The translations under genes and the position numbers were made by a program. This document shows positions 1-64,000 of a DNA stretch of 64,000 nt, one piece after another. Every line of letters starts with the position of its first letter. Positions within the stretch are counted from its first letter, which is position 1. The stretch is from Malus domestica (lineage: Eukaryota > Streptophyta > Magnoliopsida > Rosales > Rosaceae), in assembly GCF_042453785.1 (NCBI RefSeq), contig NC_091675.1, positions 51,594,501-51,658,500 of the forward strand, given 5' to 3'. The notes under the pieces were generated by a model. The model saw only the letters and a list, made by a program, of their open reading frames with translations. It did not search any database and was not told where the DNA came from.

Positions 1-3000
1 AACCAAAAAAAGGCGGACAGTTTGTCGGTTTCCTGGTCACAAAGGTGTCCAAGGTTTAACAGTATCTACAGATGGGTGCGTTCTTGTTTCTTGTGGAACT
101 GATAGCACGTAAGTCATAACCTCCTGGGTTTATACCCTTGTCCCCTCTACAAACTTAAGTTCTTGTACCATTAATGAAGATTTGTCCATGATGGACTCAC
201 TATCTTCCCTTTTCAGTGTTAGGCTCTGGGGTGTACCTGTTTCTAATCTCCTGGAGGAAGATGTCTCATCTGATAAATCTGCTGAGGTATTGCCTTCCTA
301 ATACTGTCATGTGTCTTTCCAATAAATGAGTTGTCCACATTATACCTACATAACTAGTTATACACCGCGGGAAACTTATGTTTGGAAGAACGTGTTTCGG
401 TAAGTTTCTAATTGAATTTTTAGAGACGACACTTATTAGTTGATCTTACAAATTGATTGATATGTCCTATGATTGTCAAAGTTCCTAATATTTAGGTTTA
501 CATTCTCATTTGAAGGTCTGTTGATCACCAGTGGAATTCTGATCGGTTTGCTACGGATGGAGCTGGAGTAGATATATGGAACCACAACAGGTTTTGATCT
601 GGCCTAGTTATTCTTCTATCAAGTAAAGAAAACTATAATTTATATCCCTCATAAGTGGATAAATATTTTTTATTGTTTATTTATTTTGATGCATAGGTCT
701 GCACCAGAGCAGAGTTACCAATGGGGCACAGACACAGTTGTATCTGTTCGATTTAATCCTGGAGAGCCAGATATCTTGGCAACATCTGCAAGGTATGTTT
801 TGATGCTCATAGATAAGATATGTATAACAATACTAGTAATAAAAACTTGTACAGTAAACAGATTAGATACAATGTGCTTGCTCATTCTGGTTTTTGGTTC
901 CGGATACCTTGTTTTCTAATTTAGTATTCTGTTACATTTGTTTTATTTAATAAGAATGGAACTAATAAAAACTATCTTGGGAAAACAAATGCATTCGTGT
1001 CAAAGAAATTCTGTAATTATTGTCTGTTACAACAGCATAATTTTTTTTGTTTTTTTATTTGTTCATACTGCAATGATTTTATTCATCTTTCCATATTGTT
1101 TGCTTCGTTTCTAACAAATTATATAGTATCGTATTTTAGGATAGAAAGTAATATATGATTTCTGTTGCAGCGATCGTAGCATAGCACTATATGACCTGCG
1201 CATGGGAAAACCAACATCAAAGTTTATAATGAGGGTATTGATACCAAATCATCTCTGTCTAGTTCATCCCTTTAATTTATTTACAGTTTTGATTTTAAAC
1301 TTATGAGAGCTTAGAAAATAGCAATATTTGTTGCTGTCTCTTAATGGTATTTCTAACTTGCATTTGATTTTGACAGACGAGAACCAATTCCATTTGTTGG
1401 AACCCAATGGAGCCAATCAACTTCACTGCTGTAAGGATGTAAATTAAGAATTTTTTATTTGTAATCTTTGTAGTACATAAGGGATTTGCTCCGGGCTATC
1501 TCTGTGCATCCTTTTCATTGTTTTAGGATGTTTAACCATCACATATAAGCCTGAGAGTTGAGTTCCGGAATAAAACTTTAACTCTACCGAATGCAACTTG
1601 GTAATATGATAATAATGATTTGGTCGTTGGAGCAAATTCCTCTTTGTAAAAAATCTTGTAATCAATGTAAGTAAATTTTTTTTACTTATGTTTGTTACCC
1701 TTACCAGTGGTTTTAGAGACGCCAATGCTCAAATATGTTGGCTTTCTTCTTCTTCGTGTAGCATTTCTTATTCTATTCTGTGAAGGTGCTAATCTAATTC
1801 CTCAATTATAGGCAAATGAGGATTCCAACTGTTATAGCTTTGATTGTAGAAAGTTTGGTGAAGCTACGTGTGTTCACATGGATCATGTTTCTGCACTGTA
1901 AGTTGATAATTTTGCAATTGGAATATTCAGTGTGTAAAGTTTAGTATTGTGTACCAAAGTTCCATTCTTTTGTTTCTCAGGAGGATATTGATTATTCTCC
2001 AACTGGTCGAGAATTTGTCACTGGGTCTTATGATAGAACTGTGAGTTCCCTTTTGCATATGATTAAACTCCATTTCATCTTTGTTTGTGTAAATATAGCC
2101 TTAGTCCTCTTAAAAAAATTCCTTTGCAGGCGATGATTTTCCCGTATAATGCTGGTCACAAACGGGAGATATATCATACGAAGAGAATGCAAAGGTTTGG
2201 CTTTCATGCATTCCTTCCCTTATTTGGTTGCTCATATTTGTTGAACATATGTTATTAGCTTTCATATGCCAATCACAGCACTATAACTTTATGTTGATCA
2301 ACTTAGATATTCTGACTCTTTTGTTTCCCTCGTCCTGCTTTTTATGTAGGGTGTTTTGTGTCAAGTACAGCTGCGATGGTAGTTATGTTATTTCCGGGAG
2401 TGATGACACTAATCTTAGGCTTTGGAAGTCTAAAGCATCGGAACAATTGGGAGTTGTAAGAAATCTCTTCTTTACCTCATGTTTTTGTTGCCTTAGGATT
2501 ACAGCACGGTTTTTACCTTGGTACTCGGGAGTTATTCTTCCATTACCTGTATCTGATATGCACTCATTATATCCTTGTATATTACATTACACCTGACAGA
2601 GCTTTTTTGAGCATTTTTTTTATTTTGTTGGGTAACCTTTTTTCTCTTAGAAAAGAAAGAATGCATAAATTGGTTTGACCACAGAATTTTGTTCTTACCA
2701 TGCACGCTATCACCATCACCAAACAGGCATGAAACTCACAGATATAAACTTTTAATTATCGTCATCCAGCTTCTTCCAAGGGAACAGAAAAAGCATGAGT
2801 ATCATGAGGCTGTCAAAAACCGCTACAAGCACCTTCCCGAAGTCAAGCGTATTGTGAGGTATAAAAGGATGATGCCTGCTGTTATTCGTTATTTCTTATT
2901 AAAATAATGAATTGTATTTGAAATGTAAAATGGTTTAATCATTTTTAGCCTCTGTTTCTCATCTATCTGTTGTTCTGAATGGTGATTGTGTAGGCACAGG

Positions 3001-3153
3001 CACCTACCAAAACCAATATACAAGGCAGGTAAGCAAATTCGTGAACAAAATGAATCTCAGAGAAAGAAGCACGAGAAGAGGAAGGCCCGCAGTGCCCCAG
3101 GAAGCATCGTTCAAGAGCCATTACGTAGAAGAAAAATCATCAAAGTCGAGTGA
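1..3153 (+). pseudogene. DCAF13: SOF1/DCAF13-type WD40 protein (U3 processome), 5'-truncated by window, two frame breaks
   Basis: The exons encode WD40 repeats followed by the diagnostic Sof1 domain (EQKKHEYHEAVKNRYKHLPE, later HRHLPKPIYKA and a basic tail ending KIIKVE). SOF1/DCAF13 works in the nucleolar small-subunit processome and is also a CUL4-DDB1 substrate receptor. Exons read as 1-108, 217-286, 358-399, 516-590, 697-792, 1171-1234, 1377-1430, 1812-1897, 1981-2040, 2130-2194, 2350-2455, 2770-2858 and 2994-3153, all with GT..AG borders; the first exons lie outside the window. Two junctions do not keep frame. Exon 358-399 reads TYVWKN only if one base is removed (probably an extra G at 369-371), and the exon starting at 1981 lacks one base where the family has an ATG for Met in SAVMDI. 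Several conserved residues also differ (for example VFRSVDHQW where AFWAVDHQW is usual). I infer a decaying duplicate; assembly error is the alternative. Family assignment is very secure, pseudogene status less so. Confidence 0.75.
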
Positions 3154-4464
3154 AGAGTGTGGGTTAATGTTGGCATATTTGTGAGCTCTATACTACCAGT
3201 GCCTTCACAGTTGAAGCATTCCTCACCATGGACCTTGGTGCGGTGTCTATAGTGGCTTTAACGAACGATAGTTTATAGAGGTTGGTTCGAGTAACAACGC
3301 TATGTCAAAGTTTAGTTAAATTCAATTTCATAGAGGAATATTGTGTTTCGCTTGGTTGGTGGCCTTGTGAAATGTTTCATGTGGAAATGTTCAGCTCCCG
3401 ATCTCAATGTTGTTCGGAATTTTTGATGAATAGTGTTTCGGAATGTTCAGAATGTTTATACATTTCATAACAAAGCATGTTGTCAATCTTAACTCAGATT
3501 TGAATTGAAATGTAGTCATAGTTTGATTAGTTAAAGGAGTAATATTCTCTCTCCTTCCATCTACTCTCACCTCCCTATATTTTTTTCTGCAGTGAAGTCA
3601 ACATAAGATGATGCGGCTTAATTGTGGCCGTTCAAATAAGACGGGGCCAGAGGGAAGGGAAATTTGGAGGACAGAGAACTACTCCATTAAAGAATTGGGT
3701 GATGGGTAGGGAAAGGATGTTCATTACCAAATACCAAAGCATATGTATCTTGCTTATTATCTCCATGAGTTCTCATTTACGGATCACCATTGCAAAAAAT
3801 CAATTGAATCAGGTTAATTATGTATGAGACTATTTTCCTTCTTTATTGAAAAAAAAAAACTGGGGTAAATGACTGCTTGCCCATCAAGTTTGTGTTTAAT
3901 TGCAATCGCATCATTATTTTCAAAACATTACAATCTCATATACAAACTTACAATTTTATTGTAATGTTTAAAAGATGATGTATGAGATTGCAATTGAACA
4001 CAAACTTAAAAGAACAAATTGTAACTTATCCCAAAAACTAATCTATCTTGGAAATGAATTTCCTTAAAAAATTGAATGATTTAGATCATATAATTACAAT
4101 GTGGAGTTGCATACCCCAATGGATAGAGTTTGAGCATTTAAACTAAAGATTGGAGGATTCAGGCTACATCACATAATAAGTTATCCATAATAATTTGGTT
4201 ATGAATTCGTTATAATAAAGTCAAACATAAAATTTCTCACTTTTAAATAAAAATAAATAAAATTAGACCATATTAAGTGGTTTAAAATAAAATAAAAAAT
4301 CATGAGAACTTGGTTATTTGTCAAAAAAAGAAAGAAAATTATCAACCTGGTTAATGGCTTGGCTTTTAAACTGGACCACATAAAAAAATCATCAACAAAA
4401 TACATAAAAGTCGCAGGCAAATACAAAATAATCAAAACCACACGACTGTTCCTGTGTGTCTTCC
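3154..4464. other. Intergenic, 3' UTR plus one foldback MITE
   Basis: The first few hundred bases look like 3' UTR of the SOF1-like gene. No coding signal follows. A foldback element sits at about 3861-4036. Around 4105-4165 a stretch vaguely resembles the A and B boxes of a tRNA-derived SINE but is too weak to call. The rest is AT-rich without a recognisable feature. Confidence 0.6.
3861..4036. mobile_element. Foldback MITE
   Basis: The two halves are imperfect reverse complements: CAAGTTTGTGTTTAATTGCA on the left pairs with the right arm near 3990, and the arms meet around 3948-3955. It has no coding capacity. The superfamily is not determined because I could not fix a target duplication. 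Confidence 0.6.
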
Positions 4465-5933
4465 ATGGCTTTCACAGCTGCTCCTCCTCAGGCTTCACAC
4501 ACTATGTTCCTCAGAAGCCCACCAGCAACAACAACTACAAGAGCAAGAACATCAACCACAACAAGAAGAACAAGAAGCCATGTGAGTGTACACGTGCACG
4601 CATCTCAGGGGCCGAGCAACCGCGAGAGGGCCCCGCCAGGAGTTGATACAAGAATCCATTGGGAAAATGACGATGAAGGTTGGATTGGAGGAAGCAGCAG
4701 CAGGAAAGAGCAGGCGGAGCAAGAGCCGGAGTCGGAGCAGCAGAAGAGTCAGAGGCAGAGCAATCTCTTGGGAGACAAGTTTGCTGACTTGCTCAATGAC
4801 TCCATTTCTGATTCCCATTACCAGTCAGTCTCTCTTTCTTCTTTTCTCCCTTCCACTCATTTTTAAATTCAATTTCTCTATGTTTTAGTGCTATAATTGT
4901 AAATTATTAATTGACGTGGAATTTACACGTAAAATAGATTATCTTTTACCGCTTCCGCTACATTATGGTGGATTGTCATGACGGTTAGGTTATTCCGCAT
5001 TCCGGATGCAATCTTTGTCTATCCGTTTAATATAGATTAGTGTAAAATATCGCATGTATATAAAAATTCTCAAAGTTACTACATGGAAATTTTTTTCAAG
5101 GCTTTGTTGTGTTAGAAAAGTATTTCCTACTATTCAGTTCATATGAGCTCGTTTGACAATGTTTTTAAAACGATAGAAACCATTTTTGGTGAAAATGCTT
5201 TTGGAATCTATTCTTAGTAAAAATGCATGTCAATTTTGGAAAAACACTTTATTGCTTCTTGCAAGAAGCACATAACTGATGTTTTTGGCAAAAAGCGCTT
5301 TAAGTGCTTTTGAAACCCAAAAAGATTTTTTTTTCAAGCGGGTTCAATCATTTTAAAAGCAATTCCGAACAAGCCGATGAATGATATATTACCCTTTCTC
5401 TCTATAGCAATGCAGTATAGTGGGATATCAAACAAATGTAAATTTTTGAGTTTCTTACTACTTAATACTCTTCTGATTCATTGTCAATTGACACCAAAAA
5501 TATTTTCAGGTTCTTAGGGGTATCTGCAGAAGCTGATTTAGAAGAAATCAAAGCCGCATATCGAAGACTATCCAAAGAGTACCATCCGGACACCACTTCT
5601 CTTCCCCTCAAGACTGCGTCCGACAAGTTTGTGAGGCTACGAGAAATTTATGATGTGTTGAGCAACGAAGAGAGCCGTAAGTTTTACAACTGGACCCTCG
5701 CTCAAGAGGCTGCAAGCCGCCAAGCGGAAATAATGCGAATGAAGTTGGAGGATCCTTACGTGAAAGCAGTAGAGACGTATAAACCTGTCCCGGACATGGT
5801 TGATCGTCTTGGTGGAAAGAACATGGCGCTGGGCGATCAAGCGATGACGGCCCTCACCATCGATGTTTTGATCATCGTTTTTGCTATTTGTTGTATCACA
5901 TATGTCATCTTCTTCAAAGAGCCATACTACTAG
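4465..5933 (+). CDS. ndhT: NAD(P)H dehydrogenase-like complex subunit T (NdhT/CRRJ), chloroplast J-protein
   Basis: Two exons, 4465-4823 and 5510-5933 (260 aa), join in frame at a GT..AG intron. NdhT is a thylakoid membrane subunit of the chloroplast NDH complex and belongs to the stroma-facing part that accepts electrons from ferredoxin in cyclic electron flow. Residues 1 to about 70 are Ser/Thr/Ala-rich and basic, as in a plastid transit peptide. A WENDDEGWIG motif follows. A J domain spans about 121-185 with an intact HPD motif at 145-147. One membrane span lies at about 235-255, just before the C-terminus. This order (transit peptide, J domain, single C-terminal span) matches Arabidopsis At4g09350. 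The start is the first ATG of the frame, ahead of the transit peptide. Identification by memory of the family; other plastid J-proteins are the alternative. Confidence 0.85.
5145..5375 (-). mobile_element. hAT-like MITE, copy A of a three-copy family, inside the NdhT intron
   Basis: Begins GAGCTCGTTTG and ends near GAACAAGCC. It shares its core, in reverse orientation, with the elements at 34941-35121 and 55552-55784 (reverse complement reads ATTTTCACCAAAAATGGTTT). The terminal GAGCTCGTTTGG type is common in plant hAT-derived MITEs, so the superfamily is an inference. Confidence 0.55.
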
Positions 5934-6382
5934 TACTACAAGCTAGCTTGACAATCAAGTAACACAGAAAAAATATACTACAATGTACATTTAAACTGCT
6001 TCTTTCTTCGCTCCCCACCTCGTTTTCTTTTCTTCCTTACATGCTCTACCTTTGCTGGAAGATAATAGTTGCAGCAGAGATCATCTCGGTTTTCCTAACT
6101 CAACATAGCACGCAAGTGGAAAATTGCCTTAATGTTAGGGTCTTCATCTTCAATTGCGTTTCGAGTTCAAATTCTCTTCCTTTCCTTAATGTAATTAGAG
6201 TAGTAGTATCATACAACAAAAACTTAATAAAGACTTAAGGAAACTGTTATTGACACTCTAAAAATTTAATTATGCACTCCTCATTTGGAGTTTAGAGTAG
6301 TAGTATTTTTCTTTCTAAATATAAATATTTGGACTGCAAAATAAGAATTTTTGAGTGCCAATAAAAATTTCTTACATAAATT

Positions 6383-6384
<2 letters not shown>

Positions 6385-6415
<31 letters not shown>
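6385..6415. repeat. Poly(A)/(T) run of 31
   Basis: Uninterrupted run of 31 A on the plus strand; length likely polymorphic. It could be the tail of an old retroposed sequence, but nothing recognisable adjoins it. Confidence 0.9.
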
Positions 6416-6418
<3 letters not shown>

Positions 6419-6713
6419 ACAAAGAGAGAAAAACACCTAAAGGCTAGTAGGTTTATTTGTAGTTGGTTATGAAACATGGATGCTAGGAAGGATTGACCAA
6501 AAAAAAGAAATTTGTGGAAATTATATTTTACACCCTCAGGTTTGAGGTGGTTTTCAAAATGGAACATGGGTTCTATTTTTCTTAACATTGGACCATGAGG
6601 TTTTGAAATTATATTTGTCTATACCATCCTTATATTTGAACGTCTAAGGGGTCACGCGTCCACCAATCATCAATTTAATGAAGAATAGTCAATTAGATCG
6701 GGCATAAAAGACA

Positions 6714-6857
6714 GGGTAATGCTATTTACACACACCTATTTACCTCCCACACACCCTTTTTAATTTGTGTTCATTGACCTTCTTCAATTCATTTGATCTG
6801 AAAGCCGAAATTTAGATGGTATGTGAGTTGTAAAAATGTGTGTGTTGATAGCACTAG
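6714..6857. mobile_element. Small MITE of the GTGTGTGGATAGCA family (copy a)
   Basis: Ends are inverted: AATGCTATTTACACACACC on the left and a matching GTGTGTGTTGATAGCAC on the right, with a TTCAATTCATTTGATCTGA core. Related copies occur at 26455-26613, 34506-34633 and, more diverged, about 34067-34218. Confidence 0.6.
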
Positions 6858-7034
6858 CCAAAAGATATATATACACTAAGACGTGGTGGTGGATCAAGAG
6901 TGCACAAAACTAACAAGAGAAAGCCTTGACACAAACAAATTTGTGAGATATCCATTTGTTGGTCAAACGATAAACATTCTACATCTTAGTTTCTTCTGCA
7001 GTTAACATGGCTGAAAGAATATAAACTTATATCT

Positions 7035-8517
7035 CTAAACAAACATGATCCCGTTCTCTTTAATGGTATCAAGAACAATCCCAAGCTTACCTTCAATCCG
7101 TTCACCTTTTCGGGCCTCATAAGACAATGCATATACATCAGCTTCCTTGGACCGCTCAGCAATAAGCCGCCCTATAACTCTGCACGCGTTGTGATCTGTG
7201 AGTGAAGGTAAGTTGCTCCGAAGATCCTTGGCATTGGTGGTAGCAACTGATATCACTTTGCTGGTTCCCCGATGCATTACTTTTGCGTGGATAAATTTTT
7301 TCGAAAAGAAAACATTTAGTAAGAATGGCCTCATATACATATCAGTCTTCTGTTTCCAGGATTTCCTGTTAGGCTTCTTTGCAGCTTCACCTCGAGATCT
7401 CCGGGTCCATGCAGCTCGAACAACAGAATTCTAAAATCACAGGTAAACAGAAAGTGAGTGTGAGAGAAAGATGCCCAAAAACAACAGGAAGAGATTGTCC
7501 AAACAGAAGTGCAAGGATTAGTAAGAAAGGACTTGGCACATGACAAATATATACCACAACTGCCCGACTTCCAAAGATTTTTTCCTCGGCTTTGAATTAC
7601 ATTGAAGAACCTTCAAAATTTTCTTTCGCCGAGTCAGGAAAGGGATAATCAGCAGTATATATATGCTGCTGGTAGACCCTTCCACACAAAGGTTTTGCTG
7701 GATAGAGGATTTTTGGTAGTACGGAGTTAATTGAGTTTACCAAGTTTAGACACAAGATTCTAGTGACATATAAACCAAGACAATCCTTCCTTGTTTACAA
7801 GAAAAGAAAATTGGATGCATCATAGACGATAGTTTTGATACCAAGTATCCGACTAATCGTTTTCTCCTCAGTTAGATGTCACTACTCATACAACCACAAT
7901 TTTAAGTTGGCTTTTCAGCCAAAATGGTCCCTGGAATTGGCATAACTCCTCACTTTGGTCCATGCCATTGAAAATCGATATTTGTCAAACCAGCCTCTCC
8001 ACTTAACGAGGATATTGACAGATTTTTCATGAAACGACCATAATGATTTAAGGTGGAGAACCTCAAGGACTACTTCTATCAATTTTCAATGTCATGGACC
8101 AAAGTTAGGAGTTAGCCAATCTCAGGGACCATTTTGACTGAAAAAAAATTTGAAGTTCCACCATTATTGGGGGTGATTCCTTCCTCACTTGCAAAATCTA
8201 CTCTTATCCAGAAATCAAAATTGAAATTGATATCTTCCTTCCTTTATCTAAACTCTAAAGAGATAAGGAGGAATTTGAAGAAGAAAGTGAGTTACTGTAT
8301 TTGGTATTGAAAATTGGGAGAATAAGTGAGTGAGTGTGTTGCTTACCCTGCTCAGTGCGGGAGCGGGAGGGTCTGCTATGGAGATGTTAATCAGAGGAAA
8401 GGAAGAAACCCATGAAAGCTGAGTCGACCGAGTTGGAAGCAACCCGGAGGAGGAGAGGCTGAGCGACCCACACACGCTTGATGGAGGAGCCGCTGAACAA
8501 GATATTATTGTCACCAT
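7035..8517 (-). CDS. Organelle-type ribosomal protein uL18 (L18p/L5e family)
   Basis: Minus-strand gene with two exons, 8517-8347 and 7430-7035, joined in frame to give 188 aa. The C-terminal half is a uL18 domain: SKKFIHAKVMHRGTSKVISV, then a NACRVIGRLIAERSKEAD stretch and a final GIVLDTIKENGI. In bacteria and organelles uL18 binds 5S rRNA in the large subunit central protuberance. The N-terminal exon (57 aa) is rich in Ser, Leu and Pro and lacks acidic residues until late, like an organelle targeting sequence. A basic segment (AAWTRRSRGEAAKKPNRKSWKQK) precedes the domain. Plants carry several divergent L18p-like proteins, mitochondrial and plastid; I cannot tell which organelle. An in-frame start codon 18 bases upstream would add MRECRE; I chose the second Met because it begins the more typical targeting peptide. 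Confidence 0.8.
7911..8148. mobile_element. Foldback MITE in the uL18 intron
   Basis: Left arm CAGCCAAAATGGTCCCTGG and right arm CAGGGACCATTTTGACTG are reverse complements, and the similarity continues inward (ACTTTGGTCCATG against CATGGACCAAAGT). It lies inside the 8346-7431 intron. A diverged relative starts near 61590. Confidence 0.7.
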
Positions 8518-9504
8518 CTCTCGGCACTCTCGCACTGCAACGCAGCAGCCTAATGGCTAATGTTTCTCTACTTGTTCAGAAACATACTGGGGAGAAGGAG
8601 CCGTCTTTATTAAAAAAACAAAAACTGAAAAAACCGGGTTCAACCCGGTCACATCGACCAAACTAAACCAATTTGAGCAGTTGTTGCCACTTGCTAGTAT
8701 TATAGCCTAATGGAAATAATGGAAATGTGATGCGGAAGTCCGTATCACGGAGTAATCTAGTGGAAATGTGATGTGGACTTCCGCATCACAGAGTCGAAAA
8801 CGGAAATGGCAAGATGCAAAGTGAGTCGAAAGGCTTCTGTTTCCGTACTTGATTGGGGGGCTTTTGGGCTCCTCCTAATCTTATTCATAATTGGGAAGGG
8901 GTTCGAACCCCATTTTCTCTAGCATGCAAGTGGAACAGATAGTTGAAACATTCTTTCAAATCTTGTAGATAACGAATTTAATACTAAATTAGACTGCCAA
9001 TTGTGTGACTTAGAAAAACTCTCCATCTCCCCTTAATGTAAAAATATCAATGTACTCCAAAAAAAAAAAAAAAAAAAAAAAACTCGCAAATTTTGATTCG
9101 ACCCTCTACAAATGACGATTTCAATACCTTATTACTAAGATACTTACATTTCCATTGATAAATTGTTCCCCTTGAGCGTAATGTATCTTCACCGTATAAA
9201 TTTAATAATTAATTAATGTTCGTACAAGATTGTATAGAATAATGCTGATATAGTATCACAAATTTGTTCTTCTTTCTCCTAAATAGTATTCAGAGGTCGT
9301 ACGACATGCCAACTCAAACAGTGTAATCCGGACTACCTTTCCAAAACAACAGAACCTAAACACTCGAGCTCTTTGACGATGAACGGATCCAGAGACCATC
9401 AAAATTTCCTACTATACATCAGAGTATTCAGATTCGTATCCACAATGAACTTCCATTTTCGTAGTGGAATAATGTTTAAACCACATCCAATACATAGGGA
9501 TGAC
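8518..9504. other. Intergenic; quasi-palindromic repeat and poly(A)
   Basis: Between the uL18 start and the TFIIIA stop codon. Holds a diverged direct/inverted repeat at 8726-8790 and a 25-base A run at 9059-9083. The TFIIIA 3' UTR on the minus strand occupies the last part. No coding sequence recognised. Confidence 0.6.
8726..8790. repeat. Two quasi-palindromic 22-mers
   Basis: The units GTGATGCGGAAGTCCGTATC and GTGATGTGGACTTCCGCATC (each followed by AC) lie about 43 bases apart. They are at once similar in direct orientation and nearly reverse complements of each other. Function unknown. Confidence 0.7.
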
Positions 9505-11824
9505 TCAATGCTCGTCACCGTCCTCTTGTGATCGCAACCAGGAGAGGTACTCAGACTCCTGGGCTGACCGATTTGGTGGAGTTACCCTTTTCCGAACCAA
9601 CATTGGTATGTCGGGGCACTGTCTCTTACGCCCACCCCTTGGCCTTGACCGGAATTGCTCATCAGCCTCTTCAAAATCCCCCTGAAACTCAAAGCAATTG
9701 ATGTCATCCATGTGAATAGATATTGTAACACTGCCTTAACATATACTTGCTCAAAAGAAAATGCAAAAATGCAACACATGAGGGAATTGAAGATTCAAGA
9801 GCAAATCTTACATGGGTATAGACATGACATCCAGTCTTCTCATGGTTATCTCTCACATGCTTGTATGCAAATCTCATGCCACAACCCGAGAAGCTACAGA
9901 CAAAAGGTTTATGCTCAAGGTGTACCGCTTTCACATGTTTATAGAGATTCGATTTCTGCATACATGATAAAACCAAATGTCAACACAGAATTCTACACAA
10001 TATTTTGCATATGAAAATAACAAAATTTATTGGTCAACAATCATTTTATGATCAATCTATTCACCGGTATAAATAATATTTTTCCTTGTTCACCGATCAC
10101 TTGACTAAAAGAAATCATGTTATAAAAGATCTCTCTCTTTTCAAAGTTAGTCAACGACTTACAGTTGTAAATGTGCGAAGACAACCCTTATAATCACATT
10201 TAATTCTTTCTATTGAACTTCTCTCTTCATGTGTGAGAAGATGCCTTTTCATATTTTGTCTCAGCTGCTTGGCCCCACATATCTCGCAGGTAGTATGTTG
10301 GTGGCAGGACTGGATATGGACCTTAAGGCATTGATCATTGGTAAAGTGTTTCATACAGCCTGGTTCAAAGCAGAATGCCTCCACTGTGTCTAGCTTAACT
10401 GCATTACGGAAGGATATCATCAGCGGTTAGGATAACACCAACACATTTTCTCATTTTGAAGCAAAAAAAAGTGTATCTATATGTATCTGCATTATTTCAT
10501 TGCATTCACAAACAACCCACTACAAAACTTAAAAAGAAAAATAGAATTTGGAAACAAAAGCTACCATGGGATTCCTCATGCTTCCGCAGCCTTGAAGCAT
10601 ATCTAAACTCCTTTCCACAACCAATTTCCTGGCATACATGCTGCTTCTGCACTCCACCATCAGCTGAAGGGCAATCCTCAATGTGAAGTTCATTGACATG
10701 CCTCTTAATGTTACCTTGGAAGACAAATTCACGATTGCAGTTCTCAACTGGACACTTAAAAAGTTTCCCTTGGTGCTGAAGGAGATGGCGGGTCAAGTGG
10801 TCCTTTCGTCTGTAGCTGGAATGGCAGTCATCCACTGAACAAATGTATGGCCTCTGAAATCAATAAGCTAAAATAAATTGATGAACTCATAAAAATAATT
10901 TCAGAATACACTCGAACAGTCATCAAACCTCAAACCAACCAGTGCGTGACTCAGGTTTGCTTGATGGAGCTTCACAGGAGGTCTCCCACCTGGTACTAGT
11001 CCATCAAGTCTGAACCTTATCGCATTTTGGAGTTCTTTGTGTGGGATCCAATGCTTCACGCTATCCATTGTATTTTTTTAATAAATGTTGATTCCTGCAA
11101 AACTTATATCTTTAAACAATTCAATTGATGCAAAGATTACACAAACTTCATCCAGAAATTGCAGACAGCTATACGCATAATTAGCTGTTAAATGCGTCAT
11201 CAGACTCATATCATATCATGCTGATACAAATATACATTAAAACCTGCTGCCGGTTTACTGACAACTCGTGAGAGAATAACACAATCTCTCGAACGATTTC
11301 ATCGCAAGTAGTACATGGAAGATTTATAGTCAGCTTGTTTTAATCAGGCGAGACCTATAGATAAAAGCAAACAATACCTCAAGGGAATGACTTTGCAGGT
11401 GCTGCTTGAGATGTGCAGGTTTCTTGAAAGTGGTACCACATTCTTCACAAGTATTGGAATTTTCTTCCCCAACCTCCCCACCTCCATCACCGTCAGCCAT
11501 TTCCATCTCCTCCTGCATCAAAAATTCAAAAAATTAAAAACTTTAACAGACCCAACTTGTAATTTTGGTTTTAGAGGCAAAACAAAGTGAACCCACAACA
11601 GAAAAGCTGTCAAAAATAAAGACCCAATTCATCAAAATTCATAATTCGACCGAAAAGAATCAAGATTAAGGAGAAGACGAAGAAGGAGTAAAAACCTTGT
11701 GGTGTGAGAGAATGTGAGAAGCGATGAGAGACTTCTTGGACCTGCAGATGCCACAGTAGTCGCAGTAATGCCGCCTTATGTCTCTGACAATAGGCCCCTC
11801 CTTCTCTCCTGCCCCTTTATCCAT
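9505..11824 (-). CDS. TFIIIA: Transcription factor IIIA (nine C2H2 zinc fingers)
   Basis: Six coding exons on the minus strand: 11824-11696, 11512-11378, 10853-10565, 10398-10163, 9955-9812 and 9681-9505, all in frame, 369 aa. TFIIIA binds the internal control region of 5S rRNA genes to recruit TFIIIB/C and RNA polymerase III, and also binds 5S RNA. The nine C2H2 fingers begin with HYCDYCG (about residue 20), [33 protein letters not shown] and [15 protein letters not shown]. The next is [16 protein letters not shown], after a linker that is short compared with Arabidopsis, and the array ends with [20 protein letters not shown]. The tail carries RPRGGRKR and [10 protein letters not shown], conserved in plant TFIIIA. 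The Met at 11824 is the first ATG in frame; upstream codons lack an ATG. Splicing between exons 2 and 3 is probably regulated by the P5SM cassette at 10929-11094. Confidence 0.95.
10929..11094 (-). ncRNA. P5SM: plant 5S-rRNA-mimic cassette exon within TFIIIA
   Basis: In the intron between TFIIIA coding exons 2 and 3 lies a 166-nt segment with its own acceptor (TTTTGCAG before 11094) and a GT donor after 10929. On the minus strand it contains GGATCCCACACAAAGAACTC and TAGTACCAGGTGGGAGACCT, which copy the 5S rRNA motifs GGATCCCATCAGAACTCC and TAGTACTAGGATGGGTGACC in the same order. In plants this conserved element is known as P5SM. Ribosomal protein L5, which normally binds 5S rRNA, binds the mimic and promotes skipping of the exon. 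Inclusion (166 nt, not a multiple of three) would disrupt the TFIIIA frame and send the mRNA to decay. Sequence match is seen directly; the regulatory role is from published work on the family. Confidence 0.88.
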
Positions 11825-12236
11825 CTTCACCACGGCGTTCGGGGTTTGGAGTTTGGGGACTGACTGGTTTCTAAAAGGCAATGAGCGCAGTCTTTACATT
11901 AGGGTTTTCGTACCTTCATATTGTCGATTCTACCCTTTTCAGTTGAACTTGGATTTGACAATTCTTTACTTTCCTTAATGGGCTTTCCTTGCTGGACCAG
12001 TCCAGTATGTGAAAACGGCCGATTATATTGGGGCCGCTGTTAAGACCCCGTACGGTTGCGTTTTGAAAAACGATTTTTTAATCTGTTTTGTTCTACATTT
12101 AGGATTTTGCAGTTTTATGATTTGAGAATGCATTTGATAGTTTATTCCGATAATGATACTTGAGAAAAAATTATATTGAAAATATCTGGTTTTAACATCA
12201 AAAATATCAGAAAAATAATAAATTAGTGTTTGTTAG

Positions 12237-13341
12237 TGTTGACCCTAGAAACTACAAAGCCTACGTGGCGCGCAGGCCGAGTAATTAATGAGCTAACTAC
12301 GTCCTTCGGTGAATGCGGGGCGTGCCAACTCGTCGGCCGAGCTCGGCCGAGGAGTAAATTTGTTGATGTTGCGTTGGGTCGCGCTACTGACTTCTGCGTC
12401 TTGCGATTGCGGCCGAGAAAGGAACACGTCTCGACCTCTTGGGCTCTCAAACCTGAAGACAAGGTTACTATTCTTACGAAGTTCAATATTAAATTCGGCT
12501 TTCAATGTGCCGAATGTAATAACTGTAACACCTCACTTTGCCGAGAAGGCTGATGAGATGACCTCGACCAATAAGGATTTAGAAATCCTTCTCGACCGAG
12601 ACTTGGATAGATAATCAATCGTTCTCGCCGCAGTGCTGTTGATGCCAACGGAAGATACTGCGAGACCGACTGATTCTACGGTGACAGAGCTATCTATGCC
12701 GACTTAAGATATCACCGGTTGCTTCCACAGTGCTGTTGATGCCAACGGAAGATGTGTCAGTGAAAAAAGGAAAAAGAAAAATCACAAGTTGTGAGAATTT
12801 GCGCAGGGCAATTTTGTATTGATTTGCAGGCCTCTGAATGGTGTGCAACCCTCCCTACTTATAGTGAAAGTTACACCCGTCCGCTTGATACTCTTGGAGA
12901 GTCCTAATTGGACTCTGTCTTGTGGAGTTGCATCTGGTTGTACATTTTTCTTATATCCTTTAGCCAAGGATCATATCCCTTTATGCCAATAAGCTTCCCG
13001 CCTTGAAATATGCCAATAATATGCATGTATGGCTGACCAACGCCAATCATGCGGCTGATTAAATCCAAATTGGCATCCTTATCTTTATGCATGCGCAAAA
13101 ATCCATACCAATCCATAACCATTCGCCAATAATCAGTAATGCATTAGGATTCTAATGCCCCACCATCCTACGAATAAATTGGGGTTTTAGATAAAAACTA
13201 TGTTTAATAAATTATGATTAAAATCCCAACATTATCTCAATCATAATTTATTTCAACCACTTTGTCGTTCAACGGCCTAAAACCCTGCTCATCCGACGGC
13301 CTTGATTGCTCGAGCCGATATTGTAAAAATGGGTCCAAACA
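12237..13341 (-). mobile_element. Solo LTR of an LTR retrotransposon, 1105 bp, 5-bp target duplication GTTAG
   Basis: The segment starts TGTTGACCC and ends CCAAACA, and is flanked on both sides by GTTAG (12232-12236 and 13342-13346). A TATA-like CTATAAGTAGG on the minus strand suggests that orientation. The motif GTGCTGTTGATGCCAACGG occurs twice inside. No internal coding region remains, which is the usual outcome of LTR-LTR recombination. Its length fits Gypsy LTRs, but the family is not proven. Confidence 0.75.
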
Positions 13342-13384
13342 GTTAGTAAATACTTTTGTAAAATAAATTTTAAGATGACGCGGT

Positions 13385-13640
13385 AAAGTGCTGGTGGCAA
13401 CAACGAGGTAAGAGGCAATGTTGGTGGGACCGATGGTGGTGGTGGCAATAGCAATTGTGGTACATGGTGGTTGTGTTAACGAAAGTTGTGAGGCATGATT
13501 GTGGTAACGTTGGTTTGAGAGGTGGTGAGGATCATGGTGTTAAGGATCGTGGAAAATGTGGTGGCAGTAGCAGCGGTGGCGACAGTGGTGGTGAGACAGT
13601 AGAGATGGTGGTGAATGAATGGTTGTACAGAGAGAAAAAA
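13385..13640. repeat. GGT/GTG-rich low-complexity tract
   Basis: Degenerate GGTGGTGGTGGCAATAG-like triplets run for about 250 bases. An open frame through it (Gly/Val-rich) looks accidental, since the same composition opens several frames on both strands. Confidence 0.55.
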
Positions 13641-14214
13641 ATTAAGGGAAATACGATTATGAAAAAGACTAAAGCTAAGGAGGCTCAAATGTAAATTTGA
13701 CGGACATTGGCTATATTAAAATCAACATGAAACCCACATATTTATTTACAACTTTCTTATTTACATCCATGAATTAGAGCATCCAAAATTTGAGATACTC
13801 TAAATGTGAAGCTTTGGCCTCACTTGGAAATCATACAGTATTCTCAAGACAAGAAAAATGCTTAATATTTGGAAAACAAAAAATTAAAAAAAATTAAAAA
13901 ATAAAAAGAAAGTGTATTATATTTCTTTCACCTAAAACCACAGCCGCACACTGACACTGTCATCAAATCAAATCAGGTTTGGCATCTCCGTTCCCGTGAT
14001 TGCAGCCAGCCGCCCGCCCCTCCCACGCGCTCTTCTTTATTATCCCCTCGCTCTCATTCCCCCACCCACCCAAAACCTCATCTCCCACTGACACTCTCTC
14101 TCTCTCTCTCTCATGGTACGTAATCAGTAATGTCGCCGCCTCCTCAGCTCCCGCGATCAGATCTCGACTCCCCTCTCTCCCCCAATCTCTAGAACCCGAG
14201 TTCTCTGCTCCTCA

Positions 14215-17200
14215 ATGCACGGCTACAGCCGGCTCGGCAATCCCCGAGCCGCGGGGTCCCCGCCGTCCTCCCCCCGCTGCCGCCACGGCCGCAACAAGAA
14301 CGCCGCCGGCCGCCGAGGGCCCAAGCAGAGCATTCTGGAGAAGGTTGTGGTCTTGCTCATCTCGGTCGTTTTTAAGCGCCGCGCCGTGCTTTTGTTCGCG
14401 CCATTGTTGTACCTTTCGGGGATGTTGCTGTATATGGGCACCGTGAACTTTGATGTAGTTAGCTTGAAAAATGCGGTTGTTGTGGTTAGTAAGCGGTCGC
14501 CTCCGGGCTCAGTGTATAGGAGCCCTCAGGTTTTTCACAAGCTTTGGCCTCATATGCAGGCTGAGAGCAATCACACTCACAATTTGGTGAGTGAATTCTT
14601 GCAAACTTTCGATTCGATTCCATTGGGTGGGGGATTCTAAGTGCACCATTTTGTTCTCTATCTGGTAAATTCATGGCAAATTTAGAGCAGTATACCAATC
14701 TATGTGCATGCTTGTGTTAAGTTTGGGGTTTACTACTGATTTGGGTAAATTTGATCGGACTGTACTAGTATTGAAAAGGAACACATAGTTTAATCGGAAC
14801 ACGGAAAAGGACGGTGTGCTCATCAATCGAATCACTCTTGGTATATAAATGTAATGTCTTTATATGAAATCGCTGTGATAGGTTGCTCTCTAGAGTAACT
14901 TCTTATGGGGGCTCACTTAGGTAGTTACTTATGCACTTCTGCAAATTTGTTGGTTACAGACAATGTGAATTGACTGTATGCTGATATGAAAACGATGCAG
15001 TTGATGTCGGTGTGGAATTCAAAAGTGCGGCAAGTTTGGAAGCCTTGTATTAGCAACGATATTTCAAATGAAGGTTTGGAATTTTCATTTGAAAATCACA
15101 ATTAAACTGAGAATTATGTATTTAAAATATCGAATGGATACATTTATCATACTTGCTACCCAGAATTTTCTTTTTCAAACTCAGCATGTGGTGGGTTTTG
15201 CAGACTCTGTTACCAATACACACTAAACTGCACTTTCGAATTGTTTAGAGATGATGCCTCAGAATTAATATGGATTGCAAATGCCCGTAAAGAGTCTATC
15301 ACCACACATACTTGATAAATGGTGGAGTGGGTGCATAAAAGTACTAAACAGGATTTGTTCGAAAATGAAAACACCCTGCCACCTGCTGTTGTGAGCACAC
15401 AACTACACACACATGTTTCCCAAGACATTATACTTCAGCTACACACCATTTTAACACCATGTTTATGCCGTGTGGCAAAGTACTTAATAAAAAGTGTTTG
15501 AAACAAAATATGGTATGGTTTCAGTAAGTTAACTTGGGAGGAATTTTAAATCTAAATTTCTTTTATTCTGATTATTGGAAAATAGAATGAATAATTATGT
15601 GGTTGTTAAAAACTAAATGAATAACTAAGTGCTGTGTTTTAAATATTTGGACGGATTACAGGACTACCAAAGTCAAATGGTTTCTTTATAATTGAAGCAA
15701 ATGGTGGATTGAACCAGCAACGTTTGTCGGTAGGTGTGATTACATGTAACTGGAATTCATTTTCTTGATTGGTATGGCTTTGTTGATTTATTATCAATTT
15801 TTCTTGGACTTGGGTGGCTGCCATGGTATCTGTGTGTTGCAGTTGGATTCTTTTTTTAATTGGTTGGGTGGCTTTGAATGCATTTTGTCATTGTTTTTGT
15901 GATTTTGATTTTTGCATAAAGATATCAGTCACCGAGTTGCTTTGAATTTGAACCAGGCATTCGAACAAGAATCTACATGATCAATTCCCTAAATATCAGT
16001 CTGCCAACATAACATTCTGGACTGTCCACCAAACTTACATTTTCCTTTATATACATGTGTATTTCAACTCATTTGTTTATATGATATTCATGCGAGACCA
16101 AAGCCATCCCTGTTATTGTAATTTTCAGTGTTCAATTGTTATTTGTTCCATCAAATTACATTTGGACTTGGACAAAAGGATTCTGCATGAAATTCATGAA
16201 TAGCTGACAATAGAAACTTGTGTCAAAAAACATGTCTTGTGGATCCGATTTTTCCTTTCTTTTTCTCTGACAGTTTTCTTCATGGCCTCAATAGATTTGT
16301 GATGCAGTTGCCGTGGCTGGACTATTGAATGCAACGCTTCTGATTCCAATTTTCCATCTAAATAGTGTCTGGAAAGACTCGAGGTGATTACTAGATTTTT
16401 GTACCATTAAGATTCTGATCTAATCATCATCAGCTGCATTACCACATACGTGTAGATTTTTATTTTATTCATCGTTCTAAATAGTTTAGCTTGATTAGTT
16501 CAGAAAGGTATAACTAGGTTAACTTAATTTCTACATCAGCCACGACAAGTTGACAACTGCAAAAAAGCCTTATCCAAACTATTTGGTTAGACATGAATTG
16601 CCAAATTTTGGCTGATGCACATTTTTGAATAAAAATAAAACTTAGCAAGTGGGAATTCTTCGTTTGAAGTCTGTGTAGGCTGCAAGTGAGGGAGTTATTC
16701 TCACTGTGATGAAAAAGGCCCACTTGTTCTTCAATGTAACCAATGGCAATAGACTAAACTATTAAATATTAGAAAACTTAGAAACACACAAGAATTATAC
16801 TAGTTCGGCAGAACTTTTGCCTACGTCCAGTTGTGATTTCTCTAGGTAGAGAAATCACCGCTCCTTTGATTAATAATAGAGATTACAGAACTTTTGCAAA
16901 CCCTAGAACTAATCTCAAAACTCTCTGCTGTCTGGCTGTTTTCTTTTTTTCTCAGAAAATTAAGCCTTGCCGCACCCTATTTATAGGCATAGGGTAGGCT
17001 TACATGTCCCAAGGCTGATTGAATTCCTATTTCTAAGTGGACTAGGAAATTACACTTATCCAAATCCAAATAGACTTCTAGAAATCCAAACCTAAATTGA
17101 ATAAGGAAAACTGAAATTCTTTCCTAATCCCTCCAGGACAAGAATCGGTATACCTCTAATTTTCCTAAACAATCCTAAACCAGTTAGTACATACTTGACG

Positions 17201-20200
17201 AACCAAAAACCTAACACACTGCAATTCAGTGTTTTTCCTTCTCCAATTTTTTTTTTAAAATGAATTTGATTTAAGTTTAATAATTGGATCCTTGTGATTC
17301 TGTGTAGGTCTTTTGGCCCTCCTTGATTCATGTAAAAAATTATTAGTTACTTATGGCTTGAGTTCTAGCAAACCTCATATAGAGGGAGAGCTCAACTGTG
17401 ATCCCCCTCCCACTTAGACCTTGGTCTTCTTTCAGCCAAAAAGAATAACACCATATAGTGGCTTATAATGGAGGTAGTTGATGAAAAAGTGCTTGCATGT
17501 GTATTGGATGCAGCATACAATTTGACCTGGCAGCCTCTTCATTGGTGCATGGTTGTCTAGGAGATCCTAAGCTTTGAAATTTGACCGCTGAGAGTATATG
17601 TAAAGCATGGCAGTAAAAATCTAAAATATTAAAAACTTGTCATGTTTTGATGTTTAAGGTATTGACCATTTTATTTTATACTCGTTGCAGCCACTTTGGG
17701 AACATATTTGATGAAGATTTCTTCATTCATGCTCTCAGAAATCACGTGAATGTGGTTAGGGAGCTCCCAGGGGATATACTTGAGCGATTTGACAATAATA
17801 TAAGCAACATTGTGAATCTGAGAGTGAAAGGTTGGTCAAGTCCAGCTTACTATCTTCAAAAGGTCCTCCCAAAGTTGGAACAAATGGGGTATGTGTCTTG
17901 CCTGTATTGTTGTTTGTAGTTAGTTTTTCTCCCATTTTCTTTCTTTCTTTCTATCTTTCTATATCTATATTATAATGTGTTTTACCTTTTAATTTTTTAA
18001 TTTTGAGAAATGTGCTTGCATTACATTGTATGTGACAGCTATATATAGTTTCTCTCAATCCGTTTTGCAGGGCCGTGCGAATTGCACCTTTTTCCAACAG
18101 ATTGGCTTATGCAGTTCCTTCAAAGGTCCAAAGGCTTAGATGCTTAGCAAATTTTGAAACACTGAGGTTTTCAAATTCTATAAGAACGCTTGCCGATAAA
18201 ATGGTTGAAAGAATGGTTAAAAGTAGCTCCCACAGAGGGGGAAAATATGTTTCAGTGCATCTTCGATTTGAAGAGGTGTGTAATTTTTGCTATTCTTATA
18301 AATGAATCGTTTCTGATTTCTTCTGTGACTATAATATCTTTTAAATGAACAATTTCTAACTTTTTATATCTCTTTGTCAAAGGACATGGTAGCATTTTCG
18401 TGCTGTGAATATGATGGTGGGGAGGAAGAGAAACACGAAATGGATATTGCTCGAGAAAGAAGTTGGAGAGGAAAATTCAGGAAAAGGGGTAGAGTAATAA
18501 GGCCAGGTGCAAATCGTGTGGATGGGAAGTGCCCTTTAACTCCATTAGAGGTATAATGCTATTCTTTATTTCTCTTCCAGTTTAAGCTGTGAATCCTTCT
18601 GCTACTTGGGTTTTTGAAAAATATTTTAAAACGTGGATAACTAAGTTTCTTTAAAAGAAAACTCTTGTTCAGTGTTCAGATATCTTTTGCTGATAATTTC
18701 TACGTTTGCTAATTTAATATTTATAGGGGTCGGTCTGGCTTGGCAAAATCTTAAGAGGCTTGTGAACCACTTGTAAATATTTTATTTAAGGAAAATGTAA
18801 ACAAATTTGTGTTGGGCTCTCATGCATATATCCGTCATAGTCAATATCCTCCAAAGCGCAAATACGTGTAAATATTATATTTTAGGAAAGCACAAACACT
18901 TGAATGTATTGGCCTCTTATGCATATATCTGTCATAGTCAAAATACTCCAAAGAACATGCTCAGGACCTTAGCTTAAGCTAGATTTTTTTAGCTTATCTA
19001 GTCTTCAAATTGTCTAGAGGTAATTATAGCTCTTGGTGAGTGGTTTTCAAGTTGCTTGCAAGGCTTGGCTTATTTGTACCCCTAGTTGCCAACTTTTGTT
19101 GTGGTCGTGCATGATTAGGACCAGGACTTCAGTCTTCAGCTCTAGTGGCTTACCTTTTTTTATGACTTAGTCCTCAGCTTTAGTGCCTTTCCTTTTTCTA
19201 TGACTTCCCTGTGAATATAATTACGAATGTTGCTGATCAAAGCATCTTCATGAATTGTAGGTTTGATGTTAATTATTAAGTTGTGATTGCAATGCTGGAT
19301 ATGATTGACCATTTTGATGCTGTTTATCTTTCTTTTGGTGGTGTAGTAGGATATGAGCTTGAAAGCAATTGGGGTTGCCACAAAATAGATTGGAGTCTAT
19401 TTAACAATTTGTGGTGTTTAACTTAAAATATGAGAACTGTGGTTGTAGCTGTAAATAGGGTTTACTAGTCAAATCTCTTCCCTTCAAAAAGGGTCGTTTA
19501 TCGTCATTTTGCACTTCACCGACTCTGTACTTCCAAATCTTGGTAGTCTTTTTCTGCTTTTTTGGGTTTTCAAAATCCCATGAATTTCGCAGTTAGCGTA
19601 GCTGACTTGCGAAACAGCATGCTTGACAGCTTGGCGTTGGTCTAGAATCTTAGGTTCCTGGAAAGTTTTGCTCTCTGGAAGATGAGTGTTTGGCGGAATC
19701 ACCATCTTTGTATGGTCTGGGTTGGGTAGGATGAGAGAAACCATGGAGTGGTGGGACTTGGGAGCAGCAAGATGGTGTGGGTGGGTAGGTTTGAGGTTGA
19801 GGGTCATGGCCCCATATTTTGCAAGTTCTTGAGAAAAAAAAAGGTTGTGCAGTTTAGATAGATTGCTTCTCTTTTGCTGGACAGTGGTTTTGCTTTTGGT
19901 GGAGGTGGTGGGAAAGAGAGGGTTTTGGCGGGAGGGGCATGGGGTGTGGGTGGGTAGGTTTGAGGTTGAGGGTCATGGCCCCATATTTTGCAAGTTCTTG
20001 AGAAAAAAAAAGGTTGTGCAGTTTAGATAGATTGCTTCTCTTTTGCTGGACAGTGGTTTTGCTTTTGGTGGAGGTGGTGGGAAAGAGAGGGTTTTGGCGG
20101 GAGGGGCATGGGGACTTTTTTTCCCCTCTGAAGGTTTTGTATTTCTGTTTAAATGAACAAAATGTTAATGTCACATCATCATTATTGTTTTGACTAATAC

Positions 20201-21618
20201 ATTTTTTGTTAATTTTTATTTTGGATGAACATGGTCAAATTTTGTCCGACAGCTGGTCTGGTCGTGGCTGGACCAAGTACAGAACATAAAGCTAAAGTTC
20301 ATCATAATAGGGATTAGTATTGAATTCTTTCTCAACCTTAGTGACTAATGAAGTATCTGGTGCTGTAGGTAGGAATGATGCTCAGGGGTATGGGATTTGA
20401 TAATACCACCTCAGTTTACGTTGCAGCTGGAAAAATTTATAAAGCAGAGAAGTACATGGCTCCTCTTAAACAGATGTTTCCACTCTTGGAAATGAAAGAT
20501 ACACTGGCAACTGCAGAAGAACTTGCTCCTTTTAAGGTATTGTTTGAATGCAATTACATCTCCAACAAAGTACGCATCAGTCACATAGAACAAAAGCAAA
20601 CATTAGCTTCAAACTAGTGAAATATTTATTATACCATTTCTGCAGGAGGTCCATTCATCTAATTTTACTCCTTTTCATATAATGATAGCTTAGCTCAAGT
20701 TAATTTTTTCATTGCTAAATTTTCTGATGTAGGGTCACTTATCTAGGTTGGCGGCTCTTGATTACACGGTTTGCCTCCATAGTGAAGTATTTGTCACCAC
20801 TCAGGGAGGAAATTTCCCCCACTTCTTGATGGGTCACAGGCGGTATCTCTATGGAGGACATTCAAAGACAATCAAGCCTGATAAAAGAAAATTAGCACTT
20901 TTGTTTGATAATCCCAATATCAGGTAACGTGTGGTCAAAGTGTCAAGTTAAATTTGACTTCATCTGTTCAGTTTCATCCATGCAACCTAAAACATGTAGC
21001 GGTAACTTAAAAAACAAAAAGGCCACATTATTTTAAACTCTGTTGAATAGTTTTCTAAGGCACGTCTTTGCTTTCTTTGTCTTTCTACATTTTGACTTGT
21101 GCATGTTGCAGATGTTAAAACTCGATTGAAAATGCAAAAACAATCTGAATAGTTGTACAATTCTAACATTTTGTTTCTCTTTGTGTTGGGCTAGGAATGT
21201 GTATTGTTACCATGCATTGCTTATCTTTTTGACCTTTGTTAACTCCAAGCACCTCAGTGTTCTCTGTAATGGTTTCGGTATGGTTGTCGCTTCCTTAGTA
21301 CATCCAGATTAAACTAGCTAATAAAAATGGGGCAACAATGATATATATATACACAAAACGACATGGATTGATTACTTCCGCTGAGTGGTTGTTTGTTTGC
21401 ACTAGAACGCATCATAGACAAACAACTTTAACATTTATATTCATCCCTAATTCGTATACTGCAGATGGGAAGATTTCAAACGGCAGATGCAAGACATGCT
21501 TCGCCACAGTGACCAAAAGGGTGTTGAATTGAAAAAACCCAGTGCGTCGCTGTATACATTTCCCATGCCAGATTGTATGTGTAAAGAAGCAGACGCCAGA
21601 AATGAAAGGGGTAACTAA
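14215..21618 (+). CDS. O-fucosyltransferase family protein (GT106, plant DUF246 type)
   Basis: Ten exons join in frame to 561 aa: 14215-14586, 15001-15073, 15662-15729, 16295-16383, 17691-17888, 18071-18275, 18383-18550, 20369-20536, 20733-20923, 21465-21618. The N-terminus is basic, then one membrane anchor ([20 protein letters not shown], about 54-73), as in type II Golgi enzymes. The family signature [14 protein letters not shown] (about 158-171), [10 protein letters not shown] (326-335, GDP-fucose site region) and [20 protein letters not shown] (about 462-482) are all present. Plant members transfer fucose, rhamnose or related sugars to cell-wall glycans and proteins; the acceptor here is unknown. 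The Met at 14215 is chosen because the [21 protein letters not shown] lead and anchor follow directly. Introns carry an antisense solo LTR and a 169-bp tandem duplication. All splice borders are GT..AG and every conserved motif is intact, so it looks functional. Confidence 0.92.
16707..17216 (-). mobile_element. Antisense solo LTR inside intron 4 of the O-fucosyltransferase gene, 510 bp
   Basis: Starts TGATGAAAAAGG, ends CCTAACA, and is flanked by the 5-bp direct repeat CACTG (16702-16706 and 17217-17221). On the minus strand a TATA box (CTATAAATAGGG) lies near 16975-16988. The TTCGGCAGAAC..GCCTACGTCC type motif is common in plant LTRs. The internal region is gone. The target duplication supports the ends; the family is undetermined. 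Confidence 0.7.
18770..18965. repeat. Diverged tandem duplication, unit about 97 bp, intron 7
   Basis: Two adjacent segments share GTAAATATT, TTAGGAAA, CTCTCATGCATATATCCGTC / CTCTTATGCATATATCTGTC and TCATAGTCAA..CTCCAAAG in the same order. Divergence shows it is older than the 169-bp duplication further on. Confidence 0.65.
19484..19807 (-). other. Unrecognised antisense open frame in intron 7
   Basis: A minus-strand frame of 107 codons ([20 protein letters not shown] and onward) has protein-like composition and lies in the intron of the O-fucosyltransferase gene. I do not recognise it. Its end overlaps the start of the 169-bp tandem duplication. It could be a captured or retroposed gene fragment, or chance. 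Confidence 0.3.
19774..20111. repeat. Perfect tandem duplication, 2 x 169 bp, in intron 7
   Basis: Copy one (19774-19942) and copy two (19943-20111) match at every position I compared, including a run of nine A. The junction lies at GGCATGGGGTGTGGG. Such identity means a recent event, or recent homogenisation. It does not touch a splice site. Confidence 0.9.
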
Positions 21619-24300
21619 ACAAAAAAGACTGATTTGAATACATAAAATTGTTCACTAGTTCCGATCCTTTGTTCACCTGTAATTTATTGTATCATTAAAA
21701 TTGTTTGATTAGAAAAATAGTGTATCATGTAGTTTGTTACTCAATTCGTTGTATATGTACAATAAAAGATCAAGTGAAAATTCTTTTGTATCAATGAGAT
21801 TACTTTAGATGGTCCTAGTTAAGCATTTCTTATTTGGGATGTTAGGTTTAGAACTTAGATTTTGTATTGGAAAGATAATTGAATTGATGTAATTTTTCAG
21901 AGCAACTTACATAAAACAGGTTCACTGTCATATGGCTTTCCGATATAATGGTGCAATGTCATGTAGTCATCGTGACAATTTTTATTTTTACTTATATAAA
22001 ATTTTATTTAGTTTTTGTTGTCGATTTGTTCCTCTATTTGATACATAGTTTGTTTTTCTTCTTTTGTTCTTCACAATCTAACTTTTTACCTTGTGTTTAA
22101 CAAAGCGGGTTTGATCCTTCAGAGTTTAATCCGCTCTTGTGGTATTACTTTGTTGGTCTGTATAATTTAGGTTTGTGGATATTGTGTATATCTTGGTTTC
22201 GTCTTGGGTCATGGACTTCATCATAAGGTTTCCGCTTTCATTCTTGTCAACCGCTGTTCGTTTTTTGTCTTGATAAGAGTTGTGTTTGTTAGATCGAAAC
22301 TTTAACGAAAAGCTTACTGTTTATTTTAACAAAAAAAATCACATTTTAATACTAAAAAGTCAATTCTGGTATTATTTCATTTACCCTTTATTTTTTCTTT
22401 ATCATTAAAATTCAAAATTTTCAAGTTTTTTTCATTAGTTTTCCTTAGATTTAATAGATTTTTTTCTTTCAAAATTAAAAAAAAATAAAAAATCAATAAA
22501 TAGTGTCGATGAACAGTACTCCGATTAACAATAACATATTCTGTTACTGTAATTTTTTGCATCTAAATCTTTCTGCATCGAGAATCTGCATGGCTTTGGC
22601 ATCCTGCATCGGCAATCTACATCTAATTTCGGCATCTGCATATGCCTAAATCTGTAATACATCTATCTGTTTGCCTAACAACACCTACACTGCTTCTCAA
22701 TTTTTTTTTGTTGGCAAACTCATGTTTTTTACCACCTGAGTTTGATGGGGAGTGTTGAAATTTATTAGTTTATTTAGGAAGTCAATTTTATATTTGATTC
22801 GATTTTGTATTATGGTACTTTTAATGTTTTATATTTTAGGTTTCTAATATAGCTTGTATTTTAGTATGAGATACAAGTCAGACAAAATATAATCATTTGG
22901 TATGTAATCGCCATGACAATTCTTTTCAATAAAAAAAAATTATTTTCAGTTCTTGTAGTTGGTTTGTTTCATGATTTGTTTGTTATTCGCGCTATGGTTT
23001 TTACCAATTTCAATACCACATGATGTAACATATGATTTATTCGATAAGAATAGGGAGATCACAGTTTGGCAAACCACCAAAGATCCGCTAGCATTTTTCT
23101 TTCGGTAAATATTCAATAGAATACCATGTATAACATTGCACATACTTGCCATATTATGCGATGCTATACGTGATATGAAATGTGATAAGATTAACATTAT
23201 TCTTCTTGCTATACATACCCGGATACTCTTCCCTAATTGATATCCTTCGCCAATATCCAATATTATTCACCATGATACCTTTTTCATCCTCCTTTTCACA
23301 AAACAAAATCCTTCTATACTTTTTGAGTACCCTTTTCAAAATATCGTTACTATTGGAAGGGAATAGCATAACATATATGACTCGGAAAATTCCTCTTTAA
23401 TTTGTTCCCAAATTTTAAAATTATGGTACACAGTGAGATAAGACAAGACAAACATACCCCTCGAGTAAGGCACCACCATAAGGAAACCTCAGCCCACAGG
23501 AAATATAATTTTAGGCGGGCAATTCAGCAATTGTCCTAATGCAGTGTTTTCTTTCTATGGAAAAAACCTTTCATGCAACGAATCTATCTTTCACGTTATT
23601 TTCTTATAAATAAAGTGCATTTAAGTGAGTACAAATAATGAGAGTATTTACTCTTGATGAGAAAGACTTTTTCCGCTTTTAAGTCATGCACATATTATTA
23701 ATTAGATAGTTTCGTAAATAGTAAAATGAGAATTGAACCGGTTAGTCTGGGCTAAAGTAACGTACCACTTGAGTTTATAAACCGTTGACTGTAAATCAGA
23801 ATGCTTCAAATTAATATCGTATTTGTTAGTAAAGCAAATATAATTGGAGAAATAAAACGCCGATGTGGAAGCAGTTGAAATGTTTGATTGATTTGAAATT
23901 CTGATTCGTACTTATGAGTATCTGTTAGCCGTTAATAAACGTAGTTCCATCCCACGTCATAAAATTTCATAAAAGGAAATATGATTTGAATTATGAATAG
24001 AAAAAGAAAATCCCACAAAGGGAAGGAAATAGGAATGTGACGTAAAAGTAGAGCTACCTACCAAAATGGAGCCATATCTGTAACCACTAACCACTCGTCT
24101 TTTTCACCAACTCGGTCAAATCCTTCCCTCCCCACCTCATAAATCAAACCCTCCGACTCTCTCTCTCTCTCTCTCTCCTATGAGTAATCTGTCTGTCTTC
24201 TTACATATAAATCTCTTTGCTTCCCTGCTATTTCCACAACCAAAACTCTCTCTGCCTCTCTCTTGCTTCTTATCTCTTTCACCTCTTCAAACAACACACC

Positions 24301-24347
<47 letters not shown>

Positions 24348-24409
24348 CTATATATCTATACACACACAGAGTTACTGTTGTATAATATCTGATCCAGAAG
24401 AAGAAACAG
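21619..24409. other. Intergenic upstream of the MYB gene
   Basis: Begins with 3' UTR of the O-fucosyltransferase gene. About 22300-22560 resembles a dispersed AT-rich plant repeat (TTATTTTAACAAAAAAAATC, CATTTACCCTTTATTTTTTC). Similar phrases near 21955-22035 and 22905-22975 (CGTGACAATTTTTATTTT / CCATGACAATTCTTTTCAAT) suggest an old duplication. CT tracts at 24155-24178 and 24306-24333 followed by a TA tract are in the MYB promoter or 5' UTR. No gene seen. Confidence 0.6.
24306..24360. repeat. (CT)n(TA)n compound microsatellite in the MYB 5' leader
   Basis: About 14 CT units are followed by TATATATATATATC units, ending about 50 bases before the MYB start codon. CT-rich leaders are frequent in plant 5' UTRs. 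Length is likely variable between individuals. Confidence 0.85.
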
Positions 24410-25530
24410 ATGGGGAGAGCACCTTGTTGTGAGAAAGCTCATACCAACAAAGGGGCATGGACGAAGGAGGAGGACCAGCGCCTCATCGACCACATCCGCC
24501 AGCACGGCGAGGGCTGCTGGCGCTCCCTCCCTAAAGCCGCCGGTACGTATATTCATCCATCAAGCAATTCAGTTTCAATTCAATATTCCTCCATATATGA
24601 TCTATATCGTTTAAAAAATTCGATTTTTGTTCATGTTAATTTTATAGGGTTGCTCAGGTGCGGCAAGAGTTGCAGGTTGAGATGGATAAACTACCTCCGC
24701 CCTGACCTCAAGCGCGGCAATTTCACACAAGAAGAAGATGAACTCATCATCAAGCTTCATAGCTTGCTTGGAAACAAGTAAGTAACCAAATCACCCACTT
24801 TTCTTCAAGCGGTGGATTGCCTACGTACGATTGATTTGTAATTTGATTGTATGTGTGTAGATGGTCATTGATTGCGGGCCGATTGCCGGGAAGAACCGAC
24901 AACGAGATCAAAAACTACTGGAACACACACATCAAGCGAAAGCTCATCAGCCGCGGCCTCGACCCTCAAACCCACCGCCCGCTTAACCAAACCACAACCG
25001 CCGCTGCTGCCGCCACGCCCGCCTCTCGCTTGGACCTGAGAAATCGTTCTTCGCCGTCGTCCGCGGTATTTGATCACAAAACCATCAAAAACAACAAATT
25101 TGAATTGTTGAAGCACCCCAAGATGGAGCATGAGTACTACAATTACAATATAGAATCGGAGGCCAATTGCAGCACCACTACCGGCAGCGGCACCACAACC
25201 GATGAAGACCAAAAACAACAGAACAAGTACAAGTGTTCTGATCTCAACTTGGATCTTTCAATTGGGCTAGAGCCGTTTCAGTCCGAGCCAACTCGGGCAT
25301 CGTCTGGGAACTCGGCCGAATCAAGACTGCAGCGGATCATAGCTCCTTCTAATAGTAATAATAATCATCAGTTTTTTGGGAAAGTGCAGTCGACTCAGGC
25401 GGTGGCGGTGGCTCAGGCGGTGTGTGTGTGCTGCCAGGTTGGATTTCAAAGCAGTGAGGCATGCAGCAATTGTCAGTGCACCAGTTACAATGGCTTCTAC
25501 AGATTTCACAGACCTGCTTTGAATCCATAG
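24410..25530 (+). CDS. R2R3-MYB transcriptional repressor, subgroup 4 (MYB4/MYB308-like)
   Basis: Three exons, 24410-24542, 24648-24777 and 24861-25530, join in frame to 310 aa. R2 (about 14-62) and R3 (about 67-114) are complete, starting [20 protein letters not shown]. The bHLH-interaction signature [DE]Lx2[RK]x3Lx6Lx3R is met by [20 protein letters not shown]. The three C-terminal subgroup-4 motifs are all visible: C1 [13 protein letters not shown] (116-128), the EAR repression motif [10 protein letters not shown] (215-224), and a Cys cluster CVCCQ..CSNCQC (276-294). Subgroup 4 proteins repress phenylpropanoid genes (cinnamate 4-hydroxylase, lignin and flavonoid steps), often recruiting TOPLESS through the EAR motif. 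The two intron positions are those usual for R2R3-MYB genes. Which paralogue (MYB4, 7, 32 or 308 type) cannot be fixed without a tree. Confidence 0.95.
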
Positions 25531-26454
25531 CACCATTTTATTATAATTATTTTCTTTTTTCTCTTCTTAAATACACATAAGTTAATACCTTCACTTTCGA
25601 ATTTATTACTTTCTGGATCTTGTATTGTACGGACGTAGAATTTGAAAGAACAATAATCATTTGGAAATCGACATTTACATATTTGGTTGCATTTGTGGGC
25701 ATTTAATGTGAATTTTTCTACTCTAGTGGTTTAGGATGACTTATATGGAATTGTTACCGTAATATTTCAATCAAATAATATCATGTGTAAATTGATTTTT
25801 GTGACATGACAACACGTTTCATGAATTGCGCTAGTAGTGGAAATGTGCATATTTGAAATTTCATTTAGTTTCGCTTTCAAGTAGTGAGGCTTACTTCTGA
25901 AAAATGTAATAAATATATTTTACAAGCTTTAAATTTGAGATGATCTTTAAAATGAGCCGTGATATTTCAATTTTCTCGCATTGCATCTTGAATGTTTGGA
26001 AGTGTATTAAGTTACATCTTTTATCTCCTTGAATGTCTAATCCTCCCTAAATTGCCGAGTTTTTTTTTGTCAACAGGATACAAATGTGGCTTACACGTCA
26101 CATCTTGTGAAAATTTTGAGAGGTCATGCTACGACTGACTTAAGTTTTGGTCATTCAATAAATGTTATTTGCATATGCAAAAGCTTATCCTACCACATTT
26201 ACATTGCATGTGTGTACGCACACTGTGAGTGGATATGTTCGGTTAAAGTCTCTCTAGTGAGCTGTCGTTGTGTTTGGCAACCGGCATTATTCGGGTTCTT
26301 AAATTCCATACATCAAATCATATATACCGGTTTGACCAATAAATGAAAAATCTTATATGGGGTGGATAGCTAAGGCTCGTGTTTGGTACATAGAATTAGA
26401 TTAGGATGGATAACCTACTAAATAAAAGGTAGGTTAAAAAGAGAATGATAAAAT

Positions 26455-26613
26455 TAGGATAGTAGATTCACACACTTATTTTTGTACCTCTCACACACTT
26501 TTGTTAAATTTTGAAATTGATATTCTTCAATTCATTCGATCTGACAGCTGACAGCTGACAATTGAGAGGAGTGTGTGAGAAGTAAAAATGAGTATGTGAA
26601 TAACACTACCCTA
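26455..26613. mobile_element. Small MITE of the GTGTGTGGATAGCA family (copy b)
   Basis: TAGGATAGTAGATTCACACAC on the left opposes GTGTGTGAGAAGTAAAAATG..GTGAATAACACTACCCTA on the right. It has the same TTCAATTCATTCGATCTGA core as copy a. A CTGACAG unit is repeated in the centre. Confidence 0.6.
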
Positions 26614-27081
26614 AAATTATGATCACCTAGAGGATAGAAAATGGATTACTCGTGAAGAAAATTTATCCATTTCTATCCTCCTTAATATGGTAGGGTCGGA
26701 AGGGTTTAATTTTCTACATAGCTGATCCTCCTCTAATCCTCTCTAAATAAAAAATCATTCACTTCCACGTTTAATATACTTTGAAATGTGTGAGTTTGTC
26801 ATTTCAATCCAATCATGTATACCAAACCAGCCTGAAGTGACTATTTTTGTGGACTATACTCTATAGTATGGGTACTTATATTCACTTATATTAAATCAAG
26901 ATACAATTATGAAATAGGCAAACCCTATTTATTAAGCCAAAGGTTTAAGTAAACACTGATAAGCTTTGAGGTTCACTACTATCATCAATCATATTGTTTC
27001 AATTTAATCACTTATTGTTAGGTGTTAAATTTTTGTTACAAAAGATCTCGATAATATCAAGGGTGAAAACACCAATATATC

Positions 27082-27082
<1 letters not shown>

Positions 27083-27120
<38 letters not shown>
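27083..27120. repeat. (TA)n microsatellite
   Basis: About 19 TA units directly abut the foldback element that follows, and a shorter TATATATATATA tract lies on its other side. Confidence 0.9.
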
Positions 27121-27123
<3 letters not shown>

Positions 27124-27330
27124 AGCTTAAGAGGAGGGATCCCCATTTTTTCAAAAAAAATGGGGACACGCTCCCCACCGTTATATTGACTTTAATGAAA
27201 TTGTGTGGTTGAGATTAAAACACAGGCCATAGAATCTCAACCACAGGATTTCATTTAATTTAAATCCAACGGTGGAGAGCGTGTCCCCATTTTTTTGAAA
27301 AAATGGGGATCCCTCCCCTTAAGCAATTCC
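27121..27330. mobile_element. Near-perfect foldback MITE inserted in a TA tract
   Basis: The arms pair along almost the whole length: AGGGATCCCCATTTTTTCAA / its complement near 27292-27320, TGGGGACACGCTC, and GTTGAGATT against AATCTCAACCAC. TA repeats flank both sides, consistent with a TA target as used by Tc1/mariner relatives, though the ends are not classic Stowaway ends. Confidence 0.8.
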
Positions 27331-27631
27331 TATATATATATATGTGTGTATCACTTAGTCGAATTCCCGACGTAAGATTTTATTCTTCTGCACATACTGC
27401 ATCAAAAGATGTGAAATTGATATGACAGAGGAAAAAAAAATGTGGTGTGATAGTAGATACTTTCATTTAGGATATAGGAAGATGTGACATTAAATTAAGA
27501 TTGGATAATACGATTACAAAAATGAATTAGCGCTTCATAACATAGTATTATGAAAAAAATTGAAGTTCTACATTAAAATTAATTAACAATAACTCCTAAA
27601 TAATATATTTTTGTATATGTTTATATCGAGT

Positions 27632-28782
27632 TTAATAATAGGTCAAATCGGATAAGTGATCTATGTCGTCATAAGGTATTCGGAAGATAGCTCATATGCT
27701 AAAAAAACTCGGATTTAAACCCTTGTGGTGTACCCCGTTAACAAATTTAGTCCAAAAGTGATTTTTCAGTTAATTATTTGTTAATACATGGGTAAAATTG
27801 TATTTTGACATGTGCACTCTTCCTCGTCTCTTTGCTCTCTCTGTAATTTGAATTTTCACAAAACCAATTCTGAGAAAGCTGTCATTGAGATCGGCACCTC
27901 TCGTTGCTTTCTACGAACAGCAAGAATTGAAAGGTTTGAAAGACTGGCCTCTCGCAGGACATGCTCAATGTTCCAGTCCTCTATATCATTGGAGCTTTTT
28001 CATGGCAGACTTTAATGTGTGGTCTGCTTGGAATTCCTCCATCAACTGGAGTCATCCCACAGTCTCCAATGCATACAAAGAGTTTAGCTAATCTTAAACA
28101 CCAGGTAATCACACAAAACCTTTTCTTTATCTAACTGTATGGAAATATGCAAGATGGCTATCGACAAATGCAGACACCCTTGGTTTACCAGGAGGCCTCA
28201 TCTCGAGTATGACAAGAATATATATTTTGATATATTAAACATGTGGCTTTGATTTGCAATGGCAAGAAGGCCGTAGTTTAGAACATTTGATGATATTCAT
28301 TACCAGGTGATCATTGTGCCTTAATTGAAACACTTTTGTATTGCAGGGACTGAATGAATTAAAAGAATCAACCATCCAGGCAGCTTCGAGTATGGGAAAT
28401 TATATGGATGCACCAGTTGATGAGACAGTATTTGATATTGAGAAAGAGATTGATGATTTATTGCCGGGTGAGGTGAAGGAGCAGCGTCTCAGTAACCTGC
28501 TTCAAGCGGTATTGGTGGGCATGAGAGAGCAGAACGAGGAAGAGTGCACTATTAAGGGTAGCATTCTAAAATAACAATGAGTGAGCAGAGAGACGAGGAA
28601 GTGCACATGTCAAAGTACAATTTTACCCATGTATTAACAGATAGTTAACGGAAAAATCACATTTGGACTAAATTTGCTAACGGAGTACACCGCAGGAGTT
28701 TAAATCCGAGTTTTTTTAGCACATGGACTATCTTCCGAATATCTTATAACATGATCATTTATCCGATTTGGCCTTAATAATA
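27632..28782. mobile_element. Pack-MULE (Mutator-like, non-autonomous) with captured BOR gene fragment
   Basis: The element itself is 27641-28773. It has terminal inverted repeats of about 200 bp: the left end GGTCAAATCGGATAAGTGAT matches the complement of the right end, and the match continues to CATGTGCAC..TTCCTCGTCTC. It is flanked by a perfect 9-bp direct repeat TTAATAATA (27632-27640 and 28774-28782). Long inverted repeats with a 9-bp duplication define Mutator-like elements. There is no transposase; the interior is instead derived from a host boron-transporter gene, which makes it a Pack-MULE. Arm divergence is moderate (roughly 10-15 percent by eye), so it is not very recent. Confidence 0.9.
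27979..28530 (+). pseudogene. BOR1: Captured fragment of a BOR-type boron transporter gene
   Basis: Three host exons survive inside the Pack-MULE. About 27979-28104 encodes [20 protein letters not shown] then [12 protein letters not shown] and ends at a GT donor. About 28138-28206 encodes YGNMQDGYRQMQTPLVYQEA and ends at a GT donor. From 28347, after a TTGCAG acceptor, comes GLNELKESTIQAASSMGNYM, followed by DETVFDIEKEIDDLLPGEVK and KEQRLSNLLQAVLVG. These are consecutive landmarks of plant BOR borate exporters (HCO3- transporter family) near the C-terminal half. The start of the middle exon is missing, and family sequence ends after LLQAVLVG, where the element's own sequence resumes. Introns are retained, so capture was from DNA rather than mRNA. 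Only a fragment of a roughly 700-residue protein remains. Confidence 0.88.
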
Positions 28783-31114
28783 TGAACTTTCCATAGGGTG
28801 CATTTTTAATATGAATTTTTTTAATATGCATTTTTAATATGTATTTATTTAATATCCATGTTAAAGTTTGCTAAAATGAATTAAGAGGCTGTATTTGATT
28901 ATACGATTACACTAAGATTCAATTTTCAAAAGACTACAATTAAATTAAAAATGCTTAAATATTGTTAAGTATACTTAGCTAGCCCATCATATTGAAAATT
29001 CTCGACTCCGCCTTTGATTAAGTACCAATAGTTCCTCATTACTTCATTTAAGACCAATTATTCTCAATTGAATGACTTCTGCATTTATACATTTTTTTTC
29101 TTTTTTAAAGGGGTCAACCGGTGGTTTCGCCACAATAATCTATCTTTTGGGGCCGGGAAGAGTCACAAGGACATTTCAACGTCTCTCTTCATCATCGTGT
29201 AATTCACCAGGATCATAAATTTAACCCAAGACGTGCCCTCTTAAGTACGAGTCTGAAATTTGTTTCCAACCATGCACTGGACCACATCGTGATAGTTATA
29301 TTTACATGTTTTTAGGATTATGAACTTGTCAATCAATCAAAATTCGACTACTTAGAATAAATCATCAAACAAACTGACTTGCATGTAACCAATTTTGGGT
29401 AGATTTAGGTAAGGATTATCATTGATGATACCATATTCTCTTTTTCTTTTCATTTTTTCTTTTCATTTTTTCAACTGAAAACTGTAAGAACCTAACATCC
29501 ACCAGACCATAGTACAATAAGTAATGAATATTTTTATTTATTTATGGGACACCACCTGACCTAACTAGCTTTGGCATCTACCGTTTATCACTTTATATCA
29601 CACCTGGACAGAAAGAGAGACATGTGGCATATATTTGCTTACATCGTCTAACTAACTAATTATGCCTACCTTCTATTATTTTTCTTATTATTATTTTGAT
29701 CGTTATTTTTTTAAGACATCGTTATTCACACTTTAAAAATTCAATTGTACACTTTAAATTTTTTATATTTACAATGAAAAATAAACTTATGAGAAGTACA
29801 AAATTAAAATTTTAAAGTATCAATAGTAGTTCCCTTTTGTTATGGTTAGGGATGTAAGCTGGCTCGAAACAATTGGAGCTCACCTCGGGTCCAGCTCGTG
29901 TTTGACTCATGAAAAAATCAAGCCAAGCCTAGTTTGACTCAATCAAGAAACAAGTCAAGTTTGAGCATTGGTGTGTTCGGCTCGTAAAGCTCATGAGTTG
30001 CTCTAAAGTTTTTCTGAAACAACTTGAGGGAAGGCTTGAGCTAAGCTCGTTGTTCAAGCTTGACAAGTATTTTTTTTTTTTGATAAGGATAATAATAAAT
30101 AAAATAAAAACATTTCTTCAACTCTTGATTAAATGTTTGGTAAGAATAATAATTTTTTTTTTGTACTTCTTGTATATGCGTATTTTGAGTGCCAAGTCCA
30201 ACTAATTAACTAAATTAACCAAAAAAAAGTAGAAAATATTGTTTAATAGGATTTTTGTTTTAATTCTTGTGGGCTTCAATGAAAAGAGGACTTCAAGTTG
30301 ACTCTCAAAAAAACCCTAAATCATACAACAAAATAAGCTAAACTAAGATTTAATTGTCGATTGTTCACTATTCCATGTGCTAATATATGCTTTAGAACTT
30401 TATAGAGGTAAGATATTGCTATAAATTTAGTGCTATTATTTCCATGGTGATTTATACAAAATACTATATCATGATTTTTTTTTTTTTACAGAACATTATA
30501 GTATCATGATTACTGAATAGTGATTACTACATGTAAGTTTTGATGAAATAAACGTTTGCCAATTTTGTCAACAAATCAAATTTTGACTTGCAAGGACTTA
30601 CGTGGTGCACACCATGGTATAAATTGCACACAAGGGAGATGAAACTCATAAAAAACTGGATGAGTTGTCAAGAGTTTACCTAAAACCTCCGTCAAACAAA
30701 TAAAATCAAGTACAAAAGGGAACAAAATAACCTTAATTTGATCAAATTATATCAATTGAGGTTTAATTTAGTTAAGAGCTAAATTAAATACTTAGCTCAA
30801 ATCAAAAAATAAATCCCACAAACTCAATCGCTCGCCTATAAATACTAGGCTCATTTTCAAGAGACGGACTTTAGAAGAACGAAGCAAGCTCAACCCTCTC
30901 TGGCCAAAGCAAACACCAAACACCCAAACACTCGTACTCTTCATCAAGCTCGTGGAGAATCAACAAGCACAACAAATGCATGTGCCGATTCATCCACTAC
31001 CAAAGGCAAAGATCACTCACCATGTTGTAGGATGAATTGAAGGAAAACTTTAGCTAAATGAAGATCATTTGAGCAACATACATTGAGTACTTAACAATTA
31101 AAGTGCGGAAGAGT
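28783..31114. other. Gene-free AT-rich stretch
   Basis: About 29850-30070 is rich in AGCTCG/CAAGCTTGA phrases typical of degenerate dispersed repeats. A TATA-like CCTATAAATACTAGG with a CA-rich leader at about 30836-31010 looks like a promoter of an old LTR-type element, but I could not find matching ends. No protein-coding homology recognised. Confidence 0.5.
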
Positions 31115-32436
31115 TGAATATCAGAGTACGTAACGAACAAATGAACTAACTGAATATAAAACTTTATTAAATTGAATTGCCAAGAAGGCTACATAAACTG
31201 AAGAGGCTACATCTTGATTGACTTAATATTCTACGAGCTACAAATCATCATATATATAGAGAACTAATCTAACCCTAATAAGCAAGAAAACAAAACCCTA
31301 ATACTAACGGGCTAAGCCCAAATTCAAACAATAAAATAATCCTAAATTCCAACACCCCCCGTCAAACTCATGGCGGTACACGGCAAGGGTTTGCAACAAG
31401 AAGATGCGGATGCAAGCTCCATTAGGCGGACACAACAAGACAAGCTCTGTTAGGCGGACACGACAAGGTAAACTCCGTTAGGCGGATACGACAAGGCAAG
31501 GCAAGCGGGCAATCAAGTGAACAAACAAACAATCCAAGCGAGCAGGCGAGTAAGCGGATTTCGGTAAACGATCCAATTACTAACCAAGTGTACAACGTCG
31601 CTCAAGTGGTCATAAATCCAAGCACTCGAGCAGTCGTTGTGGTAAGCAACAAGTTCCAAACACAAACACAATAGCAACAACACGTTTGCCCCAACAAAAA
31701 GCAACAAATGCTGCTTACCAACTCTTTTCCACTAGCAACTTTTCACGGGTCAACAAACTTTTTTTTTCCTTTGCTTTCTGTGCGGTAGTGGCTGGGTAGA
31801 GCAAGCAAGTTCATCTTTAGGTGCGGTTATGATACGACATTAGGTTACAAGTCTGGGCAGCAATGGTCCCAGGTGGGTTCAACGGATTATGGGTAGCAAT
31901 GGGTTTTGATCTTGGCTTCAAAAAGTTGTCAGGCAGCGGCGGTGCAAATCGATTCAAACGGTACATGCTGTAACAACAAGTGTGACGGCCAATTCGTGCA
32001 TGCGTCATTGGGTGGCAAGACGATGACTTGATGTAGCAAACAGATTCAATTTTTTTCTCCCTTTTTTTAAGCAACAAAACCTTGACTAGGGCACAACGAC
32101 AAACCACAACGAAGAAGAGGAACGTGACAAGACAAAAAAACTAGATACCAAGAACAGATTCAACCCTGAAGGATCAAACCTGCTCTGATACCAAGTTAAA
32201 TATCAGAGTAAACAACGAACAAATGAACTAACTGAATATAAAACTTTATTAAATTGAATTGCCAAGAAGGTTACATAAACTGAAGAGGCTACATCTTGAC
32301 TAACTTAATATTCTACGAGCTACAAATCATCATATATATAGAGAACTAACCTAACCCTAATCAGCAATAAAACGAAACCCTAATACTAACGGGCTAAGCC
32401 CAAATTCAAACAATAAAATAATCCTAAATTCCAATA
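31115..32436 (-). mobile_element. TRIM-like LTR element (terminal-repeat retrotransposon in miniature), about 1.3 kb
   Basis: Two direct repeats of about 240 bp, 31115-31354 and 32197-32436, bound an interior of about 840 bp. Beside the right repeat lies TGGTATCAGAGCAGG on the minus strand, the initiator Met-tRNA primer-binding site. Beside the left repeat lies a purine tract GACGGGGGG. Together these set the minus orientation. The interior codes for no retroviral-type protein, as expected for TRIMs. The repeats differ at roughly a dozen of 240 positions (about 5 percent), suggesting an insertion of perhaps one to two million years under usual plant rates. No clear target duplication was found. 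Confidence 0.8.
31414..31497. repeat. Three tandem 28-bp units inside the TRIM-like element
   Basis: Units of exactly 28 bases start at 31414, 31442 and 31470, each of the form AAGCTCYRTTAGGCGGAYAC followed by RACAAGRY. Small tandem arrays inside TRIM interiors may be family features. Confidence 0.85.
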
Positions 32437-32837
32437 GCTAGTACACATGGACTAAAAAACAAATCTCAACCATGAAATTCAAAGCCTAGTTGTGTGGTGA
32501 ACCATGACCAAACTCAAATTTACAAGAGAGGGTTGAGAATCCATTATGCCTTTATAGATCCTCTTTACATTTTCAAAGGCTTCACCCAATGGAGGCCTTT
32601 TTACATTTGCTCCTAAGCTTCTTGGATTTAGATGGTGGAATAAGAATCTCCAAGTTCCCAAGATAAGAAACCTCTAATTTCTCCACACCAAGGAGAGATA
32701 TGAAGAAGATATGAGTTTGTTAAACCATTTAACTTATTGAGTTTGACGGATCAAGGCTCATTCGGCTATTAAGTCCAAAACTAACTTAAGTCTCGTTTTG
32801 AACTTATTCATTTTGATTACTTATGTTTTAATTAATT

Positions 32838-33415
32838 CACAAATCAATGTGCTCCTTTCTTCGTAACTCTGTCTAATTTTTTGTTAGGTACTGATGTGGC
32901 ATATAAATGGACCCACAAGTCTAACTAAATAAAAAATAAATTAGAAATAGGTCTAATAATTTAATAATTAATTTAAAAAGTTGTCAACCCAGAAACTCGG
33001 TCCCGCAATCACCTATGATCCACCCCATACTCCTCTACCTCCATCTATAGTAGCCTTCGCTCGTTTATTATTTGGAAAAAGAAAAAAAAAATCTCAAGAC
33101 ACCCATCTTTACATCCCTCATCAAATGGATTAGGATCAAGACCACATTTGGTGACGGTTTAGATTGGTGATGATTTTTGTGACTCCGTCAACATTTGGGC
33201 GATTGACAACTTCACAACCTTAATCTTAGAGAGCTTGTTGGGCTCTCCCCCAGTGATCTTGGTGACACGGAGAACGGCAAGCTCTGCCTTGAGATAATCT
33301 GACTATGCAAAAAGGTGTTTTGCCAACTTTTTAAATTAATTATTAAACTCACATCAGCAAATAACATAATTTGTGACAAAATTGAGACGAAATGATCACA
33401 TTAATTTGAGAAACC
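32838..33415. mobile_element. Inverted-arm element enclosing an RPL35 fragment (possible second gene-carrying transposon)
   Basis: The left arm, about 32838-32990, and the right arm, about 33319-33415, are imperfect reverse complements. They share CAAATCAATGTG, GCTGATGTGG-like and TTTAATAATTAATTTAAAAA phrases in order. The RPL35-derived segment sits between them. A further related copy of the right arm follows at about 33505-33610. I could not define a target duplication, so the superfamily and exact ends are open. Confidence 0.45.
33174..33300 (-). pseudogene. RPL35: Fragment of ribosomal protein L35 (uL29) gene
   Basis: The minus strand encodes [20 protein letters not shown] followed by [20 protein letters not shown]. 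This corresponds to the central part of cytosolic L35 (family: [40 protein letters not shown]). About 40 residues of a roughly 123-residue protein remain. The match fails after the LT of MLTESQ, where bases are missing relative to the family. It has neither start nor stop in context and is a non-functional copy. Confidence 0.85.
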
Positions 33416-34066
33416 TATTTCCAGGGACTACATTGATCAATTTTCAATTTCAAAGACCATCATGTTTGTGTGGGTCAATCTCATGGATCATTTGTGATTA
33501 GAACTCTTACATCTTGTGGGCCCCATTTATGTGCCACATTAGCCCATAACAGAAATTTTAACAGAATTATGACGGAATGACCACATTGATTTGTAACATC
33601 TATTTTCATAGACTACATTAATCAATTTTCAATTTTAGGGATCATCTTAATGGTGTGGGTGAATTTCAATGACCATTTGTGATATAAACCCTATTTGGAG
33701 TGGGGACATGATATGTGGGGAATGGCTCCCCTAGGAGGAATTCTTTCTCAAGAATATGGGTATAAATTAAAACTAAAAAAAGTTGGTAAAAATGTTTTAA
33801 AAAGTTGCAAATTAAAAATGTGTATAAATTAAAAATATATGATACAATTATTGGACATAAAATATAAATACATCAAATATAACGTTTTTAACACTAAATA
33901 TAAATAAATATATTTAAAAATAGTTAAACAATATTTATCCATAATATTCAAATATGTTGATTTGTAAATATTTTATTCTTAAATAATAACGTGGATAAAA
34001 CTTAAAAAAAATAAAAAATAAAAAATAAATAAAACTTCGACCAATGAAATAAAAAACTAAGGAATA

Positions 34067-34218
34067 ATTGCTCAATCTTGAATTTAATATTATTTTTTAC
34101 CTCTTGCACACCACTTTTAATTTATGGCATCAAATTGAATAATTGAATAAGATCAATAAATAAAAATTAACAAAAGTACGTAAAAAGTAAAAAAAAATGT
34201 TTGAATAACACTTCCCGT
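34067..34218. mobile_element. Diverged MITE of the GTGTGTGGATAGCA family (copy d)
   Basis: Shows the same internal order (TTTTTACCTCTTGCACACCAC, TTGAATAAGATCAATAAA, GTAAAAAGTAAAAAAAAATG, AATAACACTTCCC) as the better copies, but its ends are worn. Confidence 0.4.
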
Positions 34219-34505
34219 TAAAAATATGAGAGCGGGTGAGAATCCAAACTCAAAAGGATTAATTGGTGCTATATAACATTTATCTGTTAAGAAAGTGGGT
34301 CCGAGTGGTTAGGATTTATTTGGCTAACCAGAAAGCATGATAGAATGATTATGAATATAAAATTCTAGTGGGAAGAGAAGGAAAACGGAAGAAGAAGATG
34401 TACATATATGCATGTGACATGTTCCATGTTCCATGTTCAGAAGGTAGGTAAGCCATCTCCCATATTTAATACAAGAACCTAGCGGGAAAGAAATATAATA
34501 AAAAT

Positions 34506-34633
34506 AGGGATGTGCTATCCACACATTCCTTATTAATTTTTGTCCTTTAATCTTATTCAATTGATTCGATCCGACGGTCGAAAACCAAAAAAGCATGAGA
34601 TAAGTAAAAATGGATGTGTGTATATCACATCCC
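34506..34633. mobile_element. Small MITE of the GTGTGTGGATAGCA family (copy c, best preserved)
   Basis: TAGGGATGTGCTATCCACAC on the left and GTGTGTATATCACATCCCTA on the right are inverted repeats about 128 bases apart. The core reads TTCAATTGATTCGATCCGAC. Flanks are AT-rich, so the target duplication is uncertain. Confidence 0.7.
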
Positions 34634-34940
34634 TAAAAATAAACAGTTGGTTCGTTAGTTAAGAGTTTGGTAGTGGTGGCGTGACTCATATCACTCAAAG
34701 AGAGATCTTGTCGCAAATTTGCATGTGCACGTACAGTGAGGGTATGGGATTCCTGCATTAATGTGAATGCTAATTGTAATATTTTAAAAACGGGATTCTC
34801 TGTCATCTCATCTTTTTGCATAATATTTTATATTATTGACATGATAATTGACGTTAAATTGTAAGGTAGTAGAGAGTTCATATAAAGTTTCACTTTTGAG
34901 AGAGATCCTTAGCATTTCCTCACTGAAAATTTTAGATTAA

Positions 34941-35121
34941 GGGGCTCTTTTGGAAATATTTTTAAAAATGACTGAAAGCCTTTTAGAGATATTTTTAGGC
35001 TTCAAAAGTACTTCAAATTCTGTTCCAAGATTCACTTGTACTTCTATTAAGGATTGGTTCCAAAACCATTTTCACCAAAAATGTTTTCAATCTTTTTAAA
35101 AGAACTTCCAAACCCTTTTCC
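34941..35121 (+). mobile_element. hAT-like MITE, copy B
   Basis: GGGGCTCTTTTGGAAATATT at the left end and a TAAGGATTGGTTCCAAAACC core shared with the copy at 55552-55784 in the same orientation. Confidence 0.55.
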
Positions 35122-36936
35122 ACGTATAGAAGTTTTAATATTGTACGTTAATTCTCTATAATAAATTGATCAAATTGTGAGAAAACAAAGAGAGAGATGT
35201 CAGACCAAAATGATGAGTTGAGTGTTTTAACTTTCAACTACATCTTAAGGGTAATATTAGAGGGACTAAATTTTGTAAACTAATTGACACGGAAGTTGAT
35301 GATTGAATTATTACTTAAGCGTTGATTAACGTACTTATTTCTTACTAGTAACATATCATTTAATTAGAAAATTTAATTCACGAATTTAGTCTCTCTAACA
35401 TTTTCCCATTTTAATGTCAGAGAGTGTGATGCATAAAGTAGTATATTTAATCAACATCTGACGAGATAAAATTATTATTGACAAGAGTTTATAAATCAAT
35501 TGTCAAATTATGTGATGTTTATATGTGGTGTATATGCTATTATAAAAAACTACGATCCAGGGATAGACTTTTGACACATATTTTGTTAAGTCACTACGTA
35601 GTGTATTTCAATGATCCGGATCATCTATATTTTAGCACATCATTTATAAATTAAACAAATTCAAAATCATTAAGACATTCATTTGTAGTGAAAATGAATG
35701 AATACAGTACTATAAAGAAATATTAAATTTAATCCAACAGTTATATGATTTTGAATCTAGGTAATTTCTAATTGACATGATTTTTTTTTAACAAACAATA
35801 TTATCAACACTAAGGGGTGAGATTAGTCTCACAATTGGCTAGTAATAATGTGGTTCTAAGACATCTCACTTACAAGTGAAAATGAATACCATTAGACCGT
35901 AGTACTAAGTGGCAATATATATGATCTTTTAAGTTAGACATAAAAAATAAATAGTCGATCGTTAAAAATACATTACATGATATTTTACATCAATCTTACA
36001 CCAAATGATAAGAGAAAGTGCAAACAATACTCCAAAAAAGTTCAGTAAATAATATTACAACCTTTGGTCATTATTTCAAAGTTTGAATAACGTTTTTATT
36101 ATTTTCACAAATAGTTTTTTATGTCGATATCAAAATATTTATCGATATATTCATCAATTAGGCTATCGATGATTTCATACACAACAGATATTTAAAACCT
36201 TGTCCGGCCACTGTTAAATCATAATAAAGGATTTTTCCTTGACCAAAAAAAACAAAATAAAGGATTTTTCTTCCATCATGAGGATGGATCATTAAATTGC
36301 AGAGAAATCCAGCCCTTCATTGCCGGTGCTCTGATTGACTTTACAAACGTAGAGAGAGTAGTACACGAAACCATGCAGCCGCTCAAACCCTAATTTTCAG
36401 TTTCTTTCTCTTTAGAGGTTCGTACGTAACCTCGACCTCATATCAGCCCCCTTTGATTTAGTGTCCTCTTTTGTCAAATTGATTGACTGCTTTTAATTTT
36501 TCTTTTATTTATCTAAAATTAATAAGAGAACGTTAGCAACCTTTTTATTTCGATTTTTTCATTCTACTTTCTCTTCTTATATTGTTGTTAGATAATAAAA
36601 AAATTTATTTTCTAGAAAAAAATTTATGATCATTTTTACAAAAATAGCTAAATTCAAAATTATTTAGTTATTCATGATTATTCGATAAATAGACGAACTA
36701 TGTGTTTTTAAAAACCAAAACTTTAGTAACTTTACTCAAACAATCAAACGATTTATGATTTAATTAATTTGTGGAGAACTAATCTTTAGATGGTGATAGA
36801 CAATACCAGTTCCTAACATGTGTATTTAAAAACAATAAATTAAAGAAAGAGCTGCGTACCTACTCATTTCCATGTGGGCTTTCGAGGTGGGACAAGAAGC
36901 AACAATATGATAGCAAGCACAAAGGGATATACAACT

Positions 36937-37182
36937 CTACCAGCTTCGAATGAACTCCAATAGGCATGCACATGAATGACTATGAGAGAGAGAGCGATCT
37001 AGAGAGACAGAGGGAGAGAGGGAGGGAGAGAGAGTGCATGTAATTGCATGGTTGGTAGTGGTTGGTAGAGAGGTGACGTTGGAAAGGCCAACTACCTGTG
37101 CTTCCCTTTCGAATTCATCAAATCGTTGGGGGTTTCTGGGGCCACTTCCCATTTGTGCCAGCTTTTGGCTCTTTCTGTCCAT
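36937..37182 (-). other. Candidate small or orphan exon, unrecognised
   Basis: A minus-strand frame begins MDRKSQKLAQMGSGPRNPQR, continues FDEFEREAQ, and is then followed by a possible GT donor (CACAGGTAGTTGG). The first 29 residues are hydrophilic and protein-like; the rest of the frame is low-complexity Ser/Leu from a GA/CT tract. I recognise no family and find no partner exon. Confidence 0.2.
36982..37033. repeat. GA-rich microsatellite tract
   Basis: GAGAGAGAGAG interrupted by short variants (GGGAGGGAGAGAG). Confidence 0.8.
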
Positions 37183-38119
37183 TTTACTTCCTAAATACTA
37201 AGTGCGGGGCCTCTGTCTTCTGAAAAGACAGGGATAAAGCCGCGTCACCTGCACCTAAATCTTGTGGCATTTGGCTTCAAGACATAGGACCGTGACACAA
37301 CCTATATGTAATATATGCCAACTGTTATCGGCATGGCAAATAACAGACATTTGGGGCCGACTCAATGGATATTTTAATCATTTTACTGTTTAACCACAGG
37401 GTAGGATTTGACGATTATATTTACTGAAAATATAACTTTAGCTCTTAAAACTTAATTTTCTCTATATAAAATCCGACATAGGTTTTTTACTTGAATAAAA
37501 CCCATTAACTAGATTCCACATCAACAAATTCATTAATTATATTTGACTTCACAAATTTAAAAATTCCGAATGCCTAAAATACCCCTATTTGATTTTTTTT
37601 TTATTGATAAACCTTATTTAGAAGTTTGATGTACATAATTAATGTCATGCAGATTGTAAGGAAGAATTAATGATTTTACAAAAAGAAAAACAAACCACTA
37701 ACGTTATAAATTCATTGCCTAATATATAATAACATAAAACATGTCTAATATATGTTATTATACAAGCTTAATTAAGTCAATAAAATTATATTTTACATAT
37801 TAATGTAGATAAATTATTTCACATACACATATATACATTAATATATGTAAAATATAATAACTTATTGACTTAATTTACCCAAGATATGTAAAATATGTAT
37901 ATATGTGTATGTGAAATAATTTTTCATATATACATATATAAATTACATGTATATATGAAATAATTTACCCAAAATATGTATATATGTGTATCTAATATAT
38001 GATAAATTATTTTTCATATATACATATGTAAAATACATGAAAAATAATTTACCTACATAATAACAAACCCAATATATGCAAAATACAACCAAAATAATTT
38101 AATAAAATGTGTCAAATAT

Positions 38120-38159
<40 letters not shown>

Positions 38160-39492
38160 GATATTGATACATACAAAATAAAATACCTACATAACAAAAG
38201 AATGCTATTTGATTCAAAATTAATTTACTTACAAAATAAAGCAAGGTTATTTGATTCGAAGTTAATTTACCTATTATTTGAACATATCTTATAATAATAA
38301 AATGTGTCAAATATATGTAATAATATATGAACAATAAGTTACCTACAAAAATAAAAGAATGTTATTTGATTCATTATTAATTTACCTACAAAATATATAT
38401 TATTTGCTAATCATAAATTTACATATATAGGTAAGACATATGGTCGTACTTATTGGTAAATTATATATATATTGAACTTATAGTAGTACTATATACTTTT
38501 CACGTATGTGTGTCTATATATATATATATGTATGTGTATATATATGTGTGTGTATGTATATATATATATGTATGTATGTATATGTTAGGGGTAATAGTAT
38601 GTGCAATAATTATTTGTTCATTATAATTAAGGTGAGTAATAACATTTATTGATTTGATTTGAATATTGTGGCACAAGTTGTAAATATTTTGTAATAATAG
38701 GTCAATTACTTTTTTACTTGGTAATTTTTTCAAATTTGGGTTTTATTTGGATGTTTAGAATTAGGTGGGTTTTTATCTAGAGAATAAGAGTTGCAAGGGT
38801 CTATATCTAAAGAACCCTTATATTTATTAATAGTAGGATAGAGAATGCTAAATTGTAACACATTCAAGAGATCAATGAGATTATGAAAGATTAGGCAAGT
38901 CAAACTACACATAAAAGTTTGATCGTCGGATTATGTTTGTAGTCTTATTCTTCTTTTGTTTGATACGGGTGGAAAGAATCAAGATCTCCAAAGTAAGGTC
39001 GTCAAACTATGTACTTGAACAGTGTCAACTTTCTAATAACTATAGACGTGTATGTAACATTTTTATCTTTTGAACATTGCAACTTAGGTACATAAATTTA
39101 GCTTTCGTAGCATCTCTGTGTTTTAAACAATATGAGCAGTTGAACATTGCCAATCTTCTGATAACTATGAACTAATGTACATAAATCTAACTTTCATAGT
39201 ATCTCTATCTTTTAAGCAATGAGTAGTTGAGCACTGCCAAGCTTTTGATAATTATGAGTCCACCTTCTATAACATCTGTTTTCATTATGTATGTATTTTC
39301 AAAAAAATTTAAACACACAACATCGCACAGACACTTATAACTTGTAATACAAGAAAGATCAACACCAGAAAATAAATTCGACAAAAATTGTCCGTTAATT
39401 TCATTTCTAATCAATTCCCAGTTTTCTCTTCTTTTCACTAATACATGTATCAGCTGTGCTTGTATACAAATTATACATAAAACATAAAAATT
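37183..39492. other. Very AT-rich intergenic stretch with TA/CA microsatellites and degenerate repeats
   Basis: From about 37720 to 38580 the sequence is a mosaic of ATATGTATATATG phrases, (CA)n(TA)n at 38119-38160 and near-repeats of AATTTACCTACATAA and GCTATTTGATTCAAAATTAA. About 39015-39260 holds a diverged tandem repeat of roughly 110 bp (GAACATTGCCAATCTTCTGA, ACATAAATCTAACTTTCATA). The FUT13 3' UTR on the minus strand lies at the right edge. No gene seen. Confidence 0.6.
38119..38160. repeat. (CA)n(TA)n compound microsatellite
   Basis: Twelve or so CA units pass directly into TA units. Confidence 0.9.
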
Positions 39493-42400
39493 TCACTTGG
39501 TTCTTCCATTTCTCCCACCTTTTCTGCTAACAGCTTCGCAGAGTCTGCATGGTAATGTGTCGAGGCTCAATGCGCGGGTTTTGACGTAATTCGCCATTAC
39601 CCCGCATCTTCGCCACGCATGGTACTCGGCATACGCAACTGGGTCGTTGGCGAGGGACTTCACGTAAGACGCCAATTCCTCCAAGCTCTTAAATTTAGTG
39701 CCATCGATTATCGAATGGGGAGGAACAAAGTCCCAGACATTAGGGGCACCAAAGTAGATTGGAACTGAACCGGAATCTAGGGCATAAAATAGCTTCTCCG
39801 TCACGTAACTCTCTGTCATTGTGTTTTCGATAGCAAGAACAAACTTATAGTGAGACATGGCACAATGCAAATGGTCCCACCATTTCTGGGTGGCCGTATC
39901 ACCGGCACAATCGGGGTAGAAAGAAAGGGCCATGTCCAAGCCACCGACGTTGTTCAAGCACTTGCCGAATGAATGGTGAGGTAGTAAGCTGAGAAGCTTA
40001 TGGGCAAGAATATTTCTTTGAGACAGACAGCGTGATGATGACCAATAAACAAGTGTATCCTTCAAAGAATTCCAGATAAAGTCATACAACTAGCGGTATA
40101 TATTTGAAAATGTACATCATGCGACAGAGATGAACAGAAATAAGCAAAACAGTATGCAAAGAACACAGAAAGAACAAGAAGCCAAGTACTTACATTGTTT
40201 TTATAGGGAGACACGTGATAATTTCGACCATTGTGAAAGAGTGCACCGGCATAGGTGGATTGCACATCATCTTTGGCGTGATAACTTATAAATATATCCT
40301 CAACACCAGATCGCTTCCTGCCAGCCTCAAGATCCATGTACACGCGAAGTGGATCTCCACTGTGTCTCTAACAAAACCAAAAAAAGTATTAAGGCAATGA
40401 AGTAGACCTAGAAAACGACATACCAAGACAATGTACATAGATAATGCGCAAGATAAGGCTGTAGCAAGATTACTGCCCATGTTAGCTTTCTAACCCGGTA
40501 CAAAATAAACAGAACAAGGAGTACTAATGAAATAAAAAATGAAATAAAACAAAGAGGACCACAAATATAATGCCAGAAAAGTAAGAAAAAGAAGTCCAAA
40601 ACCAAAGTTAAAAAAAAGAACGAAATATGAACTAAATAAAAAGGTCATATAAACTAAAAGCTTATTTATCAAAACTCCCCCGGAACATACCCCCGACTTA
40701 TCACTTTACCCCCTGCTTTTGAACCTTAATCACTTTTCCCCCCTGAACTTTCACTTTGTGTCTCACATTACCAGAGTTTGTCAACTCCTTCCATTTACTG
40801 TTAACATTTGATTACTAGATTCTCGATATGTCGGAAATATGTCATCCATATTATTGACATCATGATTATGTCGATATCATGGAGCAAGTTAATTGTACAG
40901 ACTGAGTATTCTGGAATAGGGAATGAAATCCAGGGGAAAAGTGATATGGTTGCAAAAGAAAGGGCGAAAGTGATACAGTCGTGATACTTCATGAGGCATT
41001 TTGATAATTAAACCTACATTAACGTAAAATGATGCATACCTATCTCTAAAAAATAAAACTTTTCTTACACAACAAATTAATAAATATTCACCTTTTTTAA
41101 TTAATTTTCTCCAAACTTCCTTTTAATCTTTCCTTTCTGTAAATTTATATTTCCACAATCTAGCATGTGATAAAATAAAATAACGCAAAAAGTGTATTTT
41201 TCTATAGAAATAAGTGAATTCTCTACAGGTACAGAAAGTGAAAACTTATCCGAAAATATCTAAAATCTCATTTGGCCTAACTTGTCCTGCCCATAAGAAG
41301 CCTGGAGGGTGAGCTTCAATGGGCCAAGTGATTATTTTTTGTATCTCCTAGTCAAGCAGAGTCATTTTACACGCTAAAGAATTTCATATTTATCTTAAAG
41401 TATAAATCACACTGTATCATAGTACATTATCCCTTTATATTTAGAATAACTTCATCACATGGGACTGCCACACGCACCTAAATCATTTTGCTGGTTTATG
41501 TTGTCCCCACACATTCACCTCTCCCAGACCCTGCGTAAAGCGGGAGCCTTGTGCACTGGGTACGACCTTTTTTTTTATGTTGTCCCCACACAGCACTTTT
41601 AACTTCAAAACATGAGATCGCCACCTACACCTAAACCGCTTTACTGCCTTACGTCCCCAGAATTTCTTCACTGCCTTACATCCCTATATTACATTGTCTT
41701 TTTATATTTATGTTAACTTCATAATATGGGGCCACTACGTGCACCTAAATCGCCTCACAGGGTGAGACTTCCACTTACGCCTAAATCACTTCACTGCTTT
41801 ACGTCCCCACATGGCACTTTTATCCCCTCAAATAACACATCAGTGAAGTTCTCATGCTTCATAAATAATCTCAAAGTCCATACATCCATATATCAATCTG
41901 GATAAACCCCAAAACATTTCAATAGACTTGTCTAACTTCAAAAATAGTGATATTGTATAAACACAAAATCCATGGAAAATGTCACGGTTTTCATACTTGT
42001 AGCAAGATAGATAAATTTTATAACACTATCATATAAACCCCTTACCTTGAAGTTGGGCCCTAAGCTGATAGTAACTCATTCCATCTTGAACAATAAAAAA
42101 AAAAAGAAAAAGAAACTACTGCATTTCTTAAACACTGAATGACTTACCGACTATGAGGAAGAAAAACTACAAGCCTCACCTTCAGTTTTGATGCAGAAGC
42201 CAGGTTGAAAAGGACAAGAAATAAGGGTCTCTCAAGTTTCTTATGCAATAAATGCAGTTTACAAAATGTATACGTAGATTCATTGTCTTTGAGTCTCCAT
42301 ATGTAACAAGATTAATGTACTTGGTCCCATAGATTATGTCATTAAAACTCCGAAGTGTATTTTCCAGATGGAACAGTGAATAACATCAACTTAATTTAAA

Positions 42401-44986
42401 ATGACCACAAAGATTGTCCAAAACTGAACTCTACCCTCAAGTGAAGTGATCAAACCCCACCCATCACATAAGTTTCGAAGATCCTCTCATTCAGCTCTAC
42501 CAAATAACCCTCAAGATTACCGTCACATCTCACTCTACAATGACACGCATCAAAGTAAGAGAACCAAATGTAGATCCCAAATTAACTTTGCTTTACTCAA
42601 CAGTTTGCTCCATAATATCAAAGCACAGTAACTATTAAAGGTCCAAATATCTTCCAAACTCATTATATACGTTCAGAGAAATGCTTAGCATAGTAACATC
42701 TCAATCATTCAGGCTACATGCATGAGCATCCCCTTGCAGGTCCCCCCATCAATGGGTAATTGAAATTGATTGTTTGCGCAGATGTGTTTGGCAGGACGCA
42801 GGAGCATAGTGAGATGAAAACATCAAAGAATTGATGAAAAGAAATTCTAAGATGGCAAGCACTAGCTCCTGAGGTAAAAGAGAGATCAGAAAGGCAACCC
42901 TTCAGTTTCATAGACTATAAAATACACAAAAATTTCCATCCTACCGGACATTTTTACCCCTTCAACTTTTACGAATATGACTTGTATTTCCTATCAGAAA
43001 AGAAAAAAAAAGTATCCACTTCCAGCTTTGAGGAACTTATTTCATTCTTTGATTTTTAGAGAACATATTTATCATTTATATGACTTGTATGCTTGAAATG
43101 CAACGTAGAGGCTTTTACTTCTCTTTATTCCAGCAATAAACTCGCCACAGTTAGAACCTCATTAGCTAGATCATTACCTCAAGCGCAAAATATAATTTTA
43201 CTTCTTGTACTTCTCTTTATAGAAACCCATGCATTGTGCATATTGTGTACTAGTTTCATTATATATTTGAGACATTAATTTTCCTAGAGTAGGAGCATTT
43301 TATGGTAAATCAGCAGATTGCCACAATGAAGATACAAAGAACTGCAACTGAACAAAAAGACTTCTTAGAACATCACCCATCTAGTCTGGTCCAAGCATGC
43401 TACACTAAGAACACCTGGTAGTGCAGTAACCTTTTTCATATGAAAATGGTTGGGGCTGTAATTCCAATACGAGTTACATGCTGTACAAACACAGAAAACA
43501 GGAGAAAATTCTCTAGTTCCACTCTAGTTTCACAAGCGCACTCTTCAATCTATCATTAAGGTAGGTTCTCACAGGTCCTAGCTTTCTATTGTATGAAGAA
43601 TCCCTCATCTTCAGGAGGAAAGTAAGAGGAGAAGCCTACTTATCCTAGTGAATTAACAACGAAAACATTGGTAAAGCGCTTGCAGAACTCAAACTCCTAT
43701 TGCATCTACCAACCAATAAAAAATCCTATTGTAAAGTTGCAAGACACTAGAGTGACATTATAAACTGTTGCCACAAGTACTCAAGGGAATTTACATAATG
43801 CTACTGCAAGTATGTAATGGGAGTGCAAAGTGCTAACGCAAGGCAGTAACCATAGAGGTCTAGCTCCTTTCCCTATCTTGTAGTAGTAAGCCTCGTGCAC
43901 TTTCCAAGTAAAAGAATCAAGTAGCTCTTAAATACGAGTTAATCATGTAAAAGCATGGACCAGAAGAAACTGGATACATATATAGCTCTTGACCTGCATT
44001 GAATATAGTCTTTTACTACTCCCTCCCATAACCTCAACACAGAAAAAGTGGGGAAGCGGAGTCTTCTTCCTACTGTGGTGGATAAAAAATGGAACGGAAT
44101 GTAGTCAAGCGACTGCACCAGTTCAATCTCTTCGCATTGTACTTTTAAGGTATTTTCCCTTTAATTTCCAGTGTTCTCCCCCGAAATGTTTGCAGAAAGA
44201 AAAAAAAAGAAAAAAGCTCAAAGAAGCAACTTTCCTAAGGAAAGTAAAAATTGGGGCATAATTTCGGACTCACGAGGAAAAATTCCTAGATCTGCCACTG
44301 TCTGCTATATTTCCGTTTATCATTCCAAATGCTCGCCCTATAAATGTGTTCTAAAATTAAAAAGAAAATTCTTGGAGATTTAACCACATTCTATCAATAA
44401 ATCATGATCCGAAGAAACCAAGCTATAATGTAAAAACACACATATACATACATACATATATACATATAATACGAATTAATTGAAATCAATGAAAGTTACA
44501 ACATTTAGAAAGAAAATGGAGTACCTGAAGGGGAGGTGTAGTAGTCTCAAACAGCAAAGCATCAGGCTTGTCAGCAAGAACAGGAGATTTAGTCCACAAA
44601 CAGCTCAACCCACACGAGCATGAATACAAACTATCCAAATTATCAGGAATCCAAGTCCACCCTTTCACCAGCACGCTAACATGCTCCGATTTCGCCTCCC
44701 CACACTCCGATTCGCCGCGAATTTGTTGCAGAGAAGAAGACTTGTTCTGCAACATCTGCAGCTTGTGCTTCTCTCTGAAACGAGAGCAACCCACTTGGGC
44801 ATCCCACTTCCTGAAGGCGCCGATCAAGTTGGTAAAGGGGTCGGGTGTGAACTTGGTCGGATCGTTGATGGGTTTGATTGAGGTTGATAGAAAAGGGAAT
44901 TCGAGGAAGCTGCAGAAGAAAACGAGCAAGAGTGCGCCGCTCATCATGAAGGCGATGCTGAAGGAGTTGAAGGGCTTTAATTGCAT
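39493..44986 (-). CDS. FUT13: Alpha-(1,4)-fucosyltransferase FUT13 (GT10 family)
   Basis: Three minus-strand exons, 44986-44525, 40367-40194 and 40059-39493, join in frame to 400 aa. FUT13 adds fucose in alpha-1,4 linkage to make the Lewis a epitope on complex N-glycans in the Golgi. A short cytosolic tail and a signal anchor (about 9-31, FSIAFMMSGALLLVFFCSFL) are followed by the stem and the GT10 domain. Plant FUT13 landmarks are KGWTWIPDNLDSLYSCSCGL, LLFETTTPPLQ, RVYMDLEAGRKRSG and DIFISYHAKDDVQSTYAG. The fucosyltransferase signature FVLAIENTMTESYVTEKLFY lies at 285-304 and continues to SGSVPIYFGAPNVWDFVPP. The Cys-containing end RALSLDTLPCRLCE is kept. The length equals the usual 400 or so. 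The first intron is 4157 bases long and carries a MITE and a SINE fragment. Nothing suggests inactivity. Confidence 0.95.
40664..41015. mobile_element. Probable foldback MITE in FUT13 intron 1
   Basis: TTTATCAAAACTCCCC at the left and GAGGCATTTTGATAATTAAA at the right are inverted. ATCACTTTACCCCCTGCTTT opposes AAAGGGCGAAAGTGAT. The two halves are diverged. Confidence 0.5.
41282..41830. repeat. Degenerate tandem-like repeats with a SINE 3' fragment, FUT13 intron 1
   Basis: The phrase CACCTAAATCRCTTYACTGC followed by TTACGTCCCCACA recurs at least four times between 41470 and 41820 with variable spacing. Within it, about 41517-41579, CCCAGACCCTGCGTAAAGCG, GGAGCCTTGTGCACTGGGTA and CGACC before a T run match the 3' end of plant Au-type SINEs, by memory. 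Confidence 0.45.
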
Positions 44987-45028
44987 ACTGAGTTGGTCCC
45001 GATCGGCGGCGATTTTAGCAGTTGCTCT

Positions 45029-45066
45029 CTCCCTCCCTCCCTCCCTCCCTCTCTCTCTCTCTCTCT
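45029..45066. repeat. (CCCT)n(CT)n microsatellite
   Basis: CCCTCCCTCCCTCCCTCCCT runs into CTCTCTCTCTCTCT; polypurine on the FUT13 sense strand. Confidence 0.85.
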
Positions 45067-45289
45067 ATCCCCGGAAAGAGAGGCAGATGAGACGGTCCAT
45101 CTGGTGCATGAGGCGTCTTGACCAGCACAGTCTCTTTTTTCTCCCCGTTTTTAAATTATTTTCCAGTTTAGTAACCAAGACCGGGTGGTGAGCGTTTACC
45201 GAACATATAAAAATATATAGTAAATTACCGTTTAATCCCTAAACAAATTAACTATTAGTTCAGTTTAAGACTTAAGTTGACGGCTTGAA

Positions 45290-45580
45290 CTATTTTTTTT
45301 TTTAGTAAATTAACCCCTAACCTATTTGAAATCAGCCAACTAAAACCTCTTACTATCAACTGCGATAAATTTCGTCCACTTTGTCATTTAATACTGACAC
45401 AACTTTACACTCAAGAGTGAATCGTGTGCTGGTCACGTGCCAATATTTGACAGCAAAGTAGATAAAATTTCATCGAATTTTATGGTGAATGGTTAAACGA
45501 AAGGCTAATTTCAAATAATTTAGGAGTTTACTTTACCAAAAAAAAGGGTAATAGTTCAAGAGGTCAAACGAAAGTTTACA
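45290..45580. mobile_element. Foldback MITE
   Basis: Left-arm phrases GGCTTGAACTATT, TAGTAAATTAACCCCTAA and CTATTTGAAATCAGCC recur inverted on the right as GGCTAATTTCAAATAA, TTAGGAGTTTACTTTACC and AATAGTTCAAGAGG. Confidence 0.65.
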
Positions 45581-45902
45581 AAAAAATATATGACAAAGAG
45601 AAAATAATTTTCTTATACAAATAATATTCGACACTAAATTAAAGGAATGTAGATTCGTAGTTAGGTGTAGAGATGTGAAAAAAAAAATTATGGATGAATT
45701 TGCCAATTTAGATTTTGAATTATCATTTGAGTGAAAATTAGGTACTTAACTTATTTTTTTGATAAAGTCCCTAAATTCATAAAAAAAAATGCTAATTTCA
45801 TCCCTATTATTGTTTTCAAAGTTATTCTATCTAATTTTTCATCAACTCAAGTCACAACACATTTTGAAGGGTAATACCATCATTTTCTTGTCCTTAAGTA
45901 AG

Positions 45903-46440
45903 TTTTTTTTTTTTTTTTTTTTTGGGAAAAAGATATGGTAGTTACTTATAAGAGTCGATCATGGCATTGCATTATCCTCCACAAGTAAGTCGGTGACAAT
46001 ACTTGGGGGAGTCACATTCCATATACAGTCTTGTTGCACCGAAAGACCAATTCATGCAAGGCAATGGGCAATCGAGTTTGCTTGACGTTGAGTGTGGGTA
46101 ATTTTACCTTCAGTAATTGAATAGAGAAGCACCTTGATATCTTCCACAATTTGGCCAATCGACAACAAATTTAGAGAAAGATCGCACGATGCCTCGACAA
46201 TTTGAAGTGAATCGCATTCAAATAACATATATTGAAATCCCCAGTCAACTGCCCAAGACAAACTTGCCCTTAAGGCCATCGCTTCTGCTTGGAGATGAGA
46301 GAAAACATCGTCTTCCCCACCACATTTAGCTGCCACAAAATTCCCTATTCCGTCACGAACAATGGCACCAAAGCCTGCCATATTGCGTTCCCCGTTCCAA
46401 GCCCCATCAATGTTCAGTTTGAGGCGTCCTGATGGTGGAG
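45903..46440 (-). mobile_element. LINE 3' end: RNase H domain and poly(A) tail, antisense
   Basis: The minus strand encodes an RNase H-like domain (RVT_3 type) with the acidic residues in context: LKLNIDGAWNGERN, LQAEAMALRAS and MLFECDSLQIVEA. The frame ends early at about 46052, where the family reads CLAR and this copy has a stop codon (TGA in place of CGA). After further non-coding sequence a run of 21 T on the plus strand (45903-45923) is the poly(A) tail of the LINE. This is the 3' part of a 5'-truncated non-LTR retrotransposon that resumes at 46889 and 53605. Inactive. Confidence 0.8.
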
Positions 46441-46888
46441 CAATCTGTTAGAATATGAGCATGAGTATGAATCGGTAAACTTGGTTGTAGGATTAGAGAT
46501 TGAATATGAAGTCTTGTTGAGAATGGATTTGTAAATCCATGTCGTAACTGGACTGCTATTTGGAATGAATTGGTATTCCATATGGATTTTAATAGGGGAA
46601 TCCTTATAGAATTTGGTTAAGATTGTATAGTATATATATGGTGGCATTTGCTCTCGCAGTGTGAACTCAATACAAGACTAAGACCTATTATTAGTTGAGA
46701 ACCTTGAACACTGAAGAGAGGAGAAGGTGCACTGCAACATTGTTACAGAAATCAGATATGGCAACCGGTTCAAGTTCATCTACAGGTACGGTTTTCTCTA
46801 TACATTGGTTTAATGAACATTGATTTGTGTTTTGATAACAGTAGCTCATATAACTTGTTATTGGTTTATGTTTAATTCTAACACAATC
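46441..46888 (+). mobile_element. Solo LTR (Copia-like), 438 bp, with 5-bp target duplication CAATC, inserted in the LINE
   Basis: 46446-46883 starts TGTTAGAATATG and ends ATTCTAACA, so the termini are inverted repeats. CAATC flanks it at 46441-46445 and 46884-46888. It splits the LINE reading frame between the zinc-finger and RNase H regions. Its first bases (TGTTAGAATATGAGCATGAG) resemble the LTR of the neighbouring Copia element (TGTAAGAATATGAGTATGAG), so the two families are related but not identical. Confidence 0.9.
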
Positions 46889-47282
46889 CACTTGGAAAAA
46901 CTGGCACCTGAGCCGCAAGACCTGGCGCCGAAGTTCTAACAAACGCATGCCACCACTATGTAGCTCGAGTTACACAAACATCAGGAGGGTCGGTCCTATC
47001 ATTCCATAGTTTGCCGCTCCTTGCTCCCCACAAAGACCTACAAATCATGAGGAAAAGATCAAAAATTTTCTTTGGAACTAACCTCGCAACATCATCCATC
47101 CACAACAGGAAGTTAGGATGTTGGGTATTCCTCAATAAAGGTCCAAGACTTGAAGCCAACCAAGCACATTTTGCAAAAGGGCCTTCTTCCATAAGGACAC
47201 ATCCCAAATACGTAGTTATATGCTGCTTTGCCAGGATTGCTCGGGCAGGTATGAAATCATTGATGAGTCTCCATAAACATAC
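46889..47282 (-). mobile_element. LINE middle part: zf-RVT region
   Basis: Minus-strand coding for VCLWRLINDFIPARAILAKQ, TYLGCVLMEEGPFAKCAWLA and WMDDVARLVPKKIFDLFLMI belongs to the zinc-binding region between reverse transcriptase and RNase H of plant LINEs. The usual Cys before the ALxHC stretch is replaced by Met-Glu-Glu, one sign of decay. The first 160 bases (47123-47282) are repeated beyond the Copia element at 53605-53764. Confidence 0.8.
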
Positions 47283-50200
47283 CTGCACTTGTAGCAGAAC
47301 CCGAAGCCATAGCCGCAAACTTTCAGTGTACCTTCTCTTCTCTCGCAGGTTATCAAGAGCTCGACTTATAAATAGGATTAAGTCTAGAATATCAACATTC
47401 ACCTGTGAGAAGAGAGGCCACTATATATATACATATAATCTTTACCATAACTGATTAGGATTCCCTATCAAAATCCATGTAGGAAACAAATCTTGTCTCC
47501 TTGTTCTGATCTTCATGCTGTACAGAATCCCTCTTCATAAGGGATTAGCATTCCTTTTATTATCAAGACTTTTCTATCCAATTGAACACATATAGCCGGT
47601 CCTAAAACTCCTCTATCTCATACTCATATTCTTACATTCTCCCACTTGAGTATGAGAACAGTTTTAAGTACTCAGCCAAGTCAATTATGTGCAGATAGAA
47701 GTGATCACTAGTCTTGTTAATAAAATTTCAATCACAACCAGCTATCATACATCTCAAAATGCAGAACGCTTGTAACTGTATTACCACAATAAAGCAAACA
47801 GGTTTTCAAGAGTTACAGACATTCAATTTGTATGCTCAACGTTGTGAACTTGATCAATATCAGTAATAAGCAAAATAATTTGCTCCCACTATTTCAAATC
47901 ATTGTCAGCAAGATGTAAAACAAATCTTTGCTTCAAAACAATGCATGAATCAACAATTCATCACTAAATGCTTTAAACGGAGAAACCATTATTAAAGCAA
48001 CAAATGAATTATATCAAACTTTATTTTGTTCGAAACAATAGATCATCATAACTGATCTCAATTCGATAAAATAAACAAAACAAACTAACAAACATAATAC
48101 TATCCAGCCATAAGATTTTAAATTTGAAATTTGAAACCTGTCTATATCACCACACCAGCTCTCTGAACTTCACAGCAGCGAATAAACAGTCATAATAAGA
48201 CTAACGAATTACTCCCACTGATCAAAGGATTCAAGTATTCCCATCCGAGAGACATGCGTTTTAAATACTCCAATCGGCAATGCTTTAGTCAAAGGATCCG
48301 CAATCATTACATTTGTGCTTAAGTGCTCCACCTGAATTGCTCATTCTCTAACCTTTTCTCGGACCTTAAGGAATTTTACATCCATCAGTCTTGAAGCTGA
48401 AGTTCTCTTATTGTTCTTGCTAAAAAATACTGCAGAATTGTTATCACAATACATCATGATAGGCCTTTGCACAGAATTTACAACTTTCAAATCTGTCACA
48501 AAGTTTTTCAACCATACAGCTTGTTTCATTCCTTCAAAACAAGCTATAAATTCTGCCTCCATTGTCGATGTTGCGATGATAGTCTGTTTTGCACTTTTCC
48601 AGGAGACTGCACCACCACTTAGCATAAAGATATAACCTCCAGTAGATTTTCTATCATCTACATCACCGGCTAAATCAGAATCAGTGTAGCCAACTAACTC
48701 CAATAGCTCATTCCTGCCATAAACCAACATATAATTCTTGGTTCTTTGCAAGTACCTCAAAACTTTCTTTGCTGCTACCCAATGTGCCTCTCCTGGATTT
48801 GCTTGAAACCTGCCCAACATTCCAACTATAAAAGCTATGTCCGGTCTAGTGCAGATAGTTGTATACATCAAACTTCCCACCAATGAAGCATAAGGCTTAT
48901 TCTTCATTTTATCTATCTCCATAGGCGTCTTGGGACATTGAGCCTTTGAGAATCTGTCTCCCTTGTTGACTGGTACTTCACCATTACTGCAGCTTGACAT
49001 ATTGAACCTCATGAGTACCCTTTCTATGTATCCCTTTTGTGATAAACCGAGTAAATTCCTTGATCTATCTCGAACAATTTCAATACCAAGTACATAGTGT
49101 GCTTCACCAAGGTCCTTCATTTCAAAATTCTTACTGAGCATGGTCTTAGTGTCTTTGAGCAGCTTCATATTAGAACTGGCAAGAAGGATGTCATCGACAT
49201 ACAACACTAAAAATATAAAATTAGTGCCTGAAAATTTAACATAGATGCAATCATCTAATTTGTTTTCCACAAAACCTTGCCTTGTAACTACTTGATCAAA
49301 CTTTAAGAACCATTGTCTTGATGCCTGTTTAAGCCCGTAGATTGACTTGTTAAGTTTACAAACCATGTCTTCTTTCCCCTTTTCAACAAATCCAGGAGGT
49401 TGCTTCATATAAATGTCTTCGGCCAGCTCACCATTAAGAAAGGCAGTTTTAACATCCATTTGATGCAGTTCCAGATTGAAATGAGCAACAAGTGCCATTA
49501 TGACCCTCATAGAATCTTTGGAAGAGACGGGAGAAAAGGTGTCATTGTAATCCACCCCTTCCCTCTGAGTGAATCCCTTGGCAACTAACCTTGCCTTGTA
49601 CCTTTCAATATTGCCGTGAGCATCTCTTTTGGTCTTATAAACCCATTTACACCCAATAGCCTTGAATTGAGGATTGGAATCCACTAATGTCCATACTTCG
49701 TTTTTGGACATCGACTCCAATTCCTCCTTCATTGCACTGTGCCATAAGGATTGTTGAGAACTATTCATGGCCTGAGAATAAGTGAGAGGGTCATCCACAT
49801 CGCCAAAATCAAACTCATGCTCCTGCAAATAAACATAGTCATTTGACATTGTGGTTTTTCTGATTCTTGAAGATTGTCTCAATGGTAATGTCGGATCATG
49901 GAGAACTTCAGTGCTCGGATTCATTGGTGCATCATTAGTTGGAGTTGGATCCCCTTGTTGCTGTGGTTGGGACCCAAGATCAATTTCCATTCTGTCAATA
50001 TTTTTTGGACAGTCTAATTGTTCTTCCTCCAATTCAATCATGGAAGTAGGAGTGATCAACATTTCTTTGTAAGAATTACTGCAAAAAAACTTCTCATTTT
50101 GATCAATCTCTTCAAAAATGAAACTGCCCTGTGATAAGTCTGCAATATCTTGATCTTCAAAGAACCTGGCATTATGAGTTTCATGAATCCTGGTGTGAGC

Positions 50201-53200
50201 TTGAGGACAATAAAACTTGAAGCCTTTAGATTTCTCTGAGTAGCCAATGAAGTAGCATGATTCTGTCCTTGAGTCCAATTTCTTCTCATTTGGATTGTAA
50301 ATTCTAGCCTCAGCTTTACATCCCCAAACATGGAAATGACTAAAACTGGGCTTCCTGCCATTCCAGATTTCAAAAGGTGTTGATGAAACCGCTTTGCTCG
50401 GAACTCTGTTCAGTATATAAGTGGCTGTCTTCAATGCTTCACCCCATAGGAATCCTGGTAACTTTGATCTTGTCATCATGCTTCGTACCATTCCAATCAG
50501 AGTTCGATTCCTCCTTTCTGAAACTCCGTTTTGCTGTGGTGTTCCTGGTGTAGTGTATTGAGCAACAATGCCTTGTTGTTCAAGATAAAGCGCAAACGGA
50601 CCCTTGTGTTGTCCAGCCTCACTGTACCTGCCAAAATACTCTCATCCTCTATCCGATCTAACAATCTTAATGGTCTTGCCTAACTGTTTTTCTACCTCAG
50701 TTTTATAAACCTTGAAATAATCTAGGACATATGATTTCTCACTGATTAAATAAGTGTAACAAAACCTTGAAAAATCATCAATAAAGTTGACAAAATAAGA
50801 ATTACCGCAAATAGTTTTGGTTGGAAAAGGACCGCAGATGTCAGTGTGTATAATCTCTAGCAAATTCTGACTCCTTTTGGCATCTAACTTTCTAGAATTA
50901 GTCATCTTCCCTTTTGCACAATCAACACACTCAATTGCAGTAGCAAGATTTAATTCAGGGATCAACTGAGCTTTGGACAGTTTTAAAACTCTTTCTTTGG
51001 ATATGTGGCCTAACCTCTTGTGCCAAAGGAGGAAAGAATCATCACTGCAGTGCATCCTCTTAGTGCTGATGTTTAAAACATGTTGATTTGGGGACTCCAA
51101 AGTACAATTTAGACACCACAGATTGTCACTCAAATATGCAGTTCCCAAAACACAATCTAGGTGGTTCTTTTCAAAAAATTTTAAACTTTCATCATCACCT
51201 AGAAAGGCAAAACCATCTTTGACAATTCTTGAAGCAGAGATCAGATTTCTCCTCATTTTAGGCACATAAAGCACATCCTTTAGTTTTAGTATAAAACCAG
51301 AAGACAATTTTAAACACACCATACCTATAGCTTCTACCGCAACTTTAGTACCTTCTCCCACAAAGACATTATAATTTTTAAAACCAGTTTGTTTTGATTT
51401 CACAAAACCCTCCAAAGAATTTGAAATGTGAACTGAGCAACCGGTATCAAACCACCAAGAATTCACAGGGATTTCAATCAAATTAGACTCAACACAGACA
51501 TTGACATTTTCTACACCCTTACTTTTAAGATAGTCCTGAAAAACTTGACAATCTTTTCTTAAGTGTCCTTTAGTTTTGCAGAAAAAACATCTGAGTTTGG
51601 CAATATTTTTAGTTTTGACCATAAGATTGCTAGATCCCTTAATAGAGTCTTTTACTTTGGCAGATGCAGTAGACTTAAAAGAGGTTACCTTGGTATTGTT
51701 GTTCTTACCAGAGTGTCCAGATAATGATTTGAATGATTTCTTCCCCTTGTCTGGTTGCACAAAATTCACCGTTTCAGTTTCTTTCCCTCTTTCTTGCTTG
51801 TCTAGCCTCTTCTTGAACGCACTGTGCAATTAGCTCATCAACATCCCAGTTCTTGTCTTGAGTGTTGTAAGACACCTTTAACTGACTATATTTGTTTGGA
51901 AGAGCTTGAAGGATCATGAAAACTAACTGTTTTTCACCAATATTAACATCTAAAGAATTTAATTTCTCAGCTGCATCAGTCATTTTCAAGATATGGTCTC
52001 TGATTGACCCTATGCCATCAATCTTGTATGTGGTCAGCATTGCCATATAGTGACTGATTTCTGCCTTTTGAGATTCTTTGAACTTTCTTTCAATTGCTTG
52101 TAAATACTCAATAGCTAGTTCATGCTTCTTGATTCCACCGCGAACAGTATCAGTCATAGCACTTTCAAGTATAGAAAGTGCCACTTTGTTTGCTCTGACC
52201 CATCTATCTGCATCAGCTTTCTCAGCCCTTGTACTTTGATCAGTCAGAATCGGCTTGGGAGTTTCAAGGGCTATGTCAAAGTCATTGAGTGTCAATAAGA
52301 GCCCAATCTCACGTCTCCATTTCTTGTAGTTGCTTCCCCCTGTGAGAACAGGAATGTTTGCCAAGTTCATAGTCCGGAACGATATTGCAGATGATGAACC
52401 TGCAATGAAATCACAATTTGAACTTATTAGTTCCTGATTTCATCTCAACATCACCTTGCACATTATGACTATAATCATAGACCCATATATATAGTCTTAA
52501 TCAACAATCTGTTGATAAGCATACATAGAGTGGAATGATTAAGCAAGAACTTGAAAAACGATCCGCTGATTTCTGCCATATATCCTTAGACACCAAATGG
52601 TTTAATGGTGTCTCATACATGTAAAAGGCATTTTGAAAGTGATCAAAGAAAGCACCGAATGGTTAATAAGGTCTGTATCTCTACTTTAAAAGATCAAAAT
52701 ACATCTGCATATGACTTACGTTTGCAGTCGATGAACTGGGAAAGTAAACACATTCATCTTTACATTTTACCAAAAGATTCAAAGCAATTAACAACATACC
52801 TTTTAATCTTTATAACTCAAATTCACGAATCGGGCAGCGGAAGCGATTTAGAATTTGAAAATAGAAGATTTGAGTTTTGGAAAGGAAAAACCCAGATCGA
52901 TGTTTATGGAAGAAAGCATTGCTTTCTTCAATCTGGAAAACCTTCACTCGATAATAACTTAATGGTTCCTTTGACGGTTCATTATTACCAACGCTTCTTT
53001 TATTTCCTCCAGAACCGGACTTCGATTCTTCGTAAGAGTTAAAAAAAAAAAAAAAAAATTTTTATTTTTTATTTTTTATAGTAACATACAAAATTTCTCC
53101 TTTACTGATCGAATTCATGTTGATATGTCTTGTGGCTCTGATACCACATGTAAGACCCTTAATCATAATCACCAAGACCAAAACATGAACTACAACTTAG

Positions 53201-53604
53201 AGAGAAATATTCAACTTATGTATCTGAGAAACACAGGAAGAAGAACATACCTGCACTTGTAGCAGAACCCGAAGCCATAGCCGCAAACTTTCAGTGTACC
53301 TTCTCTTCTCTCGCAGGTTATCAAGAGCTCGACTTATAAATAGGATTAAGTCTAGAATATCAACATTCACCTGTGAGAAGAGAGACCACTATATATAAAC
53401 ATATAATCTTTACCATAACTGATTAGGATTCCCTATCAAAATCCATGTAGGAAACAAATCTTGTCTCCTTGTTCTGATCTTCATGCTGTACAGAATCCCT
53501 CTTCATAAGGGATTAGCATTCCTTTTATTATCAAGACTTTTCTATCCAATTGAACACATATAGCCGGTCCTAAAACTCCTCTATCTCATACTCATATTCT
53601 TACA
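47283..53604 (-). mobile_element. Ty1/Copia LTR retrotransposon, young, coding region broken, nested in the LINE
   Basis: Minus orientation. The right (5') LTR spans 53149-53604 (456 bp, TGTAAGA..TCTTACA termini). The left (3') LTR copy is shorter, about 353 bp (47284-47636). A primer-binding site TGGTATCAGAGCC lies at 53146-53134, next to the 5' LTR. A purine tract AAGTGGGAGAA lies next to the 3' LTR. Over the 353 bp they share, the LTRs differ at only about two positions, which implies a recent insertion (well under a million years at usual rates). The coding block lies at 48341-52370. The element is broken, with about two breaks in its polyprotein. It is flanked by a 160-bp duplication of LINE sequence instead of the usual 5 bp. 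Confidence 0.9.
48341..52370 (-). pseudogene. Copia gag-pol block (broken)
   Basis: Domains appear in Copia order on the minus strand. First is gag, beginning MNLANIPVLTGGSNYKKWRR. Next come a CCHC zinc knuckle (CFFCKTKGHLRKDC), an aspartic protease motif (WWFDTGCSVHIS), the GAG-pre-integrase region (LWHKRLGHISKERVL) and the integrase core (IHTDICGPF). Last are reverse transcriptase with the YVDDILLA box and RNase H with YTDSDLAGD and the KSTGGYIF motif. The order INT before RT identifies Ty1/Copia. The reading frame is interrupted about twice, so no full polyprotein can be made. Treated as a fossil. Confidence 0.9.
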
Positions 53605-53880
53605 GGGTATTCCTCAATAAAGGTCCAAGACTTGAAGCCAACCAAGCACATTTTGCAAAAGGGCCTTCTTCCATAAGGACACATCCCAAATACGTAGTTA
53701 TATGCCGCTTTGCCAGGATTGCTCGGGCAGGTATGAAATCATTGATGAGTCTCCATAAACATACTTGAACTTTTGGTGGGACATTTGCATTCCACAACCT
53801 GGACCATAACTTGTTTGATACCATCTGTGCTGATGATGAGGCTCCAAGGTTAGTTGGCTGCAACCAGTTTAATGTTGCAT
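53605..53880 (-). mobile_element. LINE 5'-most surviving part and repeated 160-bp segment
   Basis: The minus strand encodes LWSRLWNANVPPKVQVCLWR and continues into the same zf-RVT segment seen at 46889-47282, up to the Copia LTR. Positions 53605-53764 repeat 47123-47282 with one mismatch. Upstream (beyond about 53880) LINE coding is no longer recognisable, so the LINE was 5'-truncated. Confidence 0.75.
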
Positions 53881-56244
53881 ATTGATTGCGAATCTAATTT
53901 CTAATTTATCCAACAAAGTTAACTCTGTACATTTTTTTTTTCTGACAAAAATAAGTCATTAAACTCATTGAAGACTGATTTTTTTGAGAAAAAAAAAATA
54001 TTTAGAGATCTAATTTTCACTAAAGTAATAATTCAGGAACTAAATCGACACACAGATTACTAAAGCCATATTTGATAGAGAAAAAAAATAACTTGATGTT
54101 AGATTATTTGTCATCTTCAATGCATTTCCTTTTAATATTTGCTTACAACAAATGAAGAAAACGATATGACATGGGATACGAGGACGATATTGAAACTCAG
54201 ATGCAGTGGAAGAGTACACTATTCAAGTCAATTTGAATAAATTTATGTCTGCATAATGATGTACATCATTAGAGCTAACTAAGGATCGTTTTTCTTTCTT
54301 TTTGAGAGAGAGATAAAGCAAACAAATTTGGTAGATATTTTCTTTCTTTGCAGATGACGCTTTATGCAGACAATAATCCTATATATGCATCTTGGTGTAG
54401 GTTCAATCTCTACTGATCTTTCTAACAACTAACAATTTAACCTACTAACGCATATCGTCTGTAGAAAAGAAAAAAAAAAAAGAAAAAAACCATTTTTATT
54501 AAGATGGATATTTCTTTGACTTCACTACATTGCAGCAAACAAAAATTATTGCAGAAATGTAGGCATGGTACAAGTATGTTTTTGTGCATTTTTTTTTCCC
54601 ACAATGTCTAATAGAGCCAGTACTTGCAACTTCTATCTTGATACAAGTTTCGATCATTTTCATCTAAGTTTCCAAATATTCATTTGCAATGAAGGCAACA
54701 CTAACGGCACTATGTAGAGAATTGGTTCCATCTTTCTCCCTCTCATCATCTTCTTCCAACGAATGGTATTCAGCTTTTAACTAAATGATCGTGCCATGAG
54801 TAGAACTGATGTATAGCGTGCCTTTGCTCTTTGTACCAAGACGGGTGCTCGAGAGTGAAAGTGTTTTTCGCGGACGTGCCATCATTGGATGTTGCCAACA
54901 CGCAAGAAACATTAGGATTAGTTTCTTGTGTTTGTGTCTATTTATTCAAGTTCTAATCAAATGATTGTGTCATGAGTGTGATGCTAGTTTAGTCAATGTT
55001 CATTCATATGCCTTGGATATCAAAGACTTCGTAACCTATGTCATACCAGTATTTCATTCACTTTGAAATGTAACGGTGATACATTAGAGCATTTTCTATT
55101 TAAATTTATGACACGTTTACGTAAAAGTAATCAAAATAGAAGAAAATAGTTGAACTTCGATTGCGAAATACTCTTGTGTTTATCAAATATTTGAAAATCT
55201 AACATTTCATGTAACTCCCGTATATTTTAAATTTCAACTCCAAAATTTGATAGAAATAGATCCATACAATTTGATGGTATTTGGATCCCCGATCGTGGGG
55301 TAATCGAAATGGACTTTTTTTTCTTTCCATTATGAGCTCATTTATTTTTTAAATTTCAAAATTGCCCTTCGTATTAACCCATTAAAAGGGCTGTATCACT
55401 TTCTCCTAAGCCGCAGCTCTCACCAAATTTACAGAGAGGTACAAGGGCATATAAAATTTTATTAAAAAACCAAGCATATAAATATTTGATTTGGGCCTAG
55501 GCAATTTAGAAATGATGGTATTACAATTCTACTAAATTAATAAACAATTTTGGACTCGTTTGGATGTGCTTTCAAAATTACTGAAAGTGTTTTTATAGAA
55601 AATATTTTTGGGTTCCAAAAGCACTTGAAGTGGTTTCTACAAGAACATCCAGTTATGTGCTTCTTCTAGGAAGCACTTTAAATGTTTTTCTAAGATTTAC
55701 ATACATTTTTACTAAGGATTGGTTCCAAAAACATTTTCATCAAAAACGTTTTTAGTCATTTTAAAAGCACATCTAAACGAACTCTTTATGTAATCAATTT
55801 TATTTTTACTCTGATTTCAGAATATTTTAGTAAATAATTTATAATGAAATTTGAATTTGAATTCTTCTCTATTTAGTTCCTCCAATTTTAATTACTGGTA
55901 CGAAACCATTCATTACAAGACACGAATTATTATTATTACCTTTTTTTCGAGTGCATTGGTATTTTTACATTAAAGAAAAAAGAAGTTCAATTAAACCACA
56001 CAATAAATAACTTAATTTAGTATCAAATTCGCCAACCACGAAATTCAAAACTAAATCCTCGCATTTTCAAGTAAGAAACGCTACTAGTAGTGACCATTAC
56101 AAGACACGATTTAAAAACGAATGTAATGGACAGAATACAAGCGTCTCTGAACTGACCGAAGGACTGAAATCCTTAGCGAAAAGAAAAAGGACTGCAAAAT
56201 TGAAACCATATAAACAAGAAAGGAAGAGAAAGTGAGAGAAGACT
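53881..56244. other. Intergenic upstream of PDIL5-2, one hAT-like MITE
   Basis: AT-rich DNA with the MITE at 55552-55784 and short A/T runs. No coding similarity recognised. The PDIL5-2 promoter should lie in the last few hundred bases. Confidence 0.6.
55552..55784 (+). mobile_element. hAT-like MITE, copy C (best ends)
   Basis: GGACTCGTTTGGATGTGCTT at the left and the complement of AAAAGCACATCTAAACGAAC at the right form terminal inverted repeats of about 25 bp. The core CTAAGGATTGGTTCCAAAAA is shared with copies A and B. Confidence 0.7.
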
Positions 56245-59200
56245 ATGACGACGATGGGCATGCGCGCAAGGGCGTTGTGCTGTTGGGTGCTTCTGATATT
56301 ATCAACAGCACCCGATTGGCCTGCAGTAGCAGCGTCGTCGTCGTGGACGGTGGACGGGACGGTGTTGGAGCTCGACGATTCCAACTTCGATTCCGCCATC
56401 TCCGCCTTGGACTTGGTCTTGGTTGATTTCTACGCCCCCTGGTGCGGCCACTGCAAGCGTCTCTCTCCTCAGGTCTCTCTCTCTCTCTAGAATCCTAATT
56501 TTCAACGATCATCTAAGATCCATCTCCATCCATCCATGATCCATCCATGTTAATTTTGATGATTAATTAACAGATTGTAACTAGAAATTGTTATTTATTT
56601 ACATTTTAACAAATTTAATTTCTGTAGTTGGATGCAGCTGCCCCCTTGCTTGCTGGGTTGAAACACCCAGTAGCGATTGCAAAACTTAATGCTGACAAAT
56701 TCACCTCTGTAGCTCGGAAATACGAAATCGAGTATGATCCCGTTTCTTCAAACCTCTTTTATGTCCATTTGCAGTCAGAATTTTATTTAATTTTAATTTG
56801 TAATTTTGTTTTCATTATTTATATAGTGCATATCCTACCCTCAAACTGTTTATGCACGGCGTCCCCATAGAATATAATGGACCCAGGAAAGCGGAATCGC
56901 TAGTTCGCTATCTGAAGAAATTTGCAGCTCCTGATGTTTCCATACTTGAATCAGACTCTGCTATTAGTGAATTTGTCGAAGCAGCTGGCACTTACTTTCC
57001 TATATATATTGGTTTTGGGTTGGACGAGTTGCTGATATCAAAGTTAGCCATAAAGTACAAAAAGAAGGCCTGGTTTTCGGTTGCAAAGGATTTCTCCGAG
57101 GATGTAATGGTGTTGTATGATTTTGACAAGGTTCCTGCTTTGGCATCCCTTCATCCAACGTACGATGAGCGCAACATCTTCTATGGCCCCTTTGAAGGTT
57201 AGGTTGTTTTGGTTGATCAGTCCTAGTTCACCGCTAAGTGCGTTCAAATATGTATATGGTATGTTAGTGTGACACCTTTTTCTGAGTCATAATGATACAT
57301 CATATCATAAATTCACAAATTTACAGTATTTCTTCAACTTGCACTGTTTTTAGGACCCGTCTTTTCATAAGGTACGTGAAGTCATAGATGTGGTCGAGTA
57401 AGCTTTATGAGATTGCTTTTCATGCCTTCTTGTTAGCACCCTTTTCTTGCCTAGTTCCTTTTGTGCTTGAGATGTGGACAAAAACCCATTGCTTGTGAAG
57501 TGATTCTAAATGAAATAAGGGATGCAATCTCTTCAAGTGAAAGCTTCTTCTTTTAAAAATCACAAAGGTAAGGTGAGTGTAATAGTTTAATTCCCCCCAC
57601 CATCTCGGACAGGCTAATAGAATTTTCATTTTTAATAATACACTTGAATGAATCGATTTAGCTCTTCGTATGCTAGTTTTAGTTTATTTACCTATTAGCT
57701 TATGCTAGTTCCTTATAAGGAACTGAGCTATATGGTTCATGCTTACCTAGGAGACAATGGTGGCTATCTCTTTTATTTAGAGTTAGATGTGTGGTGAATT
57801 TAGAAGTTGCCGCTGAATTTTATCCCAAAGTTAAACTTTCTCAAATTTAAGCATACCATATGACATGGTGTTGAAGGAAGTGTTTTGTGCATTGTAAGGC
57901 TAACCATCATTAAGTAAAGCTCAAACACGACTCATCTATGTTCAGCCAACTTCTATGTCTCTTACTTTTTTTTTTTTGAATGTGCAGAGGATTTTTTGGA
58001 AGATTTTATAAAACAAAGTTTGTTCCCTTTGGCCATGCCCATAAATTATGAGACATTAAAGTCATTGAGTGATGATGAAAGAAAAATTGTTTTGGCAATT
58101 GTGGAAGATGAGGATGAAGAGAAGTCAAAGAAACTTATCAAGATTTTGAAATCAGCTGCATCGGCAAATCGAGACTTTGTATTTGGTTATGTTGGGATCA
58201 AACAGTGGGAAGACTTTGCGGATACTTTTGGAGCCACCAAGAAGACAAAACTACCAAAAATGGTTGTCTGGGATCGAATGGAGGAGTACTTTACAGTAAG
58301 TGATTAGTTATTAGAAAGACATATGTTATTAGGTCTCCATGCTAAATTTAGTATAGACAATGGTATATGGTTGCTGATTTTTTTTGGGTGAATCTATGTT
58401 TCATATATTTGAGTAAATAATATGTGACCATCAGTGCCTTATGAAATTCATTATATATATAAGTTCAGTTTTGATGAAAATTTGTGGTTGGTAATGGGAA
58501 TATGTTTGGGAAGATGCCACCCCAACCCCCATCTCTCTCGCTGACTGGCCACCGTTGATGTCCCCCAAGCCTTGCTCTCTCTCTCTCTCTCTCTCTATGA
58601 TTCATAGCCTTCTCATCCTAATGGTCATGACCTTGCTTTCGGATTTTGGTAATGATGCATAGAAGATATAAGTTGTGATTGGGAGTGGTGGCTCTTTTGG
58701 GGATGGATTATTTAGAGGAGAGAGATTTAAATTTTGGAAGACTAAAGCAGATGTCTGTTGGATGGATCGAAAATTAAGATGAAAATACACAATATCCACA
58801 ACTAATTAATTAATTATCTATTTGATTAATAACTTAGAAGGATCAGTACACAATAGAGAGTGAAAATCCAAAAAAGATGGGGCTGATGGAGAAGACTGAA
58901 AACAATGGCGTCCCACAGCCTGACATGGGTGAGGAGCTGGCAGCAAGAGGCCGGTGCTAGGTTTCTGTTGTATGTTTTATGTTTTTTTCTTTTGGTTTTT
59001 ATGAAGGGGTAAATAAGAGAAGGAACTTTGGTGAGTGTTCTTAGACATGTGTGGTGTTTAAATAGAAAACCTCAAGATTAATACCTGTGACTTGTTCCAG
59101 AAAGATCTCTCTTTCCTTGTTTATCTACTCATTGGTGTGTGTTGTGTAAAGAGGAGGGGGAGCGGGTGAAACATTTAGTTTTGCACTGGTGACAGATTTT

Positions 59201-59887
59201 GTTTTGGGGTTGTTTGGTTTGAGGTGGGTTTGCTGAAGAAACTGCAGTATGGTGTTGTCAGAAGGTTGTTTGATTAAGCGGGCTCATAAGAAGGTGCTCA
59301 CTTTGTGGAGATATGTTCTATCACTTTGGTGGTGTGTTTATCTCTATGTTCCCTGTCAAAATAGGTCAAGAATATTTCTTTTTGTGTGGATTTTGTGATT
59401 GCAGGTGCTCTGTATCGAGAGTTCTCTGGGTTGGTGTTGTGGTTTTTCTGTGTTTTTGTGCGCTTCTAATGTGTTTCTTGTTTCCCGGACTACTTGTCCA
59501 TGCTTCTTGTATTCCTTGTGTTTCTGTTTATAATGTTTACATGTTTCTTGACATTATTTTGTAAAATAGGTAAATGGTTCGGAAAGCATTGATGAGGAAG
59601 ATCAGGCATCTCAAGTCTCACAGTTCCTCCAAGGATACAAGGAAGGAAGAATAATAAAGAAAAGAATTGGTGGTCCGTCATTTGGGAGTGTTATGAATTC
59701 ATTTTTAGGGATGCGAACTGTATACATAATGGTTTTTTTGGTTATAGTAACGATGCTTATTAGATCAATCAGTAAAGAAGACGACGAACCTCCTGTTGCT
59801 CATACTGCAGACCAGATTGATCACGCTACAAGCTCTTCCACTGAGGCTGAAAGCAGAGAGCATAGGTCTGGAGAAAAGGAAGATTAG
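56245..59887 (+). CDS. PDIL5-2: Protein disulfide isomerase-like 5-2 (membrane-anchored PDI)
   Basis: Five exons, 56245-56472, 56628-56731, 56827-57197, 57988-58295 and 59570-59887, join in frame to 442 aa. This is the normal length of plant PDIL5-2 (Arabidopsis PDI8). A signal peptide (ALCCWVLLILSTAPDWPAVA, about 10-29) precedes one thioredoxin a-domain with active site APWCGHCKRLSP (CGHC at 67-70) and the cis-Pro segment IDAYPTLKLFMHG. Non-catalytic b-type domains follow (LIIKSAASANRDFVFGYVG-like region in exon 4). A membrane span at about 386-402 (VYIMVFLVIVTMLI) and an acidic cytosolic tail end the protein. It acts in the ER, helping disulfide formation with one catalytic domain facing the lumen. 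Exon 2 stops at ATCGA before GTATGA; reading past that donor meets non-family sequence. All family motifs are intact. Confidence 0.95.
58574..58597. repeat. (CT)n microsatellite in PDIL5-2 intron 4
   Basis: About 12 CT units. Confidence 0.85.
59110..59400 (+). mobile_element. Degenerate LINE zf-RVT fragment in PDIL5-2 intron 4
   Basis: Translations on the plus strand give CCVKRR-like, VTDFVLGLFGLRWVC and KRAHKKVLTLWRYVLSLWWC, resembling the region after the zinc-binding motif of plant LINEs (typical: W..VFGLFGLQWVMP and L..TVPHCLMWCLW). Frames are interrupted. Recognised from memory only, so moderate confidence. Confidence 0.4.
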
Positions 59888-60831
59888 AGCTGGCCTTTTG
59901 GACTTATAACCAGATCTGATTTGGGTAGCTGCCAGAGAAAAACAAGAGTTTATTAAACGCTTAAACGTAACTGTGCAGTTTGCCGGAAAGTTGCAGTGTG
60001 GAGTATGAAACATCCATGATTTTGTAGAGACTAGAGAATGATGAATTCCGTACGCCTTACAGAAATTCAGCTTGTGTGTAGTGTCTTAATTTGTGGCGAA
60101 CCACGATAAACACAGCGTCTCTTTTTCCTTGTGTATCTGCTTAATTTGTGGCAAACTTGAATTCATGTATTTGTGCTGTTGATTCTGTTTTGTATGCTTT
60201 TTCTTGGGTTTATGCTAAGACCACCTATATAGCGCGTCGAGCTCTCCTGAATGATCTTAATGATGTGCATGTCTCATGGTCATCCGCCCTTGGTCGTTAC
60301 GGGGGATTTAAACGGGAGGAAAAATAATGAAAAATGCTTGAAAACTTTGAGTTTTAATCAAAATGACAAAAATGTGTTGTAAGTGAATGGTCGAGTGACT
60401 TTTTAAAGTAAAAATACCGGGAGTGTTTCGTTAAAACTTCATTTAACGAGAGCGGTGTTTATGTGTACTTCGTAACCGTGTCTCTTGCACAAACTTTCTA
60501 ATATGTCTACAAACTGGTGGTTGTTTTATTTTCCGACCAAAGGTTTGCCTTATGCACGGGTTCGTCGTGGTCTGAGGCAGAATGTTGAAATGCGGATGGA
60601 TAGATGTGTTGGAAATTCCAATGGTTCGATTCTTGGGCTCAACATGAATGCAACACTTTGACACGTTTGTCGTCGGATCATTGCCGTCTTCTTCTTTCTT
60701 TCAGACGGTTATTCGTGGTTCCAAAAGCACCTTTTTGATTTCAAGGGATGTGGTTGGAGCATGTGAGGTTTTTACCGTTAGTTTTACTTACGTGGCACTT
60801 TGGTCTTTTTAACGATGAATTTATGAATATG

Positions 60832-61043
60832 ATTTTTTTTAATGAAAAAAATAGATAATTGGTGGCAAGTTACGGTTATCCATTTTTTTTGAGGGCCGAA
60901 AATACTCAAAGAGGCATTTTAGCCTCATCTGGCCACAAGTTTAGCTTCCAACCTAGCAATAGGTTTCGAACCTGAGATCTCCAGTTTTTTAGTTTTAAGG
61001 AAGTCTCGTAATCTGTCTTTTAACACTAGGCTACCAGCTCGTG
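60832..61043 (-). mobile_element. tRNA-derived SINE with 13-bp target duplication
   Basis: On the minus strand an A box (TAGCCTAGTGTTAAAAG) and a B box (GGTTCGAAACC) lie about 50 bases apart, as in a Pol III promoter. The 3' end is A-rich. Perfect 13-bp direct repeats ATTTATGAATATG flank it at 60819-60831 and 61044-61056. Length and duplication fit a plant SINE; the family name is not known to me. Confidence 0.78.
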
Positions 61044-61096
61044 ATTTATGAATATGTTAAAGATATAAGAGAATGCTAGTAAACTTTTTTATTTTA

Positions 61097-61551
61097 AAAA
61101 GGCTTAAATGTCAAAATGGTTTATGTGTTATAGTCATATAGCCAATTTAGTCCCCGTGTTTTTTATTTGGCTAATTTAACCCTCATGTTTATCTCTGTTA
61201 GACAACTAAGACATTTCATTCAATTTTTTTTTTAAATTCATAAGAAAAATCATATGAGAAATAATTACCCTTTCTCTTTACAGAAAAATGCAAATCAATG
61301 AAAAATAACACATATAAGTAATAAAGCTTCCGATTTGAAAAATGATTATTGTGACATAGAAAAGGGAAGGGGTATTGTTAGGGAGGAGGTCGGATAGTTG
61401 GGAGGAGAATAATTTTTCTTTTAATTTTTAATTTTATTTCATTTAACAGAGATAAACACAATGACCAAATTGGTCAAATTGAAAACACATGAACTTAATT
61501 GATCCAATAACGAAAACACAGAAACCATTTTAACATTTAAGCCTTAAAAAA
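61097..61551. mobile_element. Foldback MITE
   Basis: AAGGCTTAAATGTCAAAATG at the left opposes CATTTTAACATTTAAGCCTT at the right. CATGTTTATCTCTGTTA and AACAGAGATAAACACA are also inverted. It has no coding capacity. Confidence 0.75.
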
Positions 61552-61589
61552 GGACATGTGTTAATACATATTTAATGCCTTTAAATATT

Positions 61590-61780
61590 ATTTTGACTTT
61601 TTAGCCAAAATGGTACATGAGATTTGCATAACTCTTTACTTTGATCTTTGAGATTTGAAATCAATAGAAGTGGTCCCTAAAATTGTCCACCATCAATTAT
61701 TTTGGTCATTCGATAAAAAAATTATGTTAAATAAGATCAAAACGACAAAATTATCTTTAAAACGCTAAGTATCATAATAT
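61590..61780. repeat. MITE-like segment related to 7911-8148
   Basis: TTTTTAGCCAAAATGGTACA, ATTTGCATAACTCTTTACTT and TCATTCGATAAAAAAATTAT parallel the element in the uL18 intron, but only one arm is well kept. Confidence 0.45.
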
Positions 61781-62260
61781 AATTAGTTTATAACTTTTTT
61801 TTCAAATTACCAACCAATTACATTATTACACTTCCTACTGGACTGATTTCAGCACTCTGAAAAATCTCATATTTAATTTCTTCAGTGTGCTTCTTCCAAA
61901 AGTATTTGAGAAATACTAGAAAAATTAAATTTGTAGACCAAGTTTTATAAACTAAATGATATAGAAGATAATTTGATTATTACTTAAACGTTGATAAATG
62001 TGCTCATCTTCTAATAATGATATATCATTTAATTTATAAATTTAATCTACAAATTTACGTATTTACTCAATGACAGTCTCACCAAAACGCCTTATTTAAT
62101 AGCAGTTCATAGTAATCTCCGCCATTGAAGTCCGAAACCAAGCGATTGACGATTTCTTCTTACACAACCACCCTCGTGACTGTCGTCCTCCTTCGTCTTA
62201 AATGCTCCTTAGCACAGAGACACAGATCACACCTAAATCCTAAGCCCTAAGCCCTAAGAT

Positions 62261-64000
62261 ATGTCGACCGCAGCTTACTCCGCCTCTCTCACTTGCCACC
62301 CCCCGCTCCTTCACCGACCAAATGCTCCCTCCCGAATCTCTGTCGCCGTCGCGATTCCCAGATCTCTGCCGCCGTTGCCCCATTTGAAAACTAAGAGGAG
62401 GAACTCAACCACCACCTATTGCTCCGCCGACGCTGCGAAAGACAAAGACTCCACTCCCATTGAGCTCAGTAAGGACTGAACTGAGTTCCTTGATTTCTTT
62501 GATCATACCTCATCACAACTTCCATCTGTGACTGTGCAGGATATGAGGCTTTTCCTACCGTCATGGACATCAATCAAATTCGTGAAATTTTGCCTCACCG
62601 GTCAGTGCCTTTTTCTGCACCATTTCCTGCGAAATTCGGTTTCTTTTCCAAATCATTTGAACTAATTTGAGTCTACATTTTGTTTGTTTGATTGGGTTTC
62701 TGGGGGTTTAGGTTTCCGTTTCTGTTAGTGGATCGAGTGATTGAGTACAATGCTGGAGTTTCAGCTGTTGCAATCAAGAATGTCACCATCAATGATAATT
62801 TCTTTCCTGGGCATTTCCCCGAGAGGCCGATTATGCCTGGTGTTCTCATGGTTGAGGTAATTTTTTTTTTCGTTATCGTACTAAAAGATACATGAGTGTG
62901 TGTGTTTGTGTACTATATACGCATATATTAGAATAAACGTGCTTTCGTTAATAGAAGAAGCATATGAAACTTACAAAACAGGGGACACGATTTCCGCTAT
63001 TCTATCTAGAGTACTGATCTACAGCTAGCGAAAATAATAACACGAGTAATATGTTAAAACTAAAATTAATAGTGAATGTTAGGAAACACCCGTACAAAAA
63101 CACGCATGTCCAGTTACATGGTCCTTTCTGCACAATTTTAAGCTTTTTATCTTTCCTAAGTCAAGGACATGTCAATGCTACTCACTGAGATGGTGTCACT
63201 GAGTGACAGTAACATGAAAACATGGGAGTAGATTTCACTTCTTTTTTCTTGAGTTTTCTGTTTTGTGTGATTGTATGTGTTTTAACTTGTAATTATTGAA
63301 AAAGATAGAAGACATTTGTGTAAATACCATATTTACGTGACTTGTCGGATAGAACTGAGCAACAAACTTGTACTGGCATTTGGTTTAATGTTTGGCGATT
63401 GCCTGGTGGCTATGCCAGTTGATCAGCAACTGAAAGTTGACCAAGTTATCTTTCTTTCCGCATCAAAATCCCTGCATTAATACATATCAAGGGTTTGAAA
63501 AGTCCACTTAAAGTTGAACCAGATTGTCTATCAACTGGTTATGCGTGGATCAAAACTTGACCTATTCTAAGTTTCTAATCGTAATCATTTCCTCAACCGT
63601 GAGCACCTTGGTATGTCAGGGGCTCTTCTAGGCTTCTAGCTCAGCCTCTGTTACTAAGTTATGAATTGCTGTGATGCATGAAAATCGTGATGGAGAAATG
63701 TCAGTTTAACTGTGGTGGCTCATCAGTGAGATATATTTTTTCCTTTTGATGAAACTGTTATAACCTGTATTTACTTCTACTATATTCCTTTATTGGTACA
63801 TTCACAGAGTTGTGAGTGGGGGCTTTTGAAAATTGCAATACATTTATTTGTTGTACATTTACAAAATATTTTTCGTTGATCATGCTAACCTTGCAACTAT
63901 TTCTAAGCTATCAGGTTCTTTCCCATACTTTCCATTTATAAGCTTAACCCATTTAAATAAGGTGTTCAAAGAAGTCTCTAAGCACCATCTTCTTGCATCC
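62261..64000 (+). CDS. FabZ: 3-hydroxyacyl-[ACP] dehydratase FabZ, plastid; 3' end beyond window
   Basis: Three exons are visible, 62261-62468, 62540-62600 and 62712-62856, in frame for 138 aa; the fourth exon (expected to start AMAQVGG) is not in the window, so the intron from 62857 runs off the end. The first 60 or so residues are Ser/Pro/Arg-rich (a plastid transit peptide). Then comes [29 protein letters not shown] and the hot-dog catalytic segment [20 protein letters not shown], with the catalytic His at 124. FabZ removes water from 3-hydroxyacyl-ACP in chloroplast fatty acid synthesis. The first ATG after a leader with CCCTAAG repeats is taken as start. Confidence 0.92.

Follow-up and report, generated by a model that had tools for sequence, protein, structure and literature searches.

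A Mutator-like transposon in apple carrying pieces of a BOR boron-transporter gene

Positions 27632–28782 of a 64,000-nucleotide stretch of the Malus domestica genome (the whole stretch analysed, hereafter the window) combine long inverted repeats with coding sequence resembling BOR boron transporters. This raises the questions of what kind of element this is, from which gene its BOR sequence came and whether that sequence still has a role. Our analysis confirmed that the locus is a non-autonomous Mutator-like transposon (Pack-MULE), as a sequence-only reading had proposed, and allowed us to place the steps by which it was assembled and eroded in order.

Structure of the element and of the captured segment

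The ends of the element consist of terminal inverted repeats (TIRs) bordered by a target-site duplication (TSD):

27632–27640, no strand: left TSD, TTAATAATA, same letters as 28774–28782
27641–27840, + strand: left TIR, starting with GGTCAAATCGG, delimited by local alignment of the arms
28579–28773, - strand: right TIR, delimited by arm alignment and comparison of copies
28774–28782, no strand: right TSD, TTAATAATA

The element body between the TSDs (27641–28773) is 1133 bp long. In the alignment of the arms, of approximately 200 bp as had been claimed from the sequence alone, 188 of 207 aligned bases were identical (91%) and a further 10 positions were gaps; its local score of 281 was far above the maximum scores of 30 in 500 shuffled arms and 80 in 476 random placements in the window. 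The perfect 9-bp TSD was also borne out, both flanks reading TTAATAATA. Exact 9-mer agreement between the flanks occurred in 8 of 90,000 position pairs, the true TSD included in this count, and a 9/9 match was obtained in 11 of 19,881 random pairs when 25 offsets were allowed, the TSD of the window copy being at offset 0. An extension of the TIR to 28563–28578 was rejected as chance, since these bases sit in a scar private to the window copy and match other repeats. The only long inverted repeats of the element are its ends, and the body is largely explained by the TIRs, the BOR segment, a remnant of a second gene and the scar. No transposase was found inside the element, either in the six frames inspected by eye or with 6 interior peptides searched against Pfam, and there was no MULE-domain match at the window locus among the genome matches listed. 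Rfam gave no match within the window, and in viral contigs no relatives of exon D were confirmed (68 pattern matches) and no relatives of the TIR core were found.

The captured segment is composed of the following exon and intron pieces:

27952–27998 (coding 27958–27998), + strand: BOR exon piece A, the first 14 codons of the exon and the last 6 bases before it
27994–27998, + strand: GCTTT, 5-bp microhomology at the A/B join, where 211 parental bases are skipped, equal in C17 and C9
27999–28104, + strand: end of the parental intron and complete BOR exon B (28009–28104, TLMCGLLG...LKHQ)
28105–28134, + strand: 5' part of the next BOR intron, from comparison with parents and copies
28133–28136, + strand: deletion junction with shared AACT, 120 bases missing relative to C17, exon C start included
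28135–28206, + strand: 3' part of BOR exon C, LYGNMQDGYRQMQTPLVYQEASSR
28207–28346, + strand: BOR intron, GT...AG with both ends kept, with 16–17 bases fewer than its counterparts in the sister copies and parental genes
28347–28520, + strand: 5' part of BOR exon D, GLNELKES...LLQAVLVG

In phmmer searches against the PDB, interior peptides matched plant Boron transporter 1 (BOR1; entries 5l25, 8teg and 8tej): the first exon pair with an E value of 5.9e-17, the third exon piece at residues 397–417 (E 7.7e-4) and the last exon at residues 419–475 (E 1.9e-19). Against Pfam, one of the 6 interior peptides gave a single sub-threshold match to HCO3_cotransp (E 0.038). Piece A is 96–98% identical to the C17 and C9 BOR genes and contributes a weak stretch at PDB BOR1 residues 285–304, and exon B corresponds to residues 339–374 and is followed by a splice donor, GTAATC, at 28105. 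The sequence-only reading was therefore right about the BOR homology and also about the retention of introns, since intron ends and splice GT/AG are present in the segment. Its count of three exons, in contrast, has to be revised to four captured exon pieces because it missed 27958–27998, and this fourth piece rules out a segment of three exons only.

Two regions flank the captured segment within the element, and one of them contains sequence of another gene:

27841–27951, + strand: left subterminal region, lacking 17 bases present in the four sister copies
about 27888–27926, + strand: second-gene remnant, with relatives at C2:1650087 and C15:12469616
28521–28584, + strand: scar private to the window copy, from comparison with four sister copies

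Members of the TIR family that have no BOR sequence also contain the left subterminal region as far as about 27926. The family was found with other interiors, and 5 of the 6 BOR-less sister loci examined carry a longer fragment of the second gene, the likely parents of which (C2:1650087 and C15:12469616) match the fragments at 83–86%. With this remnant in addition to the BOR segment, the element is thus a chimera of two gene sources. Assignment of 27854–27957 to a BOR intron was rejected, as most of this stretch is shared with other MULEs of the family and part of it with the second gene that has relatives on C2 and C15. The second-gene protein (beginning MSWLFSSP) may resemble BSD-domain proteins; it had no Pfam or PDB match at E<=1, and the subterminal peptides had no match in the PDB.

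At the other side of the segment, the window copy alone lacks approximately 12 bases of exon D and carries 28523–28584 as an insertion. The first part of this insertion, 28523–28549, duplicates the inner TIR tail; it aligns to the left arm with a score of 42 and to the right arm with a score of 29, and none of 1000 shuffles reached 42. The remaining 35 bases (28550–28584) match two places on C6, one on C4 and one on C5 at 94–97%. This stretch resembles the beginning of an LTR of copia type, and the sequence neighbouring the C6 and C4 places resembles, when read by eye, a junction between a copia-type retroelement and its LTR. MULEs with multiple TIRs, as described in PMC3310237, likewise have extra TIR-derived sequence in one end; however, the window copy has only 27 bases of it, in a private scar, and no full second TIR.

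Parental genes, sister copies and order of losses

We searched the genome from which the window comes (651 Mb, 19 contigs) for relatives of the segment and of the TIRs. A protein search with exon D found 13 places, 5 in element copies and 8 outside, the latter pairing as C9/C17, C13/C16, C6/C14 and a weaker C17/C9. Alignment of the BOR segment with the BOR genes of the same genome, the check suggested by the sequence-only reading, identified C17:34097724–34098637 and C9:35209827–35210777, which match only the captured part, in three blocks of 91–98% identity. Both genes are open through the exons examined, and their introns differ by a distance of 0.081. To choose between them we used the 12 exon sites at which C17 and C9 differ, polarised with C13/C16 as the outgroup: at 3 sites the elements go with C17 (one of these can be read solely in the copy with the exon C start, and at another 4 of 5 copies have the C17 state), at 1 site they go with C9, and 8 were uninformative (five private to C17 or C9 and three with an outgroup unlike both). 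In the seven-row alignment, piece A was misaligned to the parental intron and diagnostic sites before 28001 were set aside; the 18 C17-like sites included 3 such artefacts (27975, 27977 and 27979), leaving 15 C17-like against 9 C9-like sites. The polarised exon sites weakly favour C17 over C9 as the probable source gene.

The same BOR segment occurs in four sister copies, C7:24845446–24846570, C15:24100101–24101205, C15:51347404–51348446 and C15:37905122–37906376. With the best of 25 offsets, four of the five copies have 9/9 TSDs and the C7 copy has 8/9. The Pack-MULE reading is upheld by the TIRs, the TSD, the BOR genes elsewhere and the four sister copies, three of which have a 9/9 TSD and one an 8/9 TSD. 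The TIRs themselves, for which the sequence-only reading had proposed a genome search, match many genomic places. Scoring 40 of 542 candidates gave at least 122 matches with E<=0.001, a number that counts matches and not elements, since one arm can match twice.

The A/B join at GCTTT and the left join are the same in all five copies, so that the capture junctions do not differ among them. The 120-base deletion in exon C (155 bases relative to C9) is common to four copies, and the missing sequence is kept in C15:37905122–37906376 (region 37904622–37906876), which retains parental intron and the exon C start and thereby helps to order the losses. Since this copy retains the 120 bases, the exon C start must have been lost after capture. 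The earlier description of a middle exon without its start therefore holds for the window copy, but as a later deletion common to four of five copies. Similarly, family sequence stops after LLQAVLVG in the window copy, as had been stated, but in the other four it continues into the parental exon for approximately 12 more bases.

Of the variable sites in the captured segments of the five copies, 56 are singletons and 4 are shared; the uncorrected pairwise difference among copies is 0.046. In a tree of the segment, internal branches were at most 0.004 and terminal branches 0.02–0.03, supports were low, and the four copies sharing the deletion were not grouped. This star-like divergence, with its singletons and near-zero internal branches, leads us to infer that the copies multiplied soon after capture.

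Both internal joins fall at short shared sequences (GCTTT and AACT), which suggests that template switching or end joining produced them. Breakpoint microhomology is also reported for animal Pack-TIRs (PMC8277862); here, in contrast, the element belongs to a plant MULE family and both short-homology joins lie within the captured segment.

Origin of the copies and possible roles

Altogether, we consider it very probable that a MULE captured BOR sequence a single time, was multiplied in a short burst by a transposase supplied from outside, and has since decayed without detectable coding constraint. A non-autonomous Mutator-like element that already had the second-gene remnant aboard would have copied a BOR stretch with its introns, more likely from the C17 gene than from the C9 gene. 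At a short stretch of shared sequence, 211 bases would have been passed over, as expected from gap repair with template switching. A transposase made elsewhere would then have moved the chimeric element soon after capture in a short burst that left at least five copies with 9-bp TSDs (8/9 in one of them), and these copies would subsequently have decayed, losing pieces through deletions and repair scars. The genome contains at least 151 matches to the MULE transposase domain PF10551 (150 of 482 candidates scored), none of them within 20 kb of a TIR in a by-eye comparison among the matches listed for both. A candidate autonomous element at C11:12356527–12366063, delimited by a 9.4-kb TIR pair, was rejected when its enclosed ORFs, read in translation, looked like those of a gypsy-type retroelement.

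One observation against a single capture is that differences among copies per site reach 0.11–0.14 in the TIRs and left subterminal region and 0.046 in the captured segment. This 2.4- to 3-fold excess counts against the scenario because single capture followed by transposition predicts none unless the ends mutate faster or are exchanged. It favours a different history in which gene conversion or end exchange carried the BOR segment into MULEs that had already diverged, and the patched TIR at the right end of the window copy would fit such a history as well. However, much of the excess is of the C>T/G>A type (0.068–0.099 per C/G site per copy in the TIRs and subterminal region vs 0.022 in the segment). 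Methylated ends would explain this part but not the other changes, which are also 2.0–2.5 times higher there than in the segment; the remainder may come from family members having exchanged their ends. In addition, 27927–27957, beside the BOR join, is common to all five copies, whereas other family members stop at 27926 among the matches listed. Taken together, we regard spread of the segment among diverged elements as unlikely and retain a single capture followed by a burst.

We also asked whether the captured exons are maintained for a protein. Over 112 codons, the five copies differ from their majority sequence by 31 nonsynonymous and 14 synonymous changes, with 73.8% nonsynonymous changes expected (p 0.28); the same comparison of the two BOR genes gave 5 nonsynonymous and 8 synonymous changes (p 0.008). 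The changes in the copies thus fit neutrality, without detectable coding constraint. The C15:51347404 copy contains a frameshift and two stop changes, and the C15:37905122 copy has 11 nonsynonymous and 0 synonymous changes, some of them beside the alignment gap in exon C. The element does not constitute a functional BOR transporter gene, as it contains exons only in part and the changes of its copies are compatible with neutrality. A short chimeric protein could be predicted if exon B were spliced to exon D, skipping the broken exon C: the resulting 124-codon frame (27958–28104 joined to 28347–28574) is open, with GT and AG retained at the joins, and ends in TIR-tail and scar sequence. We find such a protein very hard to credit, given that the frame takes intron sequence as codons over the A/B join and that the changes fit neutrality, with a frameshift and stops in the C15:51347404 copy. 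Nothing in the sequence suggests a protein product of the element, which probably has no present function.

A role at the RNA level would instead draw on the identity of the segment to the two BOR genes (91–98% in three blocks), by which transcripts or siRNAs from the five copies might target the mRNA of the parental BOR gene or the locus itself. The precedent comes from maize, where gene-bearing transposable elements are described in PMC13317346 as siRNA reservoirs able to silence donor genes. The coding changes in the copies fit neutrality, which has no direct bearing on a role exerted through RNA, and the BOR segment is not a hairpin arm because the only long inverted repeats are the element ends. 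We judge an effect of this kind improbable. It would be a far bolder conjecture, to which we give very little credence, that the five copies jointly form a small-RNA source tuning boron transport and that the low divergence of the segment reflects such use or repeated conversion from the parental gene.

The BOR-carrying element is a well-preserved case of a familiar type. Gene pieces are known to be shuffled by Pack-MULEs. Rice has more than 3000 of these elements (PMC8903248 and PMC13317346). The window element shares with them long TIRs, a 9-bp TSD, gene fragments with a parent elsewhere, several copies and no transposase found inside, and there is no categorical difference, the parent here being a BOR transporter. 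Among the open-licence papers listed on Pack-MULEs and boron transporters we found no report of a Pack-MULE with a BOR parent (one paper mentions both, in unrelated contexts), nor was the window element found among them, papers on apple and Malus Pack-MULEs included. How Pack-MULEs capture sequence was described in 2012 as still to be understood (PMC3310237, section 4.2). The locus provides an ordered series (two parental genes, the join in five copies, the deletion in four and the scar in one) in which each breakpoint is located to within a few bases, and it is useful as a worked example, not as a new type of system.

Neighbouring features in the window

Several further features lie in the window outside the element. 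A MYB gene is located at 24410–25530, approximately 2 kb upstream of the element, with a Pfam Myb_DNA-binding match for 24410–24781. Between the two, at 27120–27335, TA repeats accompany a foldback that forms a near-perfect palindrome (-133 kcal/mol as RNA, z -18.7) and looks like a MITE. Two exact tandem copies of approximately 170 bases each occupy 19774–20113, and are either very recent or an assembly effect.

On the minus strand, 47276–53604 contains a copia-type retroelement with two 361-base repeats that are 99.4% identical. The target duplication of a retroelement is usually a handful of bases; this one is flanked by a direct duplication of approximately 160 bases (47123–47290 and 53605–53772). 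Each LTR copy is preceded by the sequence AACATACC, which belongs to the target side for the left copy and to the internal side for the right one. The duplication and the placement of AACATACC hint at what may be an unusual insertion route for a copia-type element.
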